Assembly: GCF_001418225.1 (NCBI RefSeq) | Contig: NZ_LIPT01000002.1 | Span: forward strand, 496,001 to 560,000 | From: Pannonibacter indicus | GTDB lineage: Bacteria > Pseudomonadota > Alphaproteobacteria > Rhizobiales > Stappiaceae | Direction of reading: 5' to 3' | Length of the DNA: 64,000 nt | Position numbers and translations under genes: made by a program | Notes under the pieces: model-generated | The model's database searches: none | Seen by the model: the letters and a program-made list of their open reading frames with translations, nothing else | Told to the model about the DNA's origin: nothing | Shown: positions 1 to 64,000 of the stretch, piece by piece | Numbering within the stretch: position 1 is the stretch's first letter | Layout of the letters: every line of letters starts with the position of its first letter

Positions 1-345
1 GATCTTGAGCTGGCCGCGCATGAAGGCGATGTTTTCATAGGTCCAGTCCTTGGGATGGACATTGTTCTGCATGGCGGCGTTTTCGGCCGGCATGCCGAAG
101 GCGTCCCAGCCCATCGGGTGCAGAACGTTGAAGCCTTTGGCGCGCTTGTAGCGGGCAACCACATCGCCCATGGCATAGTTGCGCACATGACCCATGTGAA
201 TGCGGCCGGACGGGTAGGGGAACATCTCCAGCACGTAGTATTTTTCGCGCGGATCGTCGTTGGACGTCTTGAACACGTCCTTCTCATCCCAGAGCTTCTG
301 CCAGCGCGCTTCCACTTCGCGCGCGTTATAGCGTTCCGTTGCCAT
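1..345 (-). CDS. leuS: Leucyl-tRNA synthetase, N-terminal part (cut by window edge)
   Basis: Charges tRNA-Leu with leucine in the cytoplasm. Only the first 115 codons are in the window and the gene continues beyond base 1. The translation starts [19 protein letters not shown]. It carries the class I signature as HMGH at residues 50-53, followed by the conserved block [16 protein letters not shown] (about 76-91), which is specific to LeuRS. The start is ATG at 345-343; nothing upstream in frame looks LeuRS-like. The gene is divergent from the YggS-family gene, and the intervening leader contains a degenerate tandem repeat. Seen directly: motifs and start. Known: family function. Identity is very secure although the protein is partial. 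Confidence 0.97.
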
Positions 346-376
346 CAATTCCGCCGTTTCAACCCCTGCGCCTCAA

Positions 377-504
377 GGCGCATGAACCAAGAACCCGCGC
401 GCAGTCAGCGCGCAAACCGTAAATTCACGCGCCAGAGAGCGCGCAAACCAGATGTCTGCGCGCCGGGAGGCGGCGCACAAACCAAAAACATGTCTGCGGG
501 ACTG
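377..504. repeat. Degenerate tandem repeat in the leuS/yggS divergent leader
   Basis: The 329-base gap between leuS and the YggS-family gene holds no credible gene. It contains about four copies of a 12-base core, (A/G)GCGC(G/A)(C/T)(A/G)AACC, starting at 377, 407, 438 and 472, so the period is 30, 31 and 34 bases. The copies at 407 and 438 are identical over the core. A second, weaker block (cgcgcc/tgcggg) recurs after each core. The array sits about 30-130 bases upstream of the leuS start codon, so it may be transcribed into the leuS leader. Function unknown. Confidence 0.6.
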
Positions 505-674
505 TCACCAGAAATTCCCTCATGGGTCAACACGGTTGGCAGGAAAAGCGGCGTATTTTGCAGGCGCGTCAGGCCATGGCCCGGCTCAACTCTTGAAACC
601 GGCCTTGCCCGCGCCCTATACCATGGCCGGATTGGCATTCTTCGGCCCGTTTCCCTTGCGATCAGGATCATGAC

Positions 675-1343
675 ATGGCTCACAGCGCCGCCGCCCAGCT
701 CAACGATGTGCTCTCCGGTATCCGCGAGGCGGAGGCCGCGCATGGCCGGGAGGCAGGCAGCGTCTGCCTGGTGGCCGTGTCCAAGACCTTCGAGGCGGAA
801 GATATCCGCCCGGTACTGGACGCAGGCCAGCGCATCTTCGGCGAAAACCGGGTGCAGGAAGCCATGGGCAAGTGGCCGCAGCTGCGGACGGACTATCCCG
901 GCATCGAACTGCATCTCATTGGTCCGCTGCAGTCCAACAAGGCGAGGGAGGCGGTTGCTACCTTCGACGTGATCCACACCATCGACCGTGAGAAGATCGC
1001 CCGGGCGCTGAAGGCCGAAATGACGGCGCAGGGCAGGGACCTGCCGTGTTTCATTCAGGTTAACACCGGGGAAGAGCCGCAGAAGGCCGGCATCGCGCCG
1101 AAGGAGGCGGATGACTTCATCCGCCTGTGCCGGGAAGAGATCGGCCTCAACGTGACTGGCCTGATGTGTATCCCGCCCGTCAATGAGGCGCCCGGCCCGC
1201 ATTTCGCGCTGCTGGAAAAAATCGCCCGCCGCAATGGGTTGACGCAGCTTTCCATGGGGATGTCGTCCGACTTCGGGATTGCCGTCTCCTTCGGCGCCAC
1301 CCATGTGCGCGTCGGTTCGGCCATCTTTGGAGGCAGAGGTTAA
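675..1343 (+). CDS. YggS/PROSC family pyridoxal-phosphate-binding protein
   Basis: A single-domain alanine-racemase-like TIM-barrel protein of the PLPBP (YggS/PROSC) family, which binds and buffers pyridoxal 5'-phosphate and affects amino-acid and vitamin B6 balance; no catalytic reaction is firmly assigned to the family. The 222 residues match the usual length (about 220-235). Visible signatures are VAVSKTF, with the PLP lysine at about residue 37, FGENRVQE, LIGPLQSNK and, near the end, LSMGMSSDF. The ATG at 675 gives the family's normal N-terminus. It is divergent from leuS and followed by a 177-base gap before acsA. Confidence 0.93.
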   Translation: MAHSAAAQLNDVLSGIREAEAAHGREAGSVCLVAVSKTFEAEDIRPVLDAGQRIFGENRVQEAMGKWPQLRTDYPGIELHLIGPLQSNKAREAVATFDVIHTIDREKIARALKAEMTAQGRDLPCFIQVNTGEEPQKAGIAPKEADDFIRLCREEIGLNVTGLMCIPPVNEAPGPHFALLEKIARRNGLTQLSMGMSSDFGIAVSFGATHVRVGSAIFGGRG

Positions 1344-1520
1344 ACGGATCCTGCCGCAGCAATCCCGGCATTATGTAGCAGTTTCGGCACAAGTCACGGC
1401 AGACTCTACGAAAGTTCGAGCGATCCCGTATAGACCTGCCTGCATCCCGGCAGCATAATGCGCCCGGAATGCGGGTTGCCGCCAAGAGCATGCCCGCCTG
1501 TTTCATCCTGGGAGGAAGGC

Positions 1521-3458
1521 ATGTCGGATAACGTTTTTCCGGTTCCGGCCGAGGTCGCATCGCGTGCGCTCGCCGATAACGCCAAATATCTGGAAATGTA
1601 CCGGAAATCGGTTGATGACCCTGCAGGCTTCTGGGGGGAGCACGGCAAGCGCATCGACTGGATCAAGCCCTTCAGCAAGGTCAAGAACACCTCTTACGAC
1701 CCGCACAATGTCTCGATCAAATGGTTTGAGGACGGCACGCTGAACGTCTCGGCCAACTGCATCGACCGGCATCTGGAGACGCGCGGCGATCAGCCGGCGA
1801 TCATCTGGGAAGGTGATGATCCGGCGGACCACAAGATTATCACCTACAAGGACCTGCACCGCGAGGTCTGCACCTTCGCCAATGTGCTGCTGGCTCATGG
1901 GGTGAAGAAGGGCGACCGGGTGACCATCTACCTGCCGATGATCCCGGAAGCGGCCTATGCGATGCTGGCCTGCGCCCGCATTGGCGCGGTCCACTCCATC
2001 GTCTTCGGCGGCTTCTCGCCGGACAGCCTGGCGCAGCGCATTGCGGACTGCAAGTCCACCTGCCTGATCACGGCTGACGAAGGCCTGCGCGGCGGGCGCA
2101 CCGTGCCGCTGAAGCTCAATGCCGACCGGGCGGCCGAAAAGGCGCCGGTGGATACGATGATCGTGGTGAAGCGCACGGGGGGCACCGTTGCCATGACCGG
2201 TGGCCGCGATATCTGGTATCACGAGGAAGCGGCCAAAGTTTCTGCCGAAAACATCCCGGCGGAGATGAATGCGGAAGATCCGCTGTTCATCCTCTACACC
2301 TCAGGCTCCACAGGCAGCCCCAAGGGCGTCTTGCACACCAGCGGCGGCTATCTCGTCTATGCATCGATGACACATCAATATGTCTTCGACTATCACGACG
2401 GCGATATCTACTGGTGCACGGCGGATGTGGGCTGGGTCACCGGCCACAGCTACATCGTCTATGGTCCGCTCGCCAATGGCGCGACGACGCTGATGTTCGA
2501 GGGCATTCCGACCTATCCGAACGCAGGCCGTTTCTGGGACGTGGTGGACAAGCACAAGGTCAACATTTTCTACACCGCGCCGACGGCGATCCGCTCCCTC
2601 ATGGGGGCAGGGGACGAGCATGTCACCCGCACCTCGCGCGAAAGCCTGCGCCTGCTGGGCTCGGTCGGCGAGCCGATCAATCCGGAAGCCTGGATGTGGT
2701 ATTACAACGTGGTCGGTAACAAGCGCTGCCCGATCGTTGACACCTGGTGGCAGACGGAAACCGGCGGCATTCTGATCACGCCGCTGCCGGGCGCAACGCC
2801 GCTGAAGCCGGGTTCGGCAACGCGCCCCTTCTTCGGCGTGCAGCCGGCGGTGGTGGATGCGGAAGGCAACATTCTGGACGGAGCGACGGAGGGCAATCTC
2901 GTCATACTCGACAGCTGGCCCGGCCAGATGCGCACGGTCTATGGTGACCATGAGCGTTTCGTTCAGACCTACTTCTCCACCTACAAGGGCATGTATTTCA
3001 CCGGGGATGGGTGCCGCCGCGATGCGGATGGCTATTACTGGATCACGGGACGCGTCGATGACGTGATCAACGTCTCCGGCCACCGGATGGGTACCGCCGA
3101 GGTGGAAAGCGCGCTGGTGGCCCATCCCAAGGTCTCTGAGGCGGCTGTCGTCGGCTATCCGCACGACATCAAGGGGCAGGGCATCTATGCCTATGTCACG
3201 CTGATGGCGGGCGAGGAACCCAGCGAGGCGCTGCGCAAGGAACTGGTGGCGCATGTGCGCAAGGAAATCGGCCCGATTGCCTCGCCCGATCTCATCCAGT
3301 TTGCCCCCGGCCTGCCGAAGACCCGCTCCGGCAAGATCATGCGCCGCATTCTGCGCAAGATCGCCGAGGACAGCTTCGAGAACCTGGGCGACACCTCCAC
3401 TTTGGCCGATCCGGCGGTGGTGGATGACTTGATCGAGAACCGCCAGAACCGGGCCTGA
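1521..3458 (+). CDS. acsA: Acetyl-CoA synthetase (AMP-forming)
   Basis: Activates acetate to acetyl-CoA through acetyl-AMP. The 645-residue product has the ANL-superfamily core: phosphate loop [11 protein letters not shown], the WWQTETGG block, the YFTGDG hinge region, and the C-terminal [11 protein letters not shown] motif, whose lysine (about residue 605) is the site that protein acetyltransferases modify in characterised homologues. The start ATG at 1521 is chosen because GGAGGAAGGC lies directly before it; an in-frame ATG at 1458 would add 21 residues that are not Acs-like. The gene stands alone and ends in a strong intrinsic terminator 39 bases downstream. Confidence 0.97.
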
Positions 3459-3496
3459 TCCCCTCCGGCGCACTCGATCTATACCATCAAAGCATC

Positions 3497-3525
3497 AAGG
3501 GCCCGCGTTGCGGGCCCTTTGTTTT
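3497..3525 (+). terminator. Intrinsic terminator of acsA
   Basis: A 10-bp GC-rich stem (AAGGGCCCGC with GCGGGCCCTT) with a 3-base loop, followed by TTTGTTTT on the plus strand. It lies 39 bases after the acsA stop and separates acsA from the convergent TadG-like gene. Confidence 0.88.
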
Positions 3526-3554
3526 CGTTCGTGCCCTTTCCCGTTGGCGGGGGC

Positions 3555-5000
3555 TCACTTGGATAGATAGATCGATTGGATCTGCCGTGCGATGTTCGAG
3601 AAGGCGTTGATCAGGGTCGCGCTGTCTGTCGCCTTGAAATAGGTAGTTGCTTCGCTGGTCGCGCAGTATTTCATCAATTTCTCAGATGAGGGCAGTGATC
3701 CAGAAGTGTTCTGGAAGAGAACAGTATAAATTGTGATGTTCTTTTCCTTCATGGCATCACAGAATTTTCTTGCACGAACGGCCGGCTGATCATTGTACGT
3801 TGCATCGTTAAAATACTGTCCAAGCCAGTATGATTTGGTAGATGAGCTGCATCCAACCGTGAGAGTTTCGTAAATCCAGTAATAACCAGATCTTGTGTCG
3901 TGGGAGCTGTATCCCTTGTAGGTTGGACTTCTTGTTGTATAACCTGATCTGGTACGGCAAACAGACTGCGTCAGCGAGGTCTTGTCATAAAAATCGTTGA
4001 AGTCACCATCCGTCATGATGAGCGCGATCTTCTTGACCTTGTTGCTGCCATAAGCGGTGGGGGCGCTGGCGGATGGCCAGAGGTTCGACCAGTTTGGCGA
4101 CAGTGTGTACCAGCCCCAGGCGATGCCGATCTGGCCCGCGGTGCCGCCGCTGGCAACCAGATTCTTGATGGCTGTTTTCAAGTCGTTTGAGGAACTGGTC
4201 AGGGGCAGAAGTGATGAGCCGGAGGAGCAGGCGTTGGAGCCACCGCCGAAGAACTCTGAGTTTGTGCCGTTATAATTATAGGCTGCATCGGTAAATTGCT
4301 GAGGGCCCATGCGTTCCGTCACGCAATTGGCGCCGAGGGCAGCGCCGTTTGTGACGGTCTTGGCGTAACTGCCGAGATTGACACCCTGGCTATAAGGAAC
4401 AAGCGAAATGCGAACCTTTGACAGGGAATTGCTGGTCTGATCGGCCAGCAGAATGTCAACCACACTGTTTGCTGCTGATTTCAGCGCATCCATGTCTCCC
4501 GACATGGATCCCGTAACGTCAACGATCAGTGACAGCTCCACATCGAACCTGGAATAGGTGGATTGCGAAGAGGAGCGTACCGGTATTGTCTCGGGGCCGA
4601 TGCCGCCGATGGAGATGAAATAGGTATCGATCGTTCCGGTGACATTGGCGGTGATGATGCCTTCTGCCGGATCAAGCGTATAGCTGAGATTTGCCAGCTG
4701 GACGTTGTCCACGCCTGTCGATGTCAGATTGGCGTTGAATGCCGACTCCAGCGCGGATTTGATCTGGCTGTCGGTGAGAACGGTGGTCGAAAGCTGACGG
4801 GCGACGCTCAGAACGGCGGCGTCCAGTGCATTTGCCACTGCGCTGCGGACGATAACGGCACGGCCATAATCGGCGCCCGAACCGGCGATGACGATCATGA
4901 ACAGGATCAGGAAGGCCGCCAGAGGCAGGATGGAGCCGTTCTGGTTCCGGCTGTACTGGCGTATCATCCGCAGGAGCTGGCGGAATCTGAATCTGTACAT
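3555..5000 (-). CDS. TadG-like pilus-assembly protein with von Willebrand A domain
   Basis: A 481-residue envelope protein of the TadE/TadG-like family. The N-terminus has a short basic segment, then NQNGSILPLAAFLILFMIVI, a prepilin-like hydrophobic helix (about residues 20-42) typical of TadE/G minor pilins. A VWA domain follows from about residue 150, with a MIDAS motif written D-V-T-G-S-M-S and a later MTDGDF acidic strand. TadG proteins act at the inner membrane/periplasm in Flp (tight adherence) pilus assembly. No other tad/cpa gene is nearby, so this is an orphan. Its base composition is visibly more AT-rich than its neighbours (for example 3700-4000), which suggests transfer or a rapidly evolving surface role. 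The start at 5000 gives the positively charged N-terminus expected before the helix. Confidence 0.85.
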   Translation of the reverse strand: MYRFRFRQLLRMIRQYSRNQNGSILPLAAFLILFMIVIAGSGADYGRAVIVRSAVANALDAAVLSVARQLSTTVLTDSQIKSALESAFNANLTSTGVDNVQLANLSYTLDPAEGIITANVTGTIDTYFISIGGIGPETIPVRSSSQSTYSRFDVELSLIVDVTGSMSGDMDALKSAANSVVDILLADQTSNSLSKVRISLVPYSQGVNLGSYAKTVTNGAALGANCVTERMGPQQFTDAAYNYNGTNSEFFGGGSNACSSGSSLLPLTSSSNDLKTAIKNLVASGGTAGQIGIAWGWYTLSPNWSNLWPSASAPTAYGSNKVKKIALIMTDGDFNDFYDKTSLTQSVCRTRSGYTTRSPTYKGYSSHDTRSGYYWIYETLTVGCSSSTKSYWLGQYFNDATYNDQPAVRARKFCDAMKEKNITIYTVLFQNTSGSLPSSEKLMKYCATSEATTYFKATDSATLINAFSNIARQIQSIYLSK

Positions 5001-5141
5001 GGGTGAACTCCAAAGCTTTTCTGGAGTTCATATTCACCGGAATTCATTGCGCAACACTAAAATTATAGTCAATCCGGATCGGAAATCGATCCTTGGTTTA
5101 CGAGTGTTTAAGCAGTTTGCGCAGGGGCGGTTATTCTCGGT

Positions 5142-5720
5142 TTACGGTTCCAGTTCAGTATCCCAGTACAGGAAGTCAAGCCAGCTTTCGTGCAAATAGT
5201 TTGGCGGAAAGCCGCGGCCGTTGTTGTGCAGGTCCTGGATGGAGGGCCTGAACGGCATGTGCATCGGCCACATGTCCAGCTGTTCACAGGACTTGTTCGA
5301 CTTGCGCAGATTGCAGGGTGAACAGGCGGTGATCACGTTTTCCCAGGTGGTCTGGCCGCCGCGGCAGCGCGGGATCAGGTGATCGAAGGTCAGATCCTCG
5401 CGGGAACCGCAATACTGACACTGGAATCTGTCGCGCAGGAAAACGTTGAAACGGGTGAAGGCCGGGTGGCGCGACGGTTTGACGAAGGTCTTGAGGGAAA
5501 CCACGCTGGGTAATCGGAACTCGAAACTCGGACTTCGAACCGTGGTCTCGTATTCCGACACGATATTCACCCGGTCGAGGAACACAGCCTTGATAGTGTC
5601 CTGCCACGACCACAGTGACAGGGGGTAATAACTTAAGGGCCTGTAGTCCGCATTCAGCACCAAGGCCGGATGGGCGCCCGATGGTACGGCTATCGTCACC
5701 TTCGGCTCCTTGTCTCTCAA
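5142..5720 (-). CDS. HNH endonuclease-family protein
   Basis: A 192-residue protein with a C-terminal HNH domain: CQYCG, then DHLIPR, WENVITAC and SPCNLRK, that is two C-x-x-C zinc knuckles around the His-Asn-His core (about residues 99-145). The N-terminal half (LNADYRPLSYYPLSLWSWQDTIKAVFLDR) is the conserved extension of a widespread alphaproteobacterial HNH family. The substrate is unknown; HNH nucleases cut or nick DNA. There is no toxin or immunity partner and no phage gene beside it, so a housekeeping role seems more likely than a mobile one. It shares its strand with the TadG-like gene 141 bases downstream, but the gap argues against tight coupling. Confidence 0.85.
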   Translation of the reverse strand: MRDKEPKVTIAVPSGAHPALVLNADYRPLSYYPLSLWSWQDTIKAVFLDRVNIVSEYETTVRSPSFEFRLPSVVSLKTFVKPSRHPAFTRFNVFLRDRFQCQYCGSREDLTFDHLIPRCRGGQTTWENVITACSPCNLRKSNKSCEQLDMWPMHMPFRPSIQDLHNNGRGFPPNYLHESWLDFLYWDTELEP

Positions 5721-5927
5721 GGTACCGGCACCGCAGACCCGATGCCGGGTTCTACCTCTACATGCGAGACATATAGTAGTGCCGGTGTGACACTCTTGTG
5801 AAGCCTGTAAAAGCGCCGTAGTGCCGAAGATGGAGAAGCTGCCCTACTAGGCTCCATCTGACTATCAACTCTCTGAAATCAAAAAGGCTTCGCGCTTCAA
5901 GGGTAAAGCCGGGAAAGGATTTTGGCC

Positions 5928-5958
5928 AAAAAGAAACGGGCGCCGCAGAGGGCGCCCG
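5928..5958 (-). terminator. Intrinsic terminator of leuC
   Basis: On the minus strand, an 8-bp stem CGGGCGCC/GGCGCCCG with a 6-base loop, followed by a T-rich tail (TTTCTTTTT). It lies 26 bases beyond the leuC stop. The remaining gap to the HNH gene (5721-5927) shows nothing recognisable. Confidence 0.85.
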
Positions 5959-5983
5959 TCCACATGCTTCCAGGTAAAGCGAA

Positions 5984-7396
5984 TCAGGGCTTCTGCCACT
6001 CGCGGATATCAACGAAATGGCCCGCAATGGCTGCTGCTGCGGCCATGGCCGGGGAGACCAGATGGGTACGTCCCTTGAAGCCCTGACGGCCTTCGAAGTT
6101 GCGGTTCGAGGTCGAGGCGCAGCGCTCGCCCGGCTGCAGCTTGTCGGCGTTCATGGCAAGGCACATGGAGCAGCCCGGCTCGCGCCATTCGAAACCGGCC
6201 GCCTTGAACACCTTGTCGAGGCCTTCGGCTTCCGCCTGTTCCTTCACGAGGCCGGAGCCCGGAACGACCATGGCCTTGACGCCGTCCTTCACCTTGCCGT
6301 TGCCGATCATGGCAGCGGCTGCGCGCAGGTCCTCGATGCGGCCGTTGGTGCAGGAGCCGATGAAGACGACATCCACCGGAATGTCGGTCATCTTCGTGCC
6401 CGGCTTCAGACCCATGTATTCCAGCGCGCGCCATTTCGACTTGCGGGTGTTCTCGTCGGCGATGTCGTCCGGATTCGGCACCACGCCGGTCACGGAGATC
6501 ACGTCTTCGGGAGAGGAGCCCCAGGTGACGATGGGCGGCAGGTTGGCAGCGTCCAGCTTCACCACCTTGTCGAAATGCGCGCCTTCGTCGGTGTGCAGCG
6601 TCTTCCAGTAGGAAATCGCGCGCTCCAGTGCTTCGCCCTTCGGAGACTTCGGACGGCCCTGGATATAGGCGAAGGTCGTTTCATCCGGCGCGATCAGTCC
6701 GGCACGGGCGCCGCCTTCGATCGACATGTTGCAGATGGTCATGCGGCCTTCCATGGACAGCGAGCGGATGGCTTCGCCCGCATATTCCATGACGTAGCCG
6801 GTGCCGCCGGCAGTGCCGATCTCGCCGATGATGGCGAGAATGATGTCCTTGGCGGTGACGCCTTCCGGCAGCTTGCCGTCCACCTGGACGAGCATGTTCT
6901 TGGCCTTCTTCTGGATCAGCGTCTGGGTGGCCAGAACATGTTCCACTTCAGAGGTGCCGATGCCGTGGGCCAGCGCGCCGAAAGCGCCGTGGGTGGAGGT
7001 GTGGCTGTCGCCGCAGACGATGGTCATGCCGGGCAGGGTGAAGCCCTGTTCGGGGCCGACGATGTGAACGACGCCCTGGCGGTGATCCAGCTCGCTGTAA
7101 TATTCGATGCCGAATTCAGCCGCGTTGTCGGCCAGCGTCTGCACCTGAAGTGCGGATTCCGGATCGTCGATGCCCTGGCTGCGGTCGGTCGTGGGCACGT
7201 TGTGATCGACGACGGCCAGCGTCTTCTCCGGACGGCGCACCTTGCGGCCCGTCATGCGCAGGCCTTCGAACGCCTGCGGGCTCGTCACTTCATGGACGAG
7301 GTGGCGGTCGATGTAGAGCAGGCAGGTGCCGTCTTCCTGGGTGTCGACCACATGGTCATCCCAGATCTTGTCGTAGAGCGTTCTTGGCTTGGTCAT
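5984..7396 (-). CDS. leuC: 3-isopropylmalate dehydratase large subunit
   Basis: With LeuD, isomerises 2-isopropylmalate to 3-isopropylmalate in leucine synthesis; the active site is a [4Fe-4S] cluster. The length of 470 residues is typical. The cluster ligands are visible: a Cys in GSCTNGR (about residue 349) and the pair in GCSMCLAMN (409 and 412). Other aconitase-family blocks include [27 protein letters not shown] and [10 protein letters not shown]. leuD is not in this window. Start ATG at 7396-7394. The gene has its own terminator and a long upstream gap, so it is probably transcribed alone. Confidence 0.97.
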
Positions 7397-7602
7397 CGGG
7401 GTGTCTCCTGAAACCGGGCGGGGCCTTGATCCTCCGCCGTGGCGGTTCTGCCCCTTGTCCCTTGCACGGATTGGCCGTTTCCAGCCTGTTCCGGTCTTGC
7501 TTCTTCAATGCCCCGAAGCATTCTGGGGGTCAATATGCTTCGCAGTCCGCCACTCTTGAGCTTTGTTCAAGTGGTGCCGTGCCGTGGAGCTTGTAAGCTG
7601 GC

Positions 7603-7631
7603 AAAAAGAAAGGCGGTCCGAAGACCGCCTT
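7603..7631 (-). terminator. Intrinsic terminator of rplS
   Basis: On the minus strand, a 9-bp stem AAGGCGGTC/GACCGCCTT closed by a UUCG tetraloop and followed by TCTTTTT. It begins 28 bases after the rplS stop. Upstream of it, 7397-7602 is the leuC leader, in which I see no riboswitch or attenuator. Confidence 0.92.
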
Positions 7632-7658
7632 CCGAAAATCTGTGATGCAGCGCCGTTC

Positions 7659-8132
7659 TTATTCGGCGGAAGCAGCGGCAGCAGCCTCGGCGGCAGCAGT
7701 CTTCTCGGCAGCAGCAGCGGCCTTGGCAGCAATGGCTTCAGCGCGGGCTTCTTCGTTGAGACGCTTGGCGCGGACATTGGTGGCCTCGACGATACGGGCC
7801 GACTTGCCGCGGCGGTCGCGCAGGTAGTAGAGCTTGGCGCGGCGGACCTTGCCGCGGCGGATGACTTCAACGCTCTCGATCATCGGCGAGCAGGCCGGGA
7901 ACACGCGCTCCACGCCTTCACCGTAGGAGATCTTGCGCACGGTGAAGCTCTCGTTGATGCTGCCGCCGGAACGGGCGATGCAGACACCTTCGTAAGCCTG
8001 GGTACGGGTGCGGTTGCCTTCGGTCACCTTGACGTTGACCTTGATGGTGTCGCCCGGAGAAAATTCGGGGAGCTTGCGGACGGCTTCAACCTTTGCCTTT
8101 TCTTCCGCGTTCAGCTGTTCGATCAGGTTCAT
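7659..8132 (-). CDS. rplS: 50S ribosomal protein L19
   Basis: Component of the large ribosomal subunit at the 30S-50S interface. The first 115 or so residues are a full L19: [48 protein letters not shown] and a basic end [16 protein letters not shown] 40-residue tail follows, made almost only of Ala, Glu and Lys. L19 from other phyla usually ends near residue 115-120, so the tail is an extension of the kind seen in alphaproteobacterial ribosomal proteins. It is downstream of trmD on the same strand, with a 225-base gap, and ends in its own terminator. Confidence 0.97.
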
Positions 8133-8357
8133 GGCATATTTCCCTTGTCAGTTTTCAAAGACTGCCAGAGCGTCCAGCCCACGTGAAGTGGAAGGGACGG
8201 GTTCACCGTCTTCGGGCCATGTTGGAGACACCCGGCTGTCCGCAGGATCGCGCAAAAGCAATGCGCGGCGCACAGAACCGGCCACAACGGCTGGCTCCTT
8301 ACAGGAAGACCGCTGCCTTGTCATGCAGAATCTGGAAAAACCGGCCGAAAAGCTGCG

Positions 8358-9056
8358 TCAGTCCTTCGCCTGATGGGCTGCCCAGAGATCCGGCCGCCGC
8401 TCCCGCGTCAGCCGCTCGGCTTCTGCCTTGCGCCATTCGTTGATCTTGCGGTGATTGCCGGAGGTCAGAACCTCCGGAATAGTCATGCCCTCGAACTCGG
8501 CCGGCCTTGTGTAGTGCGGGTGTTCCAGAAGCCCTGTTTCGAAGCTTTCGGTTTCGCCGCTCTCCTGATTGCCCATTACGCCCGGCAAAAGCCGGACGAT
8601 GGCATCCAGCACGGTGATGGCGGCAATCTCGCCGCCGGAGAGGATGTAGTCGCCGATGGACACTTCCTCGAGCTGGCGCGCGTCGATCACCCGCTGATCG
8701 ATGCCCTCGAACCGGCCGCAGATGATGATGGCGCCCGGACCGCCTGCCAGTTCCCGCACCCGTGCCTGCGTCAGCGGCTTGCCGCGCGGGCTCATCAGCA
8801 GGCGCGGGCGGGTGTCGCCGGGCAGGGTGGCGGCGTCGATGGCCGCGGCCAGAATGTCCGCCCGCAGCACCATGCCGGCTCCGCCGCCGGCCGGCGTGTC
8901 ATCGACGGAGCGGTGCTTGTCCGTGGCATGATCGCGGATCTGCCGGGCTTCCAGCGACCAGGTGCCCTCCTTCAGCGCCCGTCCCGACAGGCTGATGCCG
9001 AGCGGGCCGGGAAACATCTCCGGGTAAAGGGTCAGCACGGTCGCGGCAAAGCTCAT
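8358..9056 (-). CDS. trmD: tRNA (guanine-N1-)-methyltransferase
   Basis: Methylates G37 of tRNAs with SAM, preventing frameshifts. The SPOUT-fold knot motifs are clear: [35 protein letters not shown] and [10 protein letters not shown]. 232 residues, the normal size. The ATG at 9056 is preferred because AGGAAA lies a few bases upstream and the family starts directly with a beta strand ([13 protein letters not shown]); an upstream start at 9083 would add nine non-conserved residues. It belongs to the rpsP-rimM-trmD-rplS group, here interrupted by an opposite-strand VanZ-like gene. Confidence 0.96.
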
Positions 9057-9302
9057 CGCGGTTTCCTGTTCTGCGGGGCACAATTCCTGCGGCTGCTATG
9101 CGATGAAACGTCCGGCTTTGCAACGCAAACGGATCTTGCAGTGCATAGGCAAGGGCAGCCGGGCTGTCATGGCCGGAAAAAGATCAGATTGTCTGCATCG
9201 GGGAAGGGGGTGATCAACCATGCCGGCAGGTTTGCCCCGGCGGTCAAGCCGGCCTTAACACCTGCCGCCCGAGACTGGGGCCCTCAAGACCGGAGTTGAC
9301 CC

Positions 9303-9797
9303 TTGCCCCGCATCCGTTTCGCCCTGCCGCATGTCATTGCCTATTATGTGGACCGGGACTATATCGACATTTCGCTCAGCCGCGTGCTGCCTCTGGCGGC
9401 CTTGTGCCTGTTCGGACTGCTGACTGGGGTGATCTTCAATCATGGCCTGCAGCACCCATATGACAAGATGCTGCATGTCGGATTCTTCGGCTTGCTGATG
9501 CTTTCGATCCACGCCTTCTTCTGCTGCCGCCTGCGGATTTCGGCAATCTCATCGCTGGCGCTGGGCTTCACTGGCGAATGGGTGCAGATGTTCCTTCCCG
9601 GCCGCGATGCATCGCTGCTGGACGCGGTGGCCAATGGGACCGGCGTGGTGCTGGTCGTTGCCGCCATTGCCCTGTGGCGCATGGAAAGCCGGAAGATCGA
9701 CGCAGAAGGGCAAGCGGGCGAAACGGGAGACTTCGGAGAGCTTCAGCCTATCCGGTTGTCTTCATCCCCGTCATCGCGCGGTGTCTCGGACAGGTAA
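9303..9797 (+). CDS. VanZ-like family small membrane protein
   Basis: 164 residues with three to four predicted membrane helices (about residues 24-45, 50-72, 76-92 and 103-122) and the VanZ-like pattern of a polar loop (HPYDKMLHVGFFG) followed by GFTGEWVQMFLPGRDASLLDAVANGTG. VanZ-like proteins are named after a teicoplanin-resistance protein, but most have no known function. The start is TTG at 9303: an in-frame stop lies at 9297-9299 and CGGAG precedes it by 7 bases. It is on the opposite strand to the ribosomal genes around it, and its last 55 bases overlap the end of rimM. Confidence 0.8.
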   Translation: MPRIRFALPHVIAYYVDRDYIDISLSRVLPLAALCLFGLLTGVIFNHGLQHPYDKMLHVGFFGLLMLSIHAFFCCRLRISAISSLALGFTGEWVQMFLPGRDASLLDAVANGTGVVLVVAAIALWRMESRKIDAEGQAGETGDFGELQPIRLSSSPSSRGVSDR

Positions 9798-10300
9798 CCG
9801 TCCGGAATGGCGGTGACGATCCGGCGATCGGCCATGCTGATTTCGGGCACGAAGTCCCGTGTGAAGGGAATGTAGAAGGAACGGCCTCTGGCGGGACGCA
9901 GTTCCAGAAGGTCACCGGCGCCGAAATTCTGAACCATCACCACCTTGCCGACGGGATTTCCGTCCGCATCCACGGCATCCATGCCGATCAGGTCCGAATG
10001 GTAGAACTCGTCTTCTTCCGTCTCGGGGAGACGGTCGCGCGGGATGTAGAGTTCCAGCCCGTTGAGGGCTTCGGCCGCGTTGCGGTCGCCGATCTCCTTG
10101 AATTTGGTGACGACGACGGATTTCTGCACTCGGGCTTTGGAAACCGTGAAGCGGCGTGAGCCGTCTGCGGTTTCCAGCGGGCCATAATCCGTGAAGGAGA
10201 GCGGGTCATCGCCGAAAGGCTTGACCCGCACTTCTCCGCGAATGCCGTGGGCGGCACCAATCACGGCCATCAGAACCTTGTTTTCAGGAGCTTTCGTCAT
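9743..10300 (-). CDS. rimM: 16S rRNA processing protein RimM
   Basis: Assembly factor for the 30S head, binding S19 and helping 16S rRNA maturation. 185 residues with the N-terminal RimM barrel (GAAHGIRGEVRVKPFGDDPLSF) and the C-terminal PRC-barrel (DLIGMDAVDADG, VVMVQNFGAGDLLEL, IPFTRDFVPEI). The start at 10300 is immediate to the conserved strand. It lies between rpsP and trmD in the usual order. Its 3' end overlaps the convergent VanZ-like gene by 55 bases. Confidence 0.96.
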   Translation of the reverse strand: MTKAPENKVLMAVIGAAHGIRGEVRVKPFGDDPLSFTDYGPLETADGSRRFTVSKARVQKSVVVTKFKEIGDRNAAEALNGLELYIPRDRLPETEEDEFYHSDLIGMDAVDADGNPVGKVVMVQNFGAGDLLELRPARGRSFYIPFTRDFVPEISMADRRIVTAIPDGYLSETPRDDGDEDNRIG

Positions 10301-10358
10301 TGCCGGGCTTCCTGTGTCCCAAGGCTGATGTCACGCATGGCGCTGCCCGCAGTTTGCA

Positions 10359-10730
10359 TTACTCGGAAGCTTCAGCTGCAGCAGCGGCTGCTTCTTCGGC
10401 CTTCTTCTTGGCAGCAGCGGCCTTCTCGGCAGCCTTCTTGCCCATCTCGGCCTTCTTCGGGTTGTTGCGGGCTTCACGCTTCAGCAGGCCAGCCTCGTCC
10501 AGGAAGCGGGCGACGCGGTCGGTCGGCGTTGCGCCGTTGGCGAGCCAGTGCTTGACGCGGTCGATGTCGAGCACGACGCGCTCTGCGGAACCCTTGGCAA
10601 CCATCGGGTTGTAGGAGCCGACCTTCTCGATGAAGCGGCCGTCACGCGGAGCGCGGACGTCAGCAACGACGATGCGGTAGTAAGGACGCTTCTTGGCGCC
10701 ACCACGGGCGAGGCGGATTTTCGTAGCCAT
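10359..10730 (-). CDS. rpsP: 30S ribosomal protein S16
   Basis: Small-subunit protein needed for 30S assembly. It begins [20 protein letters not shown], followed by [15 protein letters not shown], the S16 core. After about residue 85 there is a Lys/Ala/Glu-rich tail of roughly 35 residues, much longer than in enteric bacteria (82 residues) but usual in this class. It follows the chorismate mutase gene by 18 bases on the same strand, so ffh, the mutase and rpsP are probably co-transcribed. Confidence 0.97.
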
Positions 10731-10748
10731 TTGAGTTTCTCCAGTTGT

Positions 10749-11087
10749 TCAGTTGCCGTTCGAGGCGGCAATGGCTTCGTGATGCCGGATGACTTCCTTG
10801 ACGATGAACGCCAGGAACTTCTCGGCAAAGTCAGGATCGAGATTGGCATCGGCAGCAAGGCGCCGCAGCCGCTCGATCTGAATCTGTTCGCGCGCCGGAT
10901 CAGCGGCCGGCAGCGCATGAGTGGCCTTGAGGTGGCCCACCTTCTGGGTGCACTTGAAGCGCTCGGCCAGCATGTGGATCAGCGCGGCATCGATATTGTC
11001 GATCGAGGCGCGCAGGGCGCGCAGCTCCGTCATGGCGGGGCTTTCGCCGAGCAGGGTGCCGGCGGCGGTCTTGTGCTGATCGTTCAT
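10749..11087 (-). CDS. Chorismate mutase (AroQ type)
   Basis: A 112-residue, all-helical AroQ-type mutase that converts chorismate to prephenate, the first step towards Phe and Tyr. Seen: ELRALRASIDNIDAALIHML, AERF.C.QKVG.LKA and an ERLRRLA block, with the buried Arg/Lys residues of the AroQ active site. It is a free-standing domain, not fused to prephenate dehydratase or dehydrogenase. The ATG overlaps the ffh stop by 4 bases (11084-11087), implying translational coupling. A mutase between ffh and rpsP recurs in Hyphomicrobiales. Confidence 0.88.
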   Translation of the reverse strand: MNDQHKTAAGTLLGESPAMTELRALRASIDNIDAALIHMLAERFKCTQKVGHLKATHALPAADPAREQIQIERLRRLAADANLDPDFAEKFLAFIVKEVIRHHEAIAASNGN

Positions 11088-12664
11088 CGCTTCTTGCCCT
11101 TTCCTCCAAGGCCGGGGAAACCGCCCATGCCGCCGAGGCCACCCAGGCCCGGAAGCTTCGGCAGGCCGCCGAGGCCGCCCATGCCGGGAGGCAGTCCACC
11201 CGGAAGGCCACCAGCGCCGCCATCGGGCAGGCCCTTCAGCAGGTCACCGGCGCCGGGGATCTTGCCGCTCTTGGCCAGTTCTTCCAGCTGCTTGGGATCG
11301 ATATTGGGCATGCCGCCGGCCATGCTGCCGCCAAGGGCGCCCATCATCTTGCCGAGCATGCCCTTGTTTTTTCCCATCATTTTCATGACGTCGGCCATCT
11401 GGCGGTGCATTTTCAGCAGCTTGTTGACCTCGGCCACATCCACGCCCGAACCAGAGGCAATACGCTTCTTGCGGCTGGCCTTCAGGATGTCGGGCTTGCG
11501 CCGCTCCACCGGGGTCATAGACTGTATGATGGCGATCTGGCGCTTGAACATGCGCTCATCGATATTCGCCGCATCCATCTGCTTCTTGAACTTCGAAATG
11601 CCCGGCAGCATGCTCATCATGCCGGACATGCCGCCGAGCTTTTCCATCTGCTTCAGCTGGTCGGCCAGATCTTCCAGATCGAAATTGCCCTTCTGGAGCT
11701 TGGCCGCCATCTTCGCGGCCTTTTCCGCGTCGATGGCTTCGGCAGCCTTCTCAACCAGCGAGACAATGTCGCCCATGCCGAGAATACGGTCGGCGATGCG
11801 GCGGGGGTGGAAATCCTCCAGCGCGTCGGACTTTTCGCCCGTGCCGATCAGCTTCACCGGCTTGCCGGTGACCGCGCGCATGGACAGGGCCGCACCACCG
11901 CGGCCGTCGCCATCCATACGGGTCAGCACGATGCCGGTGATGCCGACGCGCTCGTCAAAGCTGGTGGCAAGGTTCACCGCATCCTGACCGGTAAGGGAGT
12001 CTGCGACCAGCAGAATTTCATGCGGATTGGCGGCGGCCTTGACCTCGGCCATCTCCAGCATCAGCGATTCATCGATGTGAATGCGGCCAGCGGTGTCGAG
12101 CATGACCACGTCATAGCCGCCGAGGCGCGCGGCCTGAATGGCGCGGCGGGCGATCTCGACCGGACCCTGACCGGCAACGATCGGCAGCGTGTCGACGCCG
12201 TTCTGCTCGCCAAGAACCTTCAGCTGCTCCTGTGCCGCCGGGCGGCGGGTGTCGAGCGAGGCCATCAGCACCTTGCGCTTGTCGCGCTGTGTCAGGCGGC
12301 GGGCGATCTTGGCGGTGGTGGTCGTCTTGCCCGAGCCCTGCAGACCGACCATCATGATGGCGACTGGTGCGGGGGCGTTGATGTCGATCGGATCGGCGTC
12401 GGAGCCGAGCATTTCCACGAGCTGGTCGTGGACGATCTTGATGACCATCTGGCCCGGGGTGATCGACTTGACCACATCGGCGCCGACGGCACGGCTGCGC
12501 ACCTTGTCGGTGAAGGAGCGGACCACGGGAAGGGCAACATCGGCCTCGATCAGCGCGCGGCGGACCTCACGCATGGCCTCGTTGACATCGGCCTCCGACA
12601 GCGCACCACGGCCGGTGAGCTTGTCGAGAATGCCACTGAGGCGCTCCGACAGACTTTCAAACAT
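11084..12664 (-). CDS. ffh: Signal recognition particle protein Ffh
   Basis: GTPase subunit of SRP; binds signal sequences and 4.5S RNA and delivers ribosomes to FtsY at the membrane. The N domain starts MFESLSERLSGILDKL. The G domain carries GLQGSGKTTTTAK, DTRRPAA, DTAGR and a TRMDGDGRGGAA element in place of the common TKLDGD. The M domain is Met-rich. The last 70 or so residues form a Gly/Pro/Met/Leu low-complexity tail (repeats of GGLPG- and GLGG-type units) that makes the protein 526 residues rather than about 450. First gene of the group ffh-mutase-rpsP-rimM-trmD-rplS. Confidence 0.97.
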   Translation of the reverse strand: MFESLSERLSGILDKLTGRGALSEADVNEAMREVRRALIEADVALPVVRSFTDKVRSRAVGADVVKSITPGQMVIKIVHDQLVEMLGSDADPIDINAPAPVAIMMVGLQGSGKTTTTAKIARRLTQRDKRKVLMASLDTRRPAAQEQLKVLGEQNGVDTLPIVAGQGPVEIARRAIQAARLGGYDVVMLDTAGRIHIDESLMLEMAEVKAAANPHEILLVADSLTGQDAVNLATSFDERVGITGIVLTRMDGDGRGGAALSMRAVTGKPVKLIGTGEKSDALEDFHPRRIADRILGMGDIVSLVEKAAEAIDAEKAAKMAAKLQKGNFDLEDLADQLKQMEKLGGMSGMMSMLPGISKFKKQMDAANIDERMFKRQIAIIQSMTPVERRKPDILKASRKKRIASGSGVDVAEVNKLLKMHRQMADVMKMMGKNKGMLGKMMGALGGSMAGGMPNIDPKQLEELAKSGKIPGAGDLLKGLPDGGAGGLPGGLPPGMGGLGGLPKLPGLGGLGGMGGFPGLGGKGKKR

Positions 12665-12785
12665 GGCGCTCGTCCTTTCGTGTTGCGGTCCGGCCCCCGG
12701 CGCTCGTGCCGGTACCCCTCCATCTAAGGTGCCGCTGTTCCGATCGCCAGCCTTGAGCCAGGGAAACCTTGCACAAAGCAGTTTG

Positions 12786-12816
12786 ACACCCGGGGGCGCA
12801 TCGCGCTGCCGGGTGT
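12786..12816. repeat. Inverted repeat ACACCCGG / CCGGGTGT, copy 1
   Basis: 8-bp arms at 12786-12793 and 12809-12816 with a 15-base centre. The left arm is preceded by TTG and the right arm followed by T(G)ACC. The same arms and flanks recur at 28487-28505 with only a 3-base centre. Confidence 0.5.
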
Positions 12817-12864
12817 TGACCTCCGGGCGCTCTTTATACCTTTGCGGGTCCCGGTCGGCTGATC

Positions 12865-12900
12865 ATGTCTGGCGTCACTTTCGTGAAGTGCGCCGGACAT
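12865..12900. repeat. Long imperfect hairpin upstream of ffh and the VOC gene
   Basis: ATGTCTGGCGTCACTT pairs with AAGTGCGCCGGACAT over about 15 bp, with one bulged A and one G-U pair and a 5-base loop. There is no T-run on either side, so it does not look like an intrinsic terminator. It could be a regulatory or repetitive extragenic palindrome. Confidence 0.55.
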
Positions 12901-13030
12901 ACAGCGGAAACGGCAAGCGAGTCAAGGAAAGCCGGGCACTGGCGCGAATTTCCGCGCGTTCCGGACTCAATGTTCTTTATTTGTTCCTATTGAAGGCGTA
13001 AGGTCCGGACAGTTTCAACGGGAGGCAATC

Positions 13031-13414
13031 ATGAATTTCTACATCACCCTCGGCACGCGTGACCTTGCTGCTTCCATCGCCTTTTATGATGCGGTTCTGG
13101 CAACGGTTGGATGGGCTTCCCATGCGCAGTTTCCCGGCTGGCAGGGATATTCGAAGGATGGCAAGGGCGAAGGGGTTACCGTGTGGATCTGCGAGCCCTT
13201 CAACGGGGAACCGGCTTCGGCGGGCAACGGCACGATGGCCGCTTTTCCCGCGGCCTCGCCGCAGGAAGTCGATGCTTTCCACGCTGCTGCAATGGCGCAT
13301 GGAGGCTTGGACGAGGGAGCAGCCGGCCCGCGCCCGCATTACGGGCCAGACTGGTATGCAGCCTATCTGCGCGACCCTTCCGGCAACAAGATTGCCGCCG
13401 TGTTCAACGGCTGA
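13031..13414 (+). CDS. VOC (glyoxalase/bleomycin-resistance) superfamily protein
   Basis: A 127-residue single VOC domain. It starts FYITLGTRDLAASIAFYDAVL and ends YAAYLRDPSGNKIAAVFNG, the two beta-alpha-beta-beta-beta halves of the fold. Possible metal-ligand positions can be guessed, but the substrate cannot. The start has GGGAGG 6-10 bases upstream. Members close to this type are usually annotated as glyoxalases or bleomycin-resistance-like without a tested reaction. The nearest gene (TrkH) starts 196 bases later. Confidence 0.85.
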   Translation: MNFYITLGTRDLAASIAFYDAVLATVGWASHAQFPGWQGYSKDGKGEGVTVWICEPFNGEPASAGNGTMAAFPAASPQEVDAFHAAAMAHGGLDEGAAGPRPHYGPDWYAAYLRDPSGNKIAAVFNG

Positions 13415-13610
13415 GGCAGGGGGCTCGCCAGCCGGCACACCGGTCTCCGCACAGGTCTTGCGGCGGGCAAGGCTTGAAATCGCCGCCGGAAAAGGGAACA
13501 TGCGCGTCAGGCATGGGAAGGGCACAGCTTCCCCTGCCGGTCCGCTGGCCTGTCCGGCCAGTCATCGGGGCCTGTCATGGTCCGTGATGACGGCCGGCGA
13601 AAGAGACACG

Positions 13611-15053
13611 ATGGATTTTCGCGCTATAATCCTGCCGATTGGCCGACTGCTGATCATCGTTGCCCTGTTCATGATCCCGCCAGCGATTGCCGATCTGATC
13701 GAAGGCAATCCGGACTGGATCGTCTTTGCGAGCTCGGCCACCATTCTAGTGTGCGTCGGTGCATTGATCTCGGCGGCGCTGGACCGGCAGGAATTCAAGT
13801 TCCGGCCGCGCGAAACCTTCATTTTCGTCAATGCGGCCTGGCTTGCCTTCAGTTTCGCCGGGGCAATTCCGCTCTATGCCAGCGGCATTGGCCTGACCAT
13901 GGCAGAGGCGTTCTTTGAAGCAGCCTCCGGCCTGACGACAACCGGTTCCACGGTCCTCACCGGCCTCGATAACATGCCGCCGGGCATCCTGCTCTGGCGC
14001 AGCCTGCTGCAATGGATCGGCGGCATCGGCATCGTTGTGATCGGCATCTGGCTCCTGCCGGGCCTCAGGGTCGGTGGCTCGCAGCTCTTCGCCATCGAAT
14101 CATCGGAAAAGACCAGCAAGCCCTATGGCCGGATCGAGCCTTTCATTCTCCGGCTGCTGTCGCTCTATCTTCTGCTGACCGTCTTTTGCGGGCTGCTCTA
14201 CTACCTTGCCGGCATGTCCGCCTTCAACGCGCTGGCTCATGCGCTCACGACTGTGTCGACCGGCGGATTTTCCACCTCTGACAGCTCGATCGCCCAGTTC
14301 AACAGTATGGCAATTCTCTGGATCGCCATTGTCTTCATGACCCTGTCGAGCCTGCCGTTTCTCTATCTGATCAAGCTTGCCGAACGGCGCGAGTCGCCCC
14401 ATCCCCAGCAGGTGCGCTTCTTCCTTCTGCTGATCCTGGCGGTGAGTTTCGTGCTCTTTATCGGTGTTCGTAACCGGGTCGACGCGGAGCCCTTTGCGCT
14501 TTTCACCCATGCCATGTTCAACGTCGTCTCGGTGGTCACCACCACGGGCTATGCCAGCACCGACTATCTGCTGTGGGGCAATTTCGCCATCGTGCTGTTC
14601 TTCCTGCTGACCTTTGTCGGCGGCTGCTCCGGCTCCACCTCGGGCGGGTTCAAGATTTTCCGGATCCAGATCCTGCTCAGCTCGATCCGCGCCCTGCTGA
14701 AACGCGCAGTTCATCCGCACCGCATCATCGAGCCGCGCTTCTCCGGTGCGCCGGTCAGCCCGAGCGTCATGGAAGGCGTCTTCGTCTTTTCCATTCTCTA
14801 TGCGGGCACATTCGGTGTCTTCGCGGTCATTTACGCCATGATCGGCCTCGATCTTGAAACCGCCATCAGCGCCTCGATCACGGCGCAGGCAAATGTGGGC
14901 CCCGGCATCGGGCCGTTGATCGGCCCTGCGGGAACCTTCAGCCAGCTGCCCGACAGTGCCAAATGGCTGCTCGGCTTCCAGATGATCCTGGGCCGGCTGG
15001 AACTCATCGGCGGGCTGCTGGTGTTCAGCCCGGATTTCTGGCGCGAGACCTGA
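13611..15053 (+). CDS. trkH: TrkH/KtrB family potassium transporter
   Basis: Membrane subunit of a Trk-type K+ uptake system, normally gated by TrkA, which is not in this window. 480 residues from ATG 13611, with about ten hydrophobic segments. It carries the four P-loop filter blocks typical of the family: GLTTTGSTV, TVSTGGFSTSD, TTTGYASTDY and, near the end, ANVGPGIGPL. GGCSGSTSGGFKIFR is also characteristic. An in-frame ATG at 13587 is possible; neither start has a strong ribosome-binding site. Transcribed alone, convergent with ureG. Confidence 0.92.
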   Translation: MDFRAIILPIGRLLIIVALFMIPPAIADLIEGNPDWIVFASSATILVCVGALISAALDRQEFKFRPRETFIFVNAAWLAFSFAGAIPLYASGIGLTMAEAFFEAASGLTTTGSTVLTGLDNMPPGILLWRSLLQWIGGIGIVVIGIWLLPGLRVGGSQLFAIESSEKTSKPYGRIEPFILRLLSLYLLLTVFCGLLYYLAGMSAFNALAHALTTVSTGGFSTSDSSIAQFNSMAILWIAIVFMTLSSLPFLYLIKLAERRESPHPQQVRFFLLLILAVSFVLFIGVRNRVDAEPFALFTHAMFNVVSVVTTTGYASTDYLLWGNFAIVLFFLLTFVGGCSGSTSGGFKIFRIQILLSSIRALLKRAVHPHRIIEPRFSGAPVSPSVMEGVFVFSILYAGTFGVFAVIYAMIGLDLETAISASITAQANVGPGIGPLIGPAGTFSQLPDSAKWLLGFQMILGRLELIGGLLVFSPDFWRET

Positions 15054-15076
15054 TCCCGCGCCAGCCGGGGCTGATA

Positions 15077-15693
<617 letters not shown>

Positions 15694-15697
<4 letters not shown>

Positions 15698-16455
15698 GTG
15701 CGGAACAGCCTTGTGTACTGGGTTTCGTGACGCATGGACGCAATGTCCGCGATGAAGGTGCAGCTGCCAAGCCCCTTGATCCCGCTGGCTGCGGCGGTCT
15801 TGGCCGTCTCAAGAACCTGAGGCATCAACCCCGCCAGCACCCGCTGGCCATCGGTCTGGCCAAGGGGCACGGCGCGCACCGCAGCGGAAATGATGTTGGC
15901 GGCAAAGGCATGGAGATAGGCGGCAAGGCTTGCATCGAGCCCGATGCCGGATGCGGCGAGCGCGAGCCCGGCGGCAACCGGATAGGGCCATGGCTCCGCC
16001 GCTGCACCGCCTTGTGCCAGGGTCTGGAACAGGGTTGCGTCCGGGACAGCGTCCGGGCGGCCGTGGTCCCAGGCATTTCGGACAGTAGCCAGAAAGGCGG
16101 TGCCTTGCGCGCTTGTCTCCACATACCGCTCGCGCGAGGGGCAGAGGGCCAGGCCAAGGGCGGCCAGCTCGCGCAGGTGGTCCGCATCGCCTGCCATCGC
16201 TGCGCGCCAGCTCTCCGCCAGCAGGATGCCATCCGTCCGGCCAGAACCATGGCGCAGAATGTCACCAAGCCAGAGGTGCAGGCTTGCGGCATCCTTCACT
16301 TCGCCATCCTCGATCACCTGCTCCAGCCCGTGGCTGTAGGTGAAGGCCCCCACCGGAAAGGCCGGCGAGAAGAAGGCCTGCAGACGGTAAAGCTCTGCCA
16401 GCCCCATCGCCGGCAGGGGTGTTTCACATGAATCAGGGTGGACTTCAGCGCTCAA
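15694..16455 (-). CDS. ureF: Urease accessory protein UreF
   Basis: Helical chaperone that links UreD to UreG and acts as a GTPase-activating partner during urease maturation. 253 residues. Diagnostic blocks are [19 protein letters not shown] near residue 30 and the central helical region [18 protein letters not shown]. It overlaps both ureE (16452-16455) and ureG (15694-15697) by ATGA junctions, so the three are translationally coupled. The C-terminal part is more variable, as usual. Confidence 0.96.
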
Positions 16456-17093
16456 CGGCCGTGCCCGCCGCCGGAACTGTGATCATGTTCATGGGAATGC
16501 GAGTGGTCATGAGCATGCGAATGACTATGCCCATGCCCATGCCCATGACTGTACGAGTGCGCATGAGAATGACTGTGCGAGTGGCTGTGACTGTGCGAAT
16601 GCTCATACCCCTCATGAGAATGGCCATGCCCATGATCATGCCCGTGCGTGCGGCCCTGGCCATAGGCGCCGCCTTCCGGGTCGAAGGGCGCCATCGCGTG
16701 GGTGAGGGTGCCGCCGAGGCGGACCACCATGTCCTCGATCACGTGGTCATGCAGGATGCGCAAGGTCCCGTCCATCAGCTGTGTCGGCAGATGGCGGTTG
16801 CCCAGATGCCAGGCGATCCGCATCAGGGCGGCCGGTGAGGGCGCGGTGATGTCGGTCACAGCCTCCGGCGCCGCCTGAACCTTGATGATCCGGCCATCCT
16901 CCAGCTGCAGCCCGTCGCCATGGCGCAGCCAGACGGCCTCGGGAAGGTCCAGCAGGAAACTGGTGCCGCCATCGGTTGTCAGCAGTGCACGGCGCCGGTG
17001 CCGGTCTTCGCCGCCCAGGGTGATGGTGTCCAGCGACCAGTCCGGCCATGTCCCGGCCGGCCGGACGAGACCTGCGCGCAAGGGTGTGCTCAT
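16452..17093 (-). CDS. ureE: Urease accessory metallochaperone UreE with His-rich tail
   Basis: Nickel-binding chaperone that hands Ni2+ to UreG. 213 residues: an N-terminal peptide-binding domain, a metal-binding domain (IRIAWHLGNRHLPTQL.. then ILHDHVIEDMV), then a tail of about 60 residues made mainly of alternating His with Ser, Gly, Asp and Glu. Such tails bind many nickel ions in characterised UreE proteins. The tail is encoded by imperfect 6-base repeats. It overlaps ureF by 4 bases and follows ureC by 47 bases. Confidence 0.96.
   Translation of the reverse strand: MSTPLRAGLVRPAGTWPDWSLDTITLGGEDRHRRRALLTTDGGTSFLLDLPEAVWLRHGDGLQLEDGRIIKVQAAPEAVTDITAPSPAALMRIAWHLGNRHLPTQLMDGTLRILHDHVIEDMVVRLGGTLTHAMAPFDPEGGAYGQGRTHGHDHGHGHSHEGYEHSHSHSHSHSHSHAHSYSHGHGHGHSHSHAHDHSHSHEHDHSSGGGHGR
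16456..16660 (-). repeat. Hexanucleotide repeat tract encoding the UreE His tail
   Basis: Low-complexity coding DNA: imperfect CAC/CAT-based 6-mers encoding His-Ser, His-Gly and His-Asp pairs, stretching over most of the last 60 codons of ureE. Slipped-strand changes in copy number would stay in frame and alter metal-binding capacity. Confidence 0.75.
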
Positions 17094-17140
17094 TTCAAGG
17101 CCTCCGCAGCGCGCTTTTTTTGCGCGCGCAACTTTTTGTT

Positions 17141-18853
17141 TCAGAACAGGAAATAACGCTGTGCCATCGGCAGAACTTCCGCCGGTTCGCAGGTCAGCAG
17201 CTCGCCATCCGCCCGTACTTCATAGGTTTCCGGATGCACCTCGACGTGGGGCAGGGCGCTGTTGTGGATCATCGAGCGCTTGGAAATGCCGCCGCGTGTG
17301 TTCTTCACCGGCAGGACAAGACTGTCCAGCTCAAGCCGGTCCTTGATGCCATGGTCATGGGCAGCCTTCGAGACGAAGGTGACCCGGCTTGCCGTCATCG
17401 CCTTGCCGAAGGCACCGAACATGGGCCGGTAATGCACCGGCTGCGGCGTCGGAATCGAGGCGTTGGGATCGCCCATGGGCGCTGCGGCAATGGTGCCGAG
17501 CTTCAGGATCATGTCGGGCTTCACGCCGAAGAAGGCAGGCGACCAGAGGACAAGATCGGCCAGCTTGCCCACCTCGACCGATCCGATATGCTCGTCCAGC
17601 CCGTGGGCGATGGCCGGGTTGATCGTCACCTTGGCGATGTAGCGCTTCACGCGCATGTTGTCGTTTTCGCCGGTCTCCTCGGGCAGGCGGCCGCGCTGCA
17701 CCCGCATCTTGTGCGCGGTCTGGAAGGTACGGATCAGGACTTCGCCGACGCGGCCCATGGCCTGACTGTCGGAGGCGATGATCGACATGGCGCCCATGTC
17801 ATGCAGGATGTCCTCTGCCGCGATGGTCTCGCGCCGGATGCGGCTCTCGGCGAAGGCCACGTCTTCGGGGATCGACGGGTCGAGGTGGTGGCACACCATC
17901 AGCATGTCGAGATGCTCGTCGATGGTGTTCTTCGTATAGGGCCGGGTCGGGTTGGTGGAGGAGGGGATGACATTGGCCTCGCCCACCACCTTGATGATGT
18001 CCGGCGCATGGCCGCCGCCCGCGCCTTCCGTATGAAAGGCATGGATGGTGCGGCCCTTGAAGGCGGCCTTGGTGTTCTCGACAAAACCGCTTTCGTTCAG
18101 CGTGTCCGTGTGGATCATCACCTGCACATCATACTCGTCTGCCACGGACAGGCAGTTGTCGATGGCCGCCGGTGTCGTGCCCCAGTCCTCGTGCAGCTTG
18201 AGAGCACAGGCACCCGCCAGGATCTGTTCCTCGAGAGCGGCCGGCAGTGAAGCATTGCCCTTGCCGGCAAAGGCGAGGTTCATCGGGAAACTGTCGGCGG
18301 CCTGCAGCATCCGCGCCAGATGCCAGGGGCCGGGGGTGCAGGTGGTGGCGTTGGTGCCCGTCGCCGGTCCCGTGCCGCCGCCCAGCATGGTGGTGACGCC
18401 GGACATCAGCGCCTCGTCGATCTGCTGCGGGCAGACGTAGTGGATGTGAACGTCCAGAGCCCCGGCGGTGAGAATGCGGCCTTCGCCGGCAATCACTTCG
18501 GTTCCCGGCCCGGCAATGATGGTGACGCCCGGCTGAACATCCGGGTTGCCGGCCTTGCCGATGCCGGAGATCCGCCCGTCCTTCAGGCCCACGTCGGCTT
18601 TCACGATGCCCCAGTGGTCGATGATCAGCACATTGGTGATCACCGTATCCACCGCCCCGGCGGAGCGGGGATGCTGCGACTGGCCCATGCCGTCACGGAT
18701 TACCTTGCCACCGCCGAACTTCACTTCCTCGCCATAGATGGTGAAGTCCTTCTCCACCTCGATGATCAGATCCGTGTCGGCCAGACGCAGCCGGTCGCCG
18801 GTGGTGGGGCCGAACATGTCCGCATAGGCGGCGCGGGGCATCTTGAAGGACAT
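17141..18853 (-). CDS. ureC: Urease subunit alpha
   Basis: Catalytic subunit; hydrolyses urea to ammonia and carbamate at a dinickel site. 570 residues. Every expected active-site residue is visible: H136 and H138 (DVHIHY), the lysine to be carbamylated K219 ([12 protein letters not shown]), H248 (MIHTD), H274 (HTEGAGGGH), flap C321-H322 (MVCHHLD) and D362 (ASDSQAMGR). The enzyme should therefore be active once nickel is loaded. It lies between ureB (63 bases upstream) and ureE in the operon. Confidence 0.98.
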
Positions 18854-18916
18854 GGGAGAACCTCGAAAATCACGTGTGAAAACAGGCGTCAGGGATAGGC
18901 ACAGCGTCTCGCGCTG

Positions 18917-19222
18917 TCAGAGCGGTCCCATGACCTTCTGGTTGAAGCCATAGACCGTGCGGTCCCCGGTAAAGGGCACCAGCCGCACCTTGCGGGTCTG
19001 CCCCGGCTCGAACCGCACGGCTGTGCCTGCCGGAATATCCAGCCGCTGGCCGCGTGCCGCCTCCCGGTCAAAGGCGAGCGCCGGATTGGTTTCGGCAAAA
19101 TGATAATGGCTGCCCACCTGCACGGGCCGGTCGCCGGTGTTGGCGACTTCCAGCTCGGTCACCGGCGCCCCGGCATTCAGCTCTATCTCGCCATCAGCGG
19201 GAAAAATCTCTCCGGGGATCAT
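18917..19222 (-). CDS. ureB: Urease subunit beta
   Basis: Structural subunit of the three-subunit bacterial urease. 101 residues, starting [18 protein letters not shown] and containing [13 protein letters not shown] and FNQKVMGPL, the standard UreB blocks. Separate from UreA and UreC, unlike the fused forms of plants or Helicobacter. A gap of 95 bases separates it from ureA; nothing clear is encoded there. Confidence 0.97.
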
Positions 19223-19317
19223 CGTTTCATCTCCTTGTGCCTGAAGCGTGATGGCAAGGTGTTGCCATGCAGCCCTGTGCTTCCGTCACCGTGCGGAAAA
19301 AGCCTGCCCATGCTGCC

Positions 19318-19620
19318 TTAGCGGATCGGCTGGTGGACGGTGACGAGTTTTGTGCCATCGGGGAAGGTGGCTTCCACCTGCACGTCGTGGATCATTTCGG
19401 CAATGCCCGGCATCACCTGGTCGCGGGTGAGAACATGGGCGCCTGCTTCCATCAGCTCCGCCACGGTGCGCCCGTCGCGCGCGCCTTCGACGACGAAATC
19501 GCTGATGAGCGCAATGGCTTCGGGATGGTTCAGCTTCACGCCTCGCTCCAGCCGCCGCCGGGCCACCATGGCGGCCATGGAAATCAGCAGCTTGTCCTTT
19601 TCGCGCGGGGTCAGGTTCAC
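19318..19620 (-). CDS. ureA: Urease subunit gamma
   Basis: Smallest structural subunit of urease. 100 residues, the standard length, beginning [20 protein letters not shown] and ending [14 protein letters not shown], with the conserved [13 protein letters not shown] block. It starts 31 bases after the ureD stop on the same strand. Confidence 0.98.
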
Positions 19621-19651
19621 GTGGGTCCTCCGTTATGTGGCCCTGGTCTGC

Positions 19652-20542
19652 TCAGCAGGACCAGAGGCGGGGCAGGGGGGCCTGCCGGCAGGTTTCAAGA
19701 AAGGTGATGAGACCATCGCGCAGGCTGCGGCTGTCCACGCTGACGAAACGGGCCACGAGCTGGCCGTTCCAGGCGCTGACACCGCCGCGCAAGGGGCCGC
19801 CCTCGGGGGTGATCTGTTCCAGACAGCGGCGCGCGCGGGCAAGGCCGCCTTCTGCGTCCGGTCCGCTGTCGATGAAGGTGGCAAAGGCGCAGCCGCCTGC
19901 AGCGGTGGCGAGGCCGTCCAGCATCTGCGTGTCCGGGCCGATGGCGAGATTGTCGGCAAAGGTGAGCCGCCCGCCGCGCCAGATGCGCCATTGGTCGTGG
20001 AAGGAAAGGGTCTTCACGCTCTCGCCCATCGCCTTGCGGCCAAGCACCACCATCTCAAGGCCGGTGAAGCGGGCCGAGCCCTCAAGCCGCACATCCATCT
20101 TGCGGGAGAGGGAGCTGGCCTCAAAGAGGATCAGTTCCTGCGGCAGCCATTCCAGATGGGCGCCGTCTTCTGCGGACAGGCTGTTCAGCACTTCGCCCGT
20201 ACCGCCGGAGCTGCGATAGGCGCGCTCGGCGGTCTGGGAGGTGAGGATGGCGCGGGTTCCGGCGGCGAGGTGTCCGGTGTAACTGAGACGATCGCCGCCG
20301 GTGATGCCGCCGGATGTGTTCAGCAGAACGGCCAGCGGCACAGTGCCGTAAACTTTCGGCAGGCGGATCTTGGCGGAGCCCGATTGATAAAGCCCATCCA
20401 GGCGGGTCTTGCCATCACGCAGGGCAAAGGAGACGCGGGCCGTGCCACGGGCGCGCTGCATTACTGGCAGGGCCTTGCCGCCGCCACCTGCTCCGCCACC
20501 CTCAATGCCCGCATCCGCCCGCATCCTGTCTGTGCTCTCCAT
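19652..20542 (-). CDS. ureD: Urease accessory protein UreD
   Basis: Scaffold protein that binds apo-urease and recruits UreF and UreG; it contains the channel through which nickel is thought to pass. 296 residues, with LPKVYGTVPLAVLLNTSGGI, GGDRLSY, TSQTAERAYRSS, PQELILFEAS and DQWRIWRGGRL. First gene of the operon, so the urease promoter should lie upstream (20543-20870). The first 28 or so residues are Gly-rich and not conserved; a later start (for example Met28) is possible. Confidence 0.95.
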   Translation of the reverse strand: MESTDRMRADAGIEGGGAGGGGKALPVMQRARGTARVSFALRDGKTRLDGLYQSGSAKIRLPKVYGTVPLAVLLNTSGGITGGDRLSYTGHLAAGTRAILTSQTAERAYRSSGGTGEVLNSLSAEDGAHLEWLPQELILFEASSLSRKMDVRLEGSARFTGLEMVVLGRKAMGESVKTLSFHDQWRIWRGGRLTFADNLAIGPDTQMLDGLATAAGGCAFATFIDSGPDAEGGLARARRCLEQITPEGGPLRGGVSAWNGQLVARFVSVDSRSLRDGLITFLETCRQAPLPRLWSC

Positions 20543-20871
20543 CCCTTGCCCCGTTTGGGCTTTGTCTGATCTTGTGCCGGGAGCGCGGTCTCGCGCAAGG
20601 GGGCCCCCGGAAGCCGGTTCCGGCCCCGAAGAGAGCTGCTAGCAAAGCCGGGGCCATGTGCCTGCGCCTTGTGCGCCCGTGCCTATGATGTTTGGACCTG
20701 ATCTGAAAATGTGCAAAAATCAGGCAAATGCCCAGAACATATGCAGTCTATTTGCTCACGGCCTTTCACATCCCCGTGTCGAGGCTTTGCATTCCTTAAC
20801 CTTGATCGGGTATGGAGAAATGGGGGCTGCGTTCCGGGGCTGATCCGGGGCATTCGGATGACGAGGGTGTC
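20543..20871. other. Divergent intergenic region: urease operon / carboxypeptidase
   Basis: About 330 bases between ureD (leftward) and the D-Ala-D-Ala carboxypeptidase (rightward). It must carry both promoters. I looked for an NtrC/sigma-54 -24/-12 element for the urease side and did not find a convincing one. No gene, repeat or structured RNA stands out. Confidence 0.5.
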
Positions 20872-22260
20872 GTGTTTTCGCGATTGATTGACAAGCGCCT
20901 GCTGGGCCTTGCTGCCATTTCCGGCTGGCTGTCCCTGTGCGGGCTGGCCGTTCCTGCCAAGGCGGACATCGGTCCCTATCTGGTGATCGATGCAGCCACG
21001 GGCACCGTGCTGGAAGAGCATGAGGCGACCCGGCCCTGGTATCCGGCGTCGCTGACCAAGATGATGACCGCCTATGTCACGCTCAAGGCTCTGCGCGAGG
21101 GGCGGCTGCAGCTGGACAGTCCGGTCACCCAGTCGGCCAATTCCCTCGCCCAGCCACCCAGCAAGATGGGCTTCAAGGTGGGCACGCAGCTGACGCTGGA
21201 AACGGCGCTGACCATCCTGATGGTCAAGTCCGCCAATGATCTGGCCGTGGCGATTGGCGAGACCGTGGGCGGCACCGAAGAGAATTTCATTGCGATGATG
21301 AATGCGGAAGCGCGCCGCCTCGGCATGCGCAGCACCCATTTCGTCAATCCGCACGGGCTTCCCGACAACCGTCAGGTCTCTTCCGCTGCCGATCTGGCGA
21401 TCCTGGCGATGGCGCTGAAGCGCGAGTTTCCCGATGCCCACAAGTACTACCGTCATCCGGGCCTGAAATTTGGCAAGCAGACGCTGCGCTCCGCCAACCG
21501 TGAGTTCCTGCAGCGTGTGCAGGGAGCTGACGGGCTCAAGACCGGCTATATCTGCAATTCGGGCTATAATGTTGCCGCTTCCGCCACGCGCAACGGCCGC
21601 ACCGTCATTGCCGTGGTTCTGGGCGCGGGGTCCGGGCTGGAACGCACGGCCTTCACCCGGGAGGTGATCGACCGCGGTTTCCGTCTTGGCGGGCGCGGCC
21701 AGCATGTCTCTACCCTGCCGCCGAGTGGTGCAGGACTTCCGGCAGACGGTTATTGCAAGCGCAACCCGAAGCTCGGACCGGAACAGATTCTGGCCCGCTA
21801 TGATATCCGCCAAGCTGCGGGCAAGACGCGCTCTTCGGTAGCGTTCCAGTCGACGGGCGAGGGCCGTCCGGTCATTGCGGTTCCCTCAGGCGATGCGGAA
21901 CCGGGAGAAGAGGGCGCTGAATTTTCGTCCAAATCCGGCAAGGTTGACTGGAACATGATCCTCGACCGCACGGTCGGCACCGAACTGGTGGCTTATGCGC
22001 CCATCACCGTGCGCACGGGCCTTGCACCAGGCTCTGTCCCTGCTGCTGTGGCCATCGCCCCGGCGGCGGCAGCTGACGCCACGGTTGCCGCTGAGCTGCC
22101 CTCCGTCCGTCTTCCTGCGTCCAAGCCGCTGGATCTCAGGCCTTCCGTGGTTGTCCCGGGCGCGGCACAGGGTGCGGTCCAGACCACCCCGGCCTTTGGC
22201 TCCCTCTTCAACGGCAATGTGCCAGCTTCCGCCGTCCCCAGAGCCAAAGGCGGCAACTGA
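20872..22260 (+). CDS. D-alanyl-D-alanine carboxypeptidase (PBP5/DacA-like, S11)
   Basis: Periplasmic penicillin-binding enzyme that trims the terminal D-Ala of peptidoglycan pentapeptides. With the GTG start at 20872 (GAGGG just upstream) the first 31 residues form a classic signal peptide ending A-K-A. The three active-site motifs are present: S60-L-T-K63, S120-A-N122 and K223-T-G225. After the catalytic domain there is a Pro/Ala-rich region of about 190 residues; neither a PBP5 C-terminal beta domain nor an amphipathic anchor is obvious. An ATG at 20812 would put 20 polar residues before the signal peptide and is less likely. Confidence 0.92.
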   Translation: MFSRLIDKRLLGLAAISGWLSLCGLAVPAKADIGPYLVIDAATGTVLEEHEATRPWYPASLTKMMTAYVTLKALREGRLQLDSPVTQSANSLAQPPSKMGFKVGTQLTLETALTILMVKSANDLAVAIGETVGGTEENFIAMMNAEARRLGMRSTHFVNPHGLPDNRQVSSAADLAILAMALKREFPDAHKYYRHPGLKFGKQTLRSANREFLQRVQGADGLKTGYICNSGYNVAASATRNGRTVIAVVLGAGSGLERTAFTREVIDRGFRLGGRGQHVSTLPPSGAGLPADGYCKRNPKLGPEQILARYDIRQAAGKTRSSVAFQSTGEGRPVIAVPSGDAEPGEEGAEFSSKSGKVDWNMILDRTVGTELVAYAPITVRTGLAPGSVPAAVAIAPAAAADATVAAELPSVRLPASKPLDLRPSVVVPGAAQGAVQTTPAFGSLFNGNVPASAVPRAKGGN

Positions 22261-22287
22261 CGCAGAGCTGCGCGAAGGATATTCAAG

Positions 22288-23490
22288 ATGACCGAAGCTC
22301 AGGATGGCGCTGCACAGCCGCAGCGCGGCCCGAAGCCGCCCATTCCCCTGTCCATCGTCACGGGCTTTCTGGGGGCCGGCAAGACGACGCTGCTGAACCG
22401 TATCCTCAAGGATCCGGCGATGGCGGATACGGCGGTCATCATCAACGAGTTCGGGGATGTCGGGCTGGATCACCTTCTGGTGGACCAGTCGAGCGAGGGC
22501 ATTCTGGAGCTTTCATCCGGCTGCCTGTGCTGCACCATCCGGGGGGATCTGATAAACACGCTGGAAGACCTGCTGCGCCGGCTTGATAACGGCCGCATGG
22601 AGCGTCTGGCGCGGGTGGTGATCGAAACGACCGGTCTTGCCGATCCGGCGCCCATCCTGCACACGGTGATGCTGCATCCCTATCTGATACTGCGCTACCG
22701 GTTGGACAGCGTCGTGACGCTGGTGGATGCGGTCAACGGTTCTGCGACGCTTGATGCCCATCAGGAGGCTGTACGTCAGGCTGCTGTGGCCGACCGGCTG
22801 GTGCTGGCAAAGACCGATCTTCTGGAAGGCGATGCGGGAGCGGCAACCCTTGGCGCACTGACCGAACGGCTGAAGGCGCTCAATCCCGGTGCGCAGCTTC
22901 TCAACGGGCATAAGGGTGAGGCCGATGCCGCGCATCTGTTCAATGCCGGGCTCTATGATCCCGCCACCAAGATCCCCGATGTGGCGCGCTGGCTGAATGC
23001 GGAGGCCTATGAAGCTCACGGGCATCACCATCACGGGCATGATCACGCCCATGGCCCTCATCATGGTCATCACCACGGTCATGGGCACCATCATCACGAT
23101 GTGAACCGCCACGACGACAAGATCCGCGCCTTCACCCTGACCGCGAACCGCCCTGTGCCTGCCTCGGCGCTGGAAATGTTCCTTGATCTGCTGCGCTCCG
23201 CCCATGGTCCGAAGCTCTTGCGGGTGAAGGGCATCATCCAGATCGCCGAAGACCCGGCGCGGCCCGTGGTCATTCACGGGGTGCAGCATGTGTTCCATCC
23301 GCCGGTCACGCTGGCAGGCTGGCCGGACGGCGACCGGCGCACGCGGCTGGTCTTCATCACCTATGATCTGGCCGAGGGCTTCGTCCGCCGCCTGTTCGAT
23401 GCCTTCACCGGCGCCATGGTCAGCGATACGCCGGACGCTCAGGCCATGATGGACAACCCGCTGGCCATCTCAGGCTTCAAGCCGGGGTGA
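22288..23490 (+). CDS. CobW/COG0523 family metal-chaperone GTPase
   Basis: G3E-family GTPase related to CobW, UreG and HypB; COG0523 proteins insert or traffic Zn, Co or other metals. 400 residues: P-loop GFLGAGKTT (26-34), metal-binding C79-L-C81-C82 in the switch region, and NEFGDVG. A His-rich insertion (about 245-275, over twenty His) separates the GTPase domain from the C-terminal CobW domain (RVKGIIQIAED...HGVQHVFHPP). The substrate metal cannot be decided. It starts 27 bases after the carboxypeptidase stop, so the two are probably co-transcribed, and lies near the urease operon, though on the other strand. Confidence 0.92.
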   Translation: MTEAQDGAAQPQRGPKPPIPLSIVTGFLGAGKTTLLNRILKDPAMADTAVIINEFGDVGLDHLLVDQSSEGILELSSGCLCCTIRGDLINTLEDLLRRLDNGRMERLARVVIETTGLADPAPILHTVMLHPYLILRYRLDSVVTLVDAVNGSATLDAHQEAVRQAAVADRLVLAKTDLLEGDAGAATLGALTERLKALNPGAQLLNGHKGEADAAHLFNAGLYDPATKIPDVARWLNAEAYEAHGHHHHGHDHAHGPHHGHHHGHGHHHHDVNRHDDKIRAFTLTANRPVPASALEMFLDLLRSAHGPKLLRVKGIIQIAEDPARPVVIHGVQHVFHPPVTLAGWPDGDRRTRLVFITYDLAEGFVRRLFDAFTGAMVSDTPDAQAMMDNPLAISGFKPG

Positions 23491-23494
23491 CGCC

Positions 23495-24358
23495 TCAGCT
23501 GCGCTTCAGCCGGATCAGGCCTTCCTGGGCGGTTGAGGCGATGAGGTGGCCGCTGCGGTCATAGAGCAGGCCGCGGTTCATGCCGCGCCCGCCGGACGAG
23601 GAAGGCGCGTCGGTGGCGTAGAGCAGCCAGTCATCGGCCCGGAACGGCCGGTGGAACCACATGGAATGGTCAAGACTGGCAGCCTGGATCTGCGGGCTGA
23701 ACACCGACTTGCCATGGGGAAAGAGTGAGGTATCCAGCAGCGTCATGTCCGAGGCATAGGCCAGAACGCATTGGTGGATGCGGGTTTCGTCGGGCAGGGG
23801 GCTGGTTGCGCGGACCCAGACATACTGCTGCGGCGCCAGCTTCTTCTCGCTGAAATAGTGGGTGAGATCGACAGGGCGCAGTTCGATCGGGCGTTCCCGC
23901 TCCCAGTAGCGGCGCACGTTTTCCGGCGCCACCTTCAGGAACTTTTCCTTGAGTTCCTGCTCGCTTGGCAGCTCTTCCGGCATCGGCACGTCCGGCATGT
24001 CGATCTGGTGTTCCAGTCCGTCTTCCAGCGTTTGGAAGGAGGCGGACATGGAGAAGATCGCCTGCCCGTGCTGGATCGCCACAACGCGGCGCGTGGTGAA
24101 ACTGCCGCCGTCGCGGATGCGGTCCACGTCATAGATGATCGGCACCGCCGGATCGCCGGGCCGCAGGAAATAGCCGTGCAGGGAATGGATTTGCCGCTCT
24201 TCGACCACGGTGCGCGAGGCAGCGACGAGTGCCTGGCCGATCACCTGTCCGCCATAGACCCGTTGCCAGCCCGCTTGGGGGCTGCGGCCACGGAACAGGT
24301 TGTGTTCCAGCTGTTCGAGGTCAAGAATGGACAAAAGTGAGTTGATGGCCGTGTTCAT
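23495..24358 (-). CDS. tesB: Acyl-CoA thioesterase II
   Basis: Hydrolyses medium- and long-chain acyl-CoA to free fatty acid and CoA. 287 residues (E. coli TesB has 286), a double hot-dog fold with FRGRSPQAGWQRVYGGQVIGQAL near the start and the second-half blocks HQCVLAYASDMTLLDTSL and SLDHSMWFHRPFR. The conserved Asp (SDMTLLD) and Ser/Gln residues of the TesB active site are in place. The start at 24358 has AAGGAA upstream; the longer reading to 24478 adds a non-conserved leader. It converges on the CobW gene with a 4-base gap. Confidence 0.95.
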   Translation of the reverse strand: MNTAINSLLSILDLEQLEHNLFRGRSPQAGWQRVYGGQVIGQALVAASRTVVEERQIHSLHGYFLRPGDPAVPIIYDVDRIRDGGSFTTRRVVAIQHGQAIFSMSASFQTLEDGLEHQIDMPDVPMPEELPSEQELKEKFLKVAPENVRRYWERERPIELRPVDLTHYFSEKKLAPQQYVWVRATSPLPDETRIHQCVLAYASDMTLLDTSLFPHGKSVFSPQIQAASLDHSMWFHRPFRADDWLLYATDAPSSSGGRGMNRGLLYDRSGHLIASTAQEGLIRLKRS

Positions 24359-24543
24359 TGCCGCATTCCTTGCTAAATGAGCGCATGGGGCTAAATGAGT
24401 GCATGGGATGCACCCGTGGCGCACCGTCCGTGAATGCCTGATTGGACGCGGTGTCCGGTCCGTGTCAATGCTGACCAAAGGGAAGATAGCCCGGAATTGT
24501 TGCGCAGCGCTTGCGAAACGGCCGGGCGATGAAGGAGATGAAG

Positions 24544-25806
24544 ATGCGCGAGTCCCAAGCCGCTGACAGTCCTGCTCAGGAGAGCGCGGCCGATGTGGTG
24601 ATCGCCGGCGGCGGATATGTCGGCCTGTCCCTCGCCCTGGCGCTCAAGCAGGCGGATCCGTCGATGGAAGTGGCCGTCATCGATCCCAAGCCCATGGACA
24701 GCCTTGCCAGGGATCCGCGCGCCTCCGCCATCGCTGCTGCGGCCTGCCGCATGCTGGACCAGCTCGGCATCTGGGATGAGATTCGCGCCACCGCACAGCC
24801 GATCAACGAGATGATCGTCACCGACAGCAAGCTGCGCGACACGGTGCGTCCGGTGTTCCTGACCTTTGCGGGCGAGACCGGCGGCGCCCAGGGTGACGAG
24901 CCCTTCGCGCACATGATCCCGAACGGTGCGATGCTGCCGGCGCTGTACAAGGCGGCGCTGGCGCTGGGTGTGCGGTTCCATGCGCCCGATACGGCGCGCG
25001 ATTTTCATCAGGCAGGCGATCATGTCAGCGTGGCTCTGGCCAGCGGCGGGCGCATCAGGGCCAAGCTTCTGGTGGCAGCCGACGGCGTGCGCTCGCGCCT
25101 GCGCGATCTGGCGGGCATCCGCACGGTGCACTGGTCCTACGGCCAGTCGGGCATCGTCACCACGGTGAAGCACGAGCGGCCGCACAATGGCCGGGCGGAA
25201 GAGCATTTCCTCCCCGCCGGGCCTTTCGCCATTCTGCCGCTGCCGGGCAACCGCTCGTCGCTGGTCTGGACGGAGCGCACGGGCGATGCGGACCGGCTGG
25301 TGCGCGCCGATGATTTCACCTTCGAACTGGAGCTGGAGCGCCGCTTCGGCCACCATCTCGGCAAGCTGGAGCTGGACGGCCCGCGCCATGCCTATCCGCT
25401 GGGCCTGACGCTGGCGCGCGATTTCGTCCGCCCGCGCATTGCCCTTGCGGGCGATGCGGCCCATGGTATTCACCCGATTGCCGGGCAGGGGCTCAATCTC
25501 GGCTTCAAGGACGTGGCGGCACTGGCGGAAGTCATCGTTGAGGCCCGGCGTCTGGGTCAAGATATCGGCGGGCTCGACGTGCTGGAGCGCTATCAGCGCT
25601 GGCGCCGGTTCGACACGTTCCAGATGGGCGTTGTCACCGACGTGCTGAACCGGCTGTTCTCCAACGATCTTGATGTGGTGCGCGGCATCCGGGACTTTGG
25701 CCTCGGTCTGGTGGACCGGCTGCCGAAGCTCAAGGGCATGTTCATCCGCGAGGCCGCCGGTTTTGCCGGGCCTGCGCCCCGGTTGTTGACAGGCGAAGCG
25801 ATCTGA
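24544..25806 (+). CDS. UbiH/UbiF/COQ6-family ubiquinone-biosynthesis hydroxylase
   Basis: FAD-dependent aromatic-ring hydroxylase of the coenzyme Q pathway. 420 residues. The FAD Rossmann motif appears as VVIAGGGYVGLSLALAL (about 18-34). The second FAD motif, ALAGDAAHGIHPIAGQGLN (about residues 300-318), is the family signature for UbiH/UbiF/VisC/COQ6. Which ring carbon it hydroxylates cannot be told from sequence. ATG 24544 is chosen because AAGGAG lies 6 bases upstream; in-frame ATGs at 24529 and 24538 are alternatives. Confidence 0.93.
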   Translation: MRESQAADSPAQESAADVVIAGGGYVGLSLALALKQADPSMEVAVIDPKPMDSLARDPRASAIAAAACRMLDQLGIWDEIRATAQPINEMIVTDSKLRDTVRPVFLTFAGETGGAQGDEPFAHMIPNGAMLPALYKAALALGVRFHAPDTARDFHQAGDHVSVALASGGRIRAKLLVAADGVRSRLRDLAGIRTVHWSYGQSGIVTTVKHERPHNGRAEEHFLPAGPFAILPLPGNRSSLVWTERTGDADRLVRADDFTFELELERRFGHHLGKLELDGPRHAYPLGLTLARDFVRPRIALAGDAAHGIHPIAGQGLNLGFKDVAALAEVIVEARRLGQDIGGLDVLERYQRWRRFDTFQMGVVTDVLNRLFSNDLDVVRGIRDFGLGLVDRLPKLKGMFIREAAGFAGPAPRLLTGEAI

Positions 25807-25842
25807 GCGGGCATCAAGGATAAATGGGCATCGGGGGAGAAG

Positions 25843-26721
25843 ATGACGGCAACAGTGTCTGCCGGTGCCGAAGCTGGCCCGCGCACCATCCTGATCACGG
25901 GCTGCTCCAGCGGCATTGGCGCGGCCTCTGCCCGGCTGCTGCGGGGGCGCAACTGGCGGGTGTTTCCGGCCGCGCGCAAGCCGGAGGACGTGGAAGCCCT
26001 GGCCGCACAAGGCTTTGAGGCAGTGCTCATTGATTATGAGCGGCCCGAAACCATTCATGCCGGGCTGGAAGCTGTGCTGGCGAAAACCGGCGGGCGGCTT
26101 GATGCGCTGTTCAACAACGGCGCTTATGCCGTACCCTGCGCGGTGGAGGATCTCCCCGTCGAGGCGCTGCAGGCGCTGTTTCAGGCGAATTTCTTCGGCT
26201 GGCACGATCTGACGCGGCAGGTCATTCCGGTGATGCGCGCCCAAGGGGCAGGGCGCATCGTGCAATGCTCGTCCATCCTCGGCTTCATCGCTATGAAATA
26301 CCGGTGTGCCTATACGGCGTCGAAGTTTGCGCTGGAGGCCTATTCCGACACGTTGCGGCAGGAACTGCATGGCACGGGCATTCATGTCAGCCTGATCGAG
26401 CCGGGGCCGATTGACACGCGCTTTACCGAAAATGCGCTGGCAAACTTCCATCACTGGATCGGCAGGGAAGGCATGATGGCCTCGCCGCACCGCGCCACCT
26501 ACGAGCGGCGGCTGAAGCGGATGGAAAACGGTGAGCCGGGTCCCTGGAAACTTCCGCCGGAAGCCGTGGTTGAAAAGCTGGTGCACGCCATCGAGGCGAG
26601 CCGGCCCAGGGCGCGCTACCGGGTGACGAAGCCCACCATCTGGATGAACATCGCCCGCCGGTTCCTGACCACGCGCGCCCTCGACAGGGTGCTGATGAAG
26701 GCGGCGGACGGGGAAGAGTGA
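25843..26721 (+). CDS. Short-chain dehydrogenase/reductase
   Basis: Classical NAD(P)-dependent SDR of 292 residues. The cofactor motif TGCSSGIGAAS lies at residues 19-29, followed by NNGAY, the catalytic Ser in CSSILG, and YTASK (Y-x-x-x-K). The substrate is unknown; the C-terminal half, with a basic end, is of the type annotated as SDR family oxidoreductase in many alphaproteobacteria. It starts 36 bases after the ubiquinone hydroxylase and is probably in the same transcript. Confidence 0.9.
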   Translation: MTATVSAGAEAGPRTILITGCSSGIGAASARLLRGRNWRVFPAARKPEDVEALAAQGFEAVLIDYERPETIHAGLEAVLAKTGGRLDALFNNGAYAVPCAVEDLPVEALQALFQANFFGWHDLTRQVIPVMRAQGAGRIVQCSSILGFIAMKYRCAYTASKFALEAYSDTLRQELHGTGIHVSLIEPGPIDTRFTENALANFHHWIGREGMMASPHRATYERRLKRMENGEPGPWKLPPEAVVEKLVHAIEASRPRARYRVTKPTIWMNIARRFLTTRALDRVLMKAADGEE

Positions 26722-26798
26722 GATCATCCCCCTTGCGCAGGTCTGCGTAAACGGGGCAAAGCGGCGGCGGGCATCCTGCCGCCTGAGGGGTACAGGAA

Positions 26799-26996
26799 AT
26801 GGGCAGTTTCTTTTATTATCTGGTTCCCGTGGCTGTTGGCGCGGTGGCAGTCGTGCTGCTGCTCGGGCTCTGGAACATGATGCGCGGCGGTTCGTCCAAC
26901 CGCTCGCAAAAGCTGATGCGCTGGCGCGTTGGCCTGCAGTTTCTCGCTATCGTCATCATCATGGCGGCGCTCTATTTTCTGGGGTCCAAGCCCTGA
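26799..26996 (+). CDS. HIG1-domain-like twin transmembrane protein
   Basis: 65 residues, two transmembrane helices (about 6-27 and 44-62) joined by a basic loop, NRSQKLMRWRVGLQ, which matches the (Q/R)xxMRxRVxxQ motif of HIG1 domains. Mitochondrial HIG1 proteins stabilise respiratory supercomplexes; bacterial ones are uncharacterised. GGGGTACAGGAA precedes the ATG. It lies between the SDR and the cobalamin adenosyltransferase gene, an arrangement common in Hyphomicrobiales. Confidence 0.85.
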   Translation: MGSFFYYLVPVAVGAVAVVLLLGLWNMMRGGSSNRSQKLMRWRVGLQFLAIVIIMAALYFLGSKP

Positions 26997-27048
26997 CGCG
27001 CGCCTGAAGCGCGTCCTAAGGGCATGAGCGCCCGGGAGGCATTGCAGC

Positions 27049-27624
27049 ATGGTTGTTCTGAACAAGATCTACACGAAGACCGGTGATGACGGCACGACGG
27101 CGCTGGGCTCGGGCGAACGGCGCCCGAAGTATGACCTGCGCATCGAAGCCTATGGCACGGTGGATGAAACCAACTCGGTGGTGGGCCTCGTCCGCCTCGC
27201 GCTTGCGGGTGTGGATGCTGAGGTGGACGCTATTCTCAGCCGCATCCAGAACGATCTGTTCGATCTTGGCGCCGATCTGGCGACGCCGGAGACGGACAAG
27301 GATCTGGGCTATGAGCCCCTGCGCATCACCGATGCGCAGGTGACCGCACTGGAACATGCCATCGATCATCTGAATGCGGATCTGAAGCCGCTGCGCTCCT
27401 TCGTGCTGCCGGGCGGCACGCCGGCGGCCACCTATCTGCATCTGGCCCGCACCGTGTCGCGCCGGGCCGAAAGGCTGATGGTGCATCTGGCGGCGGAGGA
27501 GCGAATCAACCCGGCTGCCACACGCTATATGAACCGTTTGTCCGACTTCTTTTTCGTCGCGTCCCGGTATCTGAATGACAAGGGCGCAGGCGACGTGCTC
27601 TGGGTGCCTGGCAAGAACCGGTAA
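27049..27624 (+). CDS. Cob(I)alamin adenosyltransferase, PduO type
   Basis: Transfers the 5'-deoxyadenosyl group of ATP to cob(I)alamin (or cobyrinate diamide), producing coenzyme B12. 191 residues. The N-terminal ATP-binding motif is IYTKTGDDGTTALGSGER; the helical core has AYGTVDETNS, IQNDLFDLGADLATP, FVLPGG and a C-terminal block RYMNRLSDFFFVASRY. It follows the HIG1-like gene by 52 bases and precedes a rhomboid gene. Confidence 0.95.
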   Translation: MVVLNKIYTKTGDDGTTALGSGERRPKYDLRIEAYGTVDETNSVVGLVRLALAGVDAEVDAILSRIQNDLFDLGADLATPETDKDLGYEPLRITDAQVTALEHAIDHLNADLKPLRSFVLPGGTPAATYLHLARTVSRRAERLMVHLAAEERINPAATRYMNRLSDFFFVASRYLNDKGAGDVLWVPGKNR

Positions 27625-27719
27625 GGGTCAAGCCCGTGCGGCGTTTGAGCAATTCAGGGCTTGATGCGTCAGCATCTCAAGACCTGGCATATGAGAAAAC
27701 AGGGATCAGGCAGAGACGG

Positions 27720-28415
27720 ATGTTTTTTCCCCTCTACGACCATAACTCCTTGCGCCACGTGCTGAGGCCCGTGGTCACGTGGTCGGTGATCCTCGCCAAT
27801 GTGCTGGTCTATCTGCTCATTCAAGGCGGGGGCTTTGGCGATGCGGCTATTGCCAGCGCCTATTCCTATGGCCTCATCCCGTCCGTGTTCTTCGACACGA
27901 AGGATCTGGCGCCGGAGCTGACCGTCCTGCCCGCCAAGGTGTCACTCGTCAGCTATGCCTTCCTGCATGCCGACATCATGCATCTGGCGGGGAACATGCT
28001 GTTTCTCTGGGTCTTCGGCGATAATGTCGAGGATGCCATGGGGCATGTGAAGTTCCTTGCCTTCTATCTCCTGTGCGCGGCGGCAGGCGGGCTTGCCTTC
28101 GCGCTGCTGGATCCGGCTTCGGATGTGCCGCTGATCGGCGCGTCCGGTGCGGTCTCGGGCATTGTTTCGGCCTATCTCATGCTGCATCCACGGGTGCGGG
28201 TCTGGGTGCTGTTCATGGGGCGCATCCCCTTGCGCCTGCCGGCCCTGTGGCTGCTGGGCGGCTGGATCATCGTGCAGATCGCCAGCCTCTTCCTGTTCCA
28301 GAAGAGCCAGGTGGCCTGGGCGGCCCATGCCGGAGGCATTATGGCCGGTGCCGTTCTTGTGCTGGTGATGCGCCGTCCGGGCGTGAGATTGTTCGACCGG
28401 GATATGAGGACCTGA
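27720..28415 (+). CDS. Rhomboid-family intramembrane serine protease
   Basis: Membrane protease that cleaves transmembrane substrates. From ATG 27720 it has 231 residues and six hydrophobic segments. The catalytic pair is visible: Ser142 in L-I-G-A-S-G-A-V and His203 in WAAHAGGI. The HLAGNMLFLWVFGDNVED segment with conserved His/Asn supports the oxyanion region. So it should be active, not an iRhom-like remnant. Translation could start further upstream (27636), but that leader is polar and unconserved. Confidence 0.92.
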   Translation: MFFPLYDHNSLRHVLRPVVTWSVILANVLVYLLIQGGGFGDAAIASAYSYGLIPSVFFDTKDLAPELTVLPAKVSLVSYAFLHADIMHLAGNMLFLWVFGDNVEDAMGHVKFLAFYLLCAAAGGLAFALLDPASDVPLIGASGAVSGIVSAYLMLHPRVRVWVLFMGRIPLRLPALWLLGGWIIVQIASLFLFQKSQVAWAAHAGGIMAGAVLVLVMRRPGVRLFDRDMRT

Positions 28416-28486
28416 ACCGGATGAGGTTTGCCCAAGCCTTTGCGTTGCAGCATGAACTGGGCGGACCTTCCGTAGCGCCATCGTTG

Positions 28487-28505
28487 ACACCCGGCGTCCG
28501 GGTGT
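28487..28505. repeat. Inverted repeat ACACCCGG-CGT-CCGGGTGT, copy 2
   Basis: Perfect 8-bp arms with a 3-base loop, between the rhomboid gene and etfB. TTGACA overlaps the left arm, and the run 28484-28512 could be read as a -35 element with a palindromic operator in the spacer, but the matching -10 (TACCGT) is poor. It may equally be a weak terminator for the rhomboid gene (TTT follows). The same arms and flanks occur at 12786-12816. Confidence 0.5.
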
Positions 28506-28629
28506 TTACCGTCGCGCGCCGAATGCAAGTATTGGCTGAAACCCGCCGTTTTCTCCGCGGGATGTTAAGCCGGCTCGACCTGTTGACGCAGTGCGGCAAA
28601 AAAGCCGCCGAAGCGGGAGGATAAGACCC

Positions 28630-29379
28630 ATGAAAATCCTTGTGCCCGTAAAGCGGGTGATCGACTATAACGTCAAGGTTCGCGTGAAACCGGATGGTTC
28701 CGGCGTCGAGCTGGCCAATGTGAAGATGTCGATGAACCCCTTCGACGAGATCTCCGTTGAAGAGGCCCTTCGCCTCAAGGAAGCGGGCAAGGCGGCGGAA
28801 GTGGTGGTGGTGTCCATCGGGCCGGCTCAGGCGGCAGAGACCCTGCGCACCGCGCTGGCCATGGGCGCCGACCGCGGCATTCTGGTGAAGACCGATGCCA
28901 CGGTGGAGCCGCTGGCGGTTGCCAAGATCCTCAAGAAGGTCGTGGAAGCCGAAGAGCCGGGTCTCGTGATCCTCGGCAAGCAAGCCATCGACGATGACTG
29001 CAACCAGACCGGCCAGATGCTGGCGGCGCTGCTCGGCTGGGGCCAGGGCACCTTTGCTTCCAAGGTCAGCGTTGGTGACGGCAGCGTGGATGTGACCCGC
29101 GAAGTGGATGGCGGCCTGCAGACCGTGACGCTGAAGCTTCCGGCCATCGTCACCACGGACCTGCGCCTCAACGAGCCGCGCTATGCGTCCCTGCCGAACA
29201 TCATGAAGGCGAAGAAGAAGCCGATCGACGAAAAGACCCCGGAAGATTTCGGTGTTGACATCGCTCCGCGCCTGACCGTGCTGAAGACGGTCGAGCCGGC
29301 ATCCCGTCAGGCTGGCGTGAAGGTTGGCTCGGTGTCCGAGCTTGTGTCCAAGCTGAAGAACGAGGCCGGCGTCCTCTAA
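28630..29379 (+). CDS. etfB: Electron transfer flavoprotein subunit beta
   Basis: With EtfA forms the FAD/AMP heterodimer that collects electrons from acyl-CoA and other dehydrogenases and passes them to ETF-ubiquinone oxidoreductase. 249 residues beginning [19 protein letters not shown], with [36 protein letters not shown] and [21 protein letters not shown]. The start is supported by GGGAGG 8 bases upstream. etfA follows after 27 bases. Confidence 0.97.
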
Positions 29380-29406
29380 GGACCCGTCACAGGAGGATAA
29401 ACACCC

Positions 29407-30345
29407 ATGACGACACTTCTTGTGGCCGAACACGCCAATGGTGCCCTGAACGACGCAACCGGCAAGGCCCTGACCGCCGCAGTGAAGCTTGGCGGTGATG
29501 TGCATGTGCTGCTGGCCGGTGAGGGCGCCCGCTCTGCCGCCGAGGCTGCGGCCAAGCTCGCAGGCGTTACAAAGGTTCTGGTGGCTGAGGGCGATGCCGT
29601 CGCCCATCAGCTGGCCGAACCGATGGCAGACCTGATCGTTTCGCTGGCCGGTGGCTATGACGCCATCGTTGCCGCCTCCACCGCCAGCGGCAAGAACATA
29701 CTGCCCCGCGTTGCAGCCCTGCTCGACGTGATGCAGATTTCTGACGTCACCGCCGTCATCGATGGCGAGACCTTCGAGCGTCCGATCTATGCCGGCAACG
29801 CCATCCAGACCGTCAAGTCGGGCGATGCCAAGAAGGTGATCACCGTGCGCACCGCCTCATTCGCCGCTGCAGGCGAGGGCGGCTCGGCGGCCATTGAGGA
29901 TGTGGCGGCTCCTGCGGACGGCGGCCTCTCCAGCTTCGCCGGTGAAGAGCTGTCCCGCTCCGACCGTCCGGAACTGGCTTCGGCCAAGATCATCATCTCG
30001 GGCGGCCGTGCGCTGGGCTCTGCGGAGAAGTTCCAGGAAGTCATCATGCCGGTGGCGGATGCGCTGGGTGCGGCTGTCGGTGCCTCGCGCGCTGCGGTCG
30101 ATGCAGGCTATGCTCCAAACGACTGGCAGGTTGGCCAGACCGGCAAGGTGGTTGCCCCGCAGCTCTACATCGCCTGCGGTATCTCCGGCGCCATCCAGCA
30201 TCTGGCCGGCATGAAGGACTCCAAGGTCATCGTCGCCATCAACAAGGATGAGGAAGCTCCGATCTTCCAGGTGGCGGACTACGGCCTTGTCGGGGATCTG
30301 TTCGAAATCCTGCCGCAGCTGAAGGCAGAACTCGAAAAGGCCTGA
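29407..30345 (+). CDS. etfA: Electron transfer flavoprotein subunit alpha
   Basis: FAD-carrying subunit of ETF. 312 residues. The N-terminal domain pairs with EtfB; the C-terminal FAD domain has the signature VSGGRALGS-like block ([14 protein letters not shown]), [33 protein letters not shown] and [15 protein letters not shown]. It is preceded by AGGAGG. A strong terminator 15 bases after the stop ends the etfBA unit, so the following dehydrogenase needs its own promoter. Confidence 0.98.
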
Positions 30346-30359
30346 TGGCGCATCAAGAG

Positions 30360-30401
30360 GTTCAGGCTGCTGCGGACATCCCGGCAGCCTGAACTGTTTT
30401 T
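30360..30401 (+). terminator. Intrinsic terminator of etfBA
   Basis: 11-bp perfect stem GTTCAGGCTGC/GCAGCCTGAAC, 13-base loop, then a T5 run (TGTTTTTG). Confidence 0.93.
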
Positions 30402-30529
30402 GAAGGTTAAGGCAGAAGGTATGATCCGGTTTTATGGCCGTGGTCCTTGCCCGATGCGGTGAACCTTGTAAAGAATAGCGCGGTTTGCGTGCATGTACCG
30501 CACGGCCTGCAACAGGATCGGATGAGACG

Positions 30530-31411
30530 ATGGTGGTCGAGATCAAGAAAGTCGGTGTGATCGGTTCGGGCCAGATGGGCAGCGGAATTGCCCATGTCTG
30601 CGCCGTGGCCGGATATCAGGTCTATCTCAACGACCTGTCCCGCGACCGGATCGAATCCGGTCTGGCGTCGATCAACGGCAACATGGCCCGTCAGGTGTCC
30701 AAGGGCCAGATTTCCGAGGAAGACCGTTCCGCAGCTCTCGACCGGCTGCATGGTGCGGAAAACCTGGACATGCTGGCCGATGTGGACCTTGTCATCGAAT
30801 CCGCTGTCGAGAACGAGCAGGTCAAGCGCAAGATTTTCTCCCAGCTCTGCCCGGTACTGAAGCCCGAAGCGGTGCTGGCGACCAACACCTCGTCCATTTC
30901 GATCACCCGCCTTGCCGCCTCGACCGACCGGCCGGAGCGCTTCATCGGCATCCACTTCATGAACCCGGTTCCGGTCATGGAGCTGGTGGAGCTGGTGCGC
31001 GGCATTGCCACCGAAGACGAGACCTTTGAGGCCGCCAAGGCTTTCGTCGCGCGTCTGGGCAAGACCACAGCCGTGGCCGAGGATTTCCCGGCCTTCATGG
31101 TCAACCGCATCCTGCTGCCGATGATCAACGAAGCCATCTACACGCTCTATGAGGGCGTTGGCTCGGTGGAATCCATCGATACGGCCATGCGCCTTGGTGC
31201 CAACCATCCGATGGGCCCGCTGCAGCTGGCGGACTTCATCGGCCTCGACACCTGCCTGTCCATCATGCAGGTGCTGTATGAAGGTCTCGCCGACAGCAAG
31301 TACCGCCCGTGCCCGCTGCTGGTGAAATATGTCGAGGCCGGCTGGCTTGGCCGCAAGACCCGCCGCGGCTTCTACGATTATCGCGGCGAAACTCCGGTTC
31401 CGACCCGCTGA
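30530..31411 (+). CDS. 3-hydroxybutyryl-CoA dehydrogenase
   Basis: NAD(P)-dependent oxidation of 3-hydroxybutyryl-CoA (or the reverse) in short-chain acyl-CoA or polyhydroxybutyrate metabolism. 293 residues. Nucleotide fold VGVIGSGQMGSGIAHV (about 8-23), TNTSSISITRLA, the catalytic His in FIGIHFMNPVPVMELVE, then VEDFPAFMVNRILLPMINEA and the C-terminal helical dimer domain. It is often called hbd, mmgB or paaH; the exact symbol is uncertain. Start ATG 30530, preceded by GGATGAG. It stands directly after etfBA, a pairing common in this order. Confidence 0.93.
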   Translation: MVVEIKKVGVIGSGQMGSGIAHVCAVAGYQVYLNDLSRDRIESGLASINGNMARQVSKGQISEEDRSAALDRLHGAENLDMLADVDLVIESAVENEQVKRKIFSQLCPVLKPEAVLATNTSSISITRLAASTDRPERFIGIHFMNPVPVMELVELVRGIATEDETFEAAKAFVARLGKTTAVAEDFPAFMVNRILLPMINEAIYTLYEGVGSVESIDTAMRLGANHPMGPLQLADFIGLDTCLSIMQVLYEGLADSKYRPCPLLVKYVEAGWLGRKTRRGFYDYRGETPVPTR

Positions 31412-31418
31412 CGGCGGC

Positions 31419-32912
31419 ATGAACCTCGCCCGCTACTGCCTCACCCGCGCTGCGCCCGATCCGGGCGCGGTGGCGCTGGAGGTGGTGGGGCCGGGCGGGG
31501 CGCTGCTGGAGCGCTGGACCTATGGCGATCTCACCACAAGTGTGCTGTCTGTTGCGGGCGGGCTTGCTGGCGAAGGGGTGATGCGGGGCGACCGCATCCT
31601 CCTGCGCATCGGCCATTCCAGCGATTTTCCGCTTTTCTTCTTCGGTGCCATTGCCGCCGGATTCGTGCCGGTGCCCAGTTCCGCGCTGCTGACCGGGCCG
31701 GAATGCGACATGCTTCTGGCCGACAGTGGGGCTGTTGCCGTCATTCATGATGGTGCAACGCCGCTGCCGCAGCCGCGTGATGGGGTGCGCTTCATCGGGC
31801 CGGAGGGCATCGCAGCGCTTAAAGGCGCGCCGCAGGGCGCATTTGCGGACACGCAGCCGGACGATCCGGCCTTCATCGTCTACACCTCCGGCACCAGTGG
31901 CCGCCCCAAGGGCGTGCTGCACGCACAGCGCGCCGCTTCTGGCCGCAGGCCCATGGATCAGGGCTGGTACGGGATCTCCGCGCAGGACCGGCTGCTGCAT
32001 GCAGGCGCCTTCAACTGGACCTACACGCTCGGCGTTGGCCTGATGGACCCCTGGGCCAATGGCGCCACCAGCATTGTCTATGACGGCCCGCGTGATCCGC
32101 ATGTCTGGCCGGATCTGCTGGAAGCCACGGGCGCCACGCTGTTTGCAGCGGTGCCGAGCCTTTACCGGCGCATTCTGAAATACGGCGATGTTACGCCGCA
32201 CCGCTTCCCGCACCTGCGCCATGGGCTGACGGCTGGCGAGGCCTTGCCCGCAGCCCTGCATGAAGAGTGGACCCGCCGCAGCGGCCGGCCGCTCTATGAG
32301 GCGCTGGGCATGAGCGAAATTTCCACCTATGTCTCCAGCGGCCCGCAGGTGCCCACGCGCCCCGGCAGCCCTGGCAAGCCGCAGGCCGGACGCTCCATCG
32401 CCATTCTGCCGGAGGAGGGCGGCGATACGCCGCTGCCCCTTGGTGAAACAGGCCTTTTGGCCGTCTCGCGCGATGATCCGGGCCTGATGCTGGGCTATTG
32501 GCAGCGGCCGCAGGATACGGCGGAGGTGATGCGCGGCAGCTGGTTTCTGACCGGCGACCGTGCCCGTCAGGATGCGGATGGCTATCTCTGGTATGAGGGC
32601 CGGGCCGATGATGTGATGAATGCCTTCGGCTATCGCGTTGCGCCGGAAGAGGTGGAGCGCGTCATTGCCAGCCATCCGCACGTGGCGGATGTGGCTGTGA
32701 CGGCGGTGCCGGCCGCCAATGGCATCAGCCTTGTCACGGCCTTTCTTGTGCTGCGGGAGGGCGCAGCGCTGGACGCAGATGCTGTCGCCGCCTTCGTGGT
32801 GGAGCGGCTGGCGGAATACAAGCGGCCCAAGGTCTACCGTCTTGTGGCGGATCTGCCGCGCACGCCTTCCGGAAAGCTGCAGCGCAAGGCGCTGTGGCGG
32901 GAAAACTCCTGA
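31419..32912 (+). CDS. AMP-forming acyl-CoA ligase (benzoate-CoA-ligase-like)
   Basis: ANL-superfamily enzyme that activates a carboxylic acid to its CoA ester. 497 residues from ATG 31419, seven bases after the dehydrogenase stop, so probably co-transcribed with it. Motifs: YTSGTSGRPKGVLH (P-loop), ALGMSEISTYV, TGDRARQDADGYLWYEGRADDVMN (hinge) and PRTPSGKLQRKALW with the catalytic Lys. The overall pattern resembles benzoate/aryl- or short-chain acyl-CoA ligases; the substrate cannot be fixed from sequence. An upstream reading to 31329 overlaps the dehydrogenase and is unlikely. Confidence 0.87.
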   Translation: MNLARYCLTRAAPDPGAVALEVVGPGGALLERWTYGDLTTSVLSVAGGLAGEGVMRGDRILLRIGHSSDFPLFFFGAIAAGFVPVPSSALLTGPECDMLLADSGAVAVIHDGATPLPQPRDGVRFIGPEGIAALKGAPQGAFADTQPDDPAFIVYTSGTSGRPKGVLHAQRAASGRRPMDQGWYGISAQDRLLHAGAFNWTYTLGVGLMDPWANGATSIVYDGPRDPHVWPDLLEATGATLFAAVPSLYRRILKYGDVTPHRFPHLRHGLTAGEALPAALHEEWTRRSGRPLYEALGMSEISTYVSSGPQVPTRPGSPGKPQAGRSIAILPEEGGDTPLPLGETGLLAVSRDDPGLMLGYWQRPQDTAEVMRGSWFLTGDRARQDADGYLWYEGRADDVMNAFGYRVAPEEVERVIASHPHVADVAVTAVPAANGISLVTAFLVLREGAALDADAVAAFVVERLAEYKRPKVYRLVADLPRTPSGKLQRKALWRENS

Positions 32913-32918
32913 AAACTA

Positions 32919-32934
32919 TTAACGCCACATTAAC
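32919..32934. promoter_or_regulatory. CtrA-type box upstream of the YjfB-like gene
   Basis: Exact TTAA-N7-TTAAC, the full consensus for the alphaproteobacterial response regulator CtrA. It starts 7 bases after the acyl-CoA-ligase stop and ends 42 bases before the ATG at 32976, the right distance for an activator site near -35. Seen: the motif. Inferred: CtrA binding. Confidence 0.7.
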
Positions 32935-32975
32935 TTTCTGCGGCGACACTGCCGGTCTCGAAGAGAGGCTTATCC

Positions 32976-33176
32976 ATGAGCAGCGCATCCATCGCAGCCG
33001 CGCTTGTCGGGGCAACACAGGCCCAGACCCAGCAGCAGCTTCAGGCCAAAATGCTGAAGATGTCGATGCAGCCGGATCAGGCCGTTGTCGCCATGCTGGA
33101 TCAGGCGGCCTCTTCCGGTTCAGGGTCTGCACCGCTTGCCGCAGGGACCGGCGGTTTCGTGGACGTTACCGTCTGA
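32976..33176 (+). CDS. Small YjfB-like (putative motility) protein
   Basis: 66 residues, no membrane segment or Cys. The N-terminal part (SIAAALVGATQAQTQQQLQAKMLKMSMQPDQAVVAMLDQA) has the Ser-Ile-Ala-x-x-Leu start and Gln-rich, Met-Leu-Lys-x-Ser-Met core typical of the YjfB/putative-motility family known from Bacillus. It ends G-T-G-G-F-V-D-V-T-V; two further small genes downstream end almost the same way. Good ribosome-binding site (AGAGAGG) and an upstream CtrA-type box. YjfB proteins have no proven molecular role; a link to flagella is inferred from their regulation in other species. Family call from pattern memory, not from a search. Confidence 0.75.
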   Translation: MSSASIAAALVGATQAQTQQQLQAKMLKMSMQPDQAVVAMLDQAASSGSGSAPLAAGTGGFVDVTV

Positions 33177-33321
33177 CCACCTTCAGATTCGCCTCATTCC
33201 GCTGGTGCGAGCACGGGCCAAGCCCGGTGCAGGCTGCAGCCTTGCGGCCGTTTACCAAGTTTTCCTCTGATAAAATCATCTGACGAAATTCAGGGCAGGG
33301 CTTTCGTAATATTTTGGCACC

Positions 33322-33351
33322 TTGATTCTATGATTAATCAATAGTTAATAT
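33322..33351 (+). promoter_or_regulatory. Candidate promoter with palindrome for the small tail-sharing genes
   Basis: TTGATT (33322-33327), an 18-base spacer and TAATAT (33346-33351) resemble a housekeeping -35/-10 pair. The spacer contains the perfect palindrome TGATTAATCA (33331-33340) and overlaps the CtrA-type box. Prediction only. Confidence 0.45.
33334..33348. promoter_or_regulatory. CtrA-type box upstream of the second and third small genes
   Basis: Exact TTAA-N7-TTAA (centre TCAATAG). It is about 195 bases before the ATG at 33543 and overlaps the candidate promoter's spacer and -10. A weaker companion, TTAA-N7-TTAG, lies at 33415-33429, about 115 bases before the same ATG. Confidence 0.65.
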
Positions 33352-33542
33352 ATGAATCCGGGGTGGCTGATTTTATTGAGCTATTTCTAGTCTAACCTAG
33401 CGTAATTCGACATTTTAATAAAATTTTAGATAATTTGCCTGATTCGTTGTAATGTTTGCTTTGGCTCCATGGCCTATCTTATCCTTCGTGGCATTCCAGC
33501 TATCTGGCCGTTCGCCGGCCGGTGCTCACGATGGAGGTTCAC

Positions 33543-33788
33543 ATGGCGGAGATCGAAAGCTACCGCGGTGTTCCAGCCTCTGCGCTGAGAGAGGAGAAGA
33601 CCCTCTCGGAACGCCGCACTGAACGGTTCGAGGAATTCAACGCCCGGCGCAGCGCCATGCTGGCCGAAGCGGTGAACCGCGAAGCGGACAGGAAGGCGAA
33701 CCGCGCAGAGCAATTGAGTGATGATGCTGATCGCATCGCGCGCCGTGCCGTCCTTGGCATGGGCAACCGCGTCGATGTGACGGTCTGA
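33543..33788 (+). CDS. Small charged helical protein with the shared VDVTV tail (1)
   Basis: 81 residues, not recognised as a named family. Most of it is a strongly charged Arg/Glu/Ala-rich segment (residues 15-68), likely one long helix or coiled coil. It then ends G-M-G-N-R-V-D-V-T-V, nearly the same decapeptide as the YjfB-like protein upstream and the next small protein. The ATG at 33543 follows GGAGG at 5 bases spacing; an ATG at 33531 overlaps that site and is less likely. No signal peptide or membrane helix. Probably in one transcript with the next gene, 57 bases downstream. Confidence 0.75.
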   Translation: MAEIESYRGVPASALREEKTLSERRTERFEEFNARRSAMLAEAVNREADRKANRAEQLSDDADRIARRAVLGMGNRVDVTV

Positions 33789-33845
33789 TCCCGGCATTCT
33801 CCGGGCTCCGGCTGGAGCAGGCATCAACTGGAAAGGGCTTGAGTT

Positions 33846-34070
33846 ATGGTTGCAATTTCCGGAACTGCATCGGCTGACCTCGCTGCGCCGCGGGTGCGTC
33901 CTGATTATTCCGCCAGGGCTGCGCAGGAAACAGCCCGGGTTGAGCGTCAGGCCGCAGAACGTCAGACGGAAGAGCGCCGCGAGACCGTGCAGGAGACGTC
34001 CCGCCAGGAAGAGCAGCGCGAAAGCCGCAAGATTCCCGGTCTCGGCAATGCGGTGGACATCACCGCCTGA
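33846..34070 (+). CDS. Small charged helical protein with the shared VDITA tail (2)
   Basis: 74 residues. A short polar start (MVAISGTASADLAAP), then a highly charged, Gln/Arg/Glu-rich stretch (residues 16-61) that looks like a single helix, and the tail G-L-G-N-A-V-D-I-T-A. Outside the tail it shows no clear alignment to the preceding gene beyond composition. GAAAGG lies upstream of the ATG. A strong terminator 30 bases after the stop closes the unit. Function unknown; the shared tail suggests a common partner, secretion route or protease. Confidence 0.75.
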   Translation: MVAISGTASADLAAPRVRPDYSARAAQETARVERQAAERQTEERRETVQETSRQEEQRESRKIPGLGNAVDITA

Positions 34071-34099
34071 CGGTGGACGGCCTCATTAGCAGATCCATG

Positions 34100-34127
34100 G
34101 CCCCGCTCCGGCGGGGCTTTGTCTTTT
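34100..34127 (+). terminator. Intrinsic terminator of the small-gene unit
   Basis: 7-bp stem GCCCCGC/GCGGGGC, 4-base loop, then TTTGTCTTTTT on the plus strand, 30 bases after the third small gene. Confidence 0.9.
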
Positions 34128-34160
34128 TGAGGGTTGTTTCCGCAACCACCCACCTGCCGT

Positions 34161-34859
34161 TTATCCTGCCGTCTGGCCCGTACTTTGGCCCGTAGTCTGC
34201 CCTGGCGCCTTTGCCCGTGCCGCATCGATCAGCTGCAGCGCGTCCTCATGGTCCCATTCAGCCGGGCCGTACATGGTGCCGATCTCGCAGCCGTCGGGTC
34301 CGGCGAGGATCGTTGCCGGCAGGCCGGTGGCGCGGGCCTTGCTGCGCAGGTCCTGGAACACCGCGTTCGACGCATCCGAATAATAGGTGAGCGAGGCAAC
34401 GCCGATTTCGTCAAGGAAGGCCTTGGGCTTTTCAGGACCGCCCCGGTCGAGGTTGACCGTAACCACCGCGAAATCATCGCCGTTGCGGGCCTGCGCCAGC
34501 CGGTCCAGCGCGGGCATTTCCTTGCGGCAGGGGGCGCACCAGGTGGCCCAGAGGTTCAGCAGGACCGTCTTGCCGGTGAATTGCGCAATGCTGACGTCCT
34601 CGCCGTTCGGTCCCTTGAATTTCAGGCTCCTGAGGTCGAGCGGCTTCTGCGCGGGCAGGAAGGCGGCGACATCACCCCGGGCAAAGGGCTTGGCAGCGGA
34701 GGCTGCCGCCAGCGAGGCCTGGCAGCTTTTCCCTGCGCTTGTGTTGCCACCGGGGCTGCCAATCACGTATACCGCCGCAATGGCTGAAAGCAGACCGGCC
34801 GCAGCGACCGCAACCAGCGGACGTCTGTAACCGGAGCGGGTCTGTCTTGTCGGCTTCAT
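34161..34859 (-). CDS. tlpA: TlpA-family thiol:disulfide oxidoreductase
   Basis: Membrane-anchored periplasmic thioredoxin-like reductase; TlpA helps keep thiols reduced for cytochrome c and oxidase copper-site assembly. 232 residues from ATG 34859: N-terminal anchor helix (about 14-34), then the thioredoxin fold with W-C108-A-P-C111 in [16 protein letters not shown] and the cis-Pro loop (TGLPATIL). The C-terminus is a short Thr/Gly/Gln repeat ([11 protein letters not shown]). Divergent from argH, the normal alphaproteobacterial arrangement. The upstream ATG at 34883 is less likely. Confidence 0.93.
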
Positions 34860-34914
34860 GTCTTCTTCACCTGGCAAGGGCACCTCTCCGGGGCGTCTAT
34901 CAAGAGGCAGTCAT

Positions 34915-36300
34915 ATGAGCAACCGCATGTGGGGCGGCCGTTTCGCCGAAGGCCCGGACGCGATCATGGAAGAGATCAACGCGTCCATTGGCTTCGATCA
35001 GAAGCTATACAGGCAGGATATAGAGGGTTCCAAGGCCCATGTCCGCATGCTGGCCGCGCAGCAGATTGTCGCGGGCGAGGATGCAGAAAAGATCGTTCAC
35101 GGTCTCGACACGATCCTGTCAGAGATCGAGACGGGCAAGTTCACCTTTTCCCGCGCCCTTGAAGACATCCACATGAACATCGAGGCGCGCCTTGCCGAGC
35201 TGATCGGTGCGCCGGCCGGACGCCTGCACACCGCCCGGTCGCGCAATGACCAGGTGGCGACCGATTTCCGCCTTTGGGTGCGCGACACGCTCGATACGCT
35301 CGATGGCCAGCTGGCCGGGCTGCTGGTGGCACTGGCCGAAAAGGCCGAGACCCACGCCGCCGACGTGATGCCGGGCTTCACCCATCTCCAGTCGGCCCAG
35401 CCGGTCACCTTCGGCCACCACATGATGGCCTATGTGGAGATGTTTGCCCGCGACCGCAGCCGCTTTGCCGATGCGCGCAAGCGCATGAACGAGTCTCCGC
35501 TGGGCTCTGCGGCGCTGGCCGGCACGTCCTTCCCGATCGACCGCGAAGCAACCGCGAAGGCGCTTGGCTTCGACCGGCCGATGGCCAATTCGCTCGACGG
35601 CGTGTCCGACCGCGACTTCGTCATCGAGGCGCTTTCTGCCGCGGCCATCTGCTCCATGCACCTGTCTCGCTTTGCCGAGGAAATCGTGCTGTGGTGTTCG
35701 GCCCAGTTCGGCTTCATCAAGCTGTCGGACAAGTTCTCGACCGGCTCCTCGATCATGCCGCAGAAGAAGAACCCGGATGCGGCCGAACTGGTGCGCGCCA
35801 AGACGGGCCGCATCTACGGCGGCATGATGGCGCTGCTGGTGATGATGAAGGGCCTGCCGCTCGCCTATTCCAAGGACATGCAGGAAGACAAGGAACAGGC
35901 CTTCGACGCGCTGCCGTCCCTGTCGCTGGCGCTTGCCGCCATGACCGGCATGGTGCGGGACATGGAGCCGCAGGTGAAGCGTATGAAGAAGGCCGCAGGC
36001 TCCGGCTACTCCACCGCAACGGATCTGGCCGACTGGCTGGTCCGCGTGCTCGGCATGCCCTTCCGCGATGCCCACCACGTCACTGGCAAGATCGTCGGCT
36101 ATGCGGTTGCCGAAAGCGTTGAGCTTGAAAAGGTGCCGCTGGCCGTAATGCAGGAAATCGAGCCGCGCATCACCCGCGAGATCTATTCCGTGCTGACCGT
36201 CGACAAGTCGGTGAAGAGCCGCACCAGCTACGGCGGCACGGCTCCGGCCAATGTGCGCAAGCAGGCCCGCCGCTGGCTGAAGCAGCTGGCCAAGGGCTGA
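34915..36300 (+). CDS. argH: Argininosuccinate lyase
   Basis: Last step of arginine synthesis: argininosuccinate to arginine and fumarate. 461 residues. Starts [20 protein letters not shown]; family blocks include [18 protein letters not shown], and the fumarase/aspartase superfamily signature [12 protein letters not shown], whose Ser acts in catalysis. AGAGG precedes ATG 34915. Divergent from tlpA with 55 bases between starts. lptM and lysA follow on the same strand. Confidence 0.98.
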
Positions 36301-36381
36301 GGAACCGGCGCGGGGCTTGCCGCGCGCGGGAAGGCGTGCGAGGACATCGCACCTGAGACGTTTCATGCAACGAGGTCCGAC

Positions 36382-36570
36382 ATGCTGAAGAACCGGCGCT
36401 TTCTGGCAGCTGCCACCTGCATTCTCTGCCTTGGTCTGGCCGTTTCGGCCTGTGGCCGCCGCGGTTCCCTGGAGCCCGTCCGCGCGTCTGCCAAGCAGAG
36501 CCAGACCGCACCGGCTGCTTCGGCAGAGCCTGCTGCCGCCAGTACCGCTGCCTCCGCGCCGAAGTCCTGA
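36382..36570 (+). CDS. lptM: Small lipoprotein, LptM-like
   Basis: 62 residues. A signal peptide with the lipobox L-A-V-S-A-C (lipidated Cys24) is followed at once by G-R-R-G-S-L-E-P, matching the CGxxGxLxxP pattern of LptM (YifL). LptM assists correct disulfide formation in the outer-membrane LPS translocon LptD/LptE in E. coli. The rest is an Ala/Ser/Pro-rich tail. Its place between argH and lysA is conserved, which supports the call. Confidence 0.85.
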   Translation: MLKNRRFLAAATCILCLGLAVSACGRRGSLEPVRASAKQSQTAPAASAEPAAASTAASAPKS

Positions 36571-36587
36571 CGCCGGAAAGTCCTGAG

Positions 36588-36610
36588 GCCGGCGGTAAAA
36601 TCCCGCCGGC
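36588..36610. repeat. Hairpin between lptM and lysA
   Basis: 8-bp stem GCCGGCGG/CCGCCGGC with a 7-base A-rich loop (TAAAATC), ending 24 bases before the lysA start. No T-run follows, so it is not a typical terminator; it may affect mRNA stability or lysA translation. Confidence 0.45.
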
Positions 36611-36634
36611 TGCGCCTATGTTCCGGGAGCAGTG

Positions 36635-37900
36635 ATGCATCATTTCGAGATGAGGGGCGGCGTTCTCCATGCTGAGGATGTCAGCCTGCCTGAGCTGGCA
36701 GAAACGGTGGGCACGCCGTTTTACTGCTATTCGACCGCGACGCTTGAGCGGCACTTCCGTGTGTTTGCGCAAGCGCTGAAGGACATTCCGTCCATGGTCT
36801 GCTTTGCGGTGAAGGCCAACTCCAATCTCGCCGTCTTGCGCACGCTGGCCCGGCTTGGCGCAGGCATGGATGTGGTTTCGGAAGGCGAAGCCCGCCGGGC
36901 GCTGGCCGCAGGCACTCCGCCGGAGCGCATCATGTTCTCCGGCGTCGGCAAGACCGAAGCAGAGCATGCCTTTGGCCTTGAGCAGGGCATCTTCTGCTTC
37001 AACGTGGAATCCGAGCCGGAGCTGATCCAGCTCTCGCGTGTGGCGCAAGGACTGGGCAAGACAGCGCGGGTGTCGTTGCGCATCAATCCGGATGTGGACG
37101 CGCGCACCCATGCCAAGATCTCCACCGGCAAGTCGGAGAACAAGTTCGGCATTCCCTGGAAGCGCGCCCGCGAGGCCTATGCGGTGGCCGCGCGCCTGCC
37201 GGGCATCAAGGTCAGCGGCATCGACATGCATATCGGCTCGCAGATCACCGAGCTGGAACCGTTCGACGCGGCTTTCTCAAGGCTTGGCGAGCTTGTGGCG
37301 CAGCTGCGCTCCGACGGGCATGAGATTGATCACGTCGATCTCGGCGGCGGCCTGGGCGTGCCCTATGTGTTTGACAACACTCCGCCGCCGCACCCGGATG
37401 ACTATGCCGCTGTCGTGCGCAAACATGTGGAGCGGCTGGACTGTCAGGTGATCTTCGAGCCCGGCCGCCTGATTGCGGGCAATGCCGGCATTCTGGTCAC
37501 CCGGGTGATCTATGTGAAGAAGGGCCAGGACAAGTCCTTCGTCATTGTCGATGCGGCCATGAACGATCTGATCCGGCCGACGCTGTATGATGCCTGGCAC
37601 GAGGTTGGACCGGTGGTGGAACCGGCCGCAGACAGCGGGCGAATCATTGCCGATGTGGTAGGTCCGGTATGCGAAACGGGCGACTATCTCGCCCTGGGCC
37701 GCGATCTGCCGGAGGTGAAGGCGGGGGATTTGCTGGCGGTTTATACCGCCGGTGCCTACGGCGCGACACAATCCTCCAGCTACAATACCCGCCTTCTGGT
37801 GCCCGAAGTGCTTGTGAACGGCTCGCAATATGCCGTGATCCGCCCGCGCCCGTCCTATGAGGACCTGCTGGGACTGGACAGGATGCCGGACTGGCTTTGA
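36635..37900 (+). CDS. lysA: Diaminopimelate decarboxylase
   Basis: PLP enzyme converting meso-diaminopimelate to lysine. 421 residues. PLP lysine in FAVKANSNLAVL; HIGSQI; the glycine-rich phosphate site GGGLGVPY; EPGRLIAGNAG; and the C-x-x-x-D substrate motif in VCETGDYLA. An overlapping GTG at 36632 is also possible, but ATG 36635 sits 8 bases after CGGGAG. Likely co-transcribed with argH and lptM. Confidence 0.97.
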   Translation: MHHFEMRGGVLHAEDVSLPELAETVGTPFYCYSTATLERHFRVFAQALKDIPSMVCFAVKANSNLAVLRTLARLGAGMDVVSEGEARRALAAGTPPERIMFSGVGKTEAEHAFGLEQGIFCFNVESEPELIQLSRVAQGLGKTARVSLRINPDVDARTHAKISTGKSENKFGIPWKRAREAYAVAARLPGIKVSGIDMHIGSQITELEPFDAAFSRLGELVAQLRSDGHEIDHVDLGGGLGVPYVFDNTPPPHPDDYAAVVRKHVERLDCQVIFEPGRLIAGNAGILVTRVIYVKKGQDKSFVIVDAAMNDLIRPTLYDAWHEVGPVVEPAADSGRIIADVVGPVCETGDYLALGRDLPEVKAGDLLAVYTAGAYGATQSSSYNTRLLVPEVLVNGSQYAVIRPRPSYEDLLGLDRMPDWL

Positions 37901-38023
37901 CGCGGGCAAGACGATCACGGCGGATTTGATCGCCCTTGATCACCGGGGCGGGTTGCCGTCAGACCCGCTTTGCCCCACTCTAGGATACTGCGGGGTTGAG
38001 GGCTGAACGCGGAGAAATACGGT

Positions 38024-40618
38024 TTGGCGGAACAGGACCCAGTTGAGCGCAAGTTTCCATCCGGGCAGGAGATTGCCGTGACGGATAGCGACAGGCTGTC
38101 TCTGCCGCAGGATCTGACGCGGGCGGCGGTGGACAAGCGTCTCAAGGCCGTGGTCTGGCGCAGCCGCGTTGCGCTGTTCTGGGAACGGCTCTGGCCCGCG
38201 CTCTATCTGCCTTTCATTCTCCTTACCCTGTTTGCCGGTCTCTCGCTGGCCGGGACCTGGCTCGTTGTGCCGGTCTGGCTGCGGCTTGTGCTGGTGGCGG
38301 CTCTTGCCGGGGCATTCCTCTGGTCGCTGCGCCCGCTCCTGGGCCTGCGCTGGCCCAGCCGTCAGGACGCCCTGCACCGGGTGGAACTGGTCAGCGGACT
38401 TTCCAACCGGCCGCTCACGGCGATCGAGGATGACCTGCCGCCCGGCAGTGCCAGCCCGGAAACGCTGGCCCTGTGGGAGATGCACAAGCGCCGCATGGCC
38501 GAAACGCTGCGCTCCATGCGCTCCGGCCTTGCCCATCCGGAAGCCTTCCGCCGTGATCCCTATGCGCTGCGCGTGGTTGCCCTGATGCTGCTGGTGACCG
38601 GATTTGCGGTCACACAGGACGGCACGAGACTGAACCGGCTCGGCTCGGCCTTCACCTCGCCGCTCGATTTGCAGGAGGTTGCCAGCCGTATTGATGCCTG
38701 GGTTACGCCGCCGCTCTACACGGCCCGCGCGCCCATCTATCTCACCGGGGAGAGCGCTGCCCTGCGTGACCCTTCCGTGCCGCTGAAGATTCCGGCTGGC
38801 AGCGTGCTGACCCTGCGGGCGCAGGGCACCTCGGGCCTTGCCATTTACAAGGATGGCGAGCCGGTCACTCCGGCGCAGGAGGATGAGCCCGCAGCAGCCC
38901 AGAACACCGGTGTTGAAGAACAGCGCCTGACGCTTTCCGAAAGCGGCTCCTATGCGCTGCAACAGGGCGGTACCGTCATTGCCACCTGGCCGTTTGACGT
39001 GCAGCCGGATCTGCCGCCCACCATCCGCCTGCTGGATGATCCGGAAGCCCAGCTCAGCGGTGCGCTGAAGCTCAGCTATCTGGCGCAGGACGACTACCGG
39101 GTGACCGGCGCAGAGGCACAGATCGAGCCCGCGCCGAAAGCCTCAGACACCCATGAAGAGCCGCGCCCGCTGGTCGAGGCGCCGCAGTTTCCCCTATCCG
39201 TTCCGCCGCAGGCACCCGGCTCGGCCAAGCCCGGCGAGACGATCCGCGACCTGACGTCTCACCCCTGGGCGGGTTCCGAAGTGCTGCTGACCCTGATTGC
39301 CCGCGATGAGGCGGGGCAGACGGGCACGTCGGAACCGGCGGTTTTCACCCTGCCGCAGCGCCGCTTTTCCAAGCCGCTGGCCAAGGCCGTGGTGGAGCAG
39401 CGCCGGGATCTGGCGCTGGATGCCAAGTCCCAGCTGCGGGTGATCGATGCTTTCGATGCGCTGCTGCTGGCGCCCGAGGCCTTTGATGTGCAGCCGCGCG
39501 TGCATCTGGGCCTTGCCTTCGCCTACCGCAATCTGGTGGCCGCCCGCAGCGACGAGCAGCTGAAGGAGCTGCTGCCGCTTCTTTGGGATCTGGCGCTGTC
39601 CATCGAGGATGGCGATCTCTCCATGGCCGAGCGGGCCCTGCGCGACGCGCAGGAGGCTTTGCGCGAGGCGCTGGAAGAGGGAGCATCCGATGAGGAGATT
39701 GCCCGCCTGACACAGGAACTGCGGCAGGCTTTGCAGGAATACATGCAGGCGCTGACCGAACAGCTGCGCCAGAACCCGCAGGCCATGCAGCCGTTCAATC
39801 CCAATCAGCAAAGCCTGAGCACGCGCGATCTCGACGAGATGCTGAGGCGTATCGAAGAACTGGCACGCAGCGGCTCGCGCGATGCAGCCCGTGATCTTCT
39901 GGCGCAGATGCAGCGCATGCTGGAGAACCTGCAGACCGGCCGCCCGCAGATGGCACCTGACGGCCTCACCAACGAAATGATGGAGATGCTGAACCAGCTT
40001 GGCCAGATGATCCAGCGCCAGCAGGAGCTGATGGACCAGACCCACCGTTTCAACCAGCAGCAACAGCAGCAGGGTGAGGGCGAAGGGGGGCAGCAGGGCG
40101 GCCAGAATGGCGGGCAGGGCCAGCAGATGACCGAAGAGCAGCTGCGCAACCTGCTTGACCAGCTGCAGCAAGGCCAGGGCGATCTGGCCCAGCAGCTGCA
40201 GCAGCTGATGGAGCAGATGGAGCGCAACGGCCTGTCGCAGAACGAAGGTCTGGGCGAGGCGGGCGACGCCATGGGCCAGGCCCAGCGGTCGCTCGGGCAG
40301 GGGCAGGGCGATCAGGCGGTCGGTCAGCAGGGCGATGCCCTCGACGCATTGCGCCGTGGCGCCCAGCAGCTGGGCGAGCAGATGATGGGCATGGGCGAAG
40401 GGCAGGGCATGAGCCAGCGTTCGCCTATGGATACGGACCCGCTCGGCCGTCCGCGCCGCAATCAGGGGCCGGATCTTGGCAGTCAGGTGAAGGTGCCGGA
40501 CGAGATCGACGTGCAGCGGGCGCGCCGGATCTTGGAAGAACTGCGCCGCCGCTTCTCCGATCCGGCCCGCCCGAGACTGGAACTCGACTATCTGGAGAGG
40601 CTGCTGCGCAGCTATTGA
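38024..40618 (+). CDS. TIGR02302 family (DUF4175) membrane protein
   Basis: Large alphaproteobacterial protein of unknown function, 864 residues. Two or three N-terminal membrane helices (about 55-80, 85-103 and 186-204), a periplasmic-like central region, then an extreme Gln/Met/Gly-rich low-complexity C-terminal third (from about 560, densest near 670-760) that gave the family its name. It lies directly after lysA, as in related genomes. The start is uncertain: TTG 38024 has GGAG at 9 bases, while GTG 38078 has a better AGGAG at 6 bases and would give 846 residues. Confidence 0.87.
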   Translation: MAEQDPVERKFPSGQEIAVTDSDRLSLPQDLTRAAVDKRLKAVVWRSRVALFWERLWPALYLPFILLTLFAGLSLAGTWLVVPVWLRLVLVAALAGAFLWSLRPLLGLRWPSRQDALHRVELVSGLSNRPLTAIEDDLPPGSASPETLALWEMHKRRMAETLRSMRSGLAHPEAFRRDPYALRVVALMLLVTGFAVTQDGTRLNRLGSAFTSPLDLQEVASRIDAWVTPPLYTARAPIYLTGESAALRDPSVPLKIPAGSVLTLRAQGTSGLAIYKDGEPVTPAQEDEPAAAQNTGVEEQRLTLSESGSYALQQGGTVIATWPFDVQPDLPPTIRLLDDPEAQLSGALKLSYLAQDDYRVTGAEAQIEPAPKASDTHEEPRPLVEAPQFPLSVPPQAPGSAKPGETIRDLTSHPWAGSEVLLTLIARDEAGQTGTSEPAVFTLPQRRFSKPLAKAVVEQRRDLALDAKSQLRVIDAFDALLLAPEAFDVQPRVHLGLAFAYRNLVAARSDEQLKELLPLLWDLALSIEDGDLSMAERALRDAQEALREALEEGASDEEIARLTQELRQALQEYMQALTEQLRQNPQAMQPFNPNQQSLSTRDLDEMLRRIEELARSGSRDAARDLLAQMQRMLENLQTGRPQMAPDGLTNEMMEMLNQLGQMIQRQQELMDQTHRFNQQQQQQGEGEGGQQGGQNGGQGQQMTEEQLRNLLDQLQQGQGDLAQQLQQLMEQMERNGLSQNEGLGEAGDAMGQAQRSLGQGQGDQAVGQQGDALDALRRGAQQLGEQMMGMGEGQGMSQRSPMDTDPLGRPRRNQGPDLGSQVKVPDEIDVQRARRILEELRRRFSDPARPRLELDYLERLLRSY

Positions 40619-40624
40619 CGGGCG

Positions 40625-40645
40625 CCGGGGGGGCACCCCGGTTTT
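40625..40645 (+). terminator. Short intrinsic terminator after the TIGR02302 gene
   Basis: 6-bp stem CCGGGG/CCCCGG, 5-base loop, TTTT. It lies between two convergent genes. Confidence 0.6.
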
Positions 40646-40657
40646 CAGCCCCGTTCC

Positions 40658-41545
40658 TCAGCCCGCAGCGCGCTTGAAGATCATGTCCCTTGCCGCGATG
40701 ACCGCGCCGATGGTGATCAGAATGCAGGCTGCGCCGACGATCCAGGTGAAGGTGCCGAAGCCGAAGGTGATGAGCAGCAGCGTGGAGAGGAGCGGGGCCG
40801 AATAGGCGGCCGCGCCCAGGACCTGAATGTCGCCGCGCTTGACGCCAATGTCCCAGGTGAAGAAGGCAAGGCCGACCGGCAGCAGGCCAAGCGCCACGAC
40901 ACTGGCCCATTCGACCGTGCCGGACGGCCAGACGGTGTCTTCCAGTGCCAGATGGCAGATGGCCGACAGCAGCGCCGTCAGCAGGCAGAAGCCGGCCACC
41001 GCTTCCGTTGGCACCTCGCCCAGGCGGCGGGAGAGGACTGAATAGGTGGACCAGAACAGGGAAGAGGCGGCCGCCGCGCCATAGCCGAGGGCAAAGGCGG
41101 GATCGAGGCTGAGGCCCTCTCCCTTGCTGACCAGCAGCGCCGCACCGCCGAGGCCGAGCACGGTCCCCAGCACGTGATGCAGCTTCAGTCTTTCGCCCGG
41201 CAGCAGGGCGGAAAACACCACGATCAGCAGCGGCCAGGTGTAGTTGATGAGATTGGCATCGACCGGCGGCGCGTTGCGGATCGCGGTGAAATAGAAGAAA
41301 TGAAAGCCGAACAGTCCCGCCGTGCCGAAGGCCCAGACCTTCAGCGGCTGGCGCAGGGCGGAGAGCTTGCCGCGAAAGGCGAGCCACGAAAAGGCCAGCA
41401 GGCCCGAAAGACCGAAGCAGAGCGCGTTGAGCAGGAATGGCGGCACCGCGCCGGACCCGGCACCGAAGACGCCAAGAGTGGCCCACATGAGCACGGCCGT
41501 GAGGCCAACGAGTGTGGCGCGGAAGCGGGCGGCTTGATCGGTCAT
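40658..41545 (-). CDS. EamA/DMT-superfamily permease
   Basis: Inner-membrane drug/metabolite transporter of the EamA type. 295 residues, about ten hydrophobic helices in two repeated EamA halves; the second half starts near residue 150. The substrate is unknown; such proteins often export amino acids or metabolites. The ATG at 41545 has CAGGA upstream and begins just before helix 1 (TLVGLTAVLMWATLGVFGA); the longer reading to 41623 adds a non-hydrophobic leader. Confidence 0.88.
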   Translation of the reverse strand: MTDQAARFRATLVGLTAVLMWATLGVFGAGSGAVPPFLLNALCFGLSGLLAFSWLAFRGKLSALRQPLKVWAFGTAGLFGFHFFYFTAIRNAPPVDANLINYTWPLLIVVFSALLPGERLKLHHVLGTVLGLGGAALLVSKGEGLSLDPAFALGYGAAAASSLFWSTYSVLSRRLGEVPTEAVAGFCLLTALLSAICHLALEDTVWPSGTVEWASVVALGLLPVGLAFFTWDIGVKRGDIQVLGAAAYSAPLLSTLLLITFGFGTFTWIVGAACILITIGAVIAARDMIFKRAAG

Positions 41546-41749
41546 GGCATCCTGAGGAAATGGTGCGTCGGGTCTTGCAGCGACAGAAATACATAGTCCT
41601 TGAGGTGGCGCAAGGACAGGCATGCCTCATCTGCGTGCATTGTGCATCTGTCACAGCTTTAGCAAGGCTCAAGCGCCCATGGGCTGGTTATGCCGCCTCA
41701 TCAGGTGCTTGATCGTCCCGCCGGTTCGGGACATCTTGCGCATGTAACG

Positions 41750-42238
41750 ATGATCCGACCCATAGCGGAGACCGAATTGACCAAGCTCGACATCAAGGCT
41801 CTTGGCCCCGACGATGCCCTGCACCTTGCGCCCCTGATTGCTGAAAATGCCCAGGCCCTCAAGCGCGGCGCCCCGCGCCGTCCGGACCAGTTCTATGCCG
41901 AGCGCATTCTGGGTGACCGCTCCGCCGAAGTGATCGGCGCCTTTGTGGACGGGCAGCTTGTCGGCTTTGCGGTCTTCTTCGATCTGCCGGAACTGATCAC
42001 GGGCCTGCGCTCCGGCCAGATGGACCACATCTACGTGCGCCCTGAGTTCCGCCAGAAAGGCATTGCCCGCAAGATGATCCAGACCCTCGTCACCGAGGGC
42101 CAGAGCCGTGGCTGGCTGCAGCTGCGCTGGATCGTGCCGAGCAAGAACGCTCCTGCACTTGCTCTCTATGACCAGATCGCCGAGCCCGATCATCACAAGA
42201 GCTACATCATCGCCATCGACCGGCTGGCGTCGGCCTGA
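41750..42238 (+). CDS. GNAT-family N-acetyltransferase
   Basis: A 162-residue single GNAT domain: strand VIGAFVDGQLVGFAVFF, the acetyl-CoA motif A as MDHIYVRPEFRQKGIARKMIQ (R-x-x-G-I-A), and a C-terminal NAPALALYDQI. Acceptor unknown (small molecule or protein). ATG 41750 has no clear ribosome-binding site; TTG 41777 has GCGGAG 6 bases upstream and would give 153 residues. Confidence 0.85.
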   Translation: MIRPIAETELTKLDIKALGPDDALHLAPLIAENAQALKRGAPRRPDQFYAERILGDRSAEVIGAFVDGQLVGFAVFFDLPELITGLRSGQMDHIYVRPEFRQKGIARKMIQTLVTEGQSRGWLQLRWIVPSKNAPALALYDQIAEPDHHKSYIIAIDRLASA

Positions 42239-42344
42239 CGCAGCTTGCGGCGAAGCGCCCCGGATGCTGAACGTCAGATCCGGGGCAGCCTTGCCAGAGG
42301 TTGGCCGGAGTTTAGGTCGCAGACGCGCTTGCTCCGCCCTCTTT

Positions 42345-42380
42345 TTCGTCATGCCATGGGCGGAGCCATGGCATGACGAA
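42345..42380. repeat. 15-bp perfect inverted repeat between convergent genes
   Basis: TTCGTCATGCCATGG and CCATGGCATGACGAA with a 6-base centre (GCGGAG). It lies between the GNAT gene and the DUF2125 gene, which converge here. No T-run on either exit side, so it is either a bidirectional hairpin stop or an extragenic palindrome. Confidence 0.8.
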
Positions 42381-42423
42381 TGCGGTGGTGTCTCACGCGG
42401 TCAAAGGGGCTTGAAGCTCCCCC

Positions 42424-43449
42424 TCAATACACCGGGTCGATCTGTGCGAAGGGCAGGATGCCGATGCGGGCGGAGCCGTTGGTGAGCTGCACCTTTGCTT
42501 CCACCGCCGCCTTGCCATCCACCTGCGTCGCCTTGCCGAAGCTGATGACGGCGCCCTGCAGCGCTTCGGGGAAGCCGGAATCGGACGGGAAGAAGGGCGC
42601 AAGAACGGCCTTGATGCCATCAGGTTCCACCGCTGTCAGCGGCAGCTCGCCGGAGAGGGTGCCGTTGGTTTCCAGCCGGATCTGACCGGTGGTGTTGAGG
42701 CTAGTGCTGCCGGTGGTGAGTTTCAGGGCGCTGACGGTCAGCGCCGGCTGGCCGTCCGTGCTGGCAAAAAGGGTCTGCGGCACGGTGCCTGACAGCAATG
42801 GCGCCCCGCCGGAAATCTGGCCGATGAAGCTGCCGTCACCGGGCTGGTCCTCTGCCGCCACCTTCAGGCCCTTGAAGCTGACGGCCAGATCCAGATCGTC
42901 CGGCTGTGCGGGGTTTGGCCGCAGGTGCAATTCTCCGCCTGCCAGAGATACTTCACCTGCATCTGGGTTCTCGGAGGTAAAGAAACGGGAGGCTGTGATC
43001 ACCCCATCCAGCTGGCGCAGGCTCGTGCCATTAAAACGCAGACTGGCGCGCAGGCTCTCCCATGTGCCTTCCTGGATCGGGCCGTCGCCGGGCGCAAAGG
43101 CGGCCATCGGGCTGTCCGCCTCGATGATCATGTGCTGCGGATTATAGGCGAGGGCGACGGCGCGCAGCCCGGCGACACTGACGAAATGGCCCACCGGCGT
43201 GCGCAGGGCAAAGTCCTTGCAGGTCAGCTCGAAGCGGAACGGATAGCCGCCAAGGCCGCGCTCGCTGCAGGCGATCTCGAAGCCCATGGCCGCTGCATTC
43301 TGCAGGGCGGCATCAATCTGGCTGTTGACGAAGCTGCGGGCCGCAATCCAGGCCGCACTCCATCCACCGGCCACAAGCACCACGGCTCCGGCGAGATAGA
43401 TGAACTTGCGGCTGGAGGATTTGCGCGGCGCGGAAGGGATTTCGGTCAT
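42424..43449 (-). CDS. DUF2125 domain protein
   Basis: A 341-residue, envelope-located protein of unknown function restricted largely to alphaproteobacteria. N-terminal membrane helix (about 16-38), then CSERGLGGYPFRFELTCKDF, a hallmark block with two Cys, followed by a beta-rich region (many alternating LSGT/LTTG strands) reminiscent of AsmA-like lipid-transport barrels. The resemblance is my inference. Start ATG 43449 with AGAGGACAG upstream. Divergent from the ChaC gene. Confidence 0.85.
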   Translation of the reverse strand: MTEIPSAPRKSSSRKFIYLAGAVVLVAGGWSAAWIAARSFVNSQIDAALQNAAAMGFEIACSERGLGGYPFRFELTCKDFALRTPVGHFVSVAGLRAVALAYNPQHMIIEADSPMAAFAPGDGPIQEGTWESLRASLRFNGTSLRQLDGVITASRFFTSENPDAGEVSLAGGELHLRPNPAQPDDLDLAVSFKGLKVAAEDQPGDGSFIGQISGGAPLLSGTVPQTLFASTDGQPALTVSALKLTTGSTSLNTTGQIRLETNGTLSGELPLTAVEPDGIKAVLAPFFPSDSGFPEALQGAVISFGKATQVDGKAAVEAKVQLTNGSARIGILPFAQIDPVY

Positions 43450-43543
43450 GTCTGTCCTCTGGTGCCACAGTCCACTTGCAGCACGGCCATTGAAACTTGC
43501 CCGGCGCATTGCTAAGTGCGCGGCTCAGGCAAAACAAGGTATC

Positions 43544-44083
43544 GTGACCGATATGGGCGATTTGTGGGTTTTTGGCTACGGCTCTCTCATCTGGAAGCCC
43601 GGTTTCCCGTTTGAGGAGAAGCGTCCGGCGCTGCTGCACGGTGCCCACCGTTCGCTCTGCGTCTATTCCTGGGTGCACCGGGGCACGCCGGAGCGGCCCG
43701 GCCTCGTCTTCGGGCTGGACCGGGGCGGCGCCTGCCGGGGCATGGCCTTCCGCGTCCGGGAACAGGACCGGGACGGGACGATCGAATATCTGCGCGCCCG
43801 CGAACAGGCGACCATGGTTTATCTGGAAGCCCTGCGCCCGGTGCGCTTTGCCGATGGCACCAATGCCACTGCGCTCACCTATCTTGTTGACCGGCAGCAC
43901 CCGCAATATGCGGGCGTGCTGCCGCTGGAGCGCCAGCTGGAGCTGGTGGATGGGGCGGTGGGCCAGTCCGGCGCCAATCCGGAATATGTGCTGAACACGG
44001 CGAGCCATCTGGAAGAACTGGGCATCCACGATGCCCGCGTCTCCTGGCTGGCACAGCGGCTGAAGCAAATGGCCTCAGCCTGA
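43544..44083 (+). CDS. ChaC-like gamma-glutamylcyclotransferase
   Basis: Breaks glutathione to 5-oxoproline and Cys-Gly. 179 residues. Substrate-loop motif F-G-Y-G-S-L-I-W-K-P at the N-terminus; the catalytic Glu is in MVYLEALRPVRF; SGANPEYVLNTASHLEELGI near the end is ChaC-specific. GTG 43544 has AAGG at 4 bases; ATG 43553 is the alternative. Convergent with plsC. Confidence 0.92.
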   Translation: MTDMGDLWVFGYGSLIWKPGFPFEEKRPALLHGAHRSLCVYSWVHRGTPERPGLVFGLDRGGACRGMAFRVREQDRDGTIEYLRAREQATMVYLEALRPVRFADGTNATALTYLVDRQHPQYAGVLPLERQLELVDGAVGQSGANPEYVLNTASHLEELGIHDARVSWLAQRLKQMASA

Positions 44084-44099
44084 CGGGGCTTTTCCTTGA

Positions 44100-44867
44100 T
44101 CAGGCCCCGCGCGGCGGAATGGTTTTCAACACCGGCGAGGGCCGCTCCGCCTGCCGGGCTTCCTCGATGAGGCGGTTGGAGGCGGTTTCGATCTGTCCTG
44201 TCAGCGTCTCGAAAAAGACGGCCGGCTCAAGGCCCGGCCCGATGACGGGCAGGAACTCGACAACCACCGTGCCCGGATGGATCAGGAAGCCCTTGCGCGG
44301 CCAGTAAAGCCCTGCATTGAGCGCCACCGGCAGCACCGGACAGGCAAGATCCCGGTAGAGATGGGAAATGCCGTATTTATAAGCGGGTTCTGCACCTGCC
44401 GGACGGCGCGTGCCTTCCGGGAAGATGAGAATCTGCCGGCCTTCGGCAATCGCCTCGCGTGCGGCTGCCATCATGGCGGCGAGTGCCGCAGAGCGCTTGC
44501 CCCGGTCGATGGGGATCTGCTTCATCTTGGCCGTGTACCAGCCGAAAATCGGGATCCAGCGCAGCTCGCGCTTCAGAATGTAGGTCGGGTCCGGAAAGAA
44601 CGGGATGAGGGCGAAGGTTTCCCAGGCGGACTGGTGCTTGGATGCTACCAGAAAGCCTCCCTGCGGGATGTTTTCAATGCCCCGGTACTCCACCTTGAGC
44701 CCGGCGATCCAGCGCAGCAGCGCCAGATTGACCCTCGCCCAGAACGGCACCACCACCCAGGCCATGCGGCGCGGGGCCAGAAAGACGAAGGGGCTGTAGA
44801 CCACCATCTGGACCAGTGTCAGCAGGTAGAAGGCAATCTGGAAGAGAAGCGAGCGCAGATAGATCAT
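44100..44867 (-). CDS. plsC: 1-acyl-sn-glycerol-3-phosphate acyltransferase
   Basis: Makes phosphatidic acid by acylating lysophosphatidate at the inner membrane. 255 residues. Block I is KH78QSAWE83, so the usual His-x4-Asp is His-x4-Glu, a variant common in alphaproteobacterial PlsC-like enzymes. Block III is FPEGTRRP, and block IV contains PVALNAGLYWPRKG. N-terminal membrane helices at about 7-30 and 34-56. Downstream of the YdcF-like gene on the same strand (72 bases). Confidence 0.92.
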   Translation of the reverse strand: MIYLRSLLFQIAFYLLTLVQMVVYSPFVFLAPRRMAWVVVPFWARVNLALLRWIAGLKVEYRGIENIPQGGFLVASKHQSAWETFALIPFFPDPTYILKRELRWIPIFGWYTAKMKQIPIDRGKRSAALAAMMAAAREAIAEGRQILIFPEGTRRPAGAEPAYKYGISHLYRDLACPVLPVALNAGLYWPRKGFLIHPGTVVVEFLPVIGPGLEPAVFFETLTGQIETASNRLIEEARQAERPSPVLKTIPPRGA

Positions 44868-44939
44868 CAGGAAACCGGACTGGAGACAGGAACGGGCTGG
44901 AAGCCGGGCAGACTGAGCGGCGCGGCCGGGTTGAGGCCC

Positions 44940-45776
44940 TCAGCCCGCAGCAGAGACACCCAGCGTGCTCACCCGCAACCGCGCGAGGGTATACTTCACA
45001 AACTCCCTCAGGAGAAGCCGCAAGGTCCGCGGCTCCGCGTACCATCTCTCCAGGTTGAGATCGCCCGCAAACACCGGATAGGGAATGACCACCAGATCCG
45101 GCATGACCGCATTCAGCTCCATCTCGGCACGCGGCATGTGGTAGGCGCTGGTGACGAGCACGAGCGAGGCATAGCCGTTCGTCTTCGCCCAGATGGCGGC
45201 CTCGGTGGCATTGCCGATGGTGTTGAGGGCCTTTTTGTCGAGGTCGATGCAGCAGTTGAAGAGGTCCCGTTCGGCCTCCGTGCGCAGCCGCAGCTGGCGT
45301 GCGGTGGTGGCCGGATAGACGCCGGAGATGAGCAGGCGCTGGGCGCGGCCCTGCTGCAGCAGCTGCACCGCCGTCTCGATCCGCTCCTGGCCGCCGGTCA
45401 GCACAACGATGGCATCGGCGCGCGGGTCTTGCGGCTGATCGATGGTGACCACATCGGCGGTGAAGCGGATGAAGGAAATGAGCAGCCACAGGCTTACAAG
45501 CGTGGCGGCAATCCCAACTGCCTTCAGCGCCAGCCAGCGCTTGTAGCCCCTGCGGCGCGGCGGCGGCGTCTGCGGTGCTGGCCCTGGCTGCTGCTCTGCC
45601 TGTTCCCCGGCGGGCTCTCCTGCCGGCTGTCCTGCTTCGGGCGCAAGAATCTGATTTGCCTCGTGACTTGCCCGCTCCCCGGACGCAGCCAGCAAAGCCT
45701 CAGCCCGCACACGGTCCTCCTGGACCGGTGCAGGGGCGGCAGCATCAGGCTGTTTGTCCGAAGGCGCAGGTTTCAT
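44940..45776 (-). CDS. YdcF-family (DUF218) membrane protein
   Basis: 278 residues. A polar Pro/Ala/Glu-rich N-terminal region (about 1-80), one membrane helix (about 89-108), then a DUF218 domain: ADAIVVLTGGQERIETAVQLL, LLISGVYPATTA, LVLVTSAYHMPRAEMEL. Family members such as SanA, ElyC and YdcF are tied to envelope integrity; the reaction is unknown. ATG 45776 is chosen. A TTG at 45797 is in frame, but TATAAT lies over it, more like a promoter element. Follows ftsX (50 bases). Confidence 0.88.
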   Translation of the reverse strand: MKPAPSDKQPDAAAPAPVQEDRVRAEALLAASGERASHEANQILAPEAGQPAGEPAGEQAEQQPGPAPQTPPPRRRGYKRWLALKAVGIAATLVSLWLLISFIRFTADVVTIDQPQDPRADAIVVLTGGQERIETAVQLLQQGRAQRLLISGVYPATTARQLRLRTEAERDLFNCCIDLDKKALNTIGNATEAAIWAKTNGYASLVLVTSAYHMPRAEMELNAVMPDLVVIPYPVFAGDLNLERWYAEPRTLRLLLREFVKYTLARLRVSTLGVSAAG

Positions 45777-45826
45777 CGTGCGAAGATTATAGACCAATTC
45801 CGCTGTTTCTTGGATGGATGTTGCAG

Positions 45827-46888
45827 TCAGTCGATTTTGGCAAGGTGGGATTTGACCGCAAGGCCGGAGGTCAGCGCCGTCAGCAGGGCGACGATGAAGA
45901 CAATGCCGGCCACTCCGAAGTAGCCCGGCGTGCCGACCGCCACGGAGCCGAACAGCGCCGACATCTGGTCGGCACCGGCCATGCCGGACGTTTGCCGGGT
46001 GAAGGCTTCCAGCAGAATGAAGCAGAAGGAAGCGGCAAGCCCGCCAGCTATTCCCCCCTTGAGACCCAGCACGAGGAAGTGGCGCTGGAACTCGCGGGCG
46101 ATGAAGCCGTCACTGGCGCCGACGAAATGCAGCACGGACACAACGTCGCGGTTTCCGGCCATGGCCGCACGGGTGGCGAAGATCACGCTGAGCACCATGG
46201 AAAACAGCACCAGCGCCAGGATGCCGAAGCCCCCGGCCACCACGGCCCCGGCCATGGCGGCCAGGCGGGAGGTCCAGATGCTGTGATCATCAAGGCTGGC
46301 GCCGCGCACGTTCTGTTCGATCGACTGCTTCAGCGCCGGAAGATCCAGCTCCTGCGGATTGCTGACGGTCACCTGGATCAGGCGCGGCACGGGCAGCGTT
46401 TCGAGGTCGAGGCCTGCGCCGAGCCAGGGCTGCAGCAGCTGGCGGGTTTCCTCGTCCGACAGGGCGCGCACCGTGCCGATGCCGGGAAACTCCTGCGTCA
46501 GCGCCACGGCCTTGTCGATCTCGCGCAGCATGTCGACCCCGTCGGCGGGGCGGATCTGCACGGTCACCTCCCGCACGAGGTCATTGCTCCAGTCATGCGC
46601 CGCCTCCCAGACGACAGAGACGGAGCCGACGGTGAGGCAGGCCAGAAAACTCATGATGGCGACGACGAGCGTCAGGGCGCGTCCGGCCACGGACTGGGAC
46701 GGCACGATGGCCGCTGACGGCCGCAGGCGTGCGTCCTGCCCGCCTGCCGCAGCTTTGGCCTTGCCGCGCAGGGACAGCTTCAGCGAAGGGCGCGGCAGCT
46801 TGGGCCGGCTCTTCTGCTGTCGCGGCGCCTTAGCGCCGGTCTTCTTTGGTGGCGGGGCCTTGGATGCCATGCGCGGTGCCTTCCCCAT
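45827..46888 (-). CDS. ftsX: Cell division protein FtsX
   Basis: Membrane partner of FtsE; in other bacteria the complex controls periplasmic peptidoglycan hydrolases at the septum. 353 residues: a basic, Lys/Pro-rich cytoplasmic start, helix 1 (GRALTLVVAIMSFLACLTVGSVS), a periplasmic loop, then three C-terminal helices with the FtsX-type VGASDGFIAREFQRHF block. It starts 4 bases after ftsE; ATG 46870 (AAGG upstream) is an alternative. Confidence 0.93.
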   Translation of the reverse strand: MGKAPRMASKAPPPKKTGAKAPRQQKSRPKLPRPSLKLSLRGKAKAAAGGQDARLRPSAAIVPSQSVAGRALTLVVAIMSFLACLTVGSVSVVWEAAHDWSNDLVREVTVQIRPADGVDMLREIDKAVALTQEFPGIGTVRALSDEETRQLLQPWLGAGLDLETLPVPRLIQVTVSNPQELDLPALKQSIEQNVRGASLDDHSIWTSRLAAMAGAVVAGGFGILALVLFSMVLSVIFATRAAMAGNRDVVSVLHFVGASDGFIAREFQRHFLVLGLKGGIAGGLAASFCFILLEAFTRQTSGMAGADQMSALFGSVAVGTPGYFGVAGIVFIVALLTALTSGLAVKSHLAKID

Positions 46889-46892
46889 GCCC

Positions 46893-47552
46893 TCAGTCAA
46901 AAATGGACAGGCGCCCGTCCGCCAGAACCATCCGGCGCGCCTCGACCTGTTCAAGCAGGGTGATGTCGTGGGTGGCAATCACGACGGATGTGCCAAGCCT
47001 GTTGAGTTCAATGAACAGCCGCAACAGCCTGCGGGCAAGGGGAGGGTCGACGTTTCCCGTCGGCTCATCCGCCAGCAGCATGTCCGGCCGGGTGATCAGT
47101 GCCCGTGCGATGGCCGCGCGCTGCTTTTCACCGCCCGAGAGAACCGGCGGCAGCACATGCATGCGCTCGCCCAAGCCCACCCATTTCAGCAGTTCCACCA
47201 CGTCCGAGCGGTAACTCGCTTCTTCCTTGCCCAGAACGCGCAGCGGCAGAGCGACATTTTCGTAAGTCGTCAGATGGTCCAGCAGCCGGAAATCCTGAAA
47301 CACCACGCCGATACGGCGGCGCAGCTCCGGCAGTTCCTTCTTGGCGATGGTGGCCATGTCCCGGTTGAACACGCGAATGAGGCCGCGCGTGGGCCGCAGC
47401 GACAGAAACAGCAAGCGGATCAGCGTTGTCTTGCCCGCGCCGGAGGGCCCGGTCAGGAACTGAAACGACTGCGGCTCGATGCTGAATGTCAGGTCGCGCA
47501 AGATTTCCGGCCCCATGCCGTATCTCAGCCCGACGTTCTCGAAACGGATCAC
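46893..47552 (-). CDS. ftsE: Cell division ATP-binding protein FtsE
   Basis: ABC-type ATPase that energises FtsX. 219 residues, all motifs intact: Walker A GPSGAGKTT (35-43), Q-loop in FQDFRLLDHLT, signature LSGGEKQR, Walker B LLADEPTGNVD and the switch His in ATHD. First gene of the leftward ftsE-ftsX-ydcF-like-plsC group. A CtrA-type box lies 42 bases upstream of its start codon. Confidence 0.97.
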   Translation of the reverse strand: MIRFENVGLRYGMGPEILRDLTFSIEPQSFQFLTGPSGAGKTTLIRLLFLSLRPTRGLIRVFNRDMATIAKKELPELRRRIGVVFQDFRLLDHLTTYENVALPLRVLGKEEASYRSDVVELLKWVGLGERMHVLPPVLSGGEKQRAAIARALITRPDMLLADEPTGNVDPPLARRLLRLFIELNRLGTSVVIATHDITLLEQVEARRMVLADGRLSIFD

Positions 47553-47593
47553 GCAAAACCTCCGTGGACGGCGCTTACCCTAGAGCCATCCCT

Positions 47594-47608
47594 TTAACGC
47601 TTCATTAA
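47594..47608. promoter_or_regulatory. CtrA-type box in the ftsE / zinc-ribbon divergent promoter
   Basis: Exact TTAA-N7-TTAA (centre CGCTTCA). 42 bases from the ftsE start and about 140 from the start of the zinc-ribbon gene. The same 42-base distance is seen for the box at 32919-32934. CtrA control of cell-division genes is known in alphaproteobacteria; here it is predicted. Confidence 0.65.
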
Positions 47609-47749
47609 ACATATGAATGTCCTCTGGACCAGAATTGGGGGCGCTCTGACGCAGGTCTTCCCCCCAATTCAGCACCGGACTGCTATCATCCGCGTCATGG
47701 ATGGCGCCATCAAGGCCCAGCGAGGCCGTGGAGCGAGGGTCTCCCAAAC

Positions 47750-48736
47750 ATGAAGATCACCTGTCCGGACTGCGATACTTCCTATGACATCAAGCCGGAA
47801 ATGGTTGGCCCGGAAGGGCGCAGCGTGAAATGTGCACGCTGCGGAAACCGCTGGTTCATCAGCCCGCGCAAGGAAGAAATCCCCGCGCCTGCCTCTCCGG
47901 CTGCCTCTGCCGGAGGCGCTGCAAAGCCTGCCATGGCCATCGAGGATGAGCCGGAGACAGACGAGGATGAAGCGGCATGGGTGGAGGATGCCACGGAGGA
48001 AGAAGCCCTTGCCAAGGTGCGCGCGTTTGAGGACGATGAGCCCGAACCTGCCAAAGGATCTGTGGATACTCAGGGTAAATCAAAGAATGGTAGAGATGCG
48101 CCGCCGGAATACCCAGATGTAGTGGCCTCCGATGCAAATGATGAAACGGACGAGAAGGAAAATGCTCGCCGTACGATTGACATTGAGTCCCTTGCCAAGC
48201 GTAAGAAGATCAAGGTTAACACGAAAAAACCCAAGCGGGAGCGTGACTGGTCATTCCTGACCCGTCACGTGACGGTGAACAACCTGCGCCGCGCCGGCGG
48301 CCTTTTGATCTTTCTTGCAGCAGCGGGATTCAGCACGCTCATCTTTACGAACCGCCAGTTCGTGGTCAAGCACGTTCCGGACCTTGCCAGTCTGTTCGAC
48401 ATGATGGGACTTCCTGTGAACTTGCGCGGACTTGAGTTCCGTGATTTGAGAACATTCAGGGAAGTCGACGAGGGGACCATCGTTCTGGTTGTCGAGGGGA
48501 CAATCCAGAGCGTATCGGAACAGCCTGCCGCAGTACCCGCGGTGCGCCTGTCGCTGCGAAGCGAGGATCATCAGGAGATTTATGCCTGGACCCTCGAGCC
48601 GCGTGCGGTGGCATTGGAGCCGGGCGCGAACACGCGCTTCAGGACCAGGCTGACAGATCCTCCTGCAGACGCAGCAGATATTCAGGTCCGCTTTGTGGAC
48701 CGCCGTTCAGGACAAGCAGCAGAAGCAACAAGATGA
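47750..48736 (+). CDS. Zinc-ribbon (MJ0042-type) membrane protein
   Basis: 328 residues. The N-terminal zinc ribbon MKITCPDCDTSYDIKPEMVG..VKCARCGNRW has four Cys in two C-x-x-C pairs (about 5, 8, 28, 31). An acidic linker follows, then a Lys/Arg-rich stretch (about 145-165), one membrane helix (about 182-202) and a C-terminal domain of the DUF3426/FxLYD-like beta type. Function unknown. The DNA encoding the linker and basic stretch (about 48060-48260) is lower in GC than the flanks. It overlaps hpt by 4 bases, so the two are coupled. Confidence 0.87.
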   Translation: MKITCPDCDTSYDIKPEMVGPEGRSVKCARCGNRWFISPRKEEIPAPASPAASAGGAAKPAMAIEDEPETDEDEAAWVEDATEEEALAKVRAFEDDEPEPAKGSVDTQGKSKNGRDAPPEYPDVVASDANDETDEKENARRTIDIESLAKRKKIKVNTKKPKRERDWSFLTRHVTVNNLRRAGGLLIFLAAAGFSTLIFTNRQFVVKHVPDLASLFDMMGLPVNLRGLEFRDLRTFREVDEGTIVLVVEGTIQSVSEQPAAVPAVRLSLRSEDHQEIYAWTLEPRAVALEPGANTRFRTRLTDPPADAADIQVRFVDRRSGQAAEATR

Positions 48737-49296
48737 AGCCGGTGATCCATACCCTTTACGATGAAGCCGAGATCGCCGCACGGGTTGAGAGCCTTGCCCG
48801 CGAAGTGGCTTCTTCCCGTCCGCATCAGCTGCTGGTCGTGGCTGTGCTCAAGGGCAGCTTCATCTTTGCCGCCGACCTGGTGCGTGCCATGCACCGTGCG
48901 GGTCTGGAACTCGAAATGGAGTTCATGCATTTATCCAGCTACGGGGCAGGGACCGTAAGCTCTGGAAATGTTCAGGTTCTGCGTGACGTTGAAAGTCTTG
49001 TTAAGGATCGCGATATCATATTGGCGGATGATATTCTGGAATCCGGACGTACCCTGAAGTTCGCCAAGGACAGGCTTCTTGAAAGGGGCGCGCGTTCGGT
49101 CAAGGTCGCCGCACTGCTGGACAAGCCGCATCACAGAAAGGCCGATATTCAGGCTGACTATGTGGGCTTCAATTGTCCGGACAGGTTTGTGGTGGGCTAC
49201 GGGATGGACATGGGGCACGCCTGGCGGCAGTTGCCCTTCATCGGGTATGTGGCCGGGGAAGAGGCTACACCCCCTCGCGAAACAACGGGAGTGTGA
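48733..49296 (+). CDS. hpt: Hypoxanthine phosphoribosyltransferase
   Basis: Purine salvage: hypoxanthine (and often guanine) plus PRPP to IMP/GMP. 187 residues. The PRPP loop is IILADDILESGRTLKF, VLKGSFIFAADLVRAM is the N-terminal PPi loop, and DRFVVGYGMDMGHAWRQLP is the base-binding end. Coupled to the zinc-ribbon gene by overlap and 1 base from cpdR, so the three form one operon. Confidence 0.93.
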   Translation: MKPVIHTLYDEAEIAARVESLAREVASSRPHQLLVVAVLKGSFIFAADLVRAMHRAGLELEMEFMHLSSYGAGTVSSGNVQVLRDVESLVKDRDIILADDILESGRTLKFAKDRLLERGARSVKVAALLDKPHHRKADIQADYVGFNCPDRFVVGYGMDMGHAWRQLPFIGYVAGEEATPPRETTGV

Positions 49297-49297
49297 T

Positions 49298-49693
49298 ATG
49301 GCCCGGATTCTTCTGACGGAAGATGACGAGGCGGTTCGCAGCTTTGTGAAACGCGCCCTTGAACTGGATGGCCACACCGTCTGCGCCTCGGAAGATGGCG
49401 GAGCAGCGCTGGAAACGCTTGTTCGCGAGAGAGGCAGCTTCGATCTGCTGCTGTCCGACATCAAGATGCCGGTGATGGATGGCATCGCCCTAGCGCTGGC
49501 CACCGCCCGCGACTGGCCGAGCCTGCCGATCCTGCTGATGACCGGTTTTGCCGATCAGCGTGAACGGGCCAACGGCCTCGACGAGCTGGTGCATGATGTC
49601 ATCACCAAGCCTTTCTCGCTGGCTGATATCCGTCAGGCCGTGCGTGACGCCATTCATGGCGTCGTCCGCGAACAGCGCCGCCTGTCAGCCTGA
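49298..49693 (+). CDS. cpdR: Response regulator CpdR
   Basis: Single-domain receiver. In Caulobacter unphosphorylated CpdR primes the ClpXP protease for degradation of cell-cycle proteins including CtrA, and the CckA-ChpT phosphorelay switches it off. 131 residues: acidic pocket EDD (8-10), phosphoacceptor D54 (LLLSDIKMP), Thr in LLMTGFADQ, Lys in ITKPF. No output domain. GGGAG precedes ATG 49298. The next feature is a strong terminator. The CtrA-type box at 47594 lies at the head of this operon. Confidence 0.88.
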   Translation: MARILLTEDDEAVRSFVKRALELDGHTVCASEDGGAALETLVRERGSFDLLLSDIKMPVMDGIALALATARDWPSLPILLMTGFADQRERANGLDELVHDVITKPFSLADIRQAVRDAIHGVVREQRRLSA

Positions 49694-49740
49694 GCGGTCA
49701 ATCTTCTGTCTTACTGGACGCGGCAGCTCTGGTGTGTGTG

Positions 49741-49769
49741 AACCCGGCGTTTTCGCCGGGTTTTATTTT
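49741..49769 (+). terminator. Intrinsic terminator of the zinc-ribbon gene-hpt-cpdR operon
   Basis: 9-bp stem AACCCGGCG/CGCCGGGTT, TTTT loop, then TTTTATTTT, 48 bases after the cpdR stop. Confidence 0.93.
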
Positions 49770-49913
49770 GGGCGCTCTGCGCTGCTGCACCTGAGAGCCC
49801 CCAAAGATACCCAGGAGATACCCGCCGAAAGGCGAGTGGAAAAAGCGGCTGCCACCGTCTAGCTTTTGCGTTGCAAAAACCCAATGCCGCAAAGACCCGC
49901 AGGAGGACCGCCC

Positions 49914-50804
49914 GTGACCGCAAGCTTCAAGCCCCGCCGCTCGGCACTCTACATGCCCGGCTCCAACGGCCGGGCACTGGAAAAGGCGCGCAGCCTCGGC
50001 GTGGACTGCCTGCTGCTGGATCTGGAAGATGCCGTGGCGCCCGATGCCAAGGAAGCCGCCCGCCAGCAGGTCTGTGAGGCCGTGACGGCCGGTGCCTTTG
50101 CTGGGCGCGAGGCGGTGATCCGCATCAACGGGCTTGATACCCAATGGGGCGAGGCGGATCTGGAGGCGGCGATTGCCGCAGCCCCCGATGCCATCCTCCT
50201 GCCCAAGGTTTCGTCCCTTGCCGATGTGGAACGGGTGGCGCACCGGCTGAAGCTGGCAGGTGCCCCTGCCTCCGTGAAGCTCTGGGCGATGATGGAAACG
50301 CCGCTCGCCATGCTGCATGCGGCCAGCATTGCCTCGGCGGGACGGGACCCGGAAACACGCCTCACCTGCTTCGTCATGGGCACAAATGATCTGGCCAAGG
50401 AAACCCGCGCCCGCCTGCTGCCGGGCCGGGCCGTGATGATGCCCTGGCTGATGACCTGCGTGGCCGCAGCAAGGGCGGGCGGGCTTGATATCCTTGACGG
50501 TGTCTACAACGATTTCAACGATCTGGACGGTTTTGCCGCTGAATGCGCGCAAGGGGCGGAGATGGGCATGGACGGCAAGACGCTGATCCATCCCAAGCAG
50601 ATCGAGGCTTGTCACGCTGCCTTTTCGCCCTCGGAGGCGGAAATCGCCTGGGCGCAGAAGATCAACGATGCCTTCGCCCTGCCGGAAAATGCCAGCAAGG
50701 GGGCGATCCAGATCGACGGCAAGATGGTGGAGCGGCTGCATGCGGACATGGGGTTGAGGGTGCTGGCCATTGCCAAAGCCATGGCGGCATCCGCGCAGGA
50801 ATGA
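49914..50804 (+). CDS. HpcH/HpaI-family CoA-ester lyase (CitE-like)
   Basis: TIM-barrel lyase related to citrate lyase beta and malyl-CoA/citramalyl-CoA lyases; cleaves or forms a 3-hydroxyacyl-CoA C-C bond with Mg2+. 296 residues. Seen: RRSALYMPGSNGRALEKA, LLLDLEDAVAPDAK (metal and substrate residues), VIRINGLDT, WAMMETPLAMLHA, GTNDLAKE and GKTLIHPKQIEACHAAF. Malyl- versus citramalyl-CoA specificity cannot be set from sequence. The start is GTG 49914 with AGGAGG 7 bases upstream. Confidence 0.9.
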   Translation: MTASFKPRRSALYMPGSNGRALEKARSLGVDCLLLDLEDAVAPDAKEAARQQVCEAVTAGAFAGREAVIRINGLDTQWGEADLEAAIAAAPDAILLPKVSSLADVERVAHRLKLAGAPASVKLWAMMETPLAMLHAASIASAGRDPETRLTCFVMGTNDLAKETRARLLPGRAVMMPWLMTCVAAARAGGLDILDGVYNDFNDLDGFAAECAQGAEMGMDGKTLIHPKQIEACHAAFSPSEAEIAWAQKINDAFALPENASKGAIQIDGKMVERLHADMGLRVLAIAKAMAASAQE

Positions 50805-50840
50805 TATGCCGGAGCAGTTCTTGTTCCTGGAAAGATTGCC

Positions 50841-51044
50841 ATGAAACTCTACCGCTTCATCACCGGCCCCGACGACAGCCAGTTCTGCCACCGGGTCACG
50901 CAGGCCCTCAACAAGGGTTGGGAGCTGGCCGGTGCGCCGCAGCTGACCTTTGATGCCACCCGCGGCATTGTCGTCTGCGGTCAGGCCGTGACCAAGGAAG
51001 TGCCGGGCGATTACACCCCGGATATCAAGCTCGGCGACTACTGA
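50841..51044 (+). CDS. DUF1737 small protein
   Basis: 67 residues, matching the DUF1737 type: MKLYRFITGPDDSQFCHRVTQ-x-LNKGWELAG, TFD, GQAVTKEV. Cytosolic, no known function. It follows the CoA-ester lyase by 36 bases and precedes the MFS gene by 8 bases, so probably one transcript. Confidence 0.85.
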   Translation: MKLYRFITGPDDSQFCHRVTQALNKGWELAGAPQLTFDATRGIVVCGQAVTKEVPGDYTPDIKLGDY

Positions 51045-51052
51045 GCCGCTTG

Positions 51053-52411
51053 ATGAGCACCGCAGGGCGGAAGACACGGGCTGCCGGCGTCGCCGGCTGG
51101 GTTCTCTTCGATTGGGCAGCCCAGCCCTTCTTCACACTGGTGACGACCTTCGTCTTCGCGCCCTATTTTGCCTCCGCCCTTGCCGCCACCCCGGCGGAAG
51201 GGCAGGCCCTCTGGGGCTATGCCACCTCGGCGGCGGGGCTTGCCATTGCGCTGCTCGCCCCGTTTCTTGGCTGCGTTGCCGATGCAGGCGGGGCACGCAA
51301 GCCGTGGATCGCGGCATTGACGGTGCCTTACGTGCTGTCCTGCCTTGCCCTGTGGTGGGCCGTTCCCGGCACCGGCTACGGCATGGCCGTGGCGCTGGCG
51401 GGCTATGCGCTGGGCACGCTCGCCATCGAGTTTGCCACGGTCTTCAACAATTCCATGATGGGCTCGCTGGTGGCGCGTGACAGGCTCGGCCGCCTGTCGG
51501 GCGCAGGCTGGGCGGTCGGCTATCTGGGCGGCCTGATCAGCCTCGTCATCGTGCTCGGCTTCATGGCGGCCAATCCGGAAACGGGCAAGACCCTGCTGGG
51601 TGCGGACCCGCTGTTCGGGCTTGATCCGGCCGCGCGCGAGGGGGACAGGGCATCGGGGCCGTTCTCGGCGCTGTGGTTCCTCGTCTTCGTGCTGCCGATG
51701 TTCCTTTTCACGCCCGATGAGCCGCGCCGCATGGGGGTGAGGGCTGCTGTCCGGCAGGGCCTTGCTTCCCTGCGCCGCAGCCTTGCAGACGTGCTGCAGG
51801 TGCCCGGCATGGCGCGGTTCCTCATCGCCAACATGCTTTACAACGACGGGCTGGTGGCGCTGTTCGCCTTTGGCGGCATTTATGCGGCCGGTGTGCTCGG
51901 CTGGGGCACGATCCAGATCGGCACCTTCGGCATCCTGCTCACCATCACCGGCACCATCGGAGCGCTGACCGGCGGCTGGCTGGACGACCTTATTGGTTCC
52001 CGCAAGGTCATTCTGGGGGCGCTTGGCGGTCTCATCCTGTGCGGCCTCGGCCTTGTTTCGGTGGACCGGGACACGGTGTTCTTCGTCTTCGATGTGACGC
52101 CTGCAGCCCCCGGTGCCCTGTTCGGGTCCCTGCCGGATCTGATGTTCCTGGTGCTCGGCGGCTGTATCGGCGCGCTGGCGGGACCGTTGCAGTCGGCGGC
52201 GCGCAGCCTTCTGGTGCATCTGGCACCGGAGGGCCGTCAGGGCCAGTTCTTCGGTCTTCTTGCGCTGTCGGGCAAGGTGACCAGCTTCCTTGCGCCGCTG
52301 GCCGTCGCCCTTGTCACCACAGCCACCGCCAGTCAGGCGGCAGGCATGGCGGTGATCCTCGTGTTCTTTGCCGGCGGGGCTTTCGTTCTTGCAGGTCTGA
52401 AGCCGCGCTGA
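51053..52411 (+). CDS. MFS transporter, UMF1/Atg22-like
   Basis: 452 residues, about twelve helices. It begins GVAGWVLFDWAAQPFFTLVTTFVFAPYFA, the start of UMF1-family (BtlA/Atg22-like) major-facilitator proteins, which include presumed amino-acid or solute exporters. A conserved D-W in helix 1 and FNNSMMGSL in helix 4 agree. Substrate unknown. TTG 51050 directly precedes the ATG used. Ends at a hairpin shared with the convergent chemoreceptor gene. Confidence 0.87.
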   Translation: MSTAGRKTRAAGVAGWVLFDWAAQPFFTLVTTFVFAPYFASALAATPAEGQALWGYATSAAGLAIALLAPFLGCVADAGGARKPWIAALTVPYVLSCLALWWAVPGTGYGMAVALAGYALGTLAIEFATVFNNSMMGSLVARDRLGRLSGAGWAVGYLGGLISLVIVLGFMAANPETGKTLLGADPLFGLDPAAREGDRASGPFSALWFLVFVLPMFLFTPDEPRRMGVRAAVRQGLASLRRSLADVLQVPGMARFLIANMLYNDGLVALFAFGGIYAAGVLGWGTIQIGTFGILLTITGTIGALTGGWLDDLIGSRKVILGALGGLILCGLGLVSVDRDTVFFVFDVTPAAPGALFGSLPDLMFLVLGGCIGALAGPLQSAARSLLVHLAPEGRQGQFFGLLALSGKVTSFLAPLAVALVTTATASQAAGMAVILVFFAGGAFVLAGLKPR

Positions 52412-52419
52412 AACGGCAA

Positions 52420-52444
52420 CAGCCCCGGCGGCTTGCCGGGGCTG
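52420..52444. terminator. Hairpin between convergent MFS and chemoreceptor genes
   Basis: 10-bp perfect stem CAGCCCCGGC/GCCGGGGCTG, 5-base loop. Only short T stretches follow on each strand, so it is probably a bidirectional but weak terminator. Confidence 0.7.
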
Positions 52445-52471
52445 CGTGTTTGAGCTGGATGCTGCGGCCGG

Positions 52472-54568
52472 TCAGGCACTCTGGCGGATATCTCTCAGGA
52501 ACTGCTCCACTTCCTGCCGCAGCTCGCTTGCTTCCTGCTGGAGGATCGCGGCCGAGGAGCTGACCCTGCGGGCCGTTTCGCCGGTTTCGTTGGCCGAAGC
52601 GGACACGGCGACGATGTTGCGAGTCACTTCCTGTGTGCCGTTGGAGGCTTCCTGGATGTTGCGGGCGATTTCGGTGGTCGCCAGGCCCTGCTGGTCCACG
52701 GATACCTGGATGCTGCCGGAGATTTCGTTGATCTGCTCGATGGTCGAGGAGATCTCCTGAATGGCCTTCACCGCATTGGCCGTTTCCGACTGGACCGACT
52801 GGATCTGGCTGGAGATTTCCTCCGTCGCCTTGGCGGTCTGGTTGGCCAGTTCCTTCACTTCCGCTGCCACGACCGCAAATCCGCGGCCGGCCTCGCCGGC
52901 ACGGGCCGCCTCGATGGTGGCATTGAGGGCGAGAAGGTTGGTCTGCTCGGCAATGGCCTGGATCAGCGCCACCACCTCATTGATGCGGCTGGCGGCATCG
53001 GCCAGTGCTTCGATCTTGCCATTGGTGGCCTGTGCCTGATGCACGGCCTGACTGGCGATCCCGGCGGACTGTTCCATCTGGCGGCGGATTTCCGAAACGG
53101 AGGCCAGCAGCTCTTCGGCAGCAGACGCAACAGCTTCCACGTTGGCAGCCGCTTCCTCGGAGGCGGCCGCAACGGCGGTGCTCTTGGCGCTGGTGTCGTC
53201 TGCGCCCACCGTCAGCACGTTGGAAGCATTGTTGAGGTCGTCGACGAGGCTTGAGACCGTCGTGGTGAGCTTTGAAATGCGGGCGTCGAAGGACTGGGAC
53301 AGATCGCGGACAGCCTCGGCGCGCAGGATGCGCTGGCGCTGCTGTTCTTCCTGCTCGGCCACCAGCTCTTCAGCCTGCTTCGCTTTCTCCCGGAAGATCT
53401 CGAGTGCCTGATTGATGTGGCCGATCTCGTCACCGCGCTCCTTGTCCGGAATGGTGATGTCGTAGCGCTGGTCGATCAGGGCGTTGATGGTGGTGACGGC
53501 CCGTTCCAGCGGACGGCGGACGATGCGGTTGCTGAAGAACATGACCGCGATGGCGAGGACCGCCAGCAGGATCACGCCAATGCCAAGGATGGTGTAGATG
53601 ATCTGCGTTGAGGCGGCATTCACCGTTGCCATGGGCACACTGACCACGACGGCCATGGTGGCACCGGTGTTGCCGATGGCAACCGGGCGGACGATGTTGA
53701 TCATGTCTCCGCCAGCCGATTCTGCGTAGGCAGTGTAGGAGAAGGGCTGGGCCGATTTGACCGCATTGAGAACCTGCGCGCCGAAGGCCGCCTCTTGAGA
53801 TCCCTTGGCTTCAGTCCAGGGCTTGCCCAGAAGAGCCGGATCCGTGTTGGCGATCCAGACCCCGGCCTGGGACAGAAGATTCACCTGGCCGGTGCCCATC
53901 GGCTTCTGGGAAGACAGGGTTTTCGTCAGATCGGTGAGGAGAAGGTCGCCACCGGTCACGCCGATGACCTTGCCGCCATCGCGGATTGGGGTGCTGAAGG
54001 AAATGCCAGTCATGACAACACCATCGGTTTCCCAGGTGTAGGGTTCCGTGGCGAAGTCCTTGCCGGTCCTGTAGGAGACATGGAACCAGTCGCCCTCAGG
54101 CGATGGCTTGAGTGGCGGAATGGGACTGAACTCGACCTTGCCCTGGTTCCGGTAGAAATAGGGGCGCCAGACCCCGGCCTCGTCGTGCCCGGGCTGGCCT
54201 TCGAATTCGGCGTCACGCCCGTCCAGATTGTTGTCGGGAACCATGCCCCAGGTGCCGGCCATGTTGGGGTGGGTCTGCATCGCATCCTGCAGAATGTTGG
54301 TCCAGGCCTGCCTGTCGACTGGTCCGCTGCGCTTCAGCGCATTGAGGGCATTGCCGAGACCTTGCGCGGGCAGAAGACCTTCCTCGATCACCCGTGCAAC
54401 ATACTCGGCCTGTTCCTGCGCAATGGCTTCCACTTGCTGAATGGCAAGCTGCTGCGTTGCTGAGGTGGCCTGATATCCAATGACACCAATTCCAACAGCA
54501 AGGACTCCGGCCAGCGCAGTCACGCTGACGGCCGCAAGCTTGGTTGCGATCTTTGCCTGTTTCAACAT
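52472..54568 (-). CDS. Methyl-accepting chemotaxis protein with dCache-like sensor
   Basis: Transmembrane chemoreceptor that signals to CheA/CheW. 698 residues: helix 1 (about 10-32), a long periplasmic double-Cache-like sensor (about 35-320, with PDNNLDGRDAE, HVSYRTGKDF, GVTGGDLLL), helix 2 (about 322-345), HAMP, and a methyl-accepting domain whose hairpin tip reads EAARAGEAGRGFAVVAAEVK. There is no C-terminal CheR-binding pentapeptide. Ligand unknown. No che genes nearby, so it is an orphan receptor; it shows the cell has a chemotaxis system. Confidence 0.95.
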   Translation of the reverse strand: MLKQAKIATKLAAVSVTALAGVLAVGIGVIGYQATSATQQLAIQQVEAIAQEQAEYVARVIEEGLLPAQGLGNALNALKRSGPVDRQAWTNILQDAMQTHPNMAGTWGMVPDNNLDGRDAEFEGQPGHDEAGVWRPYFYRNQGKVEFSPIPPLKPSPEGDWFHVSYRTGKDFATEPYTWETDGVVMTGISFSTPIRDGGKVIGVTGGDLLLTDLTKTLSSQKPMGTGQVNLLSQAGVWIANTDPALLGKPWTEAKGSQEAAFGAQVLNAVKSAQPFSYTAYAESAGGDMINIVRPVAIGNTGATMAVVVSVPMATVNAASTQIIYTILGIGVILLAVLAIAVMFFSNRIVRRPLERAVTTINALIDQRYDITIPDKERGDEIGHINQALEIFREKAKQAEELVAEQEEQQRQRILRAEAVRDLSQSFDARISKLTTTVSSLVDDLNNASNVLTVGADDTSAKSTAVAAASEEAAANVEAVASAAEELLASVSEIRRQMEQSAGIASQAVHQAQATNGKIEALADAASRINEVVALIQAIAEQTNLLALNATIEAARAGEAGRGFAVVAAEVKELANQTAKATEEISSQIQSVQSETANAVKAIQEISSTIEQINEISGSIQVSVDQQGLATTEIARNIQEASNGTQEVTRNIVAVSASANETGETARRVSSSAAILQQEASELRQEVEQFLRDIRQSA

Positions 54569-54645
54569 CCTGGTACCCCTTCCGACTGCCCGGAATTCTT
54601 GCGTCCAGGCAGGATTCTCCTAGAGGCAGGAAGCGCTGAATCTTG

Positions 54646-54688
54646 TTAAGAAAAAGCTTCCAGAAGCAGACAATTGCCTCTGGAAGCT
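54646..54688 (-). terminator. Intrinsic terminator of purH
   Basis: On the minus strand, a 10-bp stem (AGCTTCCAGA/TCTGGAAGCT) extended by three more pairs after one mismatch, followed by TTTTTCTTAA. It lies about 64 bases beyond the purH stop and separates purH from the chemoreceptor gene. Confidence 0.88.
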
Positions 54689-54751
54689 AAAAATTTTTCC
54701 AACTATTTGGCGCCGAAGCAACTTGCGGTGGTTTTTACAGCGGGCTTACTC

Positions 54752-56368
54752 TCAGTGACGGAAATGCCGCATGCCGGTCAGCACCATGGCAAGACCTGCC
54801 GCGTCGGCTGCGGCGATCACTTCATCATCGCGCATGGAGCCGCCCGGCTGAATGACCGCAGTCGCGCCTGCTTCCGCTGCGGAGAGAAGTCCGTCGGCAA
54901 AGGGGAAGAAGGCATCGGAGGCGACCACGCAGCCCTTGGTGAGAGGGGTGGACAGGCCTGCAGCCTCGGTCGCATCCAGCGCCTTGCGTGCGGCGATGCG
55001 GGCGCTGTCGATGCGGCTCATCTGGCCCGCGCCAATACCCACCGTGGCGCCGTCCTTCGCATAGACGATGGCATTGGACTTGACGTGCTTGGCAACGCGG
55101 AAGGCGAACTTGAGGTCGGCCAGTTCCTGTGCGGTCGGCGCGCGCTTCGTCACGACCTTGAGGTCGAGATCATCGATGACGCCATTGTCGCGGGACTGGA
55201 CCAGAAGGCCGCCAGCGACGGACTTGATGGCCAGACCGGCCGCACGCGGGTCGGCGAGACCGCCGGTGACCAGCAGGCGCAGGTTCTTCTTCTTTGCCAC
55301 GATTTCGATGGCTTCATCCGTCGCAGCCGGGGCGATGATCACCTCGGTGAAGATCTTGACGATCTCTTCGGCGGCTTCCGCATCCAGCGTATCGTTGAGG
55401 GCAACGATGCCGCCGAAGGCAGAAACAGGGTCACAGCGCAACGCCAGTTCATAGGCTGCCTTCAGGCTGGAGCCCTCGGCCACGCCGCAAGGGTTGGCGT
55501 GCTTGATGATGGCAACGGCCTTGGTGCGCTTGGGGTCAAACTCGCTGACCAGCTCGAAGGCGGCGTCCGTGTCGTTGATGTTGTTGTACGACAGGGTTTT
55601 TCCCTGCAGCTGGCGGGCGGTGGCCACGCCCGAGCGGCGCTCGCCGGTGGTGTAGAAACCGGCCGACTGATGCGGGTTCTCGCCATAGCGCATGACTTCG
55701 GCGAGCTTGCCGCCCATGGCGCGGTAATCGGGCGCTTCGTTGCCAATCTGCGAAGCCAGCCAGTTCGACACGGCGGCATCATAGGCAGCGGTACGGGCAA
55801 AGGCCTTCTGGGCCAGCTTCTTGCGCAGGCCGATTGGCGACTGGCCGTTGTTCTCATCCAGTGCCGACAGAACGTCAGCATAGTCTGCCGGATCCACCAC
55901 GACGGTCACATAGGCATGATTCTTGGCCGCGGCACGGGTCATGGCCGGGCCGCCGATGTCGATGTTCTCGACGCCCGTTGCATAATCTGCGCCGGAGGCA
56001 ACTGTATCCTCGAAGGGATAGAGGTTGACGCAGAGCAGGTCGATGCCGCCAATGCCATGGGCATCCATGGCTGCCTTATGCTCGGCATCGTCGCGGATGG
56101 CGAGCAGGCCGCCGTGCACCATTGGATGCAGGGTCTTGACCCGGCCATCCATGATTTCCGGGAAGCCGGTCACTTCGGAAATGTCCTTCACCGGCAGGCC
56201 GGCGTCCGCCAGCGTCTTGCGGGTGCCGCCGGTGGAAATCAGCTCCACGCCGCGCTCGGACAGCCCGCGGGCGAAGTCGAGCAGACCGGTCTTGTCGGAA
56301 ACGGAAAGAAGGGCGCGCTTGATGGAAACGAGCGGGGGAACGGGAACCCCCTTGGACACCACAGCCAT
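54752..56368 (-). CDS. purH: Bifunctional AICAR transformylase / IMP cyclohydrolase
   Basis: Last two steps of IMP synthesis. 538 residues. The N-terminal MGS-like cyclohydrolase domain has [41 protein letters not shown] and NLYPF. The C-terminal transformylase domain has [40 protein letters not shown], and the end block [28 protein letters not shown]. Follows the heparinase-like gene on the same strand (108-base gap). Confidence 0.98.
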
Positions 56369-56476
56369 GGCCTTGCCTCGCAGATCTGAGGATGGAAAGT
56401 GGCCGTGGCCCTAGCACGAACGGGGCAGAAACGGAAGCTCAAGAAGACCCGCGCTGCGAATCAGCATCCCGATCGC

Positions 56477-58225
56477 TTACAGCGGCAATTCCGGCTCCTG
56501 AGCAGCGCTGCGTTCGCGCCGGGCATTGCGGGCTGTCGCGGTGCGGCGGAACTGCCAGGCGACCTGGCTGGACTGGCTGATGCGGCCATAAAGCACCAGC
56601 TGCTGGGTGCGGCGGTGGCCATAGACATCCGACAGATAGACGGATTCTTCCAGCACCAGTTCTGCACCGGATGCATTGAATTCCCAGGCTTCGCCGTCCG
56701 GCGCCATCAGCAATGCGGCGGTGCCTGCCCTGAGCAGGCTCGGTTTGATCAGCGGATGCAGATGGAAGCGGATGGTGAAATGGTCGTGATGCGTAAGGGC
56801 GCCCAGCGTCGAGAACAGATCGATGCCGTCCAGCACGGAGCCGTCACTCGACAGGCGGATGTCGCGCTCATGGCGCACATTGTAGCGGTGGGCATAGCCA
56901 TCATGGGAGGCGGTGACGCGGGTGCCCATCACGTCTTCCTCGCGGTTGACGGGCACGCTGGTCGGACCGCTGAGGATCGGCGCGCCGAGCCAGCCGGTGA
57001 AAGGCTTCTCTGTTAGAAACCGGCAGGACGAGCTGTCTTCCATGCCGGCCGTCGAATGGGCTGCCGTGGAACGGGCCACCTGCCGCCAGCCTTCGCTGGC
57101 CCAGCCGGAAACGCCGCAATTGACCACCAGCCGGTGGCGGCCGGAGGACATTTCGAACGACAGGCAGCCGGCGTGGGCCGATTGGCTCAGAAGCGGCGGC
57201 GGCGGTGTGCCGGTGTCCATCAGCACCACCGTGTCCCCGCCCATCAGCCGCTGATAGCCGGAGAAGGGTGCGTTGCCGGGAGGAGCGCCGCGCGCATCAT
57301 CATAGGCCAGGATCGTTGCCACCAGATCGGTGGGGGTGGAGCCCATGCCGTTGAAATGGGCAAAGGCACCGTCCACATGGCGGAAGAAGCGCACCATCGG
57401 CATCATCCGGTCGATGGCCTGCATCATGCCGGCGGGTGTCTCCAGCCCTTGCGTGATGAAGGCCTGCCGGATTGGCAGAAGATCGGTGAGAATTTCGAGG
57501 ATCGCACCGGGATTGCGGGACACATGTCCGCCATCGGGCATGATCTGGCGCTGCAGCTCATGCTCCAGGCGCCGGAGGCTCTGGCGCACGTAACGGCCCT
57601 GACCGGCCATCGAGATGCTGGCAGCCGCCACCGCAAGCGCCGCCTGCAGGCGCGGCACGCCATCCGGTGTTTCGTTGATGGTGCGGCGCAGATAGCGCAC
57701 CTGACGGCCGAGCGAGCGCAGGAAACGGCGGTAGAATTCCGCGTCGCCATCCTCCAGCACCAGCGGCGACTGGGCGAGCCAGGACAGGACGCGCCGCGCC
57801 ACGACGGGCTGTTCCCAGGCGATGGGGGCCCAGCGGCCGCACAGGCGGATCCAGTCATCGACAAGGGCACGGGCATTCTGGCGGGCGACAAGGCTTTCGG
57901 CGGCGCGCAGGTCGCGCAGCCAGCCGAAACTGTGCAATTCGCGCTGCCAGGCCGGATCTTCGCCCTTCAGCTCGAAGGGGGAGCGGCCTCTGGCCTCTAC
58001 CACCTTGCCGGAGAAAAGAAAGCGGCCGCCATAGATATCAAGGGCGTTGGTCTGGTCGGCGGTGCGAAGATCCTGCGGGGCGATGAGCAAACGGGAAGGC
58101 GTTCCCGCAAATGGCTGCCAGCGGAACAGGGGTCCGCCATGCAGCCAGCGCAGGCTATTTTGCCAGAGATGATGGAGCAGCAGGCGCCCGATGCGCCCCT
58201 GCTCACCCATCGCCCGGATCGTCAT
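56477..58225 (-). CDS. Heparinase II/III-family protein
   Basis: 582 residues. An N-terminal alpha/alpha toroid (about 60-320, with FELKGEDPAWQRELHSFGWLRDL and GGHVSRNPGAILEILTDLLPIR) and a C-terminal beta-sandwich (from about 350, SFEMSSGRHRLVVNCG), the layout of heparinase II/III lyases. In alphaproteobacteria this gene sits between rsmB and purH and is usually annotated only by domain. The polysaccharide substrate is unknown. No signal peptide is visible, so it may be cytoplasmic or exported by an unusual route. Confidence 0.88.
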   Translation of the reverse strand: MTIRAMGEQGRIGRLLLHHLWQNSLRWLHGGPLFRWQPFAGTPSRLLIAPQDLRTADQTNALDIYGGRFLFSGKVVEARGRSPFELKGEDPAWQRELHSFGWLRDLRAAESLVARQNARALVDDWIRLCGRWAPIAWEQPVVARRVLSWLAQSPLVLEDGDAEFYRRFLRSLGRQVRYLRRTINETPDGVPRLQAALAVAAASISMAGQGRYVRQSLRRLEHELQRQIMPDGGHVSRNPGAILEILTDLLPIRQAFITQGLETPAGMMQAIDRMMPMVRFFRHVDGAFAHFNGMGSTPTDLVATILAYDDARGAPPGNAPFSGYQRLMGGDTVVLMDTGTPPPPLLSQSAHAGCLSFEMSSGRHRLVVNCGVSGWASEGWRQVARSTAAHSTAGMEDSSSCRFLTEKPFTGWLGAPILSGPTSVPVNREEDVMGTRVTASHDGYAHRYNVRHERDIRLSSDGSVLDGIDLFSTLGALTHHDHFTIRFHLHPLIKPSLLRAGTAALLMAPDGEAWEFNASGAELVLEESVYLSDVYGHRRTQQLVLYGRISQSSQVAWQFRRTATARNARRERSAAQEPELPL

Positions 58226-58352
58226 GGCAGTGTCTCACCGCCCTTGTGCTGGCGCCAGAATGAAATTGACTTGCCCTTTCACCATAAGAGGTAACGAACT
58301 GTTAGGGTTAGCTCTCAGTTATCCATTGCGGGTCAGAGTGGTTACAGGGCAG

Positions 58353-59762
58353 TTAAAGCCGCCGCAGACGGGCGGCAAAAAATCCGTCGAGGCCGCCTTC
58401 CGGCTCCGTGCCGCCGCCCAGATGGCAGGGCAGGGTGCGCAGATAGCCCTCCGGCGTGATGCACTCGCCAAGGCCGCCGATTTCTTCCGGCCGTACCGGC
58501 TCCAGCGCGATTCCCGGCATATCTGCCAGAAGTGCCGCAATCTGGTCTTCGCCTTCTTCCCGTTCCATCGAGCAGGTGCAATAGACCAGAACGCCGCCCG
58601 GCTTCAGCCAGGTGATGGTCTTGCGCAAGAGCTCGGCCTGGATGCCCGCCAGTGTCGTCACATCCGCAGGGCGCTTGGTCCAGGCCACGTCCGGATGGCG
58701 GCGCATGGTGCCGGTGGCGCTGCAGGGCGCATCGAGAAGGATGGCGTCGAAAGGCTCGTCCGGTTCGTAGCTGCGCAGATCCGCAGCGACAACACGGGCG
58801 GAAAGGCCGAGCCGCTCCAGATTGGCATGGACGCGCTTCAGCCGCTTTTCGGAAATATCGACCGCCGTCACATCGGCGCCCTGCGTGGCCAGCTGAGCCG
58901 TCTTGCCGCCAGGGGCAGCGCACAGATCGGCGGCGCGCTTGCCGGTGAGGTTCCCCAGCAGGCGGGCGGGCAGGGAGGCTGCGGCATCCTGCACCCACCA
59001 GCCGCCTTCGTTGAAGCCCTCGAAGCCCTCCACCGCGCCCTTGCGCGACAGGCGGACCGATCCGGCTGCCACCACACGGCCGCCGAGGCGTTCCGCCCAG
59101 CCTTCGGCATCGCTCTTGACGGTGAGATCCAGTGCAGGTTCTTCCAGATGGGCGCGCAGGATCGCCTCGAAGGTCTCTGGGCCATAGGTTTCGCGCCAGC
59201 GGGTGGCGAGCCAGAGCGGCAGGCCTGCCGGACCCGAACCGGTGATGGCGGACAGCGTGTCCTTTTCCCGCGCCAGACGGCGCAGCACGCCGTTGACGAG
59301 GCCCTTGTAAGGCCTTGCCCGCTTGTCGGACCCCGCAAGATCCACCGCCAGCGACACGGCGGCATGGTCGGCAACGTCGAGGAACAGGATCTGCACCGCA
59401 GCGACGTGGAGAATATCGGTGACGCGGCCCGTGCGCTCCGGAATGGGCCGGTCCAGCAGCTCCGCCAGAATGGCATCGAGCTGGCCCCGGCGGCGCAGGG
59501 CTGCAGCGACGATGGCCTTCACCAGCGACCGGTCTTTCGGCTCCAGCGCGCGGAAGCCGGAATGGCCCGAGGTCACGTCATATTCGGCATCCAGCGTGCG
59601 GTGCTTGTGCACCACATTGCCCAGAATGTCGGTGGCCACCTTGCGGGCGGCAAAGCCGGGAGCGGGCCGCCCGGGCGAGCCGCCGCCATTTGCCGTGCCG
59701 CCTGCCTTGCCGCCGGCGGGGCGGGAGGGGGATTTCGGGCGGGAGCCAGTGGATTCGTTCAA
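58353..59762 (-). CDS. rsmB: 16S rRNA (cytosine-5-)-methyltransferase, RsmB/NOL1-NOP2-sun type
   Basis: SAM-dependent m5C methyltransferase acting on 16S rRNA. N-terminal NusB-like RNA-binding domain (about 40-165); SAM motif I DLCAAPGGKTAQLA; the P-C motif in DAPCSATGTMRRHPDV; the catalytic T-C-S motif in YCTCSMEREEGEDQ. The reading frame stays open up to 59843, but a 10-bp hairpin lies at 59808-59835; I prefer TTG 59762, which has GAAGG upstream, giving 469 residues. Usual neighbours htpX and the heparinase-like gene flank it. Confidence 0.9.
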   Translation of the reverse strand: MNESTGSRPKSPSRPAGGKAGGTANGGGSPGRPAPGFAARKVATDILGNVVHKHRTLDAEYDVTSGHSGFRALEPKDRSLVKAIVAAALRRRGQLDAILAELLDRPIPERTGRVTDILHVAAVQILFLDVADHAAVSLAVDLAGSDKRARPYKGLVNGVLRRLAREKDTLSAITGSGPAGLPLWLATRWRETYGPETFEAILRAHLEEPALDLTVKSDAEGWAERLGGRVVAAGSVRLSRKGAVEGFEGFNEGGWWVQDAAASLPARLLGNLTGKRAADLCAAPGGKTAQLATQGADVTAVDISEKRLKRVHANLERLGLSARVVAADLRSYEPDEPFDAILLDAPCSATGTMRRHPDVAWTKRPADVTTLAGIQAELLRKTITWLKPGGVLVYCTCSMEREEGEDQIAALLADMPGIALEPVRPEEIGGLGECITPEGYLRTLPCHLGGGTEPEGGLDGFFAARLRRL

Positions 59763-59807
59763 AGCGCTGGCCTTCGTTGGGTTGGCTGTGTTGCAGGATT
59801 GAGTCAA

Positions 59808-59835
59808 GGCGCCGCGAACCGGTGCTCGCGGCGCC
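59808..59835. repeat. Hairpin between htpX and rsmB
   Basis: 10-bp perfect stem GGCGCCGCGA/TCGCGGCGCC with an 8-base centre (ACCGGTGC). No T-run on the minus strand, so not a clear terminator; it may limit read-through or protect the upstream mRNA. Confidence 0.65.
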
Positions 59836-59957
59836 CTTGGCAAGACATGTCTGGTGGTCCTGCGGCGCGGGACAGGCTGCGGTGCCGTCCATCGCGTCCG
59901 AGGCTGTGATCCGAAGCTTCTACCGCAGATCAGCCGTCCGGCTCAACCCCATCGGTT

Positions 59958-60974
59958 TCAGCCCCATGGGCCCTTGGGTTTTCCCGAGGGGCGTGCGTTT
60001 CCGCTGCCTCCCCACGGACCTGAAGGGCCGGAGCTGCGCCCAGCACCACCCGCAGAACCACCCCAAGACTGGTTGCGCGTCTGCGCCGGAGCCGGGTTCC
60101 AGCCGCCGCCAGAACCACCGCCGCGCCCGCCCATCTGCCCGTCCAGATCGCGCAGGGCTGCGATGCGGTTGGCGGTGTTGGGGTGGGTGGAGAACAGATT
60201 GTCCATCCGCTCGCCTGACAGCGGGTTGATGATGAACATGTGTGCCGTCGCCGGGCTGCGCTCCGCATCCGGATTGTGGATCTGCTCCACACCGCCCGCG
60301 ATCTTGGCAAGGGCAGAGGCGAGCCACATCGGGTGGCCGCAGATTTCGGCACCCATGCGGTCGGCGGCATATTCACGGGTACGGGAAATCGCCATCTGCA
60401 CCAGCATGGCAGCGAGAGGCGCGACGATCATGGCAACGAGCATGCCGATGAAGCCGAGCGGATTGTTGTTCTCCCGGTTGCCGCCGAAGAAGAAGGCGAA
60501 GTTGCCGAGCATGGAGATGGCACCGGCAATCGTCGCGGTGATCGTCATGATCAGCGTGTCGTGGTTCTTGATGTGGGCCAGCTCATGCGCCATCACACCC
60601 GCCACTTCTTCCATGGTCAGGCGCTCCAGCAGGCCGGTGGTCGCAGCCACGGCGGCATTCTGCGGATTGCGGCCCGTGGCAAAGGCATTCGGCTGCGGAT
60701 TGTTGATGATATAGACCTTGGGCATCGGCAGCTGTGCGTTCTGCGCCAGCTGGCGCACCATGCGGAACAGTTCGGGCGCGCTGCGCTCATCCACTTCCTG
60801 CGCGTGGTGCATGGACAGCACCATCTTGTCGGAATTCCAGTAGCTGAACAGGTTCATCGCACCGGCAATCACCAGTGCGATCATCATGCCGCTCTGTCCG
60901 CCGATCAGGAAGCCAATACCCATGAACAGGGCGGTCATGGCGGCCAGCAGCATGGCAGTGCGGAAATAGTTCAT
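59958..60974 (-). CDS. htpX: Zinc metalloprotease HtpX
   Basis: Membrane protease (M48B) for quality control of inner-membrane proteins, usually stress-induced. 338 residues. Helices at about 5-25 and 30-48, zinc motif H130-E131-L-A-H134, a third ligand in REYAADRMG, and two more helices at about 145-195. After residue 290 the tail is Gly/Ser/Pro/Trp-rich low complexity ([13 protein letters not shown]), longer than in E. coli HtpX (293 residues). Divergent from the DUF1674 gene. Confidence 0.96.
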
Positions 60975-61043
60975 TGCCTTCGGTCCTCGTCGCGCTTAAG
61001 TGCGGGTGGTACACCTGACGGGAGTTTTCGGCTGCCGCCAGTA

Positions 61044-61077
61044 CCCTAAATGATGGGCCAAGTCCCTATATGATGGG
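61044..61077. repeat. Two direct 14-mers upstream of htpX and the DUF1674 gene
   Basis: CCCTAAATGATGGG (61044-61057) and CCCTATATGATGGG (61064-61077), 13 of 14 bases identical, repeated with exactly 20-base periodicity, about two helical turns. Each half is itself a CCC-N8-GGG near-palindrome. Located 70-104 bases upstream of the htpX start. Confidence 0.7.
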
Positions 61078-61159
61078 TATGAGCCCGATTTCCCGCAAGC
61101 CTGCTGGTCTTCAACCTGTCTTGAAGCGGCGGCCGGCGGTCCAAACGATGGAGATATCC

Positions 61160-61474
61160 ATGCACGACGACGAGATCACCGGAGCGAATGGCCCTGAGGC
61201 CGGTGCTGCGGACAACCGTGGCGTGGTCGTTCCCTTTCCCCAGCGTGCCGCGCCCGCAGAGCCGGAAGCTGCCGCAGAGCCCGCCCCCGCCCCGCAGCGG
61301 CGATTCGAGGATCTTCCCCCCGCAGCGCAGCGGGCGCTGAAGGAAGCCGAAGCGCGCCGCGCAGAAATCGACGCCCGCCAGCAGGCCATGGCAAAAGAGC
61401 TGGACGGGCGCGGCGGACTTGAGCCAACCCGTTATGAAGACTGGGAAATCAAGGGGATCACCGTCGATTTCTGA
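61160..61474 (+). CDS. DUF1674 (SDHAF4-like) protein
   Basis: 104 residues. The C-terminus ELDGRGGLEPTRYEDWEIKG-ITVDF is the DUF1674 hallmark, shared with the mitochondrial succinate-dehydrogenase assembly factor SDHAF4, which protects flavinated SdhA. The N-terminal part is Pro/Ala-rich and variable. GGAG 7 bases before ATG 61160 fixes the start; earlier in-frame ATGs (61070, 61148) are less likely. The position next to htpX is common in this group. Confidence 0.87.
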   Translation: MHDDEITGANGPEAGAADNRGVVVPFPQRAAPAEPEAAAEPAPAPQRRFEDLPPAAQRALKEAEARRAEIDARQQAMAKELDGRGGLEPTRYEDWEIKGITVDF

Positions 61475-61594
61475 CATTTGACAACTGCCTGCGCGGCAGC
61501 GGGAAAAGGCTGTTGCTGCTGGTTGGTTAATGAGGGCTTTACCAAAGGCACGTTAACGTCCGGGCAAAGTGTGTTCGAGTGTCCGGAAGGTCAG

Positions 61595-62818
61595 ATGACG
61601 TCCACGATGCCTGCCTCAACCCCGCGCGCGGCCCTGCCCGACGCCAATCCGTTCCAGCGCCTTGCCGCGCTTCTGGGTGATACGCGCCCGGGTGCGGACC
61701 CGATTGTGCTGACCATTGGCGAGCCGCAGCATGCGCTGCCGCCCTTCACGGGCGAGGTGCTGATGGAAAATCTGGCCGATTTCCGCCGTTACCCGCCGAT
61801 CGAAGGCTCTCCGGCCTTCCGTGCTGCCATCGCGGCCTGGCTGGACCGGCGTTACAATCTTGGCGGCACCATAGACAAGGACAAGGGTGTTCTGCCGCTC
61901 AACGGCTCGCGCGAGGGCCTGTCCTTCGGCGCGATTTCCGCCCGCGATCAGCTGGCCAAGGATGTGGCGCGCCCTGCGGTGATCCTGCCCAACCCGTTCT
62001 ACCAGACCTATGCAGCCGCAGCCCATATTGCCGGGGCCGAGGCGGTCATGCTCGACACGGGCGCAGACACCGGCTTCCTGCCGGATCTGGATGCGCTGGA
62101 GCCGGAGCTGCTGGACCGGACCGTCGCCTTTTACGTGGCGTCGCCCGCCAATCCGCAAGGAGCGGTGGCGAGCCTTGCCTATTGGCAGAAGCTGATAGGT
62201 CTTGCCCGCCGCCACCGGTTCTACATCTTTGCCGATGAGTGCTATTCGGAGATCTACCGCAGCACCCCGCCTCCGGGCGTTCTGGAAGCCGCCCATGCGC
62301 TGGGTGAAGGCTATTCCATGGTGGTGGCGTTCAACTCCCTGTCGAAGCGGTCGAATCTTGCGGGCTTGCGCTGCGGTTTTGCTGCCGGTGATCCGGAGTT
62401 TCTGCCGCGCTGGGTGAAGTTCCGTGGTCTTGCCGCCCCGCAGGTGCCGCTGCCGGCACAGGCGCTGGCCGTGCGCGCCTATGGCGACGAGGCGCATGTG
62501 GTCGAGAACCGCCGCCTCTACAACGAGAAATACGAAATTGCCGAAAGGCTGTTGTCACCCATTCTCGGGCCGGTGACGCCGGAAGGCGGCTTCTTCCTGT
62601 GGCTGGATGTGAGCCGCTGGGGTGGCGCGGTCAGCGTGACCGAGCGGCTGTGGAGTGAGGTTGGCGTCAAGGTGCTGCCCGGCTCCTATCTGGCCTCCAC
62701 CCAGGCCGATGGCCGCAATCCGGGTGATCCTTATATCCGCGTTGGCCTGTGCGCCCCGTCCTCGCTGACGGGTGAAGCGCTGGAGCGCATGGCCGGCTGG
62801 CTGGGAGGTGCGGCATGA
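61595..62818 (+). CDS. Class I/II aminotransferase (DapC-like)
   Basis: PLP aminotransferase of 407 residues. Fold type I blocks: LTIGEPQHALPPF, YPPIEGSPAFRAAIAAWLDRRY, NPFYQTYAAAAH, ASPANPQG, ADECYSEIY, and the PLP Lys in FNSLSKRSNLAGLRCGF. The overall pattern fits succinyl-diaminopimelate/acetylornithine-type transaminases (DapC) of lysine synthesis; the substrate is inferred. ATG 61595 follows GGAAGG; the frame is open upstream to 61478 but is not conserved. Its stop overlaps the ftsK start (ATGA). Confidence 0.85.
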   Translation: MTSTMPASTPRAALPDANPFQRLAALLGDTRPGADPIVLTIGEPQHALPPFTGEVLMENLADFRRYPPIEGSPAFRAAIAAWLDRRYNLGGTIDKDKGVLPLNGSREGLSFGAISARDQLAKDVARPAVILPNPFYQTYAAAAHIAGAEAVMLDTGADTGFLPDLDALEPELLDRTVAFYVASPANPQGAVASLAYWQKLIGLARRHRFYIFADECYSEIYRSTPPPGVLEAAHALGEGYSMVVAFNSLSKRSNLAGLRCGFAAGDPEFLPRWVKFRGLAAPQVPLPAQALAVRAYGDEAHVVENRRLYNEKYEIAERLLSPILGPVTPEGGFFLWLDVSRWGGAVSVTERLWSEVGVKVLPGSYLASTQADGRNPGDPYIRVGLCAPSSLTGEALERMAGWLGGAA

Positions 62819-64000
62819 GACGGGCAACAGCCATGCGCGGGTCCGGACGGGGTGCGGCGCATATTCTCGACACCGAAAGCCCGCTGAAGCGTCTCGTCCG
62901 CCGCAATCTGGTGGGTGCGGCCGGGCTTCTGGTCATAGCGCTGGCGGCGGCACTGGCGGCGAGCCTTGCTACATGGTCGGTGAATGACCCGAGCTTCAAT
63001 CATGCGACGGGTGAGCCGGTGCGCAATGCGCTGGGCACGCCGGGAGCAATCATCTCCGACATCCTGATGCAGTCGATCGGGCTGGCGACGGCTGTATTCC
63101 TGGTGCCGGTGGTGCTGTGGGGCTGGCGTCTTCTTTCGGGCAAGACCATGCGCATCGGCTTCCGCCGGATCATGTTCTGGTTCGTGGGCACACTTCTGGG
63201 CGCCGGTGCCGTTGCGGCGCTGCCCGTGCCGGAAAGCTGGCCGCTGCCGACGGGTCTTGGCGGCTTTGCCGGTGATGCCATGCACTATGTCCCCTCCATG
63301 CTGACCCACAATCTGACACCGGGCGCGGCAACCATTACCGGTGTGCTGGGGCTGGGGCTTCCATCCGTCTTCCTGCTGGTGGCCGCCGGTGCCTGGTTTG
63401 GCGACATGCGCGAGCGCTATCAGGATGACGAAGAGGACTTGCCGTCCCTGCCGTCCCGCACCGCCCGCCAGCAGATGCGTGGCCGCAGGGCCGAGCCGCC
63501 CATTGACTTCGATGATGAGGACGAGGACGAGCGCGAACCCCGGTTTGCTGCGCTCATGGGGGCTGCCGCGCATTGGCGCCTGCAGGCCCAGTCTGCCGTG
63601 CAGCGCATGACCGGCATCGGCCTGTCCCGCCGCCATGTGCGGGAGGATGAGGAAGACGACTATTTCGAGGAGGATGCGGAGGACGAATATGCCGCTCCGC
63701 CCGCAAGCCGCTTCGGCTCGCTGCGCCGTGCGCTGAAGGAGCGCTTTGTTCCCGGCGAGGAAGACGATGGCCTTGGCGATCTTTATCCCGACGCCCGGGA
63801 CACCCGCGAGGCGCCGCGCCGAGTGACGTCACGCGGCCCGGTCATGGGCCGTGCGCCGCAGATGGAAGAGGACGAGGATTATTACGACGGCGGGGACGAA
63901 GCCTCCGCCTATGACGAGCCGCCGTTCGACATGGATGATGACGGCTACGGCATGGAAGAAGTTGTGCCGGTTGCGCCGCGTGGCCGTGGCAGAGGGCGGG
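62815..64000 (+). CDS. ftsK: DNA translocase FtsK, N-terminal part (runs off window)
   Basis: Septum-anchored DNA pump for chromosome segregation. About 395 codons are present: four membrane helices (about 31-54, 83-106, 116-140 and 168-190; LVRRNLVGAAGLLVIALAAA is the first), then the variable, very acidic linker (runs of Asp/Glu such as DDEEDLP and EDEEDDYFEEDAEDE). The motor and gamma domains lie beyond the window. Identity rests on helix layout, linker and the aminotransferase-ftsK arrangement. ATG 62815 overlaps the upstream stop. Confidence 0.88.
   Translation, partial: MRRATAMRGSGRGAAHILDTESPLKRLVRRNLVGAAGLLVIALAAALAASLATWSVNDPSFNHATGEPVRNALGTPGAIISDILMQSIGLATAVFLVPVVLWGWRLLSGKTMRIGFRRIMFWFVGTLLGAGAVAALPVPESWPLPTGLGGFAGDAMHYVPSMLTHNLTPGAATITGVLGLGLPSVFLLVAAGAWFGDMRERYQDDEEDLPSLPSRTARQQMRGRRAEPPIDFDDEDEDEREPRFAALMGAAAHWRLQAQSAVQRMTGIGLSRRHVREDEEDDYFEEDAEDEYAAPPASRFGSLRRALKERFVPGEEDDGLGDLYPDARDTREAPRRVTSRGPVMGRAPQMEEDEDYYDGGDEASAYDEPPFDMDDDGYGMEEVVPVAPRGRGRGR

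Follow-up and report, generated by a model that had tools for sequence, protein, structure and literature searches.

The closest described counterpart of the peptide examined here is the C-terminus of FliK, the flagellar hook-length control and export-switch protein. In Salmonella, the five C-terminal residues of FliK matter for the specificity switch, and a suppressor mutation, A405V, falls on the very last residue (PMC10965912). The last five residues of FliK have been proposed to bind and eject the C-terminal domain of FlhB (PMC13344023). In Caulobacter, FliK-C without LDIRI loses both the overexpression effect on motility and flagellin and its degradation by Lon (PMC8545394). LarA (DUF1150), a Lon regulator, resembles the proteins described below in being small and alphaproteobacterial, and its five C-terminal residues form a functional peptide (PMC10665427). 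YjfB, the putative motility family closest to one of our three proteins, was termed uncharacterized in a 2024 paper (PMC11607428).

A FliK-like C-terminal peptide on three small proteins

We analysed a 64,000-nucleotide stretch of the Pannonibacter indicus genome (the window), in which three tail-bearing ORFs are packed within 900 bp; their lengths and endings are as the initial annotation had described them (Table 1). The locus lies outside any flagellar cluster, with an AMP-dependent ligase gene and a TlpA-like gene as neighbours, and no convincing Pfam/NCBIfam family was found for genes 2 and 3. AlphaFold2 models of proteins 1 and 3, whose confidence is low (pLDDT 58 and 64), predict a single helix over residues 3-47 with a low-confidence tail for the former, and a helix over residues 17-60 with a tail devoid of structure for the latter.

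Table 1. Features of the three-gene locus, in window coordinates
Feature	Coordinates	Strand	Basis
CtrA-type box TTAACGCCACATTAAC, ~42 bp upstream of gene 1	32919..32934	+	TTAA-N7-TTAA
Gene 1, YjfB-like, 66 aa, tail GTGGFVDVTV	32976..33176	+	ORF; PF14070 comparison
Gene 1 tail codons and stop	33150..33176	+	pattern match
Promoter-like element and AT palindrome TAAAATTTTA (33419-33428), upstream of gene 2	33407..33434	+	consensus scan, not above chance alone
Gene 2, charged, 81 aa, tail GMGNRVDVTV	33543..33788	+	tail pattern match 33762-33788
Gene 3, charged helical, 74 aa, tail GLGNAVDITA	33846..34070	+	tail pattern match 34044-34070
Terminator-like hairpin with T tail, 3' of gene 3	34099..34118	+	consensus scan only

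When the tail and its stop codon were back-translated into a degenerate DNA pattern, exactly three matches were found in the 4.17-Mb genome, all at this locus; as the same loose pattern reversed gave four matches genome-wide, the weight of this result rests on the clustering and the reading frames and not on the genome-wide count. Within the 64-kb window, the three matches compare with 0.04 expected from shuffles.

Some 30 genomes of Stappiaceae, from Pannonibacter, Roseibium/Labrenzia and Stappia, carry the three-gene block in the same order and with the tail on each gene. The conservation scan comprised 32 loci, from these genera and from a few MAG records, and the sequences compared, with those of the window included, numbered 31 for gene 1, 27 for gene 2 (plus four ending in L) and 32 for gene 3. 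Counting back from the last residue (-1), G(-8) is invariant across all three genes in these loci, position -4 is always D or N, and A, V, I or L occupies position -1. All three reading frames are under purifying selection (pN/pS 0.15-0.52); constraint on gene 3 is much stronger in the tail than in the rest of the protein (0.145 for the last 12 codons vs 0.43), and in genes 1 and 2 tail and body are under similar constraint. Genes 2 and 3, on whose conservation as open frames the initial annotation had relied, keep their frames, order and tails in the Stappiaceae loci. In Pannonibacter carbonis (L049/L006; about 4900-5600 in L049), genes 2 and 3 are kept and gene 1 was not found at the site.

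Outside this block, a loose tail pattern gave mostly chance matches in 199 genomes of the order, and a stricter pattern was substituted. In 385 alphaproteobacterial genomes, the strict pattern matched 12 times and its reversed control not at all. Eleven of the 12 matches end small ORFs, the remaining one being an 11-residue frame (chance). Several of these ORFs have unrelated bodies, YjfB-like, Ser/Gly-rich and Pro-rich ones being among the set, and FlhA is present in all five better-quality non-Stappiaceae genomes that carry them. At four loci from two alphaproteobacterial families (L085, L087, L088 and L091), a small ORF is flanked by ccmI-like and NUDIX genes, names that were assigned by eye; the bodies of these ORFs have diverged beyond recognition, and the ending PGLGRLIDLTV or SGIGRTIDISV is retained. 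In the flhA regions of Stappiaceae (L195-L206), an 80-92 aa protein of the form MAKIGN...SRLNILV adjoins flhA and bears a related tail (RLNILV/RINVVI-like); one genome has its gene in tandem (L206, from 1283 and 1649).

Comparison with YjfB, FliK and FlaG

Gene 1 aligned with PF14070, the YjfB model, over model positions 1-57 with a score of 22 bits (E=1.7e-4). When the genome was searched with PF14070, there was no match at E 0.001, and gene 1 was found at E 0.0017. The gene 1 protein is like YjfB in its length, its N-terminal pattern and its full tail, although its score is under the cut-off (22 vs 27 bits), whereas proteins 2 and 3 have no PF14070 match and only the tail in common with the family. 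No credible match was found when the YjfB-like profile was compared with solved structures. The C-terminal pattern of YjfB, G-x-x-[VILM]-[DN]-x-x-[AV], is present in all three proteins and ends 28/28 of the proteobacterial members readable outside the window, which are somewhat selected for the tail, since the profile contains it. The tail is the C-terminus of the whole YjfB Pfam family and hence not unique to the three-gene set. The initial annotation, which had considered the set to be undescribed, was right in part: gene 1 is YjfB-like and its tail is included in the PF14070 model, and genes 2 and 3 match no family convincingly. Our survey covered 299 genomes of the phylum, 31 of them with YjfB matches; FlhA was present in 30/31 of these genomes vs 207/268 of the others.

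The same ending is found on FliK, including a FliK-like ORF of the host that lies beside a flgD-like gene and ends in GRSGVDIRI. The FliK set was collected from the surroundings of flhA in other genomes by an iterated profile search and completed with E. coli K-12, antisense shadow frames being excluded. All of its members (26/26) end in [VIL][DN]xx[AVI], and the products of genes 1-3 match the same pattern in the same C-terminal register (3/3), in a match that spans five residues only and is partly post hoc, as FliK and FlaG were compared once the motif was known. FliK ends in LDIRI/LDIQV-like peptides in Alphaproteobacteria and in VDYYA, IDYFA or VDIFA in Gammaproteobacteria (GVDIFA in E. 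coli). In family f230, an aromatic residue at -2 and A at -1 are found in FliK as well as in YjfB. The background of FliK-type endings is 1/108 among annotated E. coli genes, the one being FliK itself in a set with 44/108 flagellar or chemotactic genes, and 0/241 among neighbouring Stappiaceae ORFs.

The likeness consists of a C-terminal [VIL]-D-x-x-[AVI]-COOH behind a Gly-containing stretch, in the form of VDVTV, VDVTV and VDITA in proteins 1-3. However, FliK is several hundred residues long and comprises a ruler part and a folded switch domain, both of which are absent from the three proteins, and none of the 66-81 aa proteins matched a Pfam/NCBIfam FliK model for the hook-length C-terminal switch domain. 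Furthermore, position -2 is mostly R/K/Q in alphaproteobacterial FliK and T/S in the three proteins, and the G-x-G fixed at -10/-8 in the three tails is not a fixed feature of FliK. Given the T/S at -2, the G-x-G hinge and the absence of a switch domain, the three proteins are not to be called FliK.

FlaG (PF03646) was chosen for comparison because of its ending. Most members end in G(-8)-x-x-hydrophobic(-5)-D/N(-4)-x-x-A/V(-1), so that the register is loosely shared: G(-8) was found in 25/29, D/N(-4) in 19/29 and A/V(-1) in 27/29, one of 30 loci having been excluded because it was misread in frame. FlaG differs in its larger domain and in positions -3 and -2, mostly K/A and Q/K, and PF03646 had no match in the host genome, nor in the three proteins. 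FliF was considered as a further tail carrier and rejected: in several relatives it ends in WL[DN]xAA (uncounted), but without a hydrophobic residue at -3 or a Gly hinge. In a literature search with few subscription journals, we found no paper linking YjfB, FlaG and FliK by their ends. The claim of the initial annotation that the tail is kept by selection at the protein level is supported, the same ending being present both on FliK and on small proteins unrelated to one another.

A conserved CtrA-type box upstream of gene 1

TTAA-N7-TTAA is the CtrA consensus, and CtrA controls flagellar genes in Alphaproteobacteria. In 23/31 Stappiaceae, the 150 bp that precede gene 1 contain such a box and, in 375 kb of Stappiaceae loci, 22/23 of all TTAA-N7-TTAA sites fall within this distance of gene 1. 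The host genome contains 20 TTAAN7TTAAC sites (control 7); the gene 1 box is among them, and another lies upstream of a flagellin-like gene. Among the flagellar regions of related genomes, at least one locus has the box upstream of fliF, and at nine Stappiaceae loci it lies 23-45 bp upstream of the ATG of the flhA-adjacent small tail gene. No conserved CtrA box was found for genes 2 and 3, and in relatives none was seen in the 150 bp preceding gene 2. Further TTAA-N7-TTAA sites in the window lie between genes 1 and 2 (33334-33348, ~200 bp upstream of gene 2) and between divergent FtsE-like ABC ATPase and zinc-ribbon-like genes (47594-47608).

Genes 2 and 3 look like one unit sharing the terminator-like hairpin. 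The AT palindrome is located ~115-125 bp upstream of gene 2, similar AT motifs occur in most relatives, and AAATTTT is present in 17/27 of the gene 2 upstream regions; it is a possible regulator or promoter site of the gene 2-3 unit. Sigma54 and sigma28 promoter consensus sequences upstream of genes 1 and 2 were also considered and were not conserved.

Possible roles of the tail

We hold it to be an even proposition that genes 1-3 code for small flagellar proteins with a FliK-type C-terminal peptide, composed of a Gly-rich hinge and [VIL]-[DN]-[VI]-x-[AVI]-COOH. This reading builds on the shared sequence, its C-terminal register, its rarity and the CtrA-type box of gene 1, whereas docking at FlhB, export and turnover by Lon are inferred. 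The peptide would dock where the last five residues of FliK act, on the FlhB C-terminal domain of the flagellar type III export gate. The small proteins may pass the export gate as mini-clients, or they may adjust when the switch occurs by competing with FliK, and their helical bodies could serve as spacers or as binders of other partners. Since Caulobacter FliK has a Lon degron in these five residues, a short life, presumably through turnover by Lon, is probable for the small proteins too. Against this reading stand the location outside any flagellar cluster and the lack of a conserved CtrA box at genes 2 and 3. Gene 2 was matched in only 14/37 of the Stappiaceae tested, all of which have FlhA (37/37); hence, at least gene 2 is dispensable for flagella, and the presence of flagella cannot discriminate within this family. 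The initial annotation had proposed a recognition tag for secretion, a protease, an adaptor or a polymer cap. A tag role is supported by the occurrence of the ending on unrelated small proteins and by FliK, to whose last five residues published work assigns a part in the export switch and in degradation by Lon (PMC10965912, PMC13344023, PMC8545394), which makes secretion and a protease good guesses; the polymer cap found no support.

The tail could instead be primarily a C-terminal Lon degron, the three proteins being Lon-limited regulators that resemble FliK through shared proteolysis only. Caulobacter FliK-C escapes Lon once LDIRI is removed (PMC8545394), the five-residue C-terminal degron of LarA is sufficient for Lon (PMC10665427), and valine ranks as the second-best C-terminal residue for Lon (PMC11986505). 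However, D/N(-4) is near-invariant in the tails, whereas the described degrons are hydrophobic, often His-ended and weakened by Asp (PMC10665427, PMC11986505). LarA itself differs in the His at its end and offers no evidence of D/N at -4 (PMC10665427), and a LarA-type degron, which ends in His, was rejected on sequence for tails that end in V/A/I/L. The ending is also kept on FliK, on YjfB and loosely on FlaG across proteobacteria, and it is limited to a few proteins per genome, not general to Lon substrates. We consider a primarily proteolytic role rather unlikely. Turnover by Lon and a part in the switch could both apply, because Caulobacter FliK reportedly uses the same five residues for both.

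It is quite improbable that the tail docks another flagellar or polar partner that is not shared with FliK, such as FlhA, a chaperone or a PDZ-type domain. The Gly residues at -10 and -8 and the T/S at -2 set the tails apart from FliK, and ligands of this kind are usually C-terminal strands with a hydrophobic last residue. On the other hand, the last five residues of FliK are matched in the exact C-terminal register against a background of ~1% or less.

The three families align with one another essentially through the tail alone: in profile comparisons, the join between genes 2 and 3 (95% probability) was confined to 18 columns of the tail, genes 1 and 2 were joined at the C-terminal end, and genes 1 and 3 gave a weak, longer alignment. 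Although this last alignment, the adjacency of all three genes, their similar size (~65-90 aa) and the mainly one-helix models of proteins 1 and 3 would suit diverged paralogues of one YjfB-like ancestor, with a C-terminus slower to decay and a tail of no special role, this is very unlikely given that the adjacent pair of genes 2 and 3 is alignable in the tail only and that the same ending occurs on unrelated small ORFs of other families and on FliK.

Small flagellar proteins with a FliK-type peptide could belong to a wider scheme, which we advance tentatively and with rather less than even confidence: FliK, YjfB, FlaG and tiny lineage-specific proteins may carry one C-terminal code read by the export gate, and stand-alone carriers may compete with or precede FliK, thereby timing the hook-to-filament export switch. 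With its ending also present on several small proteins of unrelated sequence, the FliK peptide acquires a family, and YjfB proteins, so far uncharacterised, and their relatives gain a testable function. The tails are natural variants for mapping the receptor site and for separating switching from Lon turnover, and they bear on how the last five residues of FliK flip the export switch in flagellar assembly.
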